Source: Deltaproteobacteria bacterium
GTDB lineage: Bacteria > Desulfobacterota > WTBG01 > CAIYCZ01 > CAIRTM01
Assembly: GCA_024276465.1 (NCBI GenBank)
Contig: JAJRXD010000017.1
Coordinates: 1 to 44,430, forward strand
Length of the DNA stretch: 44,430 bases
Direction of reading: 5' to 3'
Within the stretch, counting starts at the first letter, position 1. Each line of letters begins with the position of its first letter. Below, one piece after another: positions 1-44,430 of this stretch. The notes beneath the pieces are model-generated. The model saw only the letters and a list, made by a program, of their open reading frames with translations. It had not been told where the DNA came from and did not search any database. Both the position numbers and the translations under genes were made by a program.

Positions 1-296
1 AGAAACTCGCCGACTTTATAAAATGTCGTTCAAGACATAATGGAGTACTGCGCCTAAAAATAATGGGGTTTCTATCTTGCTGATATTGCATCAAAATTTA
101 TTTTTTATTTTTTTCTTGACAGGAGAACTATAGGATGTCCCCTTTTCGCTTTTAATAAGTGGTATTTTTTTGATAATATTAGATAATGTTATTATCAGGC
201 AGTAAAGAGTTCACTAAGTTATTTATTAATAGAGCTTAAACAGATGTTGAACAAAAAGAGTTTCATATTATTTAATTAGTAAAGGAACATAACAAT
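1..296. other. AT-rich upstream region of sbcD
   Basis: No gene is visible here. The stretch is AT-rich and contains an imperfect palindromic element (GATAATA at 172-178 and TATTATC at 190-196). A ribosome binding site (AAAGGAA, about 281-287) precedes the sbcD start. A possible -35/-10 pair (TTGAAC at 247-252, TTTAAT at 271-276, spacing 18) would give a very short leader and is only weakly supported. Nothing else could be assigned. Confidence 0.4.
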
Positions 297-1436
297 ATGA
301 GATTTATTCATACTGCAGACTGGCACCTTGGGCGCATTTTCCACGAGCTGCATCTTACCGGGGATCAGTCGTATCTGCTCGATAAGTTTATCGATCTTGT
401 CAAAGATGCTAAACCAGATGCTGTTGTCATAGCCGGGGATATCTATGACAGGGCTGTTCCGCCTCCGGAGGCAGTGCGCCTGCTGGATGATGTTCTTTCC
501 AGGCTCTGTCTTGAGTGCGGGGTGACTGTTGTTCTCATTTCCGGGAATCACGACAGTCCTGACCGGCTGGGTTTTGCCTCACGGATGCTTGCAAACCAGA
601 ATCTGCACATTTTTGGCAGCCTGCTGCCAGACGCGAAACCACTCACGCTGAAAGACAGACATGGCCCGATATCCCTGTATGCTCTGCCATATGTTGAGCC
701 CCTGGTTGTTCGGGAAAAGCTGGGCATGGATGAGGTGAAGGATCATGATTCTGCGATGCGCGCCATGATTGCTCTAATGCGACAGAAAAGCTCTGCTGAG
801 GGCAGGTCTGTTCTTTTAACACACGCGTTTGTACCAGGCTGTATGGAATCTGAATCTGAGCGCCCTTTAACCGTAGGCGGTGCCGGTACTGTCAGCAAAA
901 GCTGTTTTGAAGGTTTTTCATATACTGCGCTTGGTCATCTGCACTGCCCACAGAGTGCTGGCGATGATAAAATTCAGTACTCAGGATCCCTGATGAAATA
1001 CTCGTTTGCCGAGTCAGATCATGATAAGTCAGTGAACCTTGTTGAAATAGATAAAACAGGTTTCTGCTCTGTTGAGCAGGTGCACCTTTCACCAAGGCGT
1101 GACGTGCGCCGGATCAAAGGCTGTATCGGGGAGATCCTGAAAGGGCAGGGCAGCGATGATTACGTAGAGGTCACCCTGTTAGATCGCGAGCCGATACTTG
1201 ATGCAATAGGCAAGCTTCGCTCGGTTTATCCGAACACCCTTAACATACGGCGCCCCTGTTTCACCCCGGGCAGGGGACCGGAGACAAATTTCGACCACCG
1301 AAAGATGAACGACACAGAACTTTTCTCATCTTTTTTCAGGCAGGTCACTGGCGATGAATTGACCTGTGCTCAGCGACAGGCATTCACATCTGTTGTGGAT
1401 GCGCTCAGGGAGCAGGAGAGGGAGGCTACAGCATGA
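297..1436 (+). CDS. sbcD: Nuclease SbcCD subunit D (Mre11-type phosphoesterase)
   Basis: SbcD is the Mn-dependent nuclease subunit of the SbcCD (Mre11-Rad50) complex, which cleaves DNA hairpins and processes blocked double-strand ends in the cytoplasm. The calcineurin-like phosphoesterase motifs appear in order: D-W-H near residues 8-10, G-D-I-Y-D near 47-51, G-N-H-D-S near 83-87, T-H-A-F, then G-H-L-H. At 379 residues it has the usual SbcD length, with the C-terminal capping region intact. The ATG at 297 follows an AAAGGAA ribosome binding site. The stop overlaps the sbcC start by four bases (ATGA), the usual sign of translational coupling. Confidence 0.96.
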   Translation: MRFIHTADWHLGRIFHELHLTGDQSYLLDKFIDLVKDAKPDAVVIAGDIYDRAVPPPEAVRLLDDVLSRLCLECGVTVVLISGNHDSPDRLGFASRMLANQNLHIFGSLLPDAKPLTLKDRHGPISLYALPYVEPLVVREKLGMDEVKDHDSAMRAMIALMRQKSSAEGRSVLLTHAFVPGCMESESERPLTVGGAGTVSKSCFEGFSYTALGHLHCPQSAGDDKIQYSGSLMKYSFAESDHDKSVNLVEIDKTGFCSVEQVHLSPRRDVRRIKGCIGEILKGQGSDDYVEVTLLDREPILDAIGKLRSVYPNTLNIRRPCFTPGRGPETNFDHRKMNDTELFSSFFRQVTGDELTCAQRQAFTSVVDALREQEREATA

Positions 1437-4400
1437 AGCCGCTCAAGCTGACCATGCAGGCTTTTGGACCTTACGCTGCCAGGCAGGAACTTGATTTTCG
1501 CCATATCGGCAAGCGGCCCTTTTTCCTGATCCACGGGCCTACCGGTTCAGGTAAAACCACGGTGCTTGATGCCATCTGTTTTGCCCTGTATGGCGAAACC
1601 TCCGGGGCTGAGCGCGAGCCACAGCAGATGCGAAGCGATCATTCCAGCGCAGAGATGCAAACAGAGGTGACATTTGATTTTGCTCTTGGCAGCAGGGCCT
1701 ACAGGGTCAGCCGCAGCCCTGAGCAGGAGCGCCCAAAGAAAAGGGGTTCCGGCACAACGCGCGTTCCTCAAAAAGCAGTCCTGTTTGAGCTGGCTGGTGC
1801 TGTGGATGAGAACGATGCCACTGTTGTAGAATCACAGTGGAGCAGGGTAACCGGCAAAATCGAGCAGCTTCTGGGCTTCAGGAGTCACCAGTTTCGCCAG
1901 GTTGTCATGCTTCCGCAGGGTCAGTTTCGCAAGCTGCTTGTTTCTGATTCCAGAGAAAGGGAACTGATTTTAGAGCGACTTTTTAAAACCGGGATCTACC
2001 GCACCATGGAGGAATCGCTTAAGGACGGGGCAAAGCAGATAAAAGACAGGGCAGATGATCTTAAAAAGCACAGGGCCTCTGTGCTTACACAAACAGATGC
2101 AGAATCAGAAGATGAGCTTAGAGTCGCAAAAAAAGAGTTCTCCAAAAAGGTAAAAGAACTTGACTGTCGCCTGGAGAAGCTTCACAAAAGCGAGAAGGAT
2201 TCTCAGCAGAAATTCAATGAAGCCAGCGATATTAAAAAAAAGATCGACGAACTGAAGGAGGCTGAAAAATCCTTCGCTGAGCTTGCGTCAGGGGGAAAAA
2301 AGATTGAAAAAGAGGAAAAGCGCCTTGAGCGTGCTCAAAAGGCTGCCGGACTTACTGATGCTGAGGCTGGGTGGAAAAAGCGTGTTGGAGAGCATGAAAA
2401 GGCATCCCGAAAACTTGCTGATGAGATAAAAAATCTCGAAAGCGCAAATGCTGCAAAAAAGAACGCAGATGAGGTTTTAAAAAAAGAACTGCAGCGTGAT
2501 CAGGAGCGGGAAGATGCCCGCAAAAACCTTGACCTCCTCAGTGAAATGGCTGCTGCTGTAACAGCACTTTCCATGGCACAGGCGCATCTTCTTGAGCTTA
2601 AACAGAAAAACAAAACATTAGAGAAAAATCGTGACAGCAGAAAAAGCAGGTTCAGGGAACTTCAAAAGCAGGTCAAAATTACTGCTTCTGAGCTTGAAAA
2701 GAAAAATATTATTGCTGCCTCAGCCGAATCTTTAAGTGTACAGCTGAAAGGGGCAAAGCTCCAGGCGAGACAGTCAACAGAACTTGAAGCTTTCAGAAAT
2801 GCTCTGCATAAAGCCAGGGCCGGCTTTGAATCGTTCGAAAAAAACCTGGAAAAAATTAAAAAAGATCTTTGTAAGGCCAGGAAAAAGGCTGAAGCCCTTG
2901 AGAAAGCACTGCTTGAGGGGCAGGCATCAATTCTTGCCAAAAACCTTGTGCCAGGCAAGCCGTGCCCTGTGTGCGGCTCTTCTGATCACCCACAGCCAGC
3001 ATCTGACGGTGAAAAGCTACACAAAGAAACTGCAGTGGATGAAGCCCGAGCACAGGTTGGGAAGTTGGAGAAAACACTTGAGGCAGCGCAGAACCAGGTC
3101 TTTGAGCATAAGGCAGAAACATCAAAGCTTGAGGGCAGAGTAAAGTCAATAGAGGATGCGCTCGGGGAATTTTCAGGCAAAGCCCCGACTTTTTTTAAGG
3201 ACAATCTTGTGCAGTTAGAAAAAAAGCTTTTTGAAGCAAGGCAGGCCGAAAAGGAATCTGTTATTCTGAAATCAAAAAAAGAAAAACTTGATAAAAAGAA
3301 GCAGGAGACAGAGGAGTGTCTTGAAAAAGCAGAGAAAGCTTTAGCAGGGGCAGGGGTTGAAATTGGAGAGCAGGAAGGAATTGTCCGCGAGCGGGAGCAG
3401 AAAGTCCCCCCAGAGCTTCGCAAGCCAGAGTTCCTTGAAAAAGCCGTAAACAAAGCTGAGGCGATCCTGAAGAATCTTACCATGTCACTTGAAAAGGCAA
3501 AAGCTGAAAAAGAGGCTGCCGGCAAAAACCTTTCCGCAAGAGAGGAAGCGGAAAAGGCTGCCCGCGAGGCTGATACCCATGCCCGGCAGATTGCAGAAGA
3601 TGAGAAAAAGAAATTCAGCGCAAGGCTGAAAGCCGCTGGCTTTCTTAGTGAGGAAGATTATGCAGATGCCCGTCTTGAGCAAGAAGAGATCGTCCTGCTT
3701 GACAAGGCTGTTCGAAGGTTTCATGAAGATATGAAGTCTGCCGAAGACCGATTGTCAAGAGCAGGGAAAGCCGCATGCAACCTGAAGCTTCCCGATGTTG
3801 GGCAGATTGAAGAGGCCATGGAGAAAGTGAAAAAAATAATCAAAGAAGAGAGTGAAAGGAAGGGCAAACTGGACGAGCGTGTCAGGCAGATCAGTTCATG
3901 CCTCAAGGAGCTTGAAAAAACAGATGCTGCGCTTAAAGAGCAGGAAGAACAGTATGCTGTAATGGGCAGGATTTCGGAGGTGGCAAACGGGCGCAATCCC
4001 CTCAGGATGACTTTCCAGCGCTTTGTGCTTGCAACACTGCTTGACGATGTGCTTGCCTCTGCATCCCAGCGACTGGGGCTCATGAGCAGGGGCCGGTTTG
4101 ATCTGCAGCGTGCACGCCAGCAGTCAGACCAGCGCACTGCGGGCGGACTTGACCTCATGGTCTACGATGCACACACTGGAACCACGAGGCCGGTGAACAC
4201 TCTTTCGGGCGGCGAGAGCTTCCTTGCCTCCCTTTCTCTTGCCCTGGGCCTTGCTGACGTGGTGCAGGCTTACTCCGGCGGCATTCGCCTTGAAACAATG
4301 TTTATAGATGAGGGATTCGGCAGCCTTGATCCCGAGGCCCTTGATTTAGCTTTCCGCGCACTTGTGGACCTGCAGCAGGGCGGACGCTTAGTGGGCATCA

Positions 4401-4492
4401 TCTCACACGTTCCAGAATTAAAGGAGAGAATCGATGTGAGGTTGGAGGTAAAACAGGGAAGACAGGGGAGTGAAGCACGGTTTGTGTTTTAA
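1433..4492 (+). CDS. sbcC: Nuclease SbcCD subunit C (Rad50-type SMC ATPase)
   Basis: SbcC is the SMC-like ATPase that clamps DNA and controls the SbcD nuclease. The Walker A motif GPTGSGKT is at residues 35-42. Long Lys/Glu-rich coiled coils fill roughly residues 190-870. The zinc hook Cys-Pro-Val-Cys is at about 511-514, in the middle of the coiled coil, where dimerisation is expected. The ABC signature LSGGES is near residue 923, followed by the Walker B / D-loop segment (FIDEGFGSLD). The length of 1019 residues is normal. It overlaps sbcD by four bases and ends the operon. The only possible downstream terminator is the hairpin at 4713-4741, about 220 bases away. Confidence 0.96.
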   Translation: MKPLKLTMQAFGPYAARQELDFRHIGKRPFFLIHGPTGSGKTTVLDAICFALYGETSGAEREPQQMRSDHSSAEMQTEVTFDFALGSRAYRVSRSPEQERPKKRGSGTTRVPQKAVLFELAGAVDENDATVVESQWSRVTGKIEQLLGFRSHQFRQVVMLPQGQFRKLLVSDSRERELILERLFKTGIYRTMEESLKDGAKQIKDRADDLKKHRASVLTQTDAESEDELRVAKKEFSKKVKELDCRLEKLHKSEKDSQQKFNEASDIKKKIDELKEAEKSFAELASGGKKIEKEEKRLERAQKAAGLTDAEAGWKKRVGEHEKASRKLADEIKNLESANAAKKNADEVLKKELQRDQEREDARKNLDLLSEMAAAVTALSMAQAHLLELKQKNKTLEKNRDSRKSRFRELQKQVKITASELEKKNIIAASAESLSVQLKGAKLQARQSTELEAFRNALHKARAGFESFEKNLEKIKKDLCKARKKAEALEKALLEGQASILAKNLVPGKPCPVCGSSDHPQPASDGEKLHKETAVDEARAQVGKLEKTLEAAQNQVFEHKAETSKLEGRVKSIEDALGEFSGKAPTFFKDNLVQLEKKLFEARQAEKESVILKSKKEKLDKKKQETEECLEKAEKALAGAGVEIGEQEGIVREREQKVPPELRKPEFLEKAVNKAEAILKNLTMSLEKAKAEKEAAGKNLSAREEAEKAAREADTHARQIAEDEKKKFSARLKAAGFLSEEDYADARLEQEEIVLLDKAVRRFHEDMKSAEDRLSRAGKAACNLKLPDVGQIEEAMEKVKKIIKEESERKGKLDERVRQISSCLKELEKTDAALKEQEEQYAVMGRISEVANGRNPLRMTFQRFVLATLLDDVLASASQRLGLMSRGRFDLQRARQQSDQRTAGGLDLMVYDAHTGTTRPVNTLSGGESFLASLSLALGLADVVQAYSGGIRLETMFIDEGFGSLDPEALDLAFRALVDLQQGGRLVGIISHVPELKERIDVRLEVKQGRQGSEARFVF

Positions 4493-4712
4493 AGGCTGTA
4501 ATACATGTTTACAGAAAAAGCAGCAGGGGTCTATCCCTCCCCGAAAGCAAGTTCTTTTCAAACCCGTTTTTATCATCTGCTGTGTCAAAGTCCTGTTTTG
4601 ACAGTATAAATCTTTTTTTAAAAAAGAGAAGAATTTAATTTATATTATATAGAATTAATGATACTATCAATAAACTGCTAAGGCATGTCGGTCAACTATT
4701 GATTAATTCAGG
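4493..4712. other. Intergenic region between sbcC and the RRM gene
   Basis: About 220 bases without an ORF lie ahead of the leader hairpin. A perfect -35-like TTGACA is at 4598-4603, but no good -10 box lies at standard spacing. A strongly AT-rich tract (4620-4665) follows. It probably holds the promoter and the long 5' leader of the RRM gene, which is common for cold-shock genes, but the start site cannot be fixed from sequence. Confidence 0.4.
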
Positions 4713-4741
4713 GTGCCTGGTTTTTCGGCACTGCTTTTTTT
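4713..4741 (+). promoter_or_regulatory. Terminator-like leader hairpin upstream of the RRM gene
   Basis: GTGCC (4713-4717) pairs with GGCAC (4727-4731) across a nine-base loop. Two to three bases later comes a run of seven T (4735-4741), then ATCAG. The form is that of an intrinsic terminator, yet it ends only 13 bases before the AAAGGAG ribosome binding site of the RRM gene. A very similar hairpin, T7 run and ATCAG stands before the DEAD-box helicase gene at 5122-5149. It could be the far terminator of sbcC, a transcription attenuator of the RRM gene, or both. Confidence 0.55.
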
Positions 4742-4767
4742 ATCAGCCTCAAAAAAAGGAGTTTCTT

Positions 4768-5040
4768 ATGAATATGTATGTTGGTAATCTGTCTTTCACC
4801 GTTAATGAAGATGACTTGAAACAGGCTTTCTCCGAGTTTGGTAAGGTTGAAAGTGCTAAGGTTATAATGGATAAATTTTCCGGGCAGTCAAAGGGGTTTG
4901 GCTTTGTTGAAATGCCAAGTAATTCAGAAGCTGACAAAGCAATTAAAGCCCTGAATGGTAAAGACCTGAAGGGAAGAAACATAAAGGTAAACCAGGCACA
5001 ACCTACCGGCGACCGTTCTTCACGCAGATCGAGGTATTAG
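4768..5040 (+). CDS. Small RRM-domain RNA-binding protein
   Basis: A single RNA-recognition-motif protein of 90 residues, of the type that acts as a cytoplasmic RNA chaperone and is often cold-inducible. RNP2 (MYVGNL, residues 3-8) and RNP1 (KGFGFVEM, residues 42-49) are both intact. The tail after the RRM is short and Arg/Ser-rich (RSSRRSRY). The start is set at 4768 because an AAAGGAG ribosome binding site lies at about 4755-4761 and the protein then begins directly at the first beta strand. An in-frame ATG at 4699 would add a leader that crosses the hairpin at 4713-4741 and is rejected. It is followed by a DEAD-box helicase gene with a matching leader element, which suggests joint regulation. 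Confidence 0.93.
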   Translation: MNMYVGNLSFTVNEDDLKQAFSEFGKVESAKVIMDKFSGQSKGFGFVEMPSNSEADKAIKALNGKDLKGRNIKVNQAQPTGDRSSRRSRY

Positions 5041-5121
5041 CTGCAGCTGCTTTATTAAGACTGATTCCCGGGCTTATCGGTTGTTAGTTTATATTAACCG
5101 TGAGCCATAAGATCCTCTGCT

Positions 5122-5149
5122 GTGCAGGGTTTCTGCCGGCACTTTTTTT
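5122..5149 (+). promoter_or_regulatory. Terminator-like leader hairpin upstream of the DEAD-box helicase gene
   Basis: GTGC (5122-5125) pairs with GCAC (5139-5142). The stem extends inward through AGG/CCG with one mismatch, and the loop is T-rich. A run of exactly seven T (5143-5149) follows, then CATCAG. It ends about 12 bases before the helicase start codon. It shares GGCAC, T7 and ATCAG with the element at 4713-4741. It may terminate the RRM transcript, attenuate the helicase gene, or do both. Confidence 0.55.
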
Positions 5150-5161
5150 CATCAGGTATGC

Positions 5162-6898
5162 ATGATGTCATCCGAAAATTCATTGCAAAGAAGTTTTAAC
5201 GAATTTGAGCTTGCCAAACCAGTGCTTAAGGTGATGGATGATGTGGGCTATGAAGTACCCACACCTATTCAGGCACTGACGATCCCACTTGTTCTGGCGG
5301 GAAAAGATCTGCTGGGCCAGGCCCAGACCGGAACAGGTAAAACAGCTGCTTTTGCTTTGCCATTATTATCACGCATAGATCTCAGCAAACCAAAACCCCA
5401 GGTGCTGGTTCTGACACCAACCAGGGAGCTGGCCATTCAGGTTGCAGAGGCTTTCCAGCGGTATGCATCACGCCTCAGGGCATTCCGCGTGCTTCCCATC
5501 TATGGTGGTCAGGCATACGCTGGCCAGCTGCGCCAGCTGGAGCGTGGCGTGCATGTGGTTGTTGGAACACCGGGGCGGGTGATGGACCATATGCGGCGCG
5601 GAACATTAAACCTGGACATGCTTGACTGCCTGGTTCTTGATGAAGCAGATGAAATGCTTAATATGGGTTTTCTTGAGGATGTTGAATGGGTTTTAGAGCA
5701 GATGCCTTCGGTCTGCCAGATCCTGCTCTTTTCAGCAACCATTCCCAGGGGTATTCGCAAAATTGCAAAGAAATACCTGAACAATCCGGAAGAGATTACC
5801 ATTCAGGTCCGTACTATTACAGCAGATACAATTAATCATCGTTTCTGGATGGTGAGCGGGCTCCATAAGCTTGATGCTTTAACCCGGATACTTGAGGCAG
5901 AACCGTTTGACGCTATGCTTGTGTTTGTACGTACTAAAATTGCCACGATGGATCTGGCTGAGAGGCTGGAAGCCCGCGGCTATGAGGCTGCTGCGTTAAA
6001 TGGTGATATCGCACAGAAAACCCGGGAGCGTACCATTGTAAAATTAAAAACAGGAAAGTTGGATATCCTGGTTGCTACTGATGTGGCGGCACGGGGACTT
6101 GATGTGGATCGGATCAGTCATGTTGTTAACTATGATATTCCCTATGATACCGAATCCTATGTACACCGCGTGGGCCGAACCGGGCGGGCCGGCCGCAGCG
6201 GAGAGGCAATTATGTTTGTTTCTCCACGGGAAAGACATCTGTTAAAAGCCATAGAAAAAGCAACAAGACAAAAGATCAGGATGATGAAGCTTCCTTCAAC
6301 AGAGGCAATTAATGACAAGCGCATTGCCCGTTTTAAACAGCGCATAACCGATACTCTGGCAGCAGAAGGCCTGGAGTTTTTTTCTGAGCTCATCAACCAG
6401 TACCAGCAGGAGCATAATGTTCCTGCACTTGATGTTGCTGCTGCACTGGCCAGGCTGCTGCAGGGCAGCAAGCCGCTGCTTTTGGAAAAGAAGCCTGTAG
6501 AGAAGCCTTTTTCTGAAAAGAAGTTCAAAAGGGAAAAGCTGCCTCAAAAGCGGAAGAAAAACAAAGAAGCAGCCTCGGAACAGGGCATGGAGCGGTTTCG
6601 TATTGAAGTTGGTGCTGTGCATGGTGTGAAGCCTGCTAACATAGTTGGAGCCATAGCTAATGAGGCTGGTCTTGATGGTAAACATATTGGAAGGATTGAT
6701 ATTAACGATGAATTCAGCACTGTGGACCTGCCGGAGGGGATGCCACAGAGTATTTTTCGCACTCTCAAAAAAGTCTGGGTGGCTGGGCAGAGGTTAAAGA
6801 TTTCGAGAGTGGCTGAATCTGAAAAAAAGCTGGTTCCTGAAAAAAAGGGCAAATCAACAGTAAAGGGTAACAGGAAATATTCTGCCGGGAAACGTTGA
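5162..6898 (+). CDS. deaD: ATP-dependent DEAD-box RNA helicase, DeaD/CsdA type
   Basis: Unwinds structured RNA in the cytoplasm; family members act in ribosome assembly and mRNA decay, especially in the cold. All helicase motifs are present: Q motif with PTPIQ near residue 38, motif I AQTGTGKT, Ia PTRELA, Ib TPGR, II DEAD, III SAT, V ATDVAARGLD and VI HRVGRTGR. A Lys-rich linker (about 440-475) leads to a C-terminal DbpA-type RNA-binding domain (about 475-555) and a basic tail, the architecture of CsdA rather than of RhlE. The start is chosen at 5162, with a weak AGG just upstream; the ATG at 5165 is equally possible. The gene lies 121 bases after the RRM gene. Confidence 0.95.
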   Translation: MMSSENSLQRSFNEFELAKPVLKVMDDVGYEVPTPIQALTIPLVLAGKDLLGQAQTGTGKTAAFALPLLSRIDLSKPKPQVLVLTPTRELAIQVAEAFQRYASRLRAFRVLPIYGGQAYAGQLRQLERGVHVVVGTPGRVMDHMRRGTLNLDMLDCLVLDEADEMLNMGFLEDVEWVLEQMPSVCQILLFSATIPRGIRKIAKKYLNNPEEITIQVRTITADTINHRFWMVSGLHKLDALTRILEAEPFDAMLVFVRTKIATMDLAERLEARGYEAAALNGDIAQKTRERTIVKLKTGKLDILVATDVAARGLDVDRISHVVNYDIPYDTESYVHRVGRTGRAGRSGEAIMFVSPRERHLLKAIEKATRQKIRMMKLPSTEAINDKRIARFKQRITDTLAAEGLEFFSELINQYQQEHNVPALDVAAALARLLQGSKPLLLEKKPVEKPFSEKKFKREKLPQKRKKNKEAASEQGMERFRIEVGAVHGVKPANIVGAIANEAGLDGKHIGRIDINDEFSTVDLPEGMPQSIFRTLKKVWVAGQRLKISRVAESEKKLVPEKKGKSTVKGNRKYSAGKR

Positions 6899-7075
6899 TA
6901 ATGTTAAAGTGCAATCTGCTCCGTCACACAATCGTTACAATTGTGCGTTTCGCTGAGGGTGTTTGTCTTCGAAAATCTCTACAGCCGGGATTTTTATGCT
7001 GATCTGAAAATTGATGTTCGCTAAGGCCAGCTGTAAAAAATTAAAAACAGGCTTGATAGTTCCATTCTTATATAC

Positions 7076-8623
7076 TTATTTAATAATTACCTTCCCTCCG
7101 GCAGAAACATATTCATTGACCTCTGCCTGTTTCATGCACGTGATTTCAAACAAGTACTCTCCGGCTGGCATCCCTTTTGGTGGTGTTATTGTAAGTGCAT
7201 AGGATTTAGCTTCATGGGCGGAAAGATCAAAAGAGATGTCAGCCGGGTTCATCCAGCGCCTGGGCGCACTTAACCCGCCTGACCTTATGCTCTGGTTTTC
7301 AAATCCCTGGTTCTGGACAGTAATGTTAAACCGGGCAGAACAGTCTTTTTTAATTTCCTGAACCTGGGGATCTATCCATAATGCAAGTGTTTGACGCGTA
7401 ACATCAATACCTCTTACAACAGGTGACATCATACTTATTATGCCCCCAATAGTTATATTGGGTCCACACAGCTTGACGGTTGTTGCAGGGGTCCAGTCCT
7501 GTTCAAAGGAATCATATATCCCGGCATTTTCAGTATCAAAGCACTTATCCTCTATTGTGGTAATGGCTTCCGTGAGCCTGTTTCTAAACCGCTCAAAGCC
7601 TGTTAACCTGTATGCCACATTCAGTGCCATAAGGCATGCTGTCTGTGTGGAGATAAGTTTTGATTTGTCTGCCGGCAGCAGACTTTCCTGCAGGGAACTG
7701 TAAAAGCCTCCAAAATCGCTGTCCCAGGCATGCCTGATAAGGATGTCCGCAGTTTCAACAACTTTTCCCCCATATATGAAGGCATTTTTAGTAACAGGGT
7801 TAAGATTTGGAGCAGGCCCTACATAGGCATAGGAGGAAGAATAAGGCCTGCCTGTAAAAGCATGGCTTCCCCTTCGAGGTCCCCAGATGGAAGGCCCCAT
7901 ATTGTGGTAATGAAAATACATTGTCAGTGCAAGATTGGCAAGATGGCATACATCCTTTTCCCTTTTTGCGGGTTTCCAGTCTCTGGTAAATGAGGTGAAA
8001 AACCCCCCATGTGTTCTGTCTTCGGCTTTATCAAGGATCATTGCAGCAAATTCTTCAGCACGGTTTTTATGAAAAGCAGCTTTTGGCCCAAGCGGGGAAT
8101 CCATGCCATCCTTCCATGATCCGTTCATGTGCATGAGCATTTTACACTGGGTGGCAAGGTCTTTAGTGTCAAGGGCAGTTTGCCAGTTTTCGTCATACAA
8201 AGAAAAAAACCCCCCGTTTTTTTTGTCCCATGCACGTTCAAGTGTAATGTCAAGAAAGTCAAGGGCCTTTTGAAGATATTTGTCTTTTTTGCTGACTTCA
8301 TACAGGTGCATGAGGATGCCGAAAATATCACCTGTCCGGCCAAGGTTTTTCTCTTTTGCAGTAATGTTCCAGAACCTGTCAGCTGCAAGAAAAAACCCCC
8401 CATTGAGCGAATCCTCAAACCTGCTTATCACATTATTAACTTCCAGTTCAGCATCTTTTATAACTTCAGGATCATGACTGAGCATTGCACCTATTACATA
8501 AGAGCGGGCTGAACTGAATTGATCTTCGGAAAATTTATCGCTGCAGGTAATTTCCGACCAGTCTTCGGAAGCTGCATGAAACAAACCGCTGTTTTCCCTG
8601 TCATTAAAATAATCTTGAAACAT
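7076..8623 (-). CDS. Six-repeat (alpha/alpha)-toroid protein, AGE-like, with C-terminal beta domain
   Basis: I do not recognise a named family. The 515-residue protein carries a motif of the form [AG]-G-[FIL]-[FY]-x(6)-W/L six times, starting near residues 12, 74, 136, 205, 304 and 366. Most spacings are about 62 residues. Six such units fit an (alpha/alpha)6 toroid as in N-acylglucosamine 2-epimerase / six-hairpin glycosidase folds. From about residue 408 the sequence becomes beta-rich and resembles an Ig-like domain. No signal peptide is seen, so it is probably cytoplasmic. A clear AGGAGG ribosome binding site lies just upstream (8626-8633). It follows the FliD-like gene on the same strand with a 103-base gap. 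A sugar-modifying role is only a guess. Confidence 0.8.
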   Translation of the reverse strand: MFQDYFNDRENSGLFHAASEDWSEITCSDKFSEDQFSSARSYVIGAMLSHDPEVIKDAELEVNNVISRFEDSLNGGFFLAADRFWNITAKEKNLGRTGDIFGILMHLYEVSKKDKYLQKALDFLDITLERAWDKKNGGFFSLYDENWQTALDTKDLATQCKMLMHMNGSWKDGMDSPLGPKAAFHKNRAEEFAAMILDKAEDRTHGGFFTSFTRDWKPAKREKDVCHLANLALTMYFHYHNMGPSIWGPRRGSHAFTGRPYSSSYAYVGPAPNLNPVTKNAFIYGGKVVETADILIRHAWDSDFGGFYSSLQESLLPADKSKLISTQTACLMALNVAYRLTGFERFRNRLTEAITTIEDKCFDTENAGIYDSFEQDWTPATTVKLCGPNITIGGIISMMSPVVRGIDVTRQTLALWIDPQVQEIKKDCSARFNITVQNQGFENQSIRSGGLSAPRRWMNPADISFDLSAHEAKSYALTITPPKGMPAGEYLFEITCMKQAEVNEYVSAGGKVIIK

Positions 8624-8726
8624 TTAATACCTCCTGATTCATGTTTTAGTTTACAGTGGTGCCTTCTGGTGCATGAGAGTTTCTGTCATACTTTGAAAAA
8701 CTGCATTCAGTTTCCTGTTTATCAAA

Positions 8727-9977
8727 TCAGGCAAAAAGATTCAGGCTGCCATGCAGGGTGGATTTATAGCGGTTTTGTGAATATGCCTGTGAAATATTGG
8801 AAATTATGGCATTGAGTTTTGAGGTTATTTTTGTAAACAGGCCCCTGGAGCCTGTCAGCACAGTTCGGACTTTATCTGTATCGTTTTGCAGTGCGCGAGT
8901 AAAATTTTCTGTTACTTTTAATTCATTGTTTGCAGAAACATCAATTCCAATGGATCTCAAGTCATCCTTAATGGAACGAACATCATCCGGCATTTCATCT
9001 GTTACAGAATAGTTCAGGCTTTGACTGTTATTGTCAGTCCAGTTTACATAGCTGTTGTAGTCTGATATTATGTCCATAATTTTATTTTCGAGAGGTGTCT
9101 GGCCCCCCTGGACCTTTATACTGACCCGGTCACCTGTTTTTTCAAGAAGATTGATTGTGAGCCTGTTGTTATCATATGATACTGTATTTGAGTCGCTGGA
9201 GGCCTGCGTGCTGTTAATGGAATATTGTGCGCTTGATCCGGGCAGCACAACCTTATCCAGCCTTAAGGTGTCAACGATTGACCCGGTGCTGTCGCTCAGT
9301 GTAAAATCAGTTGATTCACCGCTGGCGCTTGACCTGACGGAAAGGTATACCACATCTTCGTAAAGATTATCAGACAGGGTGCTGTAAACCTTTCTGCTTG
9401 TCTGTTTGACAGAAGCCTCAACAGCGCTGTCAGCACTGCTGATAGCGCGTGCAAGTTTTTCAAGCAGATCCCTGTTAGTGTCAGGGCTTGATCCGCTTTT
9501 ATCAACATTAATACTCAGAGAGTAAGTGGTATCATTAACTGTAAGGCTGAACGGTTGAGAGCCTTCATCCAGATCGGTTGTTTCGTTGGCAGGGAGAAGG
9601 CTGCTTTGCATGGTTTTTGCTGTTGCAAGGCTGTCAATATTGAGCAAATATGATCCGGTGAGCGCCCCGTCACTGGCTTTGGCAGTGGCCTTTGTGGAAT
9701 CAGAGACAGATGCAGTGCGAAAACTGCTTGTGCTGTTGGACCCGGGAAATTCAAATGAATCAATGGATTTGAGAAGGCCTTTTGACATTCCTGCTAAAGT
9801 TGAAAGCATGTAGGATTTGTTAGCCTGTGTGAGGGATGAATTTGTTGTGAAATCAGTTTTTTCAAATCCAATGCGTGGAGTTTTTACAGTTTGACGCGTT
9901 GATGAGGTTTTTCCAAGGGAATAACCGGGCTTTACTGATATAAGGTATGGGCTGACTGCAGTGATATTTATACCCAC
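8727..9977 (-). CDS. FliD-like (flagellar hook-associated protein 2) protein, N-terminally divergent
   Basis: The body matches FliD, the filament cap protein. There is an N-terminal-domain segment (TATAKASDG-like followed by GSYLLNIDSLATAKT), a Ser/Thr-rich middle, and a C-terminal domain with L-R-S-I-G-I-D-V and a GSRGLFTKI block ending in a helix. It lacks the usual FliD N-terminus (the G-L-x-S-G-L-D-T type segment). The start is set at GTG 9977 because GAGAGG stands seven bases upstream; the open frame continues to 10058 without a better signal. The protein is then 416 residues. No other flagellar gene is in the window, so it is an orphan copy. It is probably exported by the flagellar system if functional. 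Confidence 0.8.
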   Translation of the reverse strand: MGINITAVSPYLISVKPGYSLGKTSSTRQTVKTPRIGFEKTDFTTNSSLTQANKSYMLSTLAGMSKGLLKSIDSFEFPGSNSTSSFRTASVSDSTKATAKASDGALTGSYLLNIDSLATAKTMQSSLLPANETTDLDEGSQPFSLTVNDTTYSLSINVDKSGSSPDTNRDLLEKLARAISSADSAVEASVKQTSRKVYSTLSDNLYEDVVYLSVRSSASGESTDFTLSDSTGSIVDTLRLDKVVLPGSSAQYSINSTQASSDSNTVSYDNNRLTINLLEKTGDRVSIKVQGGQTPLENKIMDIISDYNSYVNWTDNNSQSLNYSVTDEMPDDVRSIKDDLRSIGIDVSANNELKVTENFTRALQNDTDKVRTVLTGSRGLFTKITSKLNAIISNISQAYSQNRYKSTLHGSLNLFA

Positions 9978-10058
9978 TGACAAACCTCTCTGAACAATGT
10001 TGCTGGTTTCGTAAATCCCGTCAGGCGGGACGTGTTGCGCGGCATCCTTTCCCGGCAT

Positions 10059-10426
10059 TAATCGGGATACAGTAAGTACGCCTCATTCCTCAGAATTTGC
10101 GCGCCTTGAATTTGAAGCTTTTTACTTTGCCACCGAATTTTCACTTTTTACGCCTTCATCAATGTTTAGAACGAAAGTTTTCCGAAAATAAAATGAATAG
10201 TGCAGAACCAGGCAATTAAAGAGACAATCTATATAAGATTATAGGAAAAATTAATGAATTTTCAATGAAATTTAATGTTGATGAAGTCGTCAATGCCCGC
10301 GTTTCGCTTATCAGGTAGTCGATTTAAAGTCAAAAAACTTTAACAAATTATTAATTTGCCTTAACCCTGTATGTCAGTAGATCCATAAAAATGCCCGGAA
10401 AGTACGGATTTTGGGGTCAGGAGCAG
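10059..10426. other. Intergenic region with a possible dispersed-repeat remnant
   Basis: No gene is seen. Near the FliD-like gene (10080-10155) the sequence contains CTTTTTAC twice (10118-10125 and 10144-10151) and has a texture I associate with a dispersed intergenic repeat of Desulfobacterota; this is from memory and unverified. The remainder (10190-10380) is AT-rich. I could not find a convincing sigma-54 or sigma-28 promoter for the FliD-like gene. Confidence 0.3.
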
Positions 10427-11224
10427 CTACTTCTCACAGGCTATTGCCCACCATCTTTCTTTACTGGTCCTGCCTGTGTAACGTTTTGTAAGATCCCCAA
10501 GGAAGGCACTTTCTATAATTGAAAAACCTCTGCTGGTAAGGTATGTTTCAGGGTTTTCAGGATAAGGAGATTTTTGAGAGCCGGAAGATTTTTGAATCAT
10601 GTCAGTGCTTATCTGGTCAACCAGAATAATGCTTCCTGCAGAAAGAATTTCAGTAATCTGCAGGAAAAGGTGATCTACAGCTTCCGGGCTTAGATAATAG
10701 ATTAAGCCTTCTAATATAAAAGCTGATTTTTCCTCTGGTATAAACCCGTTTTTGGCTAAAATATCAGCAAGGTTGACCTGCTTTATGTCAGCTCCAATAT
10801 AGACAACATTTTCCGGGAGAGCCCCCTCTTTTTTCAGGATTTTTGTCTTATTCTCTAACTGGGCAGGCAGGTCAATTTCATAAACTTTCCTGTTTTTCAG
10901 GAAGGGGAGCCGCAAAGCCCGCATATCATTTCCAACCCCCAGGGCAACCACCTGTTCTATATGATCCCTTTCACAGAAGCTCTTTAAATGGTCGTCAAAG
11001 AATTTAGCCCTGGCCATAAGATATTCAGAAAAGAAAGGCCATCTTTTAAGAGCAATTGCCAGCATTTCTTCTCCCCTGGAGGAAACAAAGAGACGGGCAA
11101 AAGGATCAAAAACAAGTGGCTCTTTTTTTGTTGATTCCTGAAGTCTGCTTGCGGCCACAACATCAGCGGTTTGACGGATCTGTTCATCTTTATCACCACT
11201 GCTGCTATTAACTGTTTTTACCAT
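10427..11224 (-). CDS. Class I SAM-dependent methyltransferase, LCM/COG3315 type
   Basis: The sequence fits the leucine-carboxyl-methyltransferase-like family (PF04072), found in bacteria as putative O-methyltransferases of small molecules or proteins. The N-terminal segment has A-x-x-R-L-Q-E-S and a D-P-F-A-R-L-F motif. The SAM loop is V-A-L-G-V-G-N-D-M-R, followed by an acidic E-I-D-L strand and a later I-L-E-G-L-I-Y-Y-L-S motif typical of this group. Start 11224 is chosen because it lies two bases after the stop of the upstream DUF2284-like gene and has GGGG about ten bases before it; starts at 11233 or 11284 would overlap that gene. The substrate cannot be deduced. Confidence 0.85.
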   Translation of the reverse strand: MVKTVNSSSGDKDEQIRQTADVVAASRLQESTKKEPLVFDPFARLFVSSRGEEMLAIALKRWPFFSEYLMARAKFFDDHLKSFCERDHIEQVVALGVGNDMRALRLPFLKNRKVYEIDLPAQLENKTKILKKEGALPENVVYIGADIKQVNLADILAKNGFIPEEKSAFILEGLIYYLSPEAVDHLFLQITEILSAGSIILVDQISTDMIQKSSGSQKSPYPENPETYLTSRGFSIIESAFLGDLTKRYTGRTSKERWWAIACEK

Positions 11225-11226
11225 TT

Positions 11227-12045
11227 TCAGCATGCCCCTGCTTTGGATGGCAGCTTTACAGCTAAGCCGAAAGTAAGCTTCCACTTCTTAGGTGTCATGG
11301 TTGGCAGCCCGAATCTTTTGATCCATCTTATTTCCCAGGATTTGTCCCCAGTGAGAAGAGCAAAATCCCTGCTGAGCTGGCCCACAGGAACTCCCATTGA
11401 CTCAAGTGCAGGTGCCTGGAGTTTGGGCTTGCGGCATTTGCCCATTCCAAGACAGGGCTCAGGATAGCATGCCTGGCAGGGCCCGGCTCCAAACTGCTGA
11501 ATTATTGACTTGGTGCCTAATACTGACTGTATCTCCTCTCTGAGGCGGTTTATTGTGAGGTACTGCCATCTGGTGTCAGTGACATTGTTGATAAGCTTTG
11601 ACTGAAGTCCGATAAATATGTCTGCCCTGTCAAGTTTTTCGCGAACCTTGTCTGCCGGTGGTGAGAAGTAGGGGCATGAGGAGTGTTTCTCCAGGCCAGG
11701 GCAGCGGGTAAACCGCATCTCGTTTTTTTTAGCTTTTCTTTCACGCCTGAATACTGTCCAGAACTGATTCCGGCACATATCTTTTATCCTGTCATCACTG
11801 ATAACAATGTTGCTTGGAAGAAACCCGATGCGGGCAAAGTTTTTAACATGATCAATGGGGTATTTATGAATATGCCGGATATCAACCAGATTTTTCAATT
11901 CAGGGAATTTATTGATGTTGTTTGCAGTTTTTCTGTAAAGCTTTTTTTTCTGTGTGTCTGAATGTTTTGTTCCAACAGGGTTGTCAGCAACTATCGAACG
12001 TTCGATGTTATCAATTGAATAATTAATGCGCGTATCAAATTTCAT
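11227..12045 (-). CDS. DUF2284-like cysteine-rich metal-binding protein
   Basis: A 272-residue protein whose C-terminal half matches the pattern of the DUF2284 predicted metal-binding family. A C-P...C-P-Y-F-S-P-P segment (Cys115, Cys124) comes first. A cluster C190-x2-C193-x4-C198-x5-C204 follows, leading into K-P-K-L-Q-A-P-A-L-E-S-M-G, much like the family's typical R-x-x-L-E-A-x-G block. Extra cysteines are at 91 and 272. No signal peptide or membrane segment is seen. The N-terminal 70 residues are Lys/Asn-rich and unassigned. An AGGAGG ribosome binding site precedes ATG 12045. It lies 11 bases after the PilZ gene and two bases before the methyltransferase, so the three are likely cotranscribed. 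Fe-S or zinc binding is an inference from the cysteines. Confidence 0.75.
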   Translation of the reverse strand: MKFDTRINYSIDNIERSIVADNPVGTKHSDTQKKKLYRKTANNINKFPELKNLVDIRHIHKYPIDHVKNFARIGFLPSNIVISDDRIKDMCRNQFWTVFRRERKAKKNEMRFTRCPGLEKHSSCPYFSPPADKVREKLDRADIFIGLQSKLINNVTDTRWQYLTINRLREEIQSVLGTKSIIQQFGAGPCQACYPEPCLGMGKCRKPKLQAPALESMGVPVGQLSRDFALLTGDKSWEIRWIKRFGLPTMTPKKWKLTFGLAVKLPSKAGAC

Positions 12046-12056
12046 ATTTATCCCTC

Positions 12057-12377
12057 CTATAGTTTAAGAAAAATATTTTCTTTTAGTTTCTCATTAAATT
12101 TGACACCACCAATTATTTCGTTTTCCCTCCTTTCGATTCTTTTTATTATCCCTTTAATACTCATATGTTCAAATCCCTGTGGAATTAATATTTCCAGAAA
12201 AACAGTATCCCCTGTATTTACTTTTTCATTTTTGTCAAATTTTACAGATGCCCCTGTCGGACTGAAATTCAAAATTGTACAGTCTTTAAATCCCAGCTGA
12301 TTTTTGAAGCAGTATTGAGCATTAAGGGTTCTATAAACTCTTCTTGTTCTTCGCCTGTTCAGTTTAATGTCATCCAC
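12057..12377 (-). CDS. PilZ-domain protein
   Basis: A single-domain PilZ protein of 106 residues, a predicted cytoplasmic c-di-GMP receptor. The two signature motifs are present: R9-x3-R13 within the N-terminal RRRTRR stretch, and N37-x-S39-x2-G42, with Asn replacing the commoner Asp. The rest is a beta-barrel pattern (D-T-V-F-L-E-I-L-I-P and I-I-G-G-V-K-F). It is the first gene of a close trio with the DUF2284-like protein and the methyltransferase. An HD-GYP phosphodiesterase elsewhere in the window (35036-36718) shows that c-di-GMP turnover exists in the organism. Confidence 0.9.
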   Translation of the reverse strand: MDDIKLNRRRTRRVYRTLNAQYCFKNQLGFKDCTILNFSPTGASVKFDKNEKVNTGDTVFLEILIPQGFEHMSIKGIIKRIERRENEIIGGVKFNEKLKENIFLKL

Positions 12378-12478
12378 TGTTTTTTATACCTTTGGGCAGA
12401 ATCTCCGAAGCTTCAGAGGTCAGGTCATTTAATTGCAGTAAATAAAAACAGATTTTGAACGAATATACCGCTATAAAC

Positions 12479-13060
12479 TTATCTTATAGCCTTGTCCAGG
12501 CTTTTTCCTAATTCAAAAAGCTCATTATAGATATCCGTAAAATCTTCTTTTGTGATAACTGCTCCTGCCATTGCTTCTGAGAATTCTCCTGTGATACTAT
12601 ACTCATAATACGCAAGAACCCTGCGTATATTGTCTGCAGTATGCTCGTGGTCTGCGCCCCCTGAAACGCATAACATTACAGCTGGCCTGTCCTTAAAGGG
12701 ACGTGTTCCATGATCATGGGCACCTTCCCACTTTTCACCTTTGCCGGAATAATTTGTAGGGATGGAGCGGTCGAAAAAATTTTTCAAAGGCCCTGGAACA
12801 TTGCCAAAATAGGTCGGGGAAGCTATTACAAGTGCTTTTGCTTCAAACATTTTCTCAATTGCCATTGTCATGTCATCATCCTGCCAGCATTTGCCCGGAG
12901 TTTCGTTTTTGCATTTCAGGCATCCCACACAATAACCAATTTTCATAAAAGCAGGCCATAAAATTTCAGAAGACCTGCCCGTGCCTTCCAGCACAGCCTT
13001 CAAAACACTATGTGTAGTCATGTTTTTTCTGGGACTTCCGCAAATTGCTAAAACATCCAT
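12479..13060 (-). CDS. Iron-sulfur flavoprotein (Isf-like) / NADPH-dependent FMN reductase family
   Basis: A 193-residue flavodoxin-fold protein starting with the phosphate-binding strand (LAICGSPRK, residues 4-12). It carries C44-x2-C47-x2-C50-x7-C58, the compact cysteine motif that ligates a [4Fe-4S] cluster in iron-sulfur flavoprotein (Isf). The S-P-T-Y-F-G-N-V-P segment and F-F-D-R further on contact FMN in this family. It probably passes single electrons between ferredoxin and acceptors such as O2, H2O2 or disulfides; the real substrate is unknown. A GGAG ribosome binding site lies upstream and the FGE-fold lipoprotein gene ends 21 bases earlier on the same strand. Confidence 0.9.
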   Translation of the reverse strand: MDVLAICGSPRKNMTTHSVLKAVLEGTGRSSEILWPAFMKIGYCVGCLKCKNETPGKCWQDDDMTMAIEKMFEAKALVIASPTYFGNVPGPLKNFFDRSIPTNYSGKGEKWEGAHDHGTRPFKDRPAVMLCVSGGADHEHTADNIRRVLAYYEYSITGEFSEAMAGAVITKEDFTDIYNELFELGKSLDKAIR

Positions 13061-13081
13061 CCAGTTATTCTCCTTCTGAAA

Positions 13082-14374
13082 TTACTGATTGCCTGTAATA
13101 ATCGAGGCGCTGCTGACAGCGTCAGGGTCTAATATCATTTTAACCATTTTGAGGGCAATTAAAGCATGCATCTGTGCATAACCCCAGGACTCATCATCAA
13201 AGAACTGTTTGCCCTTAGTGAAGTGGTTTAATGCCCACTTTTTCAATTTTAACTCTTTGGGCGTCAGTTGATCAGGCAGTTGTGAAATTAAAGAGTCAAA
13301 TTCTGTAAGTGTTTTTTCAATCAGTGCTTTTTTTTCAGCATGTTTTATTTTTTTAAAATCAAGGGCTAACTGGTGAGCTGTCTTTATTTTTTTGTTTGCT
13401 TCCCCGGCCAGCTCCATGGCTCCTGAAAAATCATTGGCTTGAAATTTAGCAGAGGCCTGAACCATCAGGCTTTCGGCATTTCTCATAATGAGACGTGATA
13501 GTCTGTGATCTTCATATGCAGTAATGTCAAGCTCAGCCCTGGCCTTAAGCTTTTTGGCCCGGGCAATCAGCCGGGCAGCACTTCGATAGTCCTCATAGCC
13601 TGGAACATCCCTTGCGCATCTGAAGCCTAAAGTAGTTCCCGAGTCTTTTATTTTTTTCACACCACGGTCTGCGCATCTCGCACTGCCGATATCACTGGCA
13701 AATGACCCGCCCCTAACTACTTTATTTTTTTTACCCAGCAATTGCTCAACACTTTTGTTTTCAGATATGCCAGGATATAACTCGTACCAGCTGTCCACCC
13801 ATTCCCAGACATTCCCGGACATGTCATATGCGCCATATATTGTTTTGCCTTCAGGGAAGCTGCCCACAGGGGTGGTGCCTTTAGTGCCTACATTTGCCTT
13901 TGAGTAATCAAACAGATTACCCCATGGCCAGCGCCGCGCATCTGTGCTCCGGGCTGCTTTTTCCCATTCTTCCTCAGTTGGCAGGCGCTTGCCTTTCCAG
14001 GCAGCATAGGCCTGTGCATCAGGGAAAGATATGCCAACAACCGGGTGGTTTGCTTTTTCAGGAGAGAATTTGCCTGATTTACCCCAGTAGCGGGGAGTTT
14101 TGTGCCCTGTGGCATCAACAAATTTTTTGTATTGATAGTTAGTTACAGGATACTTGTTAATGTAAAAGGATGGCAGGTTGACCACGTGCCGGGGCATTTC
14201 ATCATTGTCGTTGTCATAAAAGTCATTGTTGTTGCCCATGATAAATTCTCCGGCCGGAACCAGGACCATATCTTCAGGCACTGATGCTGGCACGGCACAT
14301 TTATGCAGAGCACAGCTTGAGGCTAACAGGCAGCATATAACAATGTTAGCCAGATACAGTACTTTTATATTCAT
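13082..14374 (-). CDS. Lipoprotein with formylglycine-generating-enzyme (SUMF1) fold and C-terminal helical domain
   Basis: The N-terminus is a lipoprotein signal peptide ending in L-A-S-S-Cys21, so the protein is probably anchored on the periplasmic side. Residues about 33-265 have the FGE-sulfatase fold: M-V-L-V-P-A-G-E-F, R-L-P-T-E-E-E-W-E-K-A-A, D-M-S-G-N-V-W-E-W and V-V-R-G-G-S-F. The segment after RGGSF reads ASDIGSARCADR, so only one of the two copper-binding cysteines of true FGE is present and formylglycine synthesis is unlikely. Residues about 270-430 are Lys/Ala-rich helices of unknown role. Such proteins often act as binding or structural modules. Promoter not identified. Confidence 0.85.
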   Translation of the reverse strand: MNIKVLYLANIVICCLLASSCALHKCAVPASVPEDMVLVPAGEFIMGNNNDFYDNDNDEMPRHVVNLPSFYINKYPVTNYQYKKFVDATGHKTPRYWGKSGKFSPEKANHPVVGISFPDAQAYAAWKGKRLPTEEEWEKAARSTDARRWPWGNLFDYSKANVGTKGTTPVGSFPEGKTIYGAYDMSGNVWEWVDSWYELYPGISENKSVEQLLGKKNKVVRGGSFASDIGSARCADRGVKKIKDSGTTLGFRCARDVPGYEDYRSAARLIARAKKLKARAELDITAYEDHRLSRLIMRNAESLMVQASAKFQANDFSGAMELAGEANKKIKTAHQLALDFKKIKHAEKKALIEKTLTEFDSLISQLPDQLTPKELKLKKWALNHFTKGKQFFDDESWGYAQMHALIALKMVKMILDPDAVSSASIITGNQ

Positions 14375-14560
14375 CTGTTTTCCCTAATGCAGGACATCTG
14401 ACCTGGACTCTTTCCAGCAAAAAATGTCTGTTTTGCTGCTTTTTCTCATTTTGATGAAAGGTCAGGATTAATATTAATAAGTAAACATTTATAAAATGAT
14501 AGCACAGGGCTAATGATGTATCAATAAAAAAAAGCATGGAAAAATATATGGAACAATGAA

Positions 14561-17500
14561 TCAAACAACCCCATGCTGTTTTTTCCACAACCTGTTTTTG
14601 ATATCATCAATTATTGCATAAAGGCATGGAATTAACAGAAGGGTGAAGATACTGGAAAAAGTCAGGCCCCAGACTATTGAGATTGCCATGGGAGTCAGCA
14701 TTCGTTCTTTGCCAAATATGCCCAGAGCAAGGGGCATAAGCCCTAATATTGTAGTAATGGATGTCAGAAGGATAGGCCTGAGTCTTTTCCTGCTGGCATC
14801 AATTATTGCATCAATTCTGTTTCCTGCTTCTGTCATATGTCTGTTTATGAAGTCAATAAGCACTATTGAGTCATTAACAACAATGCCTGCAAGTGCAATA
14901 ATTCCCAGGAAAGACATCATGCCTATAGGTGTTCTCGTTACAACAAGGCCAACAAAAACCCCGACAACAGAAAACGGGATTGTAAACATCAACATGAATG
15001 GCTGGATAAAAGACTTGAAGGTACCTGCTATAATCATGTAAATCAGAAAAATTGCCAGTATGAAAGACCGTATCAATGATTGCATTGATTTCTGTGTGTC
15101 CTCATACTCCCCTCCATATTTAAGGATGTATCCTGTAAATTTCTCCATATACCCTGTCATCCTGTTTTTTATTTCACGGTTAACATTCCGGGAGGTGTTG
15201 AGACCAGACTCAATATTGGCTGTAACTGTGATTACCCTTTTTTCATCATACCTTCTGATTTTTCCATACCCGCGTGACAGTTCAATTGAAGCCATGTTTT
15301 TCAGTGGTATCATATTGGCTTCATTGTCGGGAATTTTAATGTCAAGTACAGCGCTGAGATTATTCCTGAAGTTTTCATTGAATTTAACCACAATATCTGT
15401 CTCGTCATTGTCTTCCCTGAGTTCTGTAGCAATGCCTCCCTTGTAAGCATACATTACCGCTTGAGCTATTGTCTCAACATTAAGGTTGTAAAGAGCGGCT
15501 TTGTCCTCATCAACAATAATTTTTATTTCAATCTTACCGGGGCGAAAATCATCCTCAATATCCTTGACACCCTTTATATTATTCAGTTCTTCAATAACCT
15601 TCCGGGAGATGGTACGAAGTACATTGAAATCGTCTCCCATAATTCGTACAGCTACTGCCTTGCCCACAGGAGGTCCTGCCATTTCCTTGTCCAGCTTAAA
15701 AAAATGAGGAGTTTTCAGCGTGAGAATTTTCTTGCGTATGAAGCGCATAATTTCTTCACCACTGCGTTTTCTCCTCTGATAATCGGTCATGTGAATTCTG
15801 GACTGAGCAAAATTACTGCCATATTCAAAACCACCCTCCTTTATTCCAAGATTTGCAGTTTTTAAACCTATATTCGTCTCTACAGAGAGCATTTCATCAG
15901 GAGGTAAATCCAGAAGAAATTTTTCCGCCTGAGATGTTACTGTTTTTGTCTGGTTAATCCTGGTGCTGGCCGGCATTTCAACTTTCAATAAAAACACGTC
16001 AAAGTCCTGATTGGGGAAAAGAACAAAATCCAAAGTTCCAACTGCAGTGAAAAGAATTAAGACTGCCGGGCAGACAACAGCAACCACAGCAAAGTATCTT
16101 CGCTGTAAAAATCCCCTTAAAATTTTACTGTAAAATTCCTGTAAGGTCTGAAACCATTTACCTCCCGCACCACGATTGATTTTGTTCCGGACAGGACGGG
16201 AAAACTCTGCAAGATGTGACGGGAGTATGAAAAAAGCCTCCCAGAGAGATGCTGCAAGGGCAAATGTTACGACCTGTGGTATTATGCTCATGAATTTTCC
16301 AAGAGGTCCGGTCATCATAATCATGGGCATAAATGCTGCAATAGTAGTGCCTACAGAGGCTGCTACAGGCCAGAACACTTCCTGCGCCCCAAGCAGGGCT
16401 GCCTCTCTAACCGGTAAGCCGCTTTCAATGTAGCGGTAAACATTTTCAGTTACTATTATCGCATCATCTACGATCATGCCCAATACAATTATAATGGCAA
16501 ACAGTGAAAGGGAGTTGACAGTAATGTTAAACAGATCCATCAAAATCATGGTGGCGCAAAAGGCAACAGGCATTCCAAGGGCAGTAACAACAGCAGGGCG
16601 GGTTCCGATAAAAACAAAAAGACTTACAAGCACAAGCAAAAGCCCTGAAAGGCCGTTTGTATACAAAATATTAAGCCTTTTCTGCAGATAAACAGAATTA
16701 TCATTCGCAAACAGAATTTCGGCCCCGGGTGGAAGTCTTTTATTGTAACGCATTGCAGCCTGTTTTACATCCTTGACAATATCAACAATGTTACCCACAT
16801 TACTTTTCCGAATGCTTATATTGAAGCTCTTTCTGCCATTTAACCTGGAAATAACAGTGGGCTCTGCAAATGTGTCTGCTACAACAGCAATGTCCCTGAT
16901 ATAAACATGGCCTCCTGTTCGGCCTTTTCGAATTACAACATTTTCTATTTCCCTGACTGAACTGATTTCGCCTACAGTACGGACTATTATTTCCTCCCGG
17001 GAAAGTTTGATGGTTCCACCCGGCAGGTTTAAATTGTTTGTTTTTAAGGCTCGTATCACGTCATCTAATGAAAGGCTGTAACTTTCCAGTCTTGCAGGGT
17101 CCACCTCAACCCATATTTCCCGTTCGCGCTCACCCATTACCTCAACCTCACCCACACCGTAAATCTTTTTAAAATCATATACCATATCACTGACTGCTTC
17201 CTTGAGCTGTCTTTCCATCCCCTCTCCAACAACAGCTACGGTGACCAGATGAAAGAGGTGTTTTGCTTCCTTTATTTCAGGCTCATCAGCCTCATCCGGC
17301 AAACCAGTTACCTTATCAACTTCTGTCTGAACCTCCTGGAGTTTACGGTAAATGTCGCCGGCTTCCAGCTTAAAGTCTACATTAATGACAGATCTCCCCT
17401 CAGAAGAAAATGATGTAATACTGTCAATATCATCAACATCATTTATCTCCTCTTCAATGGGTTTTGTGATGAGTTCTTCAATCTCTTCAGATGACACGCC

Positions 17501-17656
17501 CTGGTAGGTGGTTGTAATGGTTACGCCGTTTAAAGAAATTTCAGGGAATTCTTCTTTGGATATGCTGTTGAAAGCAAAGAGGCCGGCCATGACTACAAGA
17601 ATCATAAAGAGATTTACAAGGACCGACTGTCGTATGGAAAAATCTGGAATAGACAT
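14561..17656 (-). CDS. RND-family efflux permease (AcrB/MdtB-like)
   Basis: An inner-membrane proton-driven pump of 1031 residues, the normal length of an HAE1-type RND transporter. It shows the duplicated layout: TM1 near residues 12-30, a periplasmic porter domain, TM2-6 near 330-470, an amphipathic linker, a second periplasmic domain (about 560-860), and TM8-12. TM4 contains G-M-I-V-D-D-A-I-I-V-T-E-N, holding the Asp-Asp pair needed for proton relay. An AGGTGA ribosome binding site precedes ATG 17656. The adaptor gene ends 76 bases upstream. No TolC-type outer-membrane gene is in the window, so an exit duct from elsewhere is needed. The substrate cannot be predicted. Confidence 0.95.
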   Translation of the reverse strand: MSIPDFSIRQSVLVNLFMILVVMAGLFAFNSISKEEFPEISLNGVTITTTYQGVSSEEIEELITKPIEEEINDVDDIDSITSFSSEGRSVINVDFKLEAGDIYRKLQEVQTEVDKVTGLPDEADEPEIKEAKHLFHLVTVAVVGEGMERQLKEAVSDMVYDFKKIYGVGEVEVMGEREREIWVEVDPARLESYSLSLDDVIRALKTNNLNLPGGTIKLSREEIIVRTVGEISSVREIENVVIRKGRTGGHVYIRDIAVVADTFAEPTVISRLNGRKSFNISIRKSNVGNIVDIVKDVKQAAMRYNKRLPPGAEILFANDNSVYLQKRLNILYTNGLSGLLLVLVSLFVFIGTRPAVVTALGMPVAFCATMILMDLFNITVNSLSLFAIIIVLGMIVDDAIIVTENVYRYIESGLPVREAALLGAQEVFWPVAASVGTTIAAFMPMIMMTGPLGKFMSIIPQVVTFALAASLWEAFFILPSHLAEFSRPVRNKINRGAGGKWFQTLQEFYSKILRGFLQRRYFAVVAVVCPAVLILFTAVGTLDFVLFPNQDFDVFLLKVEMPASTRINQTKTVTSQAEKFLLDLPPDEMLSVETNIGLKTANLGIKEGGFEYGSNFAQSRIHMTDYQRRKRSGEEIMRFIRKKILTLKTPHFFKLDKEMAGPPVGKAVAVRIMGDDFNVLRTISRKVIEELNNIKGVKDIEDDFRPGKIEIKIIVDEDKAALYNLNVETIAQAVMYAYKGGIATELREDNDETDIVVKFNENFRNNLSAVLDIKIPDNEANMIPLKNMASIELSRGYGKIRRYDEKRVITVTANIESGLNTSRNVNREIKNRMTGYMEKFTGYILKYGGEYEDTQKSMQSLIRSFILAIFLIYMIIAGTFKSFIQPFMLMFTIPFSVVGVFVGLVVTRTPIGMMSFLGIIALAGIVVNDSIVLIDFINRHMTEAGNRIDAIIDASRKRLRPILLTSITTILGLMPLALGIFGKERMLTPMAISIVWGLTFSSIFTLLLIPCLYAIIDDIKNRLWKKQHGVV

Positions 17657-17732
17657 TGTGAAATATCACCTGTTATGGACTGCAAATTGCGGATACTGAT
17701 TTACAACTGAGAAGATCAATTACATTGCATGT

Positions 17733-18803
17733 TCAAATTCCTGAAATAATCAGGTTGTCTCCTTCATTTAACCCTTTTTCTATAACAACACTGTCACCAA
17801 TTTCTTCCCCGGTATATACTATTCTCTCCTCAATTTTTCCCTGATTCATAAGATATACCACTTTAATTCCGCTTACAGTTCTGACTGCCTTTCTGGAAAT
17901 CATAATTACATCTTTAGGCTTTTTTGATTTAACAGTGACACTTGTAACCATTCCCGGCAGCAGCTTTTCACTGTCATTTAAAACAACAATTTCCAGCGGG
18001 AATGTCCTGGAAGAGTCGTCAGCTTTTAAACCGATTGTTTCAACTGTTCCGGAAAAAACATCATTGGGAAGGCTGTCCAGCAGTATCTCCGCCTTGTCAC
18101 CCACTGAAATTTTACTGATGTCCAGTTCAGATATATTAACAATAATCTTAACCTTTTTTATGTTAACCAGTGTAAAAATACTCTGTCCAGGTGTAACCAG
18201 CATGCCGATTTCCACATCCTTTAATGCTATTTTCCCATCAAACGGTGCAGTAATTTTTGTGTCTTCTAATTCTTTTTCAGCAGCCATGACCTCAGCCCTG
18301 GCTAAATTAAGCTCAGCCTCAGCTATCTGTTTCTCAAGCAAAATGTCATCAGACTCGGAATTTGAAATAACACCTTGCTTGTAAAGGGTACGACCCTTCA
18401 AGGCATCTTTAAGAGCTTTTTTTGTGGTTGCCGCAGCTTTATTCAAGAGGGCACTTTTTTTCTTCAGGGATATTAATTTCGAGTCATCCTCAATGTCAGA
18501 CAGTATATCACCCTGCCTGACATTATCTCCCACATTGAAATAAATATTTTTAATCTTGCCTGAAATTTCAGGAGTTATTTCAACTTCCCTGTATGCTTTT
18601 ACAATTCCAACAGCATGGATTTGATCAGGGATTTTTTGAAGCCTGATTTTTCTTGTTGTATACCCGGCCCCGTTCTTTTTGTCTGTATTGCTGTTCAGTG
18701 ACCTGGTGTCTGATTTTTTATCACCCTGGCTGCACCCGGAAAAAGCGAGCAGGGAAAGGTAAAGAATGCAGAAGAGAATGATTGGTTTTTTAGCCACGTT
18801 CAT
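17733..18803 (-). CDS. RND efflux periplasmic adaptor lipoprotein (AcrA/MexA-like)
   Basis: Membrane fusion protein linking the RND pump to an outer-membrane channel. Residues 1-24 (from the chosen start) are a lipoprotein signal peptide with lipobox ending F-S-G-Cys24. Then come the lipoyl half-motifs (I-T-P-E-I-S-G-K-I...V-G-D-N-V and T-A-P-F-D-G-K-I), a coiled-coil hairpin between them, a beta barrel and the membrane-proximal domain (G-L-N-E-G-D at the end). I prefer the start at 18803 because it gives a compact signal peptide; the ATG at 18818 lies only five bases from the terminator stem at 18823-18853. Ribosome binding signals are weak for both. It is cotranscribed with the permease. 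Confidence 0.93.
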   Translation of the reverse strand: MNVAKKPIILFCILYLSLLAFSGCSQGDKKSDTRSLNSNTDKKNGAGYTTRKIRLQKIPDQIHAVGIVKAYREVEITPEISGKIKNIYFNVGDNVRQGDILSDIEDDSKLISLKKKSALLNKAAATTKKALKDALKGRTLYKQGVISNSESDDILLEKQIAEAELNLARAEVMAAEKELEDTKITAPFDGKIALKDVEIGMLVTPGQSIFTLVNIKKVKIIVNISELDISKISVGDKAEILLDSLPNDVFSGTVETIGLKADDSSRTFPLEIVVLNDSEKLLPGMVTSVTVKSKKPKDVIMISRKAVRTVSGIKVVYLMNQGKIEERIVYTGEEIGDSVVIEKGLNEGDNLIISGI

Positions 18804-18822
18804 TTTGTGTTGTTCCATTAAT

Positions 18823-18853
18823 AAAAAAAGCCCGTTTTAAACGGGCTTTTTTT
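18823..18853 (-). terminator. Strong intrinsic terminator after leuB (bidirectional form)
   Basis: Two 15-base arms (18823-18837 and 18839-18853) are perfect inverted repeats: seven A, GCCCG, TTT, then the mirror image ending in seven T. On either strand this gives a GC-containing stem flanked by a U run. On the minus strand it lies 14 bases after the leuB stop and ends the ilv-leu operon. It also lies immediately before the efflux adaptor start. Confidence 0.93.
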
Positions 18854-18867
18854 ATTCAGGTCTTTTG

Positions 18868-19926
18868 TTAAGATTTTGCAATAAAATCTGCAAGCAGGTC
18901 ACCTACTTCGCTTGTGCTGTGCCCCATCTGCCCGGCTGCCATGCTTTTCATGTCCTGGCTTATTACTTTTTTTATGGCTGATTCAACAAGCAGTGCTGCC
19001 TCGTCTTCCCCAAGGAAAAAAAGCATCATTTGCAAAGCTGAAACAGATGCAATGGGGTTAATCACATTTTTTCCGGTATATTTCGGTGCAGAGCCACCCA
19101 TTGGCTCAAACATGGAAACACCTGAGGGATTAATATTGCCGCCTGCTGCAACGCCGACGCCGCCCTGTGTCATGGCTGCCAGATCTGTTATTATGTCCCC
19201 GAACATATTATCTGTAACGATCACGTCAAACCATTCCGGATTCTTTACCATCCACATGCAGATTGCATCAACATGTGCATAATCAGGAGTGATATCGGGG
19301 TATTCTTTTGCCACATCATCATATGTCCTTTGCCACAGATCAAAAGCATAGGTCAAAACATTTGTTTTGCCGCACAGGGTGAGTTTATTGTCCTTGTTGC
19401 GCTTCCGGCAGAAATCAAAGGCATATCTGATGCACCGTTCAATACCTTTGCGCGTGTTTATTGACTCCTGAATGGCAACCTCATCAGGGGTTCCTTTTTT
19501 CAAAAACCCTCCTGACCCTGTATAAAGCCCCTCAGTATTTTCCCTGACTACAACATAATCAATATCCCCGGGCTCCTTATCCTTAATCGGGGTTTCAACC
19601 CCTGGAAAGAGCTTTACTGGTCTTAAATTAATGTACAGGTCAAGGTCAAAACGCATTTTCAGGAGAATGCCTTTTTCGAGAATTCCAGGCTTAACATCAG
19701 GGTGGCCGATTGCACCAAGGTATATGGCGCTGCATGTCCTGAGATCCTGAAGCACACTCTCCGGAACGAGTTCACCGGTCTTTTTATAGCGTTCCCCCCC
19801 TAAGTCATAGTTAACAACTTCATACTTGATATCTTTTTTTTTGGCCACAGAGCCTAAAACCTTCAGACCTTCTGTTACAACTTCCGGACCTGTTCCGTCC
19901 CCTGGTATTACTGCTATTTTATACAT
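18868..19926 (-). CDS. leuB: 3-isopropylmalate dehydrogenase
   Basis: NAD-dependent oxidative decarboxylase that converts 3-isopropylmalate to 4-methyl-2-oxopentanoate, the third step of leucine synthesis. Visible family features are the N-terminal I-P-G-D-G-T-G-P-E-V, the substrate loop with L-Y-I-N-L-R-P-V-K, the V-V-R-E-N-T-E-G-L-Y motif, and the metal-binding D-N-M-F-G-D-I-I-T-D-L. A G-G-S-A-P-K-Y segment follows. At 352 residues the length is normal. Related isocitrate or tartrate dehydrogenases share these motifs, but its place after leuA, leuC and leuD settles the role. It is the last gene of the operon and is followed by a strong terminator. Confidence 0.93.
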   Translation of the reverse strand: MYKIAVIPGDGTGPEVVTEGLKVLGSVAKKKDIKYEVVNYDLGGERYKKTGELVPESVLQDLRTCSAIYLGAIGHPDVKPGILEKGILLKMRFDLDLYINLRPVKLFPGVETPIKDKEPGDIDYVVVRENTEGLYTGSGGFLKKGTPDEVAIQESINTRKGIERCIRYAFDFCRKRNKDNKLTLCGKTNVLTYAFDLWQRTYDDVAKEYPDITPDYAHVDAICMWMVKNPEWFDVIVTDNMFGDIITDLAAMTQGGVGVAAGGNINPSGVSMFEPMGGSAPKYTGKNVINPIASVSALQMMLFFLGEDEAALLVESAIKKVISQDMKSMAAGQMGHSTSEVGDLLADFIAKS

Positions 19927-19947
19927 ATCCTGACCTTTCAGCTGCTG

Positions 19948-20442
19948 TTACAAGTTTGTCTTTTTCTTTACATAGTTCATGAGTCCGCCTTCACGCAGAA
20001 GCGATTGCATAAATTCAGGAACAGGCTGTGCCATCAGCTTTCTGCCATCTTTTTCAACAGTAATTGCCCCGCTGTCCAGGGATATCTGAACAACATCACC
20101 TTCATCGATACAGCCAACGGCTCCGGGACATTCAAGGATAGGCAGTCCCATGTTAAAAGCATTTCGATAAAATATCCGCGCAAAACTGGAAGCAATAACA
20201 CAGGATACCCCGGAAGCCTTAAGGGCTATAGGGGCATGCTCTCTTGACGATCCACAGCCGAAATTTGAACCTGCAACAATGATATCCCCATTTTTAACTT
20301 TCTCCGGGAACAAAGGATCAGCATCCTCCATGCAGTGCTTTGCCAGTTCGGACGGATCAGAGGTGTTAAGGTAGCGAGCAGGTATTATTTCATCAGTATT
20401 GATGTTTTTCCCGAATTTCCAGACTCTTCCCTTTAATTCCAT
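19948..20442 (-). CDS. leuD: 3-isopropylmalate dehydratase small subunit
   Basis: Small (swivel-domain) subunit of isopropylmalate isomerase, which together with LeuC interconverts 2- and 3-isopropylmalate. The 164-residue protein has N-T-D-E-I-I-P-A-R-Y near the start and G-S-N-F-G-C-G-S-S-R-E-H-A-P-I-A in the middle, the diagnostic substrate-binding loop of the short (archaeal/anaerobe type) LeuD. It lies 21 bases before leuB and 69 bases after leuC. An AGAGGA ribosome binding site stands a little far (about ten bases) from ATG 20442. Confidence 0.95.
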   Translation of the reverse strand: MELKGRVWKFGKNINTDEIIPARYLNTSDPSELAKHCMEDADPLFPEKVKNGDIIVAGSNFGCGSSREHAPIALKASGVSCVIASSFARIFYRNAFNMGLPILECPGAVGCIDEGDVVQISLDSGAITVEKDGRKLMAQPVPEFMQSLLREGGLMNYVKKKTNL

Positions 20443-20511
20443 GATTAATATATCCTCTATAATTCTTTTCCTTTTTTTAAAAAAGGGAGCTTAATATGTT
20501 GTGCAGTGCTT

Positions 20512-21771
20512 TCACAGCTCCTCAGGTGAGGCAATACGGCCCAATACTGCAGAAGCTGCAGCAACCGCCGGGTTTGAAAGGTAGACACTGCTTTCAGGAT
20601 GGCCCATCCTGCCCACAAAATTTCTGTTTGTTGTAGCAATTGAAGCCTCGCCTTTTGCCAGTATCCCCATGTGTCCGCCAAGGCACGGTCCGCAGGTAGG
20701 GGTGCTGACTGCTGCCTCAGCTTCAAGGAATATTTCCAGCAAGCCCTCTTCCATTGCCTGCCTGTATATTTTCTGTGTTGCAGGAATAATAATAAGCCTG
20801 ACGTCCCTGTTAGTCTTTCTGCCTTTTAAAACTTCCGCTGCAACACGCAGGTCTTCTATGCGGCCATTTGTGCATGAACCGATAACTGACTGCTGCACCG
20901 GAATGTTTCCAACCTCGCTGATGGGACGCGTATTATCAGGAGAATGCGGAAAAGCGACCTGAGGCTCAATGTTTTCTACATTATACTCCCTTGTTTCCAC
21001 ATAGCCTGCATCCTCGTCACTGTAACATGGGGTATAAGCACTGTCAGAGCGTTCTTTAAGGTAGTTGAAGGTTTTTTCATCAGGTTTAAATATGCCGCAT
21101 TTTGCACCTGCTTCAATTGCCATGTTGGCAATAGTGAGCCTTGCCTCAACTGAAAGGCTGTCTGTTACATTTCCTGTGAACTCCATGGCCTTGTAAAGCG
21201 CACCGTCAACACCGATATCCCCTATTGTATAGAGTATAATGTCCTTTCCAGTAACCCATGTGTTAAGTTTTCCGCTGAAGACAAACTTTATGGTTTCAGG
21301 GACCTTAAACCAGAGTTCACCCGTAATCATGGCAGCTGCAACATCAGTGCTTCCAACCCCGGTAGCAAACGCACCAAGGGCACCGTGCGTGCAGGTGTGG
21401 CTGTCTGCTCCAATGATAATTTCGCCTGGCAGTATAATGCCCTGTTCGGGAAGAAGGGCATGTTCTACACCCATCCGCCCAACTTCAAAATAATGCGTGA
21501 GGTCATGCTTGCGGGAAAAGTCCCTTAAAATTTTGCACTGCTCTGCTGACGCTATATCCTTGTTCGGTGCAAAATGATCCGGGACAAGAATAATGCGCTC
21601 CCTGTCAAAAACTTTTTTTGCGCCGGCATTATTGAACTGTTTTATGGCAATGGGCGCTGTAATGTCATTTGCCAGAACATGATCAACCCTGGCCTCAATC
21701 AGCTGACCTGGTTTGACACTTTCAAGGCCGGCATGTTGGGCAAGTATTTTTTCAACAATTGTCATTCCCAT
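20512..21771 (-). CDS. leuC: 3-isopropylmalate dehydratase large subunit
   Basis: Large subunit of isopropylmalate isomerase, an aconitase-family [4Fe-4S] enzyme. The cluster cysteines are in [11 protein letters not shown] and [13 protein letters not shown], and the aconitase signature [11 protein letters not shown] is present. The length of 419 residues matches the LeuC/HacA-like short form that pairs with a separate small subunit. Its start overlaps the end of leuA by 20 bases. ATG 21771 and ATG 21765 are both possible; a GGGGAG sequence lies about 12 bases upstream of the first. Confidence 0.95.
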
Positions 21772-23326
21772 TTTTAGTGGTAACTCCCCTTAAGAGATTT
21801 TTTTTAATCTGTTCTATCCTGTTTAAAGCATTAACATATGCAAAGGCACTTGCCATAATTATATCCATATGGGCACCCTGGCCAACGACCACAGTGCCAT
21901 CCTCTTCAAGCCGAACAGTAACCTCACCCTGCGCATCCGTGCCGCCGGTTATGGAGTTTACAATATATTTCAAAAGCCTGCTTTTTGTTTTTGTAACTTT
22001 TGCAATGGTTTTAAAAGCAGCATCAACGGGCCCGTCTCCAAACCCGACATCCTTGATAATGTTGCCGTTAGCCTCAATCTCAACTGTTGCAGTTGGAATA
22101 GCAACAGTGCCACTGACAACATTAAGGTTAAGAAGTTTATATACATCAGGGGCCCTGAGAATTTCATCAGCTACGATGGCCTCAATGTCTTCATCAAAAA
22201 CCTCCTTTTTTTTGTCAGCCAGATCCTTAAAACGCTGAAAAGCTTTTTTCAACTCTTCCGCAGTAAGCTTATAACCCAGCTCCTCAACCCTTTTACGGAA
22301 GGCATGGCTGCCGGAGTGTTTGCCGATAATAAGACTGCTTTTCATCATGCCTATGGATTGTGGTGTCATTATCTCATAGGTTTCTTTTTCTTTTAACAGT
22401 CCGTCCTGGTGAATGCCTGACTCGTGAGCAAAGGCATTAGCCCCTACGATTGCCTTGTTGGGCTGGACAGGAACCCCGGTAATTGATGTTATCAGCCTGC
22501 TTGAGGGATATATTTTTTCGGTTAAGATACTTGTATCTGTCTGGAAAAGATCCTTTCTTGTACGCAGAACCATGACAATTTCTTCAAGAGATGCATTGCC
22601 GGCACGTTCGCCAATGCCGTTGATGGTGCACTCCACCTGCCTTGCGCCATTTGCAACAGCAGCAAGAGAATTTGCAACTGACAGCCCAAGATCATTATGG
22701 CAGTGCACGCTTATGGTCGCATCTGAAATATTCGGCACATTTTCCATGAGATAACTGATCAACTCCCCGAACTCGGCAGGCACAGCATAACCTACAGTAT
22801 CGGGGACGTTAAGCGTTGTTGCCCCTGCATCTATAACTTCAGCGAAAACCCTGCAGAGATAATCCCTGTCACTTCTCGTTGCATCCATTGCTGAAAACTC
22901 AACATTCGGCGTATACTTCTTTGCACGTTTCACAGACTTTACGGCAATCTTTAAAACCTCTTTCCTTGTCATGCGAAGCTGGTATTTCAGATGAATTTCT
23001 GATGTTGAAATAAAAGTGTGTATTCTGGGTTTTCTGGCATTTTTTATTGCTTCCCATGCCCGGTCAATGTCCTTTTTGTTTGCTCTGGCAAGCCCGGCAA
23101 CAACACTTTTTTTTATTGTTTTTGCAATTTGCTTTACCGCATCAAAATCACCCTGGGATGCAATGGGAAACCCTGCCTCAATAATATCAACACCAAGGAT
23201 TTCAAGCTGTCTGGCAACCCGGAGCTTTTCCTGAATGTTCATTGTGTTGCCAGGAGACTGTTCGCCGTCCCTGAGGGTTGTGTCAAATATTTTTACCTTA
23301 TTATCTTTTTGTTTCCTGCCAGCCAT
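21752..23326 (-). CDS. leuA: 2-isopropylmalate synthase
   Basis: Condenses acetyl-CoA with 2-oxoisovalerate, the committed step of leucine synthesis. The N-terminal TIM barrel begins with [13 protein letters not shown] (residues about 14-26) and contains the metal-binding H-C-H-N-D-L-G-L motif and the G-I-G-E-R-A-G-N loop. The C-terminal part (from about 390) is the LeuA regulatory dimer domain, so leucine feedback inhibition is expected. At 524 residues it is a full-length LeuA1-type enzyme. Citramalate synthase is a less likely reading given the leuC-leuD-leuB neighbours. The start overlaps the end of pssA by 26 bases. Confidence 0.94.
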
Positions 23327-24128
23327 CTTTGTCCTCTGTATTTACAACATTATGTTTTTTAACCCGATTCTTTTTTGTAAGGTAAACAAGGTAGCCTGCC
23401 GGTACTGAAAGAACATATGTAAACGCGATTGTGAAAAGCATGATTTGTGGTTCTGAAGCAACAACACAGATTAGCAGAATTGCTGCAATTACTGCACTGA
23501 AAGGTTTTCTTTTTCCTAAATCAAGATCCTTGAAACTCTTAAACCTTATTGTGCTCACCATTAAAAAAGCCAGCAAATATATTGTCAGGAGCAAAAAAAT
23601 GCTCAGGAGCTTCATGTCTTCTATGTTAAAATAGAAGCAGAAGACGACGTTTGATGCAACCATTCCTGCAGCAGCAGGTATCGGAAGCCCCTGGAAAAAG
23701 CTGCTCGTAACAGAATTTACCAGGGTGTTGAACCTGGCAAGCCTGATGGCCCCGCACGCAACATAAAGAAATGCTGCAAGCCATCCCCACCTTCCATACT
23801 GATTCAAAACCAGCCCATAGGCTAAAACAGCGGGTGCAACCCCGAAGGAAACAAGGTCTGCAAGAGAATCATATTCAACACCAAACTTTGTAGTGGTATG
23901 GGTCATCCTGGCTATTCTTCCGTCAAGACCGTCAAACACTGCTGCTACGACAATTGCCCATGCTGAAAGAATAAATTTACCATTCATGGTTGAAACGACT
24001 GAATAAAATCCACAAAGAAGGCTCAGGGACGTTAAAAAGTTGGGCAGTATATATACCCCCTTTTTCAGGGTGTTAATTCTGTGGCCCTTTTTTCTGTAAT
24101 GTCTTTTGGGGTTATAATTTTTAATCAT
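23301..24128 (-). CDS. pssA: CDP-diacylglycerol-serine O-phosphatidyltransferase
   Basis: Integral inner-membrane enzyme that makes phosphatidylserine, the precursor of phosphatidylethanolamine. The CDP-alcohol phosphotransferase motif D-G-x2-G-R-x8-G-x3-D-x3-D is present as DGLDGRIAR...[10 protein letters not shown]. About six to eight hydrophobic segments fill the 275 residues, with a basic cytoplasmic N-terminus. Its ATG overlaps the ilvN stop by four bases and its end overlaps leuA by 26 bases, so it is embedded in the branched-chain operon. In many relatives psd precedes pssA at this position; no psd is present here. Confidence 0.94.
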
Positions 24129-24616
24129 TCGGGTTTATTCTCCCTTGGCAATGTTGCCGTGCCTGTTCTTACTATCTCCTTAATGCCTATTGGCTTGAAA
24201 AGATCGATAATAGCACCAATCTTTTCTTCGTCGCCGGTAACTTCAACCGTGTAATGATTTCGGCTTACGTCCACTACCTTACCCCTGAAAATATCGATAA
24301 TACTTAATATCTCAGCGCGCCTGTGGTCGCCGACATTCACCTTTATAAGGGCAAGTTCACGGCCGATGAATCTGCACTCTCCGCTCTGAAAATCTATGAC
24401 TTTTATAACATCAATAAGCTTATTGAGCTGTTTATTAATCTGCTCTAATATACGATCGTCACCCCTTGTTATAATTGTCATTTGGGACATTGAGGGATCC
24501 AGAGTCTCATTTACAGAAAGTGATTCAATATTAAATCCCCTGCCGCTGAAAAGGCCGGCAACCCTTGCCAGTACCCCCGGCTTGTTGTCAACCAGCACAG
24601 AAATTGTATGACGCAT
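24125..24616 (-). CDS. ilvN: Acetolactate synthase small (regulatory) subunit
   Basis: Regulatory subunit of acetohydroxyacid synthase, giving valine feedback inhibition and full activity to IlvB. The first ACT domain is clear at the N-terminus (I-S-V-L-V-D-N-K-P-G-V-L-A-R-V-A-G-L-F, residues 5-23), followed by R-G-F-N-I-E-S-L-S-V. The C-terminal domain occupies about residues 80-160. At 163 residues it matches the IlvH-type length. It lies 20 bases after ilvB and overlaps pssA by four bases. The usual next gene ilvC is missing. Confidence 0.95.
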   Translation of the reverse strand: MRHTISVLVDNKPGVLARVAGLFSGRGFNIESLSVNETLDPSMSQMTIITRGDDRILEQINKQLNKLIDVIKVIDFQSGECRFIGRELALIKVNVGDHRRAEILSIIDIFRGKVVDVSRNHYTVEVTGDEEKIGAIIDLFKPIGIKEIVRTGTATLPRENKPE

Positions 24617-24636
24617 TTTATGTTTTCTCCTTATAA

Positions 24637-26316
24637 TCAGAGAAGAAGCATCTTACTGATTGGTGCTCCTGCAGGAACCATTGGATAAACGCATTCTTCT
24701 TGTTCAACTATGAATTCTATTATTACCGGTTTTGGAATTGAAAGAGCCTTCCTGATAACAGGTCCTACTTCATCCGGTTTTGTTGCGCGCAGCCCTGCAG
24801 CACCATATGCTTCTGCAAGCTTTACGAAATCAGGGTGCTTTTCAAATGTTGAGTGTGAGTACCTTTTTTTGTAAAAAAGCTGCTGCCACTGTCTTACCAT
24901 TCCGAGAGAATAATTGTTAAGGATTGCTATCTTTACAGGAAGATTATACTGAACAGCAGTAGCCAGTTCCTGAATATTCATTTGAATGCTTCCGTCCCCG
25001 GCAATATCTATTACGGTTGCCTTTGGATCAGCAACCTGGGCTCCAATGGCTGCGGGGAAGCCATAGCCCATTGTCCCCAAACCCCCGGATGTCAGAAATT
25101 TTCTTGGCTTGTCAAAAGTAAAGTACTGTGCAGACCACATCTGGTTTTGACCGACCTCCGTTGCAATAATGCTTTTGCCTTTTGTGATTTCATATATTTT
25201 TTCAATGACAAACTGAGGTTTGATCGTTTTGTCCATTTTGTAGGCCAGGGAATGCTTTGACTTCCAGCTGTCAATTTCATCTAACCATTGCTTCCTTGCA
25301 GACATTTTTACTTTTTTACTACCTATATCTTCAAGAAACTCTTTTAAAATATCCCTTGCATTGCCAACGATAGGGATGTCGACCTTTATGTTTTTGCTGA
25401 TAGATGTTGGGTCAATATCCACATGAATGATTTTTGCCGAGGCTGCAAATGCATTCAGGTCTCCTGTAACCCTGTCATCAAAGCGCGCTCCTATCCCGAT
25501 TAAAAGGTCGCAGTTCGTTACCGCCATGTTGGCACTGTATGTCCCATGCATACCTAACATGCCTAACGACAATGGATGTGCTCCCGGGAAACAGCCAAGA
25601 CCCATAAGAGTCATGGTTACGGGTATCTTCAGGGCCTTTGCCAGTTTACTCAGCTCGTTTGATGCATTTGCCAGTATAACGCCACCACCTGCATAAATAA
25701 CAGGTTTTTTTGCCTGTAAAATTTCCTCAAGCGCTCTGGTTATCTGTCGCCTGTTTCCTTTATATGTGGGCTTATAGCCCTTGATATTAACCTTGTCACT
25801 GAATTGAAAATCCATGGTCTTCCCTAATATATCCTTTGGAAGATCAACAAGCACCGGGCCGGGACGTCCGGAACGGGCAATGTAGAATGCTTCTTTTATA
25901 ACTCCGGGCAGTTCTTTTGCATTCCTTACCAGATAATTATGTTTGGTGCACGGGCGTGTAATTCCCACAATGTCAGCTTCCTGAAAAGCATCATTTCCTA
26001 TCAGCCTGGTGGGAACCTGGCCGGTAAGCACAACTACAGGTATTGAATCCATGTATGCAGTTGCCAGGCCTGTTACGGTATTTGTAGCTCCAGGCCCTGA
26101 TGTTACCAGGCATACCCCCACATCGCCGGAAACACGTGCGTATCCATCCGCAGCATGAACAGCCCCCTGTTCGTGGCGAACCAGTATATGTTTGATTTTT
26201 GAATCATAAAGAGCATTGTACACATCAAGGACAGAACCACCCGGATATCCAAAAATAACTTTAACTTTTTCCCTGAGTAAGCATTCTAATAATATCTGTG
26301 CCCCATTAAGTTTCAC
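24637..26316 (-). CDS. ilvB: Acetolactate synthase large (catalytic) subunit
   Basis: Thiamine-diphosphate and FAD-dependent enzyme making 2-acetolactate or 2-aceto-2-hydroxybutyrate, the first shared step of branched-chain amino-acid synthesis. The N-terminal Pyr domain has the catalytic Glu in V-R-H-E-Q-G-A-V-H (about residue 48) and F-G-Y-P-G-G-S-V. The C-terminal PP domain has the G-D-G-S-I-Q-M-N motif that binds ThDP-magnesium, and the helix with G-M-V-R-Q-W-Q. At 559 residues it is full length. It is the first gene of the operon running to leuB. The 100 bases upstream show no leader peptide or attenuator that I could recognise. Confidence 0.96.
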
Positions 26317-26416
26317 TGATTTCTCCGTTCATTTATTTTAAATAACAGGTTATACTGGTTTTACCCGAGCTGTTATTCCGGTAAACACAGTTTGTGTAAC
26401 AGCATGACATTAACAG

Positions 26417-26650
26417 CTATCCAGGTTCCTGATCCATGTATTTAGCCAGAATTTTTTCTATTTTATCCCTTCCCTTTAATTTCAGTTTTTTGATCCTTTT
26501 CTGTTCCAGCTCCTCTTCAGGGGTTAGATGAATTCTTTTATTGAATTCCTCCAGGATTGTCTCATATTTCTGGTGTTCCTCCATCTCGCTCCTCAACTCA
26601 TCGTCAGCAGAAATATACTTTTCTATAAGTTTAAGCTCTTTTTCTTCCAT
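26417..26650 (-). CDS. DUF465 (YdcH-like) family protein
   Basis: A 77-residue, highly charged, all-helical protein of the DUF465 / YdcH type. It has a predicted coiled-coil hairpin, with E-L-R-S-E-M-E-E-H-Q-K-Y-E in the first helix and an L-K-L-K-G-R-D-K-I-E turn-and-helix near residues 55-65. The K-L-K-(x)-K-D-K-I pattern is the family hallmark. Its biochemical role is not known. It sits between the tsaB end and the ilvB start, with its own 145-base upstream gap that holds a 6-bp hairpin. Confidence 0.8.
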   Translation of the reverse strand: MEEKELKLIEKYISADDELRSEMEEHQKYETILEEFNKRIHLTPEEELEQKRIKKLKLKGRDKIEKILAKYMDQEPG

Positions 26651-26686
26651 TTAAATATCACCTTGTCTGAGAAATTATATTTTTAT

Positions 26687-26708
26687 GGGTAATTAACAAC
26701 GGTTACCC
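26687..26708. other. Short hairpin between tsaB and the DUF465 gene
   Basis: GGGTAA (26687-26692) and TTACCC (26703-26708) are perfect inverted repeats with a ten-base loop. No good T run follows on either strand, so it is a weak terminator candidate or an operator at best. Confidence 0.3.
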
Positions 26709-26795
26709 AGCAAAAAGTCAAAAATCAGGAGCAACAGATTATCATTTTAAGTATATAACAGATTATTTTTTAATGACCTCATAAAAAATGCTTAT

Positions 26796-27539
26796 CTATT
26801 TTTTGTGAGTTGCAGGATTAAAGCTCCCGCTTTTTTTTCTTAAGTTTGCCTCTGCATCAGGTGGTCTTATGTAAAACGGAACAATTTCGTCCAATTCATT
26901 TTTCCTGTTTTTCAAATGTCTTTCCACTGCAATACAGCCAAGGGTTGATGCCCTTGGAATACCGGAAAATGGCGGCAGCAGGGTATAGTCTCCCCTGAAT
27001 GCAGTCTCTATTGCTTCATGATAGCACCATGCCCCATCCCCCAGGAATAAAACCGGCTTATGGCTGTTTATTGTCATTAACCACTTTTCAGGTTCAACAA
27101 CTGTTTTATCAATTGTTTTTTCAGGCAGTTTGCTTCCTGAACATTTATACAGGCATGTAAAAATCTGATTTTTTTTAGCATCTATCATAGGGCATATATA
27201 TCCGAAACCAATGTTAGCCTGAAAAGCAAGAATGTCAAGAGTTGAAATCCCTGCAAGGTCTTTCCCGAGGGCAAAAGCAAGCCCCTGGGCTGTGCTTATA
27301 CCGACACGCAGCCCGGTAAAAGAGCCGGGTCCTGATGAAACAGCAACAAGATCAATATCTTCGGGTGAAACACCGGTGTTTCTGAACAGATCATCAATTA
27401 AAGTCATAAGATTTTCAGAATGATTTTTTTGACCGTAAAGAAAGTTTTCACCGGCTACAACACCATCCAGAACCAATGCTGCACTGCAGGCGCGGGTTGC
27501 AGAATCAATAGCCAGTACCTTTATCTCTTTTTTCACCAT
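26796..27539 (-). CDS. tsaB: tRNA t6A37 threonylcarbamoyltransferase complex subunit TsaB
   Basis: Scaffold partner of TsaD and TsaE in making the universal N6-threonylcarbamoyladenosine at position 37 of ANN-decoding tRNAs. The ASKHA fold begins with L-A-I-D-S-A-T-R-A-C-S-A-A (residues 9-21), followed by H-S-E-N-L and the strong family motif S-S-G-P-G-S-F-T-G-L-R-V-G. The length of 247 residues is normal for TsaB (TsaD would be about 340). The start lies one base after the rseP stop, so translation is probably coupled. Confidence 0.93.
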   Translation of the reverse strand: MVKKEIKVLAIDSATRACSAALVLDGVVAGENFLYGQKNHSENLMTLIDDLFRNTGVSPEDIDLVAVSSGPGSFTGLRVGISTAQGLAFALGKDLAGISTLDILAFQANIGFGYICPMIDAKKNQIFTCLYKCSGSKLPEKTIDKTVVEPEKWLMTINSHKPVLFLGDGAWCYHEAIETAFRGDYTLLPPFSGIPRASTLGCIAVERHLKNRKNELDEIVPFYIRPPDAEANLRKKSGSFNPATHKK

Positions 27540-27540
27540 C

Positions 27541-28638
27541 TCATCCCGGTATGAATCGCGTTATGTCATTGTAAAAAACAAAAGCCATCAGCATAAGAAG
27601 CAGCGCAAGGCCAACCTGCTGGGCAATCTCTATTTTCCTGATGTTAACCGGGCTGCCCTTTACAGCTTCAATGCAGAGAAAAAGGATGTGTCCCCCGTCA
27701 AGGATGGGTATGGGGAGCAGGTTGAGAATACCGATATTAACGCTTATCATGGCCATAAGCAGGGTAAAACTTGCCAGGCCAACCCTGGCAAAATCCCCGG
27801 CAAGTTTGCCGATGAGAATAGGCCCGCCTATGTCCTGCCTTCTCTCCACGGGGTTTTTAATAAGCATTCCAAGGCCCATCAGGGTAAGTTTTGACCACTT
27901 GGACGTGTCCTTTATGCCCATCCATAATGCAACAGCAGGATTATATTTCTTTATAATAAAAGAATCTTTTGAAGAAGAACTGGCTATGCCGATCCTGTAA
28001 GTTTCTATGTTTTCTCCCAGAATATTCTTGGCAGGTACCAGCTGCGGTGTCAGGTCAGCAGTAAATGTCGAGTCGTTTCTTCTTACCTGAATTGTCAGTT
28101 TTTCACCATTGCTGTTTTCAACAACCTCTATCAGCTCAGTCCAAAGCTCGATTTTTTTTCCGTTAACATACTCAATAGTGTCTCCCTCCTTGATGCCCGC
28201 ATGTTTTGCAGGGGAATCGTCAAGAACCTGACCCACTCGTGGAATGAGCATTGGTGTGCCAACCATGTAAATACAGGCAAATACTATTGTGGCGAATATC
28301 AGGTTAAAACAAGATCCCGCAAACAGTACGGCAAACCTTTTTGATTTGCTTTGATTGTTCAATGCATAGGGTTTGTCTTTTTCCTCAACCGGGTCGTCAG
28401 GAGCCTCGCCAAGGGGTTTTACATATCCTCCAAGGGGCAGCAGTGAAAGCAGATATTCAGTATCGCCAATTTTTTTCCCGAAAATTTTAGGACCAAATCC
28501 AAGGGAAAATTTCAACACCCTGACCCCAGCAAGTTTTGCTACGATAAAATGCCCCAGCTCATGCACAAAGATTATAACACCGAGAAGTATTGAAGCAGGT
28601 ATGATATAGTTTACAAAGATTCCAATAATATTTTCCAC
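27541..28638 (-). CDS. rseP: RIP-type site-2 zinc metalloprotease RseP
   Basis: Inner-membrane intramembrane protease that cleaves anti-sigma factors and leftover signal peptides. The zinc motif H-E-L-G-H lies in TM1 (near residue 27). It is followed by the membrane hairpin with L-P-L-G-G-Y-V, a single periplasmic PDZ domain (about 130-210), and the third zinc ligand in L-D-G-G-H close to the C-terminus. The 365-residue length with one PDZ is shorter than the two-PDZ E. coli enzyme but common in Desulfobacterota and Firmicutes. It lies six bases after dxr. Confidence 0.95.
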   Translation of the reverse strand: MENIIGIFVNYIIPASILLGVIIFVHELGHFIVAKLAGVRVLKFSLGFGPKIFGKKIGDTEYLLSLLPLGGYVKPLGEAPDDPVEEKDKPYALNNQSKSKRFAVLFAGSCFNLIFATIVFACIYMVGTPMLIPRVGQVLDDSPAKHAGIKEGDTIEYVNGKKIELWTELIEVVENSNGEKLTIQVRRNDSTFTADLTPQLVPAKNILGENIETYRIGIASSSSKDSFIIKKYNPAVALWMGIKDTSKWSKLTLMGLGMLIKNPVERRQDIGGPILIGKLAGDFARVGLASFTLLMAMISVNIGILNLLPIPILDGGHILFLCIEAVKGSPVNIRKIEIAQQVGLALLLMLMAFVFYNDITRFIPG

Positions 28639-28644
28639 GGCTTT

Positions 28645-29808
28645 CTATCCTTTTTTTAATTCCTCTGCAATTTTTTCCGATTCCTGGCGGGCCCAATCGC
28701 CAGCCCACAGAATGTTTTCCAGATTTAAGGTTTTTTCATTTTTAAATCTATCCATTGCTTTTTCCGTAAGCACTGGGATAGAAGAAAACTTTAAGACCCT
28801 CTCGTGAAACTTTTCTACGGCAACTTCATTTGCAGCATTCATAACCGACGGAACAAGACCGCCCTGTTTGAGGGCCCTGTAAGCAAGCTTAAGAGACGGA
28901 AATCTTTCCATGTCAGGTTCGCTGAATGTGAGCTTGCCAATCATGGAAAAATCAAGGGGAGCAACTGTATCACGAAGTCTTTCAGGACATGAAAGGGCAT
29001 AGGCAATCGGTCCCTTCATGTCAGGTTGTGAAAGCTTAGCAAATACTGTTCCGTCAATCAACTCTACCATTGAGTGAATAATACTCTGGGGATGAATTAC
29101 AACACTTATTTTTTCCTGTGGCAATCCAAAAAGCCAGTATGCCTCAATTATTTCCAGAGCCTTGTTCATTAACGAAGCAGAATCCGTTGTTACCTTATTT
29201 CCCATCTTCCATCGAGGATGCTTCAGGGCATCTTCAGGCAGTACCTTGTCAAGCTCTTCCTTTGTATGGTTTAAGAACGGACCGCCAGAGGCAGTTAAAA
29301 TAATTTTTTTTATATCATTCCTGCTACGGCCATTGAGCAACTGAAATATTGCACTGTGTTCGCTGTCAACAGGAATTATTTTGCTTTTATACCGCCTTGC
29401 CTCGTCAGTAATCAGACTGCCGGCCATTACCAGGGATTCTTTATTCGCAAGTGCTACTGTTTTTCCCGCCCTTACAGCTGCGATTGTCGGCAGAAGCCCC
29501 GGAGAACCTGAAATGGCCGCTACAACAATATCTGCATCAGGCAGTGATGCTACTCTTGTCATGCCATCAGCGCCGGATACTATCTCAACAGATTTTGACC
29601 TGCCTGTAAGAGACCTCAGCCTCATCGCCGAGTCTTCTTCAGTAATGCATGCAAGCCGGGGATTAAACTGCTCTATTTGCCTGGCAAGCAGAGCTTCATT
29701 TTTGCCTGCTGCAAGGGCAACAACTTCATATCTATCGTGATACTTCTCAATAATTTCAAGGGTGCTGGTGCCTATGGACCCGGTAGATCCAAGAATTGCG
29801 ATTTTCAT
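28645..29808 (-). CDS. dxr: 1-deoxy-D-xylulose 5-phosphate reductoisomerase
   Basis: NADPH-dependent enzyme of the MEP isoprenoid pathway; makes 2-C-methyl-D-erythritol 4-phosphate. The nucleotide-binding G-S-T-G-S-I-G motif is at residues 7-13. The conserved A-L-A-N-K-E-S-L-V, the metal-binding P-V-D-S-E-H-S-A, and the substrate loop P-R-W-K-M-G-N-K-V-T-x-D-S-A follow. The length of 387 is typical. The start overlaps the cdsA stop by four bases. It supplies isoprenoids used by UppS in the same operon. Confidence 0.96.
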   Translation of the reverse strand: MKIAILGSTGSIGTSTLEIIEKYHDRYEVVALAAGKNEALLARQIEQFNPRLACITEEDSAMRLRSLTGRSKSVEIVSGADGMTRVASLPDADIVVAAISGSPGLLPTIAAVRAGKTVALANKESLVMAGSLITDEARRYKSKIIPVDSEHSAIFQLLNGRSRNDIKKIILTASGGPFLNHTKEELDKVLPEDALKHPRWKMGNKVTTDSASLMNKALEIIEAYWLFGLPQEKISVVIHPQSIIHSMVELIDGTVFAKLSQPDMKGPIAYALSCPERLRDTVAPLDFSMIGKLTFSEPDMERFPSLKLAYRALKQGGLVPSVMNAANEVAVEKFHERVLKFSSIPVLTEKAMDRFKNEKTLNLENILWAGDWARQESEKIAEELKKG

Positions 29809-30638
29809 ATTCCAGGCATTGCTGTTTTTATATAATAAAAAAGAAACGGTGCTGCAAAAAGAACACTGTCGATTCTATCAAGCATCCCCCCGTGTCCCGG
29901 CAGAACAGAGCCGGAATCTTTTGCGCCAAAGGATCTTTTAATCATTGATTCACTCAGGTCGCCGAACTGGTTCATAATGTTAATGCCAAATCCAAGCATA
30001 AGGCAGTGGAGTATGCTCATCTGTTTTAAAAAAAACATTTTAAACAGAATTGCTGTTAATATTCCGAAGAAAGCACTGCCAAAGGCTCCTTCTATGGTTT
30101 TTTTAGGGCTGATATCAGGGCACAAAGCTCTTTTCCCTATCCAGCTGCCAATAATATATGCTCCGGTGTCACCTGCCCATGTGATAAAAATGAGAAAAAA
30201 AACAAGCTCAACACCATCAGGCAGGGCCCTTATCAGAATAACATATGAGAATAGAAGTGCAATATAGAAAATACCAAAAATTTTTACAACAATCAGGTCA
30301 AGAGCTTTCAGTTTATTACCGGTAAAAAAAAAGTGGTAGAAGAAAAGCGTAATAAGACTTAAGGCACAAGCCCCTGCAGACAGGAAGTAAAAGGATGAAC
30401 TGTTTTCAGGAGAAATGTGCGAGTCCAAAAAAAAAGAGGTCAGGACAATACAACCTAACAGTATGCCAAGACCTTTGCCCCAAATGCCTTCATCAGGCTG
30501 AGCCATACAAAAAAATTCCTTAAGGGCTATGGCGGCTGTTAAAAGGACAAAAATAAAAAAAGCCTTTTCACTGCTGTTATTGATGAATAAAATAACTGCC
30601 GGAATTCCAATTACAGCAGTTAAAGCTCTTTTCAGCAT
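29805..30638 (-). CDS. cdsA: Phosphatidate cytidylyltransferase
   Basis: Integral membrane enzyme that makes CDP-diacylglycerol from phosphatidate and CTP, the common phospholipid precursor that also feeds PssA in this window. About eight hydrophobic segments are visible. The C-terminal family signature is present: S-x3-K-R, then A-K-D-S-G, then P-G-H-G-G-M-L-D-R-I-D (about residues 225-255). At 277 residues the length is normal. It lies 13 bases after uppS and overlaps dxr by four bases. Confidence 0.95.
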   Translation of the reverse strand: MLKRALTAVIGIPAVILFINNSSEKAFFIFVLLTAAIALKEFFCMAQPDEGIWGKGLGILLGCIVLTSFFLDSHISPENSSSFYFLSAGACALSLITLFFYHFFFTGNKLKALDLIVVKIFGIFYIALLFSYVILIRALPDGVELVFFLIFITWAGDTGAYIIGSWIGKRALCPDISPKKTIEGAFGSAFFGILTAILFKMFFLKQMSILHCLMLGFGINIMNQFGDLSESMIKRSFGAKDSGSVLPGHGGMLDRIDSVLFAAPFLFYYIKTAMPGI

Positions 30639-30651
30639 GAATAAAACACCT

Positions 30652-31395
30652 TTATCCCGAATTTATCTGCTCATCAGTAAAGCCAAACCGCCTTTTTCTC
30701 TGCTGGTATTCAAGTAAAGCTTTGTGAAGATTCTCTTTTTTAAAATCAGGCCACAAAGCATCCGTGACATATATTTCAGTATATGCTATCTGCCATAACA
30801 GAAAGTTGCTTACCCTGAGTTCCCCGCTTGTTCTGATCAGGAGGTCGGGGTCAGGTAATCCTGCAGTATAAAGGTGCTGAGAAAAAATTTTCTCATCTAT
30901 CCCTGAAAGAGTCAATTCATTTGCTTTTACCTTCCCTGCAATTTGAGTGACTGCATGTAATATTTCATCACGCCCGCTGTAGCTTAAAGCAACATTTAAG
31001 ACCATGCCGCGGTTATTTTTTGTCTTGTCAAACCCATCTTTTATCAGTTTCAAAACATCTTTTGGAAGCTTTTGCAGGTCGCCAATTGCATTAACTTTTA
31101 TGTTGTTTTTGTGAAGCTGGCTTATTTCGGAACGTATATACAGTTTCAATAAAGACATCAAAGCTTTTATCTCAGATTGAGGCCTTCGCCAGTTTTCAGC
31201 AGAAAATGCATAAAGGGTGAGCACTTTTATCCCAAGTTCACGACATGTCTTGACAACCTCTCTAACAGCGTCCATTCCTTTCTTATGGCCCATAATCCTT
31301 TTCAGCGAGTGATTTTTTGCCCACCTTCCGTTGCCATCCATGATTATCGCTATATGCTTTGGAAGTTTTTCCTTAATCAGTGTTTCAGAATGCAT
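30652..31395 (-). CDS. uppS: Undecaprenyl (isoprenyl) diphosphate synthase, cis type
   Basis: Adds isopentenyl units in cis to farnesyl diphosphate to give the C55 lipid carrier for peptidoglycan and O-antigen. The catalytic I-I-M-D-G-N-G-R-W-A-K segment (residues 17-27) holds the essential Asp. The C-terminal R-T-S-G-E-L-R-V-S-N-F-L-L-W-Q substrate-binding block and the following Y-x-E-I-Y are intact. The length is 247 residues. It starts the uppS-cdsA-dxr-rseP-tsaB run. The ribosome binding signal is weak. Upstream lies a ferredoxin gene with its own hairpin instead of the usual direct link to frr. Confidence 0.95.
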   Translation of the reverse strand: MHSETLIKEKLPKHIAIIMDGNGRWAKNHSLKRIMGHKKGMDAVREVVKTCRELGIKVLTLYAFSAENWRRPQSEIKALMSLLKLYIRSEISQLHKNNIKVNAIGDLQKLPKDVLKLIKDGFDKTKNNRGMVLNVALSYSGRDEILHAVTQIAGKVKANELTLSGIDEKIFSQHLYTAGLPDPDLLIRTSGELRVSNFLLWQIAYTEIYVTDALWPDFKKENLHKALLEYQQRKRRFGFTDEQINSG

Positions 31396-31670
31396 ATTGC
31401 TTAAGCCCCAATCCGGTTAAGCCGGTAAAAGAAAATTGTAAAAGATATGTTATCCCCACAAAGTATCACAAAAAAAACCGCATCTCAAGCCTATTTTCCG
31501 GTGAGTAATTTTCGGGAACAGACTGTGTCGCAATTATGAGTTGAATGATTAAACTAACGCATTAATATTTCCATGGGTTTAGCAATGCTATTGAAAAACT
31601 TTTGACAACAGGTCGTTTTATTATGATCAGGGGATAAAATGCAGGGCATTGATTGAAGCTGTGGAAGGGT
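31396..31670. other. Intergenic region upstream of uppS
   Basis: About 275 bases without a supported gene. A self-complementary CCGG...CCGG stretch lies near 31417-31430. On the plus strand TTGACA (31602-31607) and TATGAT (31622-31627) occur, but the 14-base spacing is too short for a standard promoter and no plus-strand gene follows. The region should contain the promoter of the uppS run on the minus strand. Confidence 0.35.
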
Positions 31671-31702
31671 AAATGTGCCGGGGGGGATGCCCCGGCACAT
31701 TT
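31671..31702 (-). terminator. Hairpin terminator candidate after the ferredoxin gene
   Basis: Two 13-base arms (31671-31683 and 31690-31702; AAATGTGCCGGGG and its exact complement) enclose a six-base loop. It begins nine bases after the ferredoxin stop on the minus strand. The stem is long and GC-rich but ends in only three T, so termination may be partial; the stem may also protect the short ferredoxin mRNA. Confidence 0.7.
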
Positions 31703-31710
31703 TGATATTC

Positions 31711-31881
31711 CTATTCTTCTACTATTGCCTCGGTTGGACACACATCTACACACGTACCACAGTCAGTACATTTTTCCGGATCAATAGCGTATTTGTCATT
31801 GCCCTCTTTTATAGCATCAGAGGGGCATTCTTCTGCACAAGTTCCACAGGAAACACAGTCATCAATTATTTTATAAGCCAC
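31711..31881 (-). CDS. 2[4Fe-4S] ferredoxin (56 residues)
   Basis: A short clostridial-type ferredoxin with a GTG start. It has two clusters of form C-x2-C-x2-C-x3-C-P: the first is C-V-S-C-G-T-C-A-E-E-C-P near residues 9-20, the second C-T-D-C-G-T-C-V-D-V-C-P near 38-49. The internal duplication is clear and each half is followed by x-x-A-I. A perfect AGGAGGTGA ribosome binding site stands before GTG 31881. It works as a low-potential cytoplasmic electron carrier. It lies between frr and uppS, which are normally adjacent, and it has its own hairpin terminator, so it is probably strongly and separately expressed. Confidence 0.95.
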   Translation of the reverse strand: MAYKIIDDCVSCGTCAEECPSDAIKEGNDKYAIDPEKCTDCGTCVDVCPTEAIVEE

Positions 31882-31959
31882 TATAAATCACCTCCTTTAA
31901 TATTAATAGTAAAATATTTAAATGCATGAATGGATGATCATCTCGCACAAAAAATCAAA

Positions 31960-32517
31960 CTAAAATTCCAGTATCTCCTCTTCCTTCTGTTTTGTTATCT
32001 CAGCACATTTTATAATATATTCATCTGTGATTTTTTGAACTTCCTCCTGGAACTTGTAAAGGTCATCTTCGGAAAGCTCCTTGTTGTTTTTAAGTGATTT
32101 TAAATTATCATTTGTCTTTCTTCTGTGATTTCTGATTGAAACCTTTGAAGTTTCTTCCATTTTTTTAACAATTTTTACAAGGTCTTTTCTCCGTTCCTCG
32201 GTCAACGGGGGAATGGTAACCCGTATGATTTTACCATCGTTTGACGGTGTAAGGCCAAGGTCGGCTTTCTGAATTGCCTTTTCAATCTCTTTTACTGTTT
32301 TCAGATCCCAGGGCTGAATTGTAATAAGCCTTGATTCAGGGATTGAAAGTGTTGCAAGCTGATTCAATGGGGTGGGTGTGCCGAAATAATCAACTCTCAC
32401 AGCATCGAGAAGGGAAATTGAAGCCCTGCCGGTTCTTACTTTGCTGAACTCCTTTGCAAGGGCATCCAGGCTTTTTTTCATCTCTTCTTTCAGTTCCTCT
32501 AAGATTTTTTTTTCCAT
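31960..32517 (-). CDS. frr: Ribosome recycling factor
   Basis: Splits post-termination ribosomes together with EF-G. The 185-residue protein begins its conserved part with K-S-L-D-A-L-A-K-E-F and has K-V-R-T-G-R-A-S near residues 26-33, then V-D-Y-F-G-T-P-T-P-L-N-Q (about 42-53) and the C-terminal three-helix bundle. It lies three bases after pyrH, the standard order tsf-pyrH-frr. The sequence shows no irregularity. Confidence 0.96.
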   Translation of the reverse strand: MEKKILEELKEEMKKSLDALAKEFSKVRTGRASISLLDAVRVDYFGTPTPLNQLATLSIPESRLITIQPWDLKTVKEIEKAIQKADLGLTPSNDGKIIRVTIPPLTEERRKDLVKIVKKMEETSKVSIRNHRRKTNDNLKSLKNNKELSEDDLYKFQEEVQKITDEYIIKCAEITKQKEEEILEF

Positions 32518-32520
32518 GCC

Positions 32521-33245
32521 TTAACCTCTTATATATGTCCCTATTGTTTCTCCCAATACCGCTTTGTATATATTCCCCTCCACCTTCAAGTCGAAAACGA
32601 TTATTGGCAGGCTGTTGTCCATGCACAGAGTAATTGCTGTTAAGTCCATGACCCCAAGCTTCCTGTCAAGCACTGCACTGTACGTCAATTCCTCAAATCT
32701 CTTTGCCCGGGAGTTTTTTACGGGGTCCATATCATAAACCCCGTCAACTTTTGTGGCCTTTAAAATGACTTCAGCATTTATTTCGTTTGCACGCAACGCT
32801 GATGCAGTATCTGTTGAAAAAAAAGGATTTCCGGTTCCTGCAGCAAAAATAACAGCGCGCTTTTTTTCAAGGTGTCTTATCGCTCTTCTTCTGATATATG
32901 GTTCTGCAATCTGATGCATCTGGATTGCAGACTGAATTCTTGTGGGAATGCCCTCGTTTTCAAGGGAATCCTGCAGGGCTATGCTGTTCATTACAGTAGC
33001 AAGCATGCCCATGTGATCGGCACTGGTTCTGTCCATTCCAGCGGCGCTCTCAGAAAGTCCTCTGAAAATATTGCCCCCCCCGATTACAATGCCGATTTCT
33101 GTACCGAGAGCATAAATGCTTTTAATGTCTTTTGCAATTTTTTTAAGACTGAAGGGTCAATGCCATACGTATGGGTTCCCTTGAAAACTTCCCCGCTCAG
33201 TTTTAAGAGAATTCTCCTGTATTGTTTTCTGTTTTTATTTGACAT
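32521..33245 (-). CDS. pyrH: UMP kinase, reading frame broken by a one-base shift
   Basis: PyrH phosphorylates UMP to UDP and is normally essential. The start ATG at 33245 lies 20 bases after the tsf stop and opens with residues typical of PyrH ([11 protein letters not shown]). After S-V-L-K-K the frame runs off and stops. The correct sequence ([12 protein letters not shown] then [10 protein letters not shown]) continues in the neighbouring frame to the stop at 32521. The break falls at a run of seven T on the plus strand (33138-33144). One more base there would restore a 241-residue protein of normal length. Sequencing error, slippage, or a real mutation are possible; error is the simplest. 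Confidence 0.9.
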
Positions 33246-33265
33246 TTTTTTAAAAGAGCTTCAGC

Positions 33266-33865
33266 TTATGAAGCATCTCCCAGTTTGAAGCGGGAAAAGC
33301 GACCAATACTGATGTTTTCACCAAATTTTGAAATTGCGCTTTTTACGTAGTCTTTAATAATTATCTTATCATCCTTTACAAAATGCTGTTCCAGAAGGCA
33401 TGTTTCAGTATAAAATTTTTCCAGTTTACCATCCACAATTTTTTCCATAACTTTTTCAGGCTTATTGGAATTCTGTGCCTGGGTTCTGTATATCTGTCGT
33501 TCTTTTTCCACGATATTATCCGGAACATCCTTTTTTGACAGATATGCTGGATTTGCCGCAGCAATATGCATGGCGATATTTTTTGCAAATTCGGTAAAAT
33601 CTTTTCCCTTGGCAACAAAATCCGTTTCGCAGTTAATCTCGACTAAAACGCCGAGTTTGTCTCCCGGATGAATATAAGAAATGATCTTGCCTTCCTTTGT
33701 GTCCCGACCCATCTTTTTGCTTGCGGAGGCAATTCCCTTTTCTCTCAAATATACAATCGCTTTTTCAATATCACAGTTACTGCTCTGAAGTGCTTCCCTG
33801 CAGTCCAGCATTGGGGCACCTGTTTTTTCCCTCAACTCCTTTACTGTTTTGGCATCAACAGCCAT
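33266..33865 (-). CDS. tsf: Elongation factor Ts
   Basis: Guanine-nucleotide exchange factor for EF-Tu. The N-terminal UBA-like segment (V-K-E-L-R-E-K-T-G-A-P-M-L-D-C-R-E-A-L, residues about 8-26) and the conserved E-I-N-C-E-T-D-F-V-A core near residues 77-86 are present. At 199 residues this is the short form, lacking part of the second core subdomain seen in E. coli but like other Desulfobacterota and Thermus. The AGGAGGTGA ribosome binding site before ATG 33865 is strong. It lies downstream of rpsB with a 196-base gap containing two small hairpins. Confidence 0.95.
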   Translation of the reverse strand: MAVDAKTVKELREKTGAPMLDCREALQSSNCDIEKAIVYLREKGIASASKKMGRDTKEGKIISYIHPGDKLGVLVEINCETDFVAKGKDFTEFAKNIAMHIAAANPAYLSKKDVPDNIVEKERQIYRTQAQNSNKPEKVMEKIVDGKLEKFYTETCLLEQHFVKDDKIIIKDYVKSAISKFGENISIGRFSRFKLGDAS

Positions 33866-34061
33866 GTGATTTCACCTCCTTTTACTTTTATTGCATCCTT
33901 CGGGTTTTAAATCCTCAGTCTTTCCCGTTAAAGACGGGATATTAGACAAGCAGGGAATGTTTGCTTTATCAGCGGTTACAGTTCATCAGGCGTATGCACT
34001 CTCCAGGAGAATTTTTGCGGTTTTCTGTTTTTCTTTAGCCCCGATGTATCGGGTTGGCAGT
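33866..34061. other. rpsB-tsf intergenic region with small hairpins
   Basis: The 196 bases hold the tsf ribosome binding site and two short inverted repeats: TCCCGT / ACGGGA around 33926-33942 and CCCGAT / ATCGGG around 34041-34054. No clear T run follows either on the minus strand, so partial attenuation between rpsB and tsf is possible but unproven. I see no gene. Confidence 0.35.
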
Positions 34062-34820
34062 TCAATTGTCAGACATTTCGCTGTCTGTAACTTCATCATT
34101 ATCAACAGCAGATTCTTTTATTATTTTTTGTTCTCTCTTATTAGCACCTTCAATGCATGCATCTGCTGCCTTGGAACTGAAAAGTTGTATGGCCCGAATT
34201 GCATCATCATTTGCAGGAAGAATAAAATCAATGTCATCAGGGTCGCAGTTTGTATCAACAAGGGCTATAGTTGGTATTCCTAATTTTTTTGCCTCGGCAA
34301 GTGCTATTTTTTCCTTTTTTGGGTCAACAACAAAAATAGCTCCGGGAAGCCCGTTCATCTCCCTTATTCCATCAAAAATAAAATTAAGCTTTGAAATTTC
34401 ACGTTCAAAACCAAGGACTTCTTTTTTCTTAAAATGCTGAAAACTTCCCTCTTCCCGCATTTTTTCAAGTGTCTTCATACGGTCTATACTCTTTTTAACT
34501 GTCTGGAAGTTTGTTAAAAGACCGCCCAGCCATCTGTTTGTTATATAAAACATACCTGCTCTTTGAGCTTCCTCTTTAATAGGTACCTGGGCCTGCCTTT
34601 TTGTGCCTACAAAAAGAACTTTCATACCATTTGCAAGTGTATCAGCAAGGAATCCATAAGCTTCCCTGAACAAAACGACTGTTTTTTGAAGATCAATGAT
34701 GTGAATTCCGTTTCGCGCACCGTAAATATATTTTTTCATTTTAGGATTCCACTTGCTTGTTTGGTGGCCAAAGTGGACGCCTGCTTCCAGAAGTTGTTTC
34801 ATGCTAATAAGTGTAGTCAA
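34062..34820 (-). CDS. rpsB: 30S ribosomal protein S2
   Basis: Small-subunit ribosomal protein of 252 residues. It opens with [16 protein letters not shown] and shows the family signatures G-x-x-F-x-G-T-K-R-Q-A (here L-F-V-G-T-K-R-Q-A), [10 protein letters not shown] and I-P[11 protein letters not shown]. The start codon is TTG at 34820: a strong AAGGAGG ribosome binding site lies eight bases upstream, and the residues that follow align with the normal S2 start. It begins the rpsB-tsf-pyrH-frr run. The C-terminal tail is acidic and Asp/Ser-rich. Confidence 0.96.
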
Positions 34821-34952
34821 ATATGCTTCCTCCTTTTAAATTCCAATTTGTAATGATTCTTCTTTGAAAGTTAAATTTACTTTTCTATCATAATATTTAT
34901 TGTTCTGCAAGAGAATTTAGCAAATATTTGATAAAAAAGAATAGATACAGTG

Positions 34953-34985
34953 AAAAAAAAGGGGGGGGCAGGCCTGATGAGCCTG
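34953..34985 (-). terminator. Terminator candidate after the HD-GYP gene, with A8G8 run
   Basis: CAGGC (34969-34973) and GCCTG (34981-34985) form a stem with a seven-base loop. On the minus strand this hairpin is followed by eight C and then eight T (34968 down to 34953), about 50 bases after the HD-GYP stop. The eight C between stem and T run are unusual; an outer pairing of AAGGG with CCCTT could close the gap. Confidence 0.5.
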
Positions 34986-35035
34986 TTGCATCCCTTAACC
35001 ATCTATAATTACTTTAATTTATGCATGGCAAAAAA

Positions 35036-36718
35036 CTACCTTATATCTACCTGTGCAGGATTTAGAAATTTTTCAGCATATTCGTAAATCAGTCCGGAAT
35101 TGATGAAGAGATCAACCACATTTTTATCAATATGGTTATCTTCAACCATTAAACCCAGAATTTGAATTGTCTCCCTCAGGGACATGGGCTTTTTGTAAGG
35201 ACGGTCAGGTGCTGATAAAGCCTCGAAAATATCTGCTACGGCCATAATGCGCGACTGAAGATTGACCTGATCTCCGGACAGTCCGAGGGGATGTCCGGAA
35301 CCATCAAGCTTTTCGTGATGGGCTCCTGCTATTACAGGAACGTTTGAAAGTTTTTTTGGCCAGGGCAGTTCTTTAAGAATTTTAATTGTCATTAAGGCGT
35401 GATTGTTTATGATTTTTCGTTCCTCGTTTGTCAGGGTCCCCCGGGGAATGCTCAGGTTGTAAAGTTCATTATCATTCAGAAACCGGTGTTCAGTGCTGCC
35501 CACAGAAAATCTGCGCAGGGCAATGTTTTTGAGACGAGTCATTTTTTCTTCAGGCATCGACTCGCTGCCCCTGCTGATGTCGATAAGGAAGTTTAAATCA
35601 TTGTTTAGCTGGAGAATATCGCTCTTGCAGGCTGTGTCAATTTCTTCCACTTTTATGGGGTCAGCGGCTTCTTTTACCATGGCAAATTTGGATTTTTCAG
35701 CCTCAAGCTGCCTGGCAAGCATTATGACCTCCCAGCGTGTTTTTACGAGTTCTATGCTGTCAAAAACTTTTTCCAGCTTGCTGGATTTGTCCACCACATG
35801 TTCAGGAGTAGTGATTTTACCTGTATCGTGCATCCATGCTGCAAGCCTCAACTCTTCCATTTCATTCATTGTGAACCTGACGCAGCCGAAGGGCCCTTCT
35901 TTTGCCTCATTTACTTTATCGGCTATCATCATGGTAAGTTCTGCAACCCGTTCAATATGTCCGGATGTGTGTTTTGACTTCCCGTCAATTGCCGTTGCAA
36001 TGGAACGAATAAAAGATTCAAACAGTTTTTTCATCTCACGTATCAGGCGCTGCTGGGTAAGTACCACAGAAGCCTGACTGGCAAGAGCCATTGCCAGTTC
36101 TGCTGTATCGCTGGGAAAAGGAATTGTTTCCTGTGTTAACGGGTCTTTTGCATTAATTAACTGCAGAACACCTATAATTTCATCTGCATGATCCTGCATT
36201 GGTATTACAAGCATGGATTGACTTCGATAGTTCAGAGATGTATCGAAATCATTTGTCCCGTCAAAGTTGAATCCTTCGGTTTTGTAGACATCGGAAAGGT
36301 TAACTACTTCCGAGGTGTTGGCAACATAAGCAGATACATTGTTCATGTTGGGCTGGCCGTTTTTACAGAAAAGTGGAACATTGGGAAGGGTAACGGGATT
36401 ACCGGATGTGCCTCCCATGCGGATGTTCAGGCTGTCAGTGTGGACAACATTAAAAACCAGTTCCCGGCCGTCATTGCTCAGAAGGTACAGGGTACCCCCA
36501 TCTGACCCGGTAAAGCGCCTGGCCTGTGTCAGAATCATATCAAGGATGGCATCAGGGTCCTGCTGGGCGCTGAGTGCACGGCCAATGGCAGTGAGCTCAT
36601 TAATGTAATAGGCCTGTTCTTCCAGAAAAGGGCAGAGCTGATCAAGTATATTTCCTAACAGATTATTAATCCGTAGATTGCTGCTGAATTTTTCAGATTC
36701 TTGTTTTTTTTCAAGCAT
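35036..36718 (-). CDS. GAF-HD-GYP domain protein, predicted c-di-GMP phosphodiesterase
   Basis: A 560-residue cytoplasmic signalling protein. A GAF sensor domain covers about residues 45-225 (F-T-G-S-D-G-G-T-L-Y-L...V-L-Q-L-I-N-A). The HD-GYP domain follows: H-T-S-G-H-I-E-R-V-A near 250-259, the metal-binding H-D-T-G-K at 297-301, and H-H-E-K-L-D-G-S-G-H-P at 467-477. The last motif reads GHP rather than GYP. About 110 residues of helical insertion separate the HD and GYP parts (about 310-425). No membrane segment is seen. It is transcribed away from the flavoprotein operon at 37080 and shares the intergenic region with it. Confidence 0.92.
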   Translation of the reverse strand: MLEKKQESEKFSSNLRINNLLGNILDQLCPFLEEQAYYINELTAIGRALSAQQDPDAILDMILTQARRFTGSDGGTLYLLSNDGRELVFNVVHTDSLNIRMGGTSGNPVTLPNVPLFCKNGQPNMNNVSAYVANTSEVVNLSDVYKTEGFNFDGTNDFDTSLNYRSQSMLVIPMQDHADEIIGVLQLINAKDPLTQETIPFPSDTAELAMALASQASVVLTQQRLIREMKKLFESFIRSIATAIDGKSKHTSGHIERVAELTMMIADKVNEAKEGPFGCVRFTMNEMEELRLAAWMHDTGKITTPEHVVDKSSKLEKVFDSIELVKTRWEVIMLARQLEAEKSKFAMVKEAADPIKVEEIDTACKSDILQLNNDLNFLIDISRGSESMPEEKMTRLKNIALRRFSVGSTEHRFLNDNELYNLSIPRGTLTNEERKIINNHALMTIKILKELPWPKKLSNVPVIAGAHHEKLDGSGHPLGLSGDQVNLQSRIMAVADIFEALSAPDRPYKKPMSLRETIQILGLMVEDNHIDKNVVDLFINSGLIYEYAEKFLNPAQVDIR

Positions 36719-37079
36719 AAAATCCTCAAGTAAAAAAAGCTTATCGAATTATTAAACATGGCAACAGGAATCATATTATAGAAGGAAGGTACTTCTGTGT
36801 CAAAAAAAATAGTGTGGGGGAGTGCTCTAAATTTGTTAATGTTTGGTAAAATCTGTAAATTACGTGATACAAACATGTATTTGAACAGGTTATAGTTAAT
36901 TATTTACAGGTTGGAACAGATATTTTTTTCAAAGAAAAATGGTGTTGATTTTCAGTGAAAAATTCAATAAAAAAATATTGACAATTACAAATAGTACTGA
37001 TAGTACTTAAAATAATTAGCATGCTAAGTAATTTATTTTTGTGTGTGGTTGGTAAACAAGAATTTCAAGGGGTGAGCGA
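36719..37079. promoter_or_regulatory. Divergent regulatory region with palindromic operator-like elements
   Basis: This 361-base, AT-rich region separates the HD-GYP gene from the flavoprotein operon. On the plus strand TTGACA (36978-36983) is a perfect -35 box; TAGTAC at 37001-37006 is the -10 candidate at 17-base spacing. AGTACT is repeated at 36993-36998 and 37002-37007, overlapping that promoter. The 12-base perfect palindrome TTAGCATGCTAA follows at 37016-37027. These would suit binding of a dimeric repressor. The ribosome binding site AAGGGGTGA precedes ATG 37080. Confidence 0.5.
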
Positions 37080-38534
37080 ATGACAATATTGACAGATTTA
37101 AAGAATATTTTAGGTGAAGAAAAGGTCTTTAATGATGATGAAAATATAGAAAAATATTCAAGTGATCAGAGCTTTGTTCAGCCCCGAAAGCCGGATCTGA
37201 TTGCCTTTGCTGAAAACGTTAAGGATGTTCAGGAAGTTGTAAAATATGCCAACAAAACCAATACTCCTGTTGTCCCTTTCAGCTCAGGCCTTAATTTTCA
37301 TGGTGGTACAATTCCGAAAGAGGGTGGAATTGTTCTTGATCTGTCCAGGATGAAAAGCATCCAGGTTGATGATAATAACTGGCACTGTGTAATTGAGCCG
37401 GGTGTGACAGTAAGTCAGCTTCAGGATGAACTGGAAAAACATAATCTTCGTGCCATGCTTTCCTTTGGTGTTCATCCTGACCGTTCTGCATTGACAAGCT
37501 ATGCTGAAAGGGATCCAGCGGTTGCTGCTGCGAGCTTTGAGTATGGAAATGAGCTGATAATGGACACAGAACTTGTACTGCCAGGAGGTGATCTTTACAG
37601 AACAGGGCTTTGGTCTGCGGGCGGGATACCAGGCTCACCCATGGGCCCGGTTCGTGCAATGATTTACAGGATGTGGACCGGGGCCCAGGGGACGCTGGGA
37701 ATTTTCACAAAGATGAATATCAAGGTGGAATACCTGCCAAAAAAGAGAAAAGTCTTCCTTCTGCAGTTTGATTCCTTCCCTGAGGCTATGGAGCCGCTCA
37801 GGATGATTCAGAGAAAAGAGATTGGGCATGAATGTTTTCTTATTAACAATTTTAATGCTGCCTCACTTCTGTGCAAAAAATGGAAAGTGCCTGAACAGTT
37901 TCCTGCTGAAAAGGCTGAAGCTGGAGAATTTGATGCGCTGAGGGAAAAACTCCCCCCCTGGCTTCTTGTTCTCTGCTCAAACGGGGGACCAAGAATGCCG
38001 GAGGGTAAAATTAAATATGAAGAGGAGGCGCTTCAGGAAATTTTCTCAATGGCTCATCTCCGGACCTGTGATGATGGGCCTATTGAAGATATGTTTTTAA
38101 AAGAGATGCTGCGGCCATGGGGCATATTGAAAAAATTCTGCTACAGCGGATCAGTTCATGATATTTCATTTAAAACCACACTCAAGCGAGTTCCGGAATT
38201 TCAAAAGATAGTTATGGAAGTGATAAATGAACACAACTATCCTTTACGGGATATCGGCATGTATATTCTTCCGATTGAAAGAGGGCGTGCTGTTCATTGT
38301 GAGATTGATTTTCACTGTAATCCCCGAAGCAAGGATGAGGTTGAGCAGGTTAAGAATTTATGGCATGTGGTGAGCGAGAGATTTATTGACGAGGGCGCTT
38401 TTTTTGACAGGCCGTACGGGATATGGGCTGATATGGTTTTTGCCCGTGCAGGAACTTATACCCAAAAGCTTAAGGAACTGAAAAGAGAGCTTGACCCGAA
38501 TAACATATTAAATCCCGGGCATCTTTGTTTTTAG
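37080..38534 (+). CDS. FAD-binding oxidoreductase, VAO/GlcD-like (subunit A)
   Basis: A 484-residue flavoprotein of the vanillyl-alcohol-oxidase / glycolate-oxidase GlcD type. The N-terminal PCMH-type FAD domain (about 35-220) has V-V-P-F-S-S-G-L-N-F-H-G-G, V-I-E-P-G-V-T-V-S-Q-L and G-A-Q-G-T-L-G-I-F. The C-terminal substrate domain ends with L-D-P-N-N-I-L-N-P-G-H. No signal peptide is seen. With the CCG-domain protein and a second flavoprotein downstream it forms a GlcDEF-like set, so a 2-hydroxyacid or related alcohol is a likely substrate, with electrons passing to Fe-S clusters and then membrane quinone or another carrier. It heads the operon. Confidence 0.88.
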   Translation: MTILTDLKNILGEEKVFNDDENIEKYSSDQSFVQPRKPDLIAFAENVKDVQEVVKYANKTNTPVVPFSSGLNFHGGTIPKEGGIVLDLSRMKSIQVDDNNWHCVIEPGVTVSQLQDELEKHNLRAMLSFGVHPDRSALTSYAERDPAVAAASFEYGNELIMDTELVLPGGDLYRTGLWSAGGIPGSPMGPVRAMIYRMWTGAQGTLGIFTKMNIKVEYLPKKRKVFLLQFDSFPEAMEPLRMIQRKEIGHECFLINNFNAASLLCKKWKVPEQFPAEKAEAGEFDALREKLPPWLLVLCSNGGPRMPEGKIKYEEEALQEIFSMAHLRTCDDGPIEDMFLKEMLRPWGILKKFCYSGSVHDISFKTTLKRVPEFQKIVMEVINEHNYPLRDIGMYILPIERGRAVHCEIDFHCNPRSKDEVEQVKNLWHVVSERFIDEGAFFDRPYGIWADMVFARAGTYTQKLKELKRELDPNNILNPGHLCF

Positions 38535-38755
38535 TAAATAGAGGCACCACCCGTCGCTCTGCGAGCTACGGAGTGGCAGGCAGGGGGCCAGGAGGGAAAA
38601 TAGCCAATAGCCGAGAGGGGGCAGCAGGAGCGCATTCATGCGCGAAAGGATTTGTACAAAGGCAATTGGGTTGATGAGTTGCGGGTTAAAAATATATTTA
38701 TTAAAATTCGCAACCCGCAACCATAGATAATAGAACATAAAGAGAGGCAGTTTTT
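38535..38755 (+). repeat. Hairpin-rich GC element inside the flavoprotein operon
   Basis: The 221 bases between the first and second operon genes are unlike their surroundings. Positions 38547-38576 form a near-perfect hairpin (CCAC, CCGT and GCTC blocks with their complements). GCGCA-TTCA-TGCGC at 38630-38643 is a perfect short hairpin. GTTGCGGGTT (38678-38687) is an exact inverted repeat of AACCCGCAAC (38712-38721). No ORF is present. It may be a small mobile (REP/MITE-like) insertion and could affect mRNA stability within the operon. Confidence 0.5.
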
Positions 38756-40006
38756 ATGACATACTATGAAAAAAAGCCTGAGAAAAAATTTTTCGAAAAA
38801 GAGCTGGAAGATTACAGAGATTCAATCTGGGGATGCGCAAGGTGTAACTGGTGCCAGAATCACTGGGGATGGAATGTGAAGAGCGCTGAGTATTCTGAAG
38901 TCTGTCCTGCTTTTCATGAATACAGAATATTTCCTTACTCCGGAATGGGAAAGATGCATATGGCAAGGGCTCTTCTTGAGGGTGACTTTGATTATGAAGA
39001 TGCACCTGAAATGGTTAAGTTCTTATATACATGCACAACCTGCGGAGCCTGTGAAATGAACTGTCAGCGCCTGCAGGACAAGGAGCCACTCCAGGTAAAC
39101 GAAACGCTTCGGGCAAAGATGGTTGCAGACGGGGTCGGGCCAATGCCTGAACACAAAGGTCTGATTAAAAGTGTTAAAAATTACGACAATCCATGGATGC
39201 AGCCGAGGACACAGCGCGACAGGTGGGCGCGAAAAATTCCTGTTAAAGATGCAAACAGGGAAAAGGTGGAGACACTTTTTTTTGTGGGGTGTACGTCTGC
39301 CTTTGATAACACTCAATGGCATGTTACACAGAATACTGCCAGGATACTGCTTCATGCTGAGGTTGATCTCGGTATGTTAGGAAAAAGCGAAATATGCTGT
39401 GGCAGCCCGGTAGCACGCATTGGTGACCGCGAGACATTCATTTCTCTTGCCACCCGCAATATTGAGCTTTTAAACAACACAGGGGTAAAGGAGATAGTTA
39501 CTTTCTGTCCCGGATGCTACAGGTCTCTCAAGTTTGATTACAGGGAAGTTCCAGGTGTGCCTGAGCTTAAGCCCCGGGTGTACCACACAGCAGAATATAT
39601 CCACAGGCTTATTAGTGAAGGAAAGCTGAAAATGCCGGGCAAAATGAAATTGAAGGTTACCTGGCATGACCCATGTCACCTGGGAAGGCACTGCGGTATT
39701 TATGAAGAGCCCCGGGAGATCATAAGAGCAATCCCAGGGGTTGAGCTTGTGGAGATGGAGCGAATAAAGGATCAGTCATGGTGCTGTGGAGGCGGAGGTG
39801 GTGTCCGTACAGCTTTTATTGATTTTGCCCAGAAAACAGCAACAAAGAGGATTGAAGAGGCAAAGAAGACCGGGGCTCAGGCCATAGTTACGGCCTGTCC
39901 TTTCTGTGAGCAGAATATTGGCGATGCATTGAGCAAAATGGATGAAGATATTGACATGTATGATTTAACGGATCTTCTGATAAAGGCATTGGAAACCGAA
40001 GCTTAA
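38756..40006 (+). CDS. CCG-domain iron-sulfur oxidoreductase subunit, GlcF/HdrD-like
   Basis: A 416-residue electron-transfer subunit. Two N-terminal cluster motifs are visible: C27-x2-C30-x2-C33-x16-C50-P and C93-x2-C96-x2-C99-x3-C103. The first has an unusually long gap before its fourth cysteine. Two cysteine-rich CCG domains follow: one with E-I-C-C-G-S-P and F-C-P-G-C-Y-R, the other with D-P-C-H-L-G-R-H-C, S-W-C-C-G-G-G-G-G and A-C-P-F-C. The CCG pairs are as in heterodisulfide reductase HdrD/HdrB and glycolate-oxidase GlcF. No membrane span is seen. It is flanked by two flavoproteins, which it should link to the respiratory chain. Confidence 0.92.
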   Translation: MTYYEKKPEKKFFEKELEDYRDSIWGCARCNWCQNHWGWNVKSAEYSEVCPAFHEYRIFPYSGMGKMHMARALLEGDFDYEDAPEMVKFLYTCTTCGACEMNCQRLQDKEPLQVNETLRAKMVADGVGPMPEHKGLIKSVKNYDNPWMQPRTQRDRWARKIPVKDANREKVETLFFVGCTSAFDNTQWHVTQNTARILLHAEVDLGMLGKSEICCGSPVARIGDRETFISLATRNIELLNNTGVKEIVTFCPGCYRSLKFDYREVPGVPELKPRVYHTAEYIHRLISEGKLKMPGKMKLKVTWHDPCHLGRHCGIYEEPREIIRAIPGVELVEMERIKDQSWCCGGGGGVRTAFIDFAQKTATKRIEEAKKTGAQAIVTACPFCEQNIGDALSKMDEDIDMYDLTDLLIKALETEA

Positions 40007-40049
40007 CACGCAACTCCTAACCTATTGTATTAATAAGATGGAGTAAAGA

Positions 40050-41756
40050 ATGAGTACAAAAAAGCAGAAAGTTATTCAAAAAAAGCTGCCCCGCGAAGTT
40101 TATAGTGCATTGAAAAATGTAGCAGGGGAACAATGGATATATGAACAGCGCTCGGTTGTTGAAACATACAGCAAGCTTTCAATTGAAGGCGGCAGCTTTG
40201 TTAAAAAACATGAAAAGGATCCTCATGTGTTGCCAGCCTGTGTTGTTCTTCCTGCCTCTACAAATGAGGTTCAGGCGATCGTAAAGATCTGCAACAGGTA
40301 CCATGTTCCTTTTGTTCCGTTTACGAATGGACAGGTGTTCTGTAATCCCACGACCCAGGACCCGACTCTGATTATTCATTTCTCAAGGATGAATAAAATT
40401 ATCAGAATTGACACGCAAAACATGTGCGCTACGCTTGAACCTTATGTTGACTATGGTATGCTTCAGGCTGAGGCCATGAAAAGGGGGTTGTGGAACGGAG
40501 GAACACCGCTTGCCACAACGCTTTGCAAGCTTGCTTCCCAGTTTGCCTTTGCCGGGCTCTGGCAGACAGATCTGAAGTACGGTCTTTTCAGCCGTAATAT
40601 TGTAAGTGTCAAGATGGTACTGCCGGATGGAGAGATACTAACGACCGGATCCAGATGCATCCCAAAAGCCGGGGACTTTTTTGAATACGGTCCTGGTCCG
40701 GACCTCATGGGGCTCCAGAGGGCCGGGGTTGGAACCAATGGAATTGTTACAGAGATTACCGTAAAGCTGCATTCATGGGTTGGGGATGAGTCCATTCCTG
40801 ATATTTCTGCCGGAAGGCCAAGCCTTGTTGATGTTCATGATCCGAAATATGATAATCCGGACAAGCCCCTTAAAAACCACAAGCTGTTCTGGTGTGAATT
40901 TGATGATTTTGAAACACAGATTAAGGCAATGAGGGAGATTGCACATTCAGGCATTGCAATAGGGCTTAATGCAACAGGTGTCTATTCTGCTTTTTACTGT
41001 TCCCAGACACAGGCCATGACCATTAAACGATGCGAGGAGAAGTTTTTTCCGGAATGGAACTGCTATGTGATACTTGCCAACGTAACTTCTGACAAGCAGA
41101 TTGAATACGAAGAAGGTGTCCTGAGGCAGATTATAGATGAGGTGGGGGGGAGGTTCCTGTCAGAGTCTTATAAACCCGAAGTTCTTGAAGCCCTGAAGCC
41201 CTGGAACTACGACTGTATCCGGCACTCTACAGGCTACAGGATGAACAGGAAGTTTTATGCCAATGCATGGCTGCCGGTCGGGCCGATAGATAGTGCTGTT
41301 ACTACGCAGAGAGAATGGAAAAAAGCCCTGGATACCTTTGGAGAACTTGACATAACAGACAGGGGTGGAGCAGAAGATACACCTTTTATTTATGCGCTGC
41401 AGCGCGGGCATTTCTGTTTGTTTGAAACAGACAATTATCCTGACCCCACGCTTCCTGATGAAATAAAAAAAGCACAGGGCTTTGGCATATATGGTGCTGC
41501 CGCGGTAGTTAAAAACAGCCTTGGCCCAATGCTGATGGCATTTCTTAATGTAGAGCCTTTTACCACGATGTTTCCTGAGGCAGGTCCTGATTCGCACCTT
41601 TTTATGAGAAAAATAAGGAAGGTCTTTGACCCGAACAGTGTTGCTGCTCCCGGACGTCAGGTATTTACGGAGCAGGAGTGGCAGCAGTTCCCTGAAGCTG
41701 TTAAAAACATAGTCAACAAGATGAGGGAAATGAACGATATGCCGGCGGTGGAGTAA
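40050..41756 (+). CDS. FAD-binding oxidoreductase, VAO/4-cresol-dehydrogenase-like (subunit B)
   Basis: A second, larger VAO-type flavoprotein (568 residues). The FAD domain shows V-P-F-T-N-G-Q-V-F-C-N-P-T, A-T-L-E-P-Y-V-D-Y-G-M-L and V-G-T-N-G-I-V-T-E-I-T. The C-terminus ends with F-D-P-N-S-V-A-A-P-G-R-Q, close to the D-P-x-x-x-x-x-P-G-R ending of aryl-alcohol / 4-cresol type enzymes. The middle carries an insertion relative to the subunit-A homologue (about residues 245-275). It lies 43 bases after the Fe-S gene and ends the operon. Either it is the catalytic partner of subunit A or a second substrate-specific dehydrogenase; no cytochrome partner is seen. Confidence 0.87.
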   Translation: MSTKKQKVIQKKLPREVYSALKNVAGEQWIYEQRSVVETYSKLSIEGGSFVKKHEKDPHVLPACVVLPASTNEVQAIVKICNRYHVPFVPFTNGQVFCNPTTQDPTLIIHFSRMNKIIRIDTQNMCATLEPYVDYGMLQAEAMKRGLWNGGTPLATTLCKLASQFAFAGLWQTDLKYGLFSRNIVSVKMVLPDGEILTTGSRCIPKAGDFFEYGPGPDLMGLQRAGVGTNGIVTEITVKLHSWVGDESIPDISAGRPSLVDVHDPKYDNPDKPLKNHKLFWCEFDDFETQIKAMREIAHSGIAIGLNATGVYSAFYCSQTQAMTIKRCEEKFFPEWNCYVILANVTSDKQIEYEEGVLRQIIDEVGGRFLSESYKPEVLEALKPWNYDCIRHSTGYRMNRKFYANAWLPVGPIDSAVTTQREWKKALDTFGELDITDRGGAEDTPFIYALQRGHFCLFETDNYPDPTLPDEIKKAQGFGIYGAAAVVKNSLGPMLMAFLNVEPFTTMFPEAGPDSHLFMRKIRKVFDPNSVAAPGRQVFTEQEWQQFPEAVKNIVNKMREMNDMPAVE

Positions 41757-41775
41757 GGAGGCAATTCAGGAGAAT

Positions 41776-41845
41776 GAATATCGAACCGTAGAAAACTACA
41801 TTCCTTCGATATTCGAAATTCCCTGTCAGATATTCCGCGGTTCAA
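41776..41845. repeat. GAATATCGAA-type inverted repeat
   Basis: GAATATCGAA (41776-41785) and TTCGATATTC (41805-41814) are exact inverted repeats with a 19-base loop. Flanking CGAACCG (left) and CGGTTCAA (right, about 41838-41845) are also complementary, so two nested or alternative hairpins are possible. The sequence style is that of a dispersed intergenic repeat I recall from Desulfobacterota genomes, but copy number cannot be checked here. It lies between the flavoprotein operon and the Asp-box protein gene and may act as a mild terminator. Confidence 0.5.
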
Positions 41846-41887
41846 TAATATTTACATTATGATAATTGCTAATAGGGGAGTGGGCTG

Positions 41888-44275
41888 ATGAAATATTTTT
41901 TTATACATATCTCCACCAGCCTGATAACAATACTGCTTCTTTATATATCCCCTGCATTTTCGCAGCAGATTCCATTCAGAACAACGACTTCCCCCTCCGA
42001 GTTTGAACAACAATACGATGATCTGAGATATGGAAGGGAAGAATGGAATTTTCTTCAGAGATCTTATCCATACAACAAAATTCCTTATCAAAAGCGGGTT
42101 CAAGCTTCCAGGAAGCTTGAACAGATGCGCCAGGCAGGCGGAGCAGCAGGGCCGGGCTGGACTTCAATAGGACCTGCCAACATCGGCGGAAGAGTAAATT
42201 CAATTGCAATTGATCCTTCTGATAAAAACATTGTCTACATGGGAGCTGCTGATGGAGGAGTGTGGAAAAGCACGGATGCCGGCGGAACCTGGGTCCCACT
42301 GACAGATGATCTGCCATCCCTTTCCATGGGAGCCATAGCAATTGATCCTGGAAATCCCCGAATTATTTATATGGGAACAGGAGAGTATAATTTTATCCAT
42401 CAGTACGGATGCAAGCCCTCAAGGAGTGACCAGTACCCGGGGGAAGGTGTTTTCAGGTCAACAGATGGTGGACTTACATGGATACAGGCAGGGGAAAAGT
42501 TTTCAGATTCGATAGTCAAAATTGAAATTGACCCCATCTCCACGGAAATAATTTATACTGTCTCTATTGACGGTCTTTTTAAGTCAATTGACAGCGGTAA
42601 CAGCTGGACTAATGTTCTTGGCGGGATAACGACTGATCTTGTTATTGATAAAAATTCTCCTTTGATACTGTATGCGGCAGTTGGAAAACCTGACGGTGAT
42701 GCTGATAACGGCATTTACAAATCAACAGATGGCGGGGCCAACTGGACGAAGCTGGGCGGAGGGCTTCCTGAAAGTGAAGAAATCTCACGGATTTCACTGA
42801 CAATTTCCCGGTCAGATCCTGATGTTCTGTATACAGGTATTGCCTGTCCTGGAATGGGCAATATGGATAAGGGAGCTGTCTATAAAACAACTGATGGCGG
42901 GTTGACCTGGGCAATTACAGGTTCCGGGCCCAATCCGGATTGCTATAAAAATGTAATAGCTGTTGACCCTTCTGATCCCGATACAGTCTATACAGGAGAA
43001 CTGTTCATATATAAATCAACTGATGGTGGTGAAACCTGGGTTAACATTGACCCGACAATCAGTACTTATGTTGATTATCACGCAATAGCCATCAACCAGA
43101 ATGATCCTCAAACCTTTTACACGGGAAACGACAGGGGAATTTATAAAACAACTGACGGCGGTGAGACCTGGATAAATCTGAATCAGGGTCTTGCCATTAC
43201 CCAGTTTTATGACATTGCTGTTGATCCGTCAACAGAATCAATCATCTATGGTGGCTGCCAGGATAATGGAGTACTGAAATACCTTGGGACTGATGACTGG
43301 ATTGACATTGATTATTTTAATGATGGGGGCTTCAATGCTGTTGATTATAAAAACCCTGAGACAGTCTATTTTGAAAACCAGTATGCACGCATCAAGAAAT
43401 CCCTGGATGGAGGTAATACAAGTTTTTCCATATCAGAAGGCCTTGACACAAGCCGCACTGGTTTTGTTACTCCTTTCCTGATTGATCCCAGTGCCCACGA
43501 CAGGCTGTACCTGGGAACTTATATGCTGCACAGGACAACAAACGGAGGGGATGAGTGGGAAATCATAAGCCCTGACCTGACGAAGAATGCTGGTGAGTTT
43601 GACTCCTTTATTTCTGCAATTGGTGTTTCAAAGATCAATCCTGACCTGATTTATATTGGTACCTCTGACGGGAATTTGCAGGTAACTGACGACGGTGGCC
43701 TGACCTGGAATCTCAGGACAAACAGTCTTCCTGACCGTTTTGTAGCCAGTATTGCAGTTGACGGGGAATCTTCTCTGACAGCGTACGCAGCATTTTCCGG
43801 ATATGGCACCAGCCATGTTTTCATGACCCGGGATGCCGGTCAAAACTGGAAAAGCATTGACGCTGACCTGCCTGATGTCCCGGTCAATTCCATACTTGTC
43901 GGAAGCGAAGAGCCTGACACACTTTACATTGGCACGGATGTCGGGGTCTTTAAATCAACAGACAGGGGCAGGAGCTGGTTTTCCTTTAGTGAGGGTCTGC
44001 CAGTGGTGGTTGTGAGTGATCTGGAAGCAAATCCTGGTACTGCTTTAATCAGGGCTGCGACCATGGGAAGAAGTGTTTTTGAGATAGACGAGACAGGTGA
44101 TGTTAATGGTGATGGAAAAATTGATTTTCAGGATCTGTTTAAAACAATTAAAATAATTCTCAGATTTCCTCCTTCACCTTCAGGAGGGGAGCTTATTCGC
44201 GCAGATGTTAATGGTGACGGGGATGTGGGATTTGATGATCTGGCAGGGATTTTTAATATGATCCATGAAGAGTAA
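41888..44275 (+). CDS. Secreted Asp-box (BNR/sortilin-like) beta-propeller protein with C-terminal dockerin
   Basis: A 795-residue exported protein. The first 25 or so residues are a signal peptide (hydrophobic stretch then A-F-S-Q-Q). At least ten Asp-box repeats of form S/T-x-D-x-G-x-x-W occur from about residue 120 to 725 (for example S-T-D-G-G-L-T-W, T-T-D-G-G-E-T-W, T-R-D-A-G-Q-N-W). These match the VPS10/sortilin-type or sialidase-type propeller repeats. The final 60 residues hold two D-V-N-G-D-G calcium loops, each followed by a short helix, the pattern of a type I dockerin. No catalytic residues of sialidase are evident. An AGGGGAG ribosome binding site precedes ATG 41888. It may bind surfaces or polymers; the function is unknown. 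Confidence 0.88.
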   Translation: MKYFFIHISTSLITILLLYISPAFSQQIPFRTTTSPSEFEQQYDDLRYGREEWNFLQRSYPYNKIPYQKRVQASRKLEQMRQAGGAAGPGWTSIGPANIGGRVNSIAIDPSDKNIVYMGAADGGVWKSTDAGGTWVPLTDDLPSLSMGAIAIDPGNPRIIYMGTGEYNFIHQYGCKPSRSDQYPGEGVFRSTDGGLTWIQAGEKFSDSIVKIEIDPISTEIIYTVSIDGLFKSIDSGNSWTNVLGGITTDLVIDKNSPLILYAAVGKPDGDADNGIYKSTDGGANWTKLGGGLPESEEISRISLTISRSDPDVLYTGIACPGMGNMDKGAVYKTTDGGLTWAITGSGPNPDCYKNVIAVDPSDPDTVYTGELFIYKSTDGGETWVNIDPTISTYVDYHAIAINQNDPQTFYTGNDRGIYKTTDGGETWINLNQGLAITQFYDIAVDPSTESIIYGGCQDNGVLKYLGTDDWIDIDYFNDGGFNAVDYKNPETVYFENQYARIKKSLDGGNTSFSISEGLDTSRTGFVTPFLIDPSAHDRLYLGTYMLHRTTNGGDEWEIISPDLTKNAGEFDSFISAIGVSKINPDLIYIGTSDGNLQVTDDGGLTWNLRTNSLPDRFVASIAVDGESSLTAYAAFSGYGTSHVFMTRDAGQNWKSIDADLPDVPVNSILVGSEEPDTLYIGTDVGVFKSTDRGRSWFSFSEGLPVVVVSDLEANPGTALIRAATMGRSVFEIDETGDVNGDGKIDFQDLFKTIKIILRFPPSPSGGELIRADVNGDGDVGFDDLAGIFNMIHEE

Positions 44276-44309
44276 CAATACATAGTGACACATTGTTGTC
44301 CAAGAACGA

Positions 44310-44430
44310 GATTGCCATCCCGATATTCATCGGGACAGGCGCCTCATGGCCTCGCAATGACAATGCAAAGCAAAATCAAACAGTTAATGTCATTGCGAGG
44401 GAGGTATCCCGCTACTGCGGGAAAGCAATC
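44310..44430. repeat. GTCATTGCGAGG-type dispersed repeats in inverted orientation, cut by window end
   Basis: One copy (44310-44361) reads GATTGCC at its left end and CCTCGCAATGAC at its right. The second (44389 to the window end at 44430) begins GTCATTGCGAGG and reaches GCAATC at the last base. They are reverse complements at their ends and are separated by 27 bases. Each carries an internal small hairpin (TCCCGAT-ATTC-ATCGGGA; TCCCGC-TACT-GCGGGA). This resembles a repeat I recall as abundant in several bacterial phyla including Desulfobacterota. It may end transcription of the Asp-box gene. Confidence 0.75.

What the first reader, a model, noticed from the sequence alone, without database searches (positions are those of the whole stretch)
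4713..5149. Twin terminator-like leaders on two cold-shock-type RNA genes
Directly seen: a GTGC(C)/(G)GCAC hairpin, a run of exactly seven T and then (C)ATCAG stands just before the start of the RRM gene (4713-4741) and again before the DEAD-box helicase gene (5122-5149). Each ends 12-27 bases from its start codon, too close to be only an upstream gene's terminator. Known: E. coli Csp proteins relieve intrinsic terminators, and CsdA melts RNA. Inference: the RRM protein or helicase could melt these hairpins and antiterminate both genes, making a cold-responsive feedback switch.
Basis: partly seen in the sequence, partly recalled or inferred. Interest (0 to 1): 0.62.

Follow-up and report, generated by a model that had tools for sequence, protein, structure and literature searches.

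The report
Worn pseudoknot leader on RRM gene
The first 'terminator' is a worn copy of a knotted RNA leader found before small RNA-binding-protein genes in several bacterial phyla, probably a translation control, while the second, before the helicase gene, looks like an ordinary transcription terminator that is not kept in relatives.

Summary
The letters are as described, and the two sites resemble each other more than shuffles do. They are nevertheless two different things. Site 1 (4670-4767, before the RRM gene) is a divergent copy of a conserved leader found directly before RRM genes in Desulfobacterota, Gammaproteobacteria, Nitrospirota, planctomycetes and others. The leader has a 5' hairpin (P0) and two interleaved helices, S1 and S2, that form an H-type pseudoknot. 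P0 and S1 correspond to Rfam RF01697 (Chlorobi-RRM). S2, with compensatory changes and its 3' strand 16-21 nt before the start codon in 38 of 39 leaders, lies outside the Rfam model. A covariance model built without the window finds 4670-4768 as its best match in 44 kb (30.6 bits, E 3e-5; next 14.2 bits). In that frame the T7 is the loop between S1 and S2 and 'ATCAG' is the S2 3' strand, pairing with CTGGT. The same genome carries an intact copy before a second RRM gene. Site 2 (5104-5149) does not match the model. It is a better hairpin (-11 to -14.5 kcal/mol) plus T7, probably the rrm terminator, and deaD orthologues in the same family lack it. Shared antitermination is not supported; a feedback leader on the RRM gene alone is plausible. 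Function is untested.

The parts
4670..4767 (+). Divergent RRM-leader (Chlorobi-RRM-like) directly before the RRM gene
   Evidence: Model R2, built from 37 leaders without the window: 30.6 bits, E 3e-5, next best in the window 14.2 bits. Model R3 with S1 instead of S2: 19.4 bits, E 0.016.
4675..4691 (+). Position of the 5' hairpin P0; eroded here (CTGCTAA / ATGTCGG)
   Evidence: Alignment A2; several pairs are non-standard in the R2 alignment.
4694..4703 (+). S1 5' strand position (AACTATTGAT); most of the sequence is kept
   Evidence: Alignment A2; 6 of 10 S1 pairs remain.
4711..4721 (+). S2 5' strand (GGGTGCCTGGT); CTGGT 4717-4721 pairs with ATCAG
   Evidence: 8 of 10 S2 pairs kept, with the one-base bulge where relatives have it.
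4712..4732 (+).
   Evidence: Fold -8.1 kcal/mol.
4724..4733 (+). S1 3' strand position (TTCGGCACTG); altered, so S1 is mostly lost
4735..4741 (+). T7: in the family frame, the loop between the S1 3' and S2 3' strands
   Evidence: Two relatives also have 7 T in the 8 bases after S1 (L043, L057); most have mixed sequence such as CAATCTCG.
4742..4751 (+). S2 3' strand position (ATCAGCCTCA), ending 16 nt before the ATG
4756..4761 (+). Shine-Dalgarno AAGGAG of the RRM gene
   Evidence: Sequence.
4768..5040 (+). RRM protein, 90 aa
   Evidence: Pfam RRM_1 E 9e-26; paralogue in the same genome 82% identical.
5104..5149 (+).
   Evidence: Hairpin 5104-5140 -14.5 kcal/mol, or 5118-5141 -11.4 kcal/mol, then T7 at 5143-5149; no match to R2 or R3.
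5153..5156 (+). CAGG, weak Shine-Dalgarno of deaD; explains part of the 'CATCAG' likeness
   Evidence: Sequence; orthologue starts align to the second Met, 5165.
5162..6898 (+). DeaD/CsdA-type DEAD-box RNA helicase, 578 aa
   Evidence: Pfam DEAD, Helicase_C, DeaD_dimer, DbpA.

Best explanation
Shown: the RRM gene's leader (4670-4767) descends from, or at least matches, a conserved leader that sits directly before RRM genes in several phyla. That leader is an H-type pseudoknot, S1 interleaved with S2, preceded by a small hairpin, with the S2 3' strand 16-21 nt before the start codon. Inferred: because the pseudoknot ends at the upstream edge of the 30S binding site, it acts on translation initiation. 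The RRM protein is the likely ligand and would hold or open the pseudoknot on its own mRNA (negative feedback), as ribosomal protein S15 and T4 gp32 do on theirs. The window's copy has kept S2 but lost most of P0 and S1, so its control is probably altered or weakened, while an intact copy remains before the second RRM gene of the genome. The hairpin plus T7 before deaD is a different element, most likely the intrinsic terminator of the short rrm transcript.
For: Leaders of RRM relatives align (A2). The named structure forms 82% of cells, against 30-42% when slid and 73% when shuffled, and 0 of 500 shuffles reach its covariation score. Without the window, S2 alone pairs in 84.6% of cells (slid 29-53%) with 6 of 10 pairs changed on both sides, and S1 in 85.5% with 9 of 9. 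S2 3' end to ATG is 16-21 nt in 38 of 39. Specificity: R1 over 198 genomes of the phylum gave 7 matches, all directly before RRM genes (coordinates). R2 over 20 genomes gave one match each plus one extra, also before an RRM gene. Matches in a further genome sample, L221-L225, all lie before RRM genes. Window: R2 30.6 bits, E 3e-5 without the window in the model; profile HMM best match of 44 kb, E 0.071. Intact copy in the same genome: L016, R2 56.1 bits. Site 2: terminator-like folds; 20 of 78 RRM genes have a terminator-like site within 150 nt downstream, against 6 in reversed sequence, including the close relatives L029 and L030.
Against: In the window S1 keeps only 6 of 10 pairs and P0 is broken, so this copy may be decaying or refolded. 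A general pseudoknot search does not pick it out from its shuffles (11 of 60). No Rfam match at the gathering score. A minority of RRM leaders (36 of 107 had more than 3 of 60 shuffles as good) show no clear pseudoknot by that search. No binding, probing or expression data exist, so translation control and the RRM protein as ligand are inferences.
Confidence: 0.72

Rival explanations
1. Twin attenuators: both hairpin-T7 elements are intrinsic terminators in the leaders of rrm and deaD, relieved in the cold by the RRM protein or helicase.
For: Both can be drawn as hairpin plus T7; the two stretches are alike (2 of 2000 shuffles); -8.1 and -11.4 to -14.5 kcal/mol.
Against: Not conserved: most RRM leaders have mixed sequence where the T run would be, deaD orthologues lack it, and site 2 does not match the RRM-leader models. 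At site 1 two bases separate stem and T run, and the T run can itself pair with AAAAAAAG before the Shine-Dalgarno.
Confidence: 0.08
2. Site 1 is a re-registered pseudoknot: the window's leader swapped the old S1 for GGUGC/GCACU, keeping the short S2 core CUGGU/AUCAG, and still works as a pseudoknot.
For: GGCACT lies at the aligned place of the S1 3' strand and CTGGT lies in the loop of the new hairpin, free to pair with ATCAG. Pairing of the S2 5' strand with the S1 3' region is slightly commoner than chance across the family (1 of 300 shuffles, 19 of 300 swaps).
Against: Only one sequence has this form, so covariation cannot test it; the two helices leave almost no loop 1.
Confidence: 0.3
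3. Site 1 is simply a decaying leader, no longer structured or regulatory, in a genome with a second intact copy.
For: P0 and S1 eroded; intact paralogue L016; in a same-family relative (L008/L088) the region between the S2 strands has shrunk to a plain hairpin by eye.
Against: S2 keeps 8 of 10 pairs, with the bulge and the spacing to the start codon.
Confidence: 0.3
4. Site 2 is a lineage-specific copy of the 3' half of the RRM leader that brings deaD under the same control.
For: Sites 1 and 2 share GTGC, GGTTT, CGGCAC, a T run and ATCAG in order.
Against: Site 2 has no S2 partner for ATCAG, does not match the family (207 of 300 shuffles do as well), and its ATCAGG is the deaD Shine-Dalgarno.
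Confidence: 0.08

Closest known systems
Chlorobi-RRM RNA (Rfam RF01697; Weinberg et al. 2010, PMC2864571)
   Same: Same place (directly before RRM genes) and same P0 plus S1 plan; three relatives' leaders (L056, L064, L096) pass the gathering score.
   Different: The 2010 table lists it for Chlorobi only. The Rfam model ends before the S2 3' strand and has no pseudoknot. The window's copy is not found by it.
Translational-repressor pseudoknots (rpsO/S15, T4 gene 32; from general knowledge)
   Same: H-type pseudoknot close upstream of the ribosome binding site of a gene for an RNA- or nucleic-acid-binding protein.
   Different: No sequence relation tested; ligand and repression are unproven here.
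Intrinsic (Rho-independent) terminators
   Same: Site 2: G+C-rich stem followed within two bases by T7, downstream of a gene.
   Different: Unusually close to the next gene's Shine-Dalgarno.
Csp-relieved terminators and cold-shock leaders in E. coli
   Same: RNA-binding protein and helicase genes, as in cold-shock regulons; the RRM protein Rbp1 is needed for cold adaptation in Synechocystis (PMC9333190, abstract seen).
   Different: No conserved terminator; no cold evidence for these genes.

Membership tests
Chlorobi-RRM RNA (RF01697) | Lies directly upstream of an RRM gene | tested here: met
   4670-4767, RRM start at 4768.
Chlorobi-RRM RNA (RF01697) | Rfam score at or above 45 bits | tested here: not met
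   No match in the window; none above the cut-off in the genome. Therefore not filed as a member, only as a divergent relative.
Chlorobi-RRM RNA (RF01697) | P0 hairpin | tested here: not met
   Several of the seven pairs are broken in the window.
Chlorobi-RRM RNA (RF01697) | S1 stem | tested here: inconclusive
   6 of 10 pairs; S1 model 19.4 bits, E 0.016.
RRM-leader pseudoknot as defined here (alignment A3) | S2 pairing and sequence, model R2 | tested here: met
   30.6 bits, E 3e-5, model made without the window; 8 of 10 S2 pairs.
RRM-leader pseudoknot as defined here (alignment A3) | S2 3' end 16-21 nt before the start codon | tested here: met
   Window included in the distribution; S2 3' strand ends at 4751, ATG at 4768.
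RRM-leader pseudoknot as defined here (alignment A3) | Same features at site 2, before deaD | tested here: not met
   No match at E up to 10; no likeness above shuffles.
Autoregulatory translational repressor leader | RRM protein binds the leader and lowers its translation | not testable with these tools
   Needs binding and fusion assays.
Intrinsic terminator (site 2) | Stable G+C-rich hairpin directly followed by a U run | tested here: met
   -11.4 to -14.5 kcal/mol, then T7.
Intrinsic terminator (site 2) | Transcripts end there | not testable with these tools
   Needs Term-seq.
Csp/helicase-relieved attenuator pair | Hairpin and T run conserved before both genes in relatives | tested here: not met

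The most novel reading that the evidence does not exclude
RRM genes of several phyla carry one ancient pseudoknot leader that senses the level of the RRM protein (or temperature) and gates its own translation, and in this lineage part of it was copied to the neighbouring deaD gene, joining an RNA-binding protein and a helicase in one switch.
Probability: 0.07. Interest if true: 0.65.

Novelty: new variant of a known kind. Interest (0 to 1): 0.42.

Why it matters
RRM proteins dominate RNA regulation in eukaryotes, but what their bacterial relatives bind and do is poorly known. A conserved, RRM-gene-specific pseudoknot at a fixed distance from the start codon gives a concrete RNA target to test. 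It widens a motif listed only for Chlorobi to several phyla and adds the missing second helix. The window itself is a minor, worn example; the broader leader is the useful part.

Tried and rejected
Rfam over the window and, at relaxed E-values, over 4500-5250: only chance matches. Exact-pattern search of the own genome for CGGCAC-T5-CAG: besides the two sites, four others; the most alike (L003) lies inside an aldo/keto-reductase-like gene, so it is chance. Pattern search in viral contigs: none. An alternative pseudoknot further upstream (ATCAATA/TATTGAT with AGGCAT/GTGCCT, about 4666-4719) can be drawn by hand, but its score is at the noise level of the pseudoknot search, so it was dropped. 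RF01697 over the nine genomes of the family: nothing above cut-off. The third-best model match in the own genome (L190, E 0.012) lies inside an unrelated coding sequence and is taken as chance. The whole genome was not available as a file, so genome-wide terminator statistics were not made. Searches around named loci failed until their genome handles were obtained. Chlorobi genomes themselves were not reached, so S2 is untested there.

Full report
OBSERVATION. Site 1 lies 4712-4746 before a 90-aa RRM protein gene (4768-5040). Site 2 lies 5118-5155 before a DeaD/CsdA-type helicase gene (5162-6898; orthologue starts align to the second Met, 5165). The proteins are right by Pfam. The two stretches align with a score of 30 against 15.4 +/- 2.4 for dinucleotide shuffles (2 of 2000). 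That is uncorrected for choosing the pair from 44 kb. Neither region folds better than its shuffles.

RELATIVES OF SITE 1. RRM relatives were fetched from named genomes (80 loci) and from the window's phylum (51 of 395 genomes with E up to 1e-28). Reading their leaders showed a recurring pattern before the start codon: GCCAAT..TTGGC, then CTATCGA TTAATT GTGCGTTGGTT ATTCGATAG ... ATCAACGCAC, then the Shine-Dalgarno. CTATCGA pairs with TCGATAG (S1) and GTGCGTTGGT with ATCAACGCAC (S2). The two are interleaved, which makes an H-type pseudoknot.

STATISTICS OF THE LEADER. On the alignment of 38 leaders plus the window (A2), the named structure pairs in 82.0% of cells, against 73.0% in column shuffles and 30-42% when the 3' strands are slid; 0 of 500 shuffles reach the covariation score. 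Without the window and its paralogue (A3), S2 alone pairs in 84.6% of cells (slid 29-53%) with 6 of 10 pairs changed on both sides, and S1 in 85.5% with 9 of 9. The end of S2 lies 16-21 nt before the start codon in 38 of 39 leaders, median 19. An independent pseudoknot search on 107 leaders found 67 with at most 1 of 60 shuffles as good. Caveats: the structure was read from these same sequences, related sequences inflate shuffle tests, and the sample was chosen by protein likeness.

SPECIFICITY. Model R1 (P0+S1; the window is one of its 39 rows) over 198 genomes of the phylum gave seven matches at E up to 0.01, all ending at an RRM start codon. Model R2 (P0+S2, no window row) gave one match in each of 20 genomes, most of which had supplied a row of the model, plus a second in one of them, also before an RRM gene. 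It gave matches in 8 genomes of 229 in a class-level sample; those not already listed, L221-L225, all stand before RRM genes, though L221 and L223 are the same as or very like sequences already used. No match at E below 0.9 falls in the 30 deaD loci, except the window's own RRM leader that lies inside L109.

KNOWN FAMILY. Three leaders pass Rfam's gathering score for RF01697 Chlorobi-RRM, listed in Weinberg et al. 2010 (PMC2864571) for Chlorobi as a likely cis-regulatory RNA. The printed alignment shows that the Rfam model covers P0 and S1 and ends just before the S2 3' strand. So the pseudoknot and the wide spread are additions made here. Whether an unread supplement of that paper mentions a pseudoknot could not be checked.

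THE WINDOW'S COPY. A2 aligns the window without difficulty: CTATTGATTAATT to CTATCGATTAATT, TGGTTTTTCGG to TGGTTATTCGA, ATCAG to ATCAA. Model R2 scores 4670-4768 at 30.6 bits, E 3e-5, with the next window match at 14.2 bits. With S1 in place of S2 (R3) the same place is best but weaker, 19.4 bits, E 0.016. A profile HMM without structure also ranks it first in 44 kb, E 0.071, although a shorter core-only profile ranks it second. Pair by pair, S2 keeps 8 of 10 and S1 6 of 10, and P0 is broken. So the window copy kept S2 and the spacing to the start codon and lost much of the rest. The GGTGCC/GGCACT hairpin is particular to the window; it may be a replacement for S1, which one sequence cannot prove. 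The same genome has a second RRM gene (82% identical protein) with an intact leader (56.1 bits).

SITE 2. It does not match the family (207 of 300 shuffles do as well). Its best folds are a 9-bp stem at 5118-5141 (-11.4 kcal/mol) or a longer one at 5104-5140 (-14.5), followed by T7. RRM genes often have a terminator-like site within 150 nt downstream: 20 of 78 against 6 in reversed sequence. The simplest reading is the rrm terminator, squeezed against the deaD Shine-Dalgarno (CAGG, 5153-5156). deaD orthologues of the same family (G007, G004, G003; 66-74% identity over the aligned part) lack it, and G012, which also has rrm followed by deaD, shows none by eye.

MECHANISM. Steps shown: a conserved structured leader, its specificity for RRM genes, its fixed place at the edge of the ribosome binding site, and the window copy's relation to it by sequence and S2. 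Steps inferred: control of translation initiation, and the RRM protein as ligand. Analogues known from general knowledge are the S15 and gp32 leaders. A cold link is possible, since the RRM protein Rbp1 is needed for cold adaptation in Synechocystis (PMC9333190, abstract), but it was not tested here. A bistable alternative, S2 5' strand against the S1 3' region, has only weak support.

VERDICT. Known kind, new variant.

Noticed in passing
5071-5106: Strong imperfect inverted repeat GGCTTATCGGTTGTTAG...TTAACCGTGAGCC (-16.3 kcal/mol for 5070-5112) between rrm and deaD, with no T run after it; it could protect the rrm mRNA 3' end.
   Followed up: no
L082:3751-4000: An RRM leader whose S1-S2 loop seems to be interrupted by an insert of over 100 bp; the S2 3' strand GCAACGCAC stands far downstream, next to the RRM start.
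   Followed up: partly
L088 / L008 upstream of the RRM gene: In a same-family relative the leader appears reduced to a plain S2-like hairpin (GATTGTTGAT ATTCCTT ATTAACGATC, read by eye), as if S1 had been deleted.
   Followed up: partly
L033, L034, L040 leaders: A 12-bp alternative hairpin (TTGTGCTGTTGA / TCAATAGCGCAA in L034) competes with the pseudoknot and could make it bistable.
   Followed up: partly
L066, L067, L072, L074, L081, L058, L077, L080, L083, L105; G012:C102; G024:C30: DEAD-box helicase genes lie close to RRM genes in several unrelated genomes, before or after them, so the pairing in the window is not unique.
   Followed up: partly
18829-18847: Near-palindromic GCCCGTTTTAAACGGGC with T runs on both strands: a bidirectional terminator candidate.
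   Followed up: no
L001:659-865: A CspA-like cold-shock protein gene elsewhere in the same genome, found through a chance pattern match; its leader was not examined.
   Followed up: no
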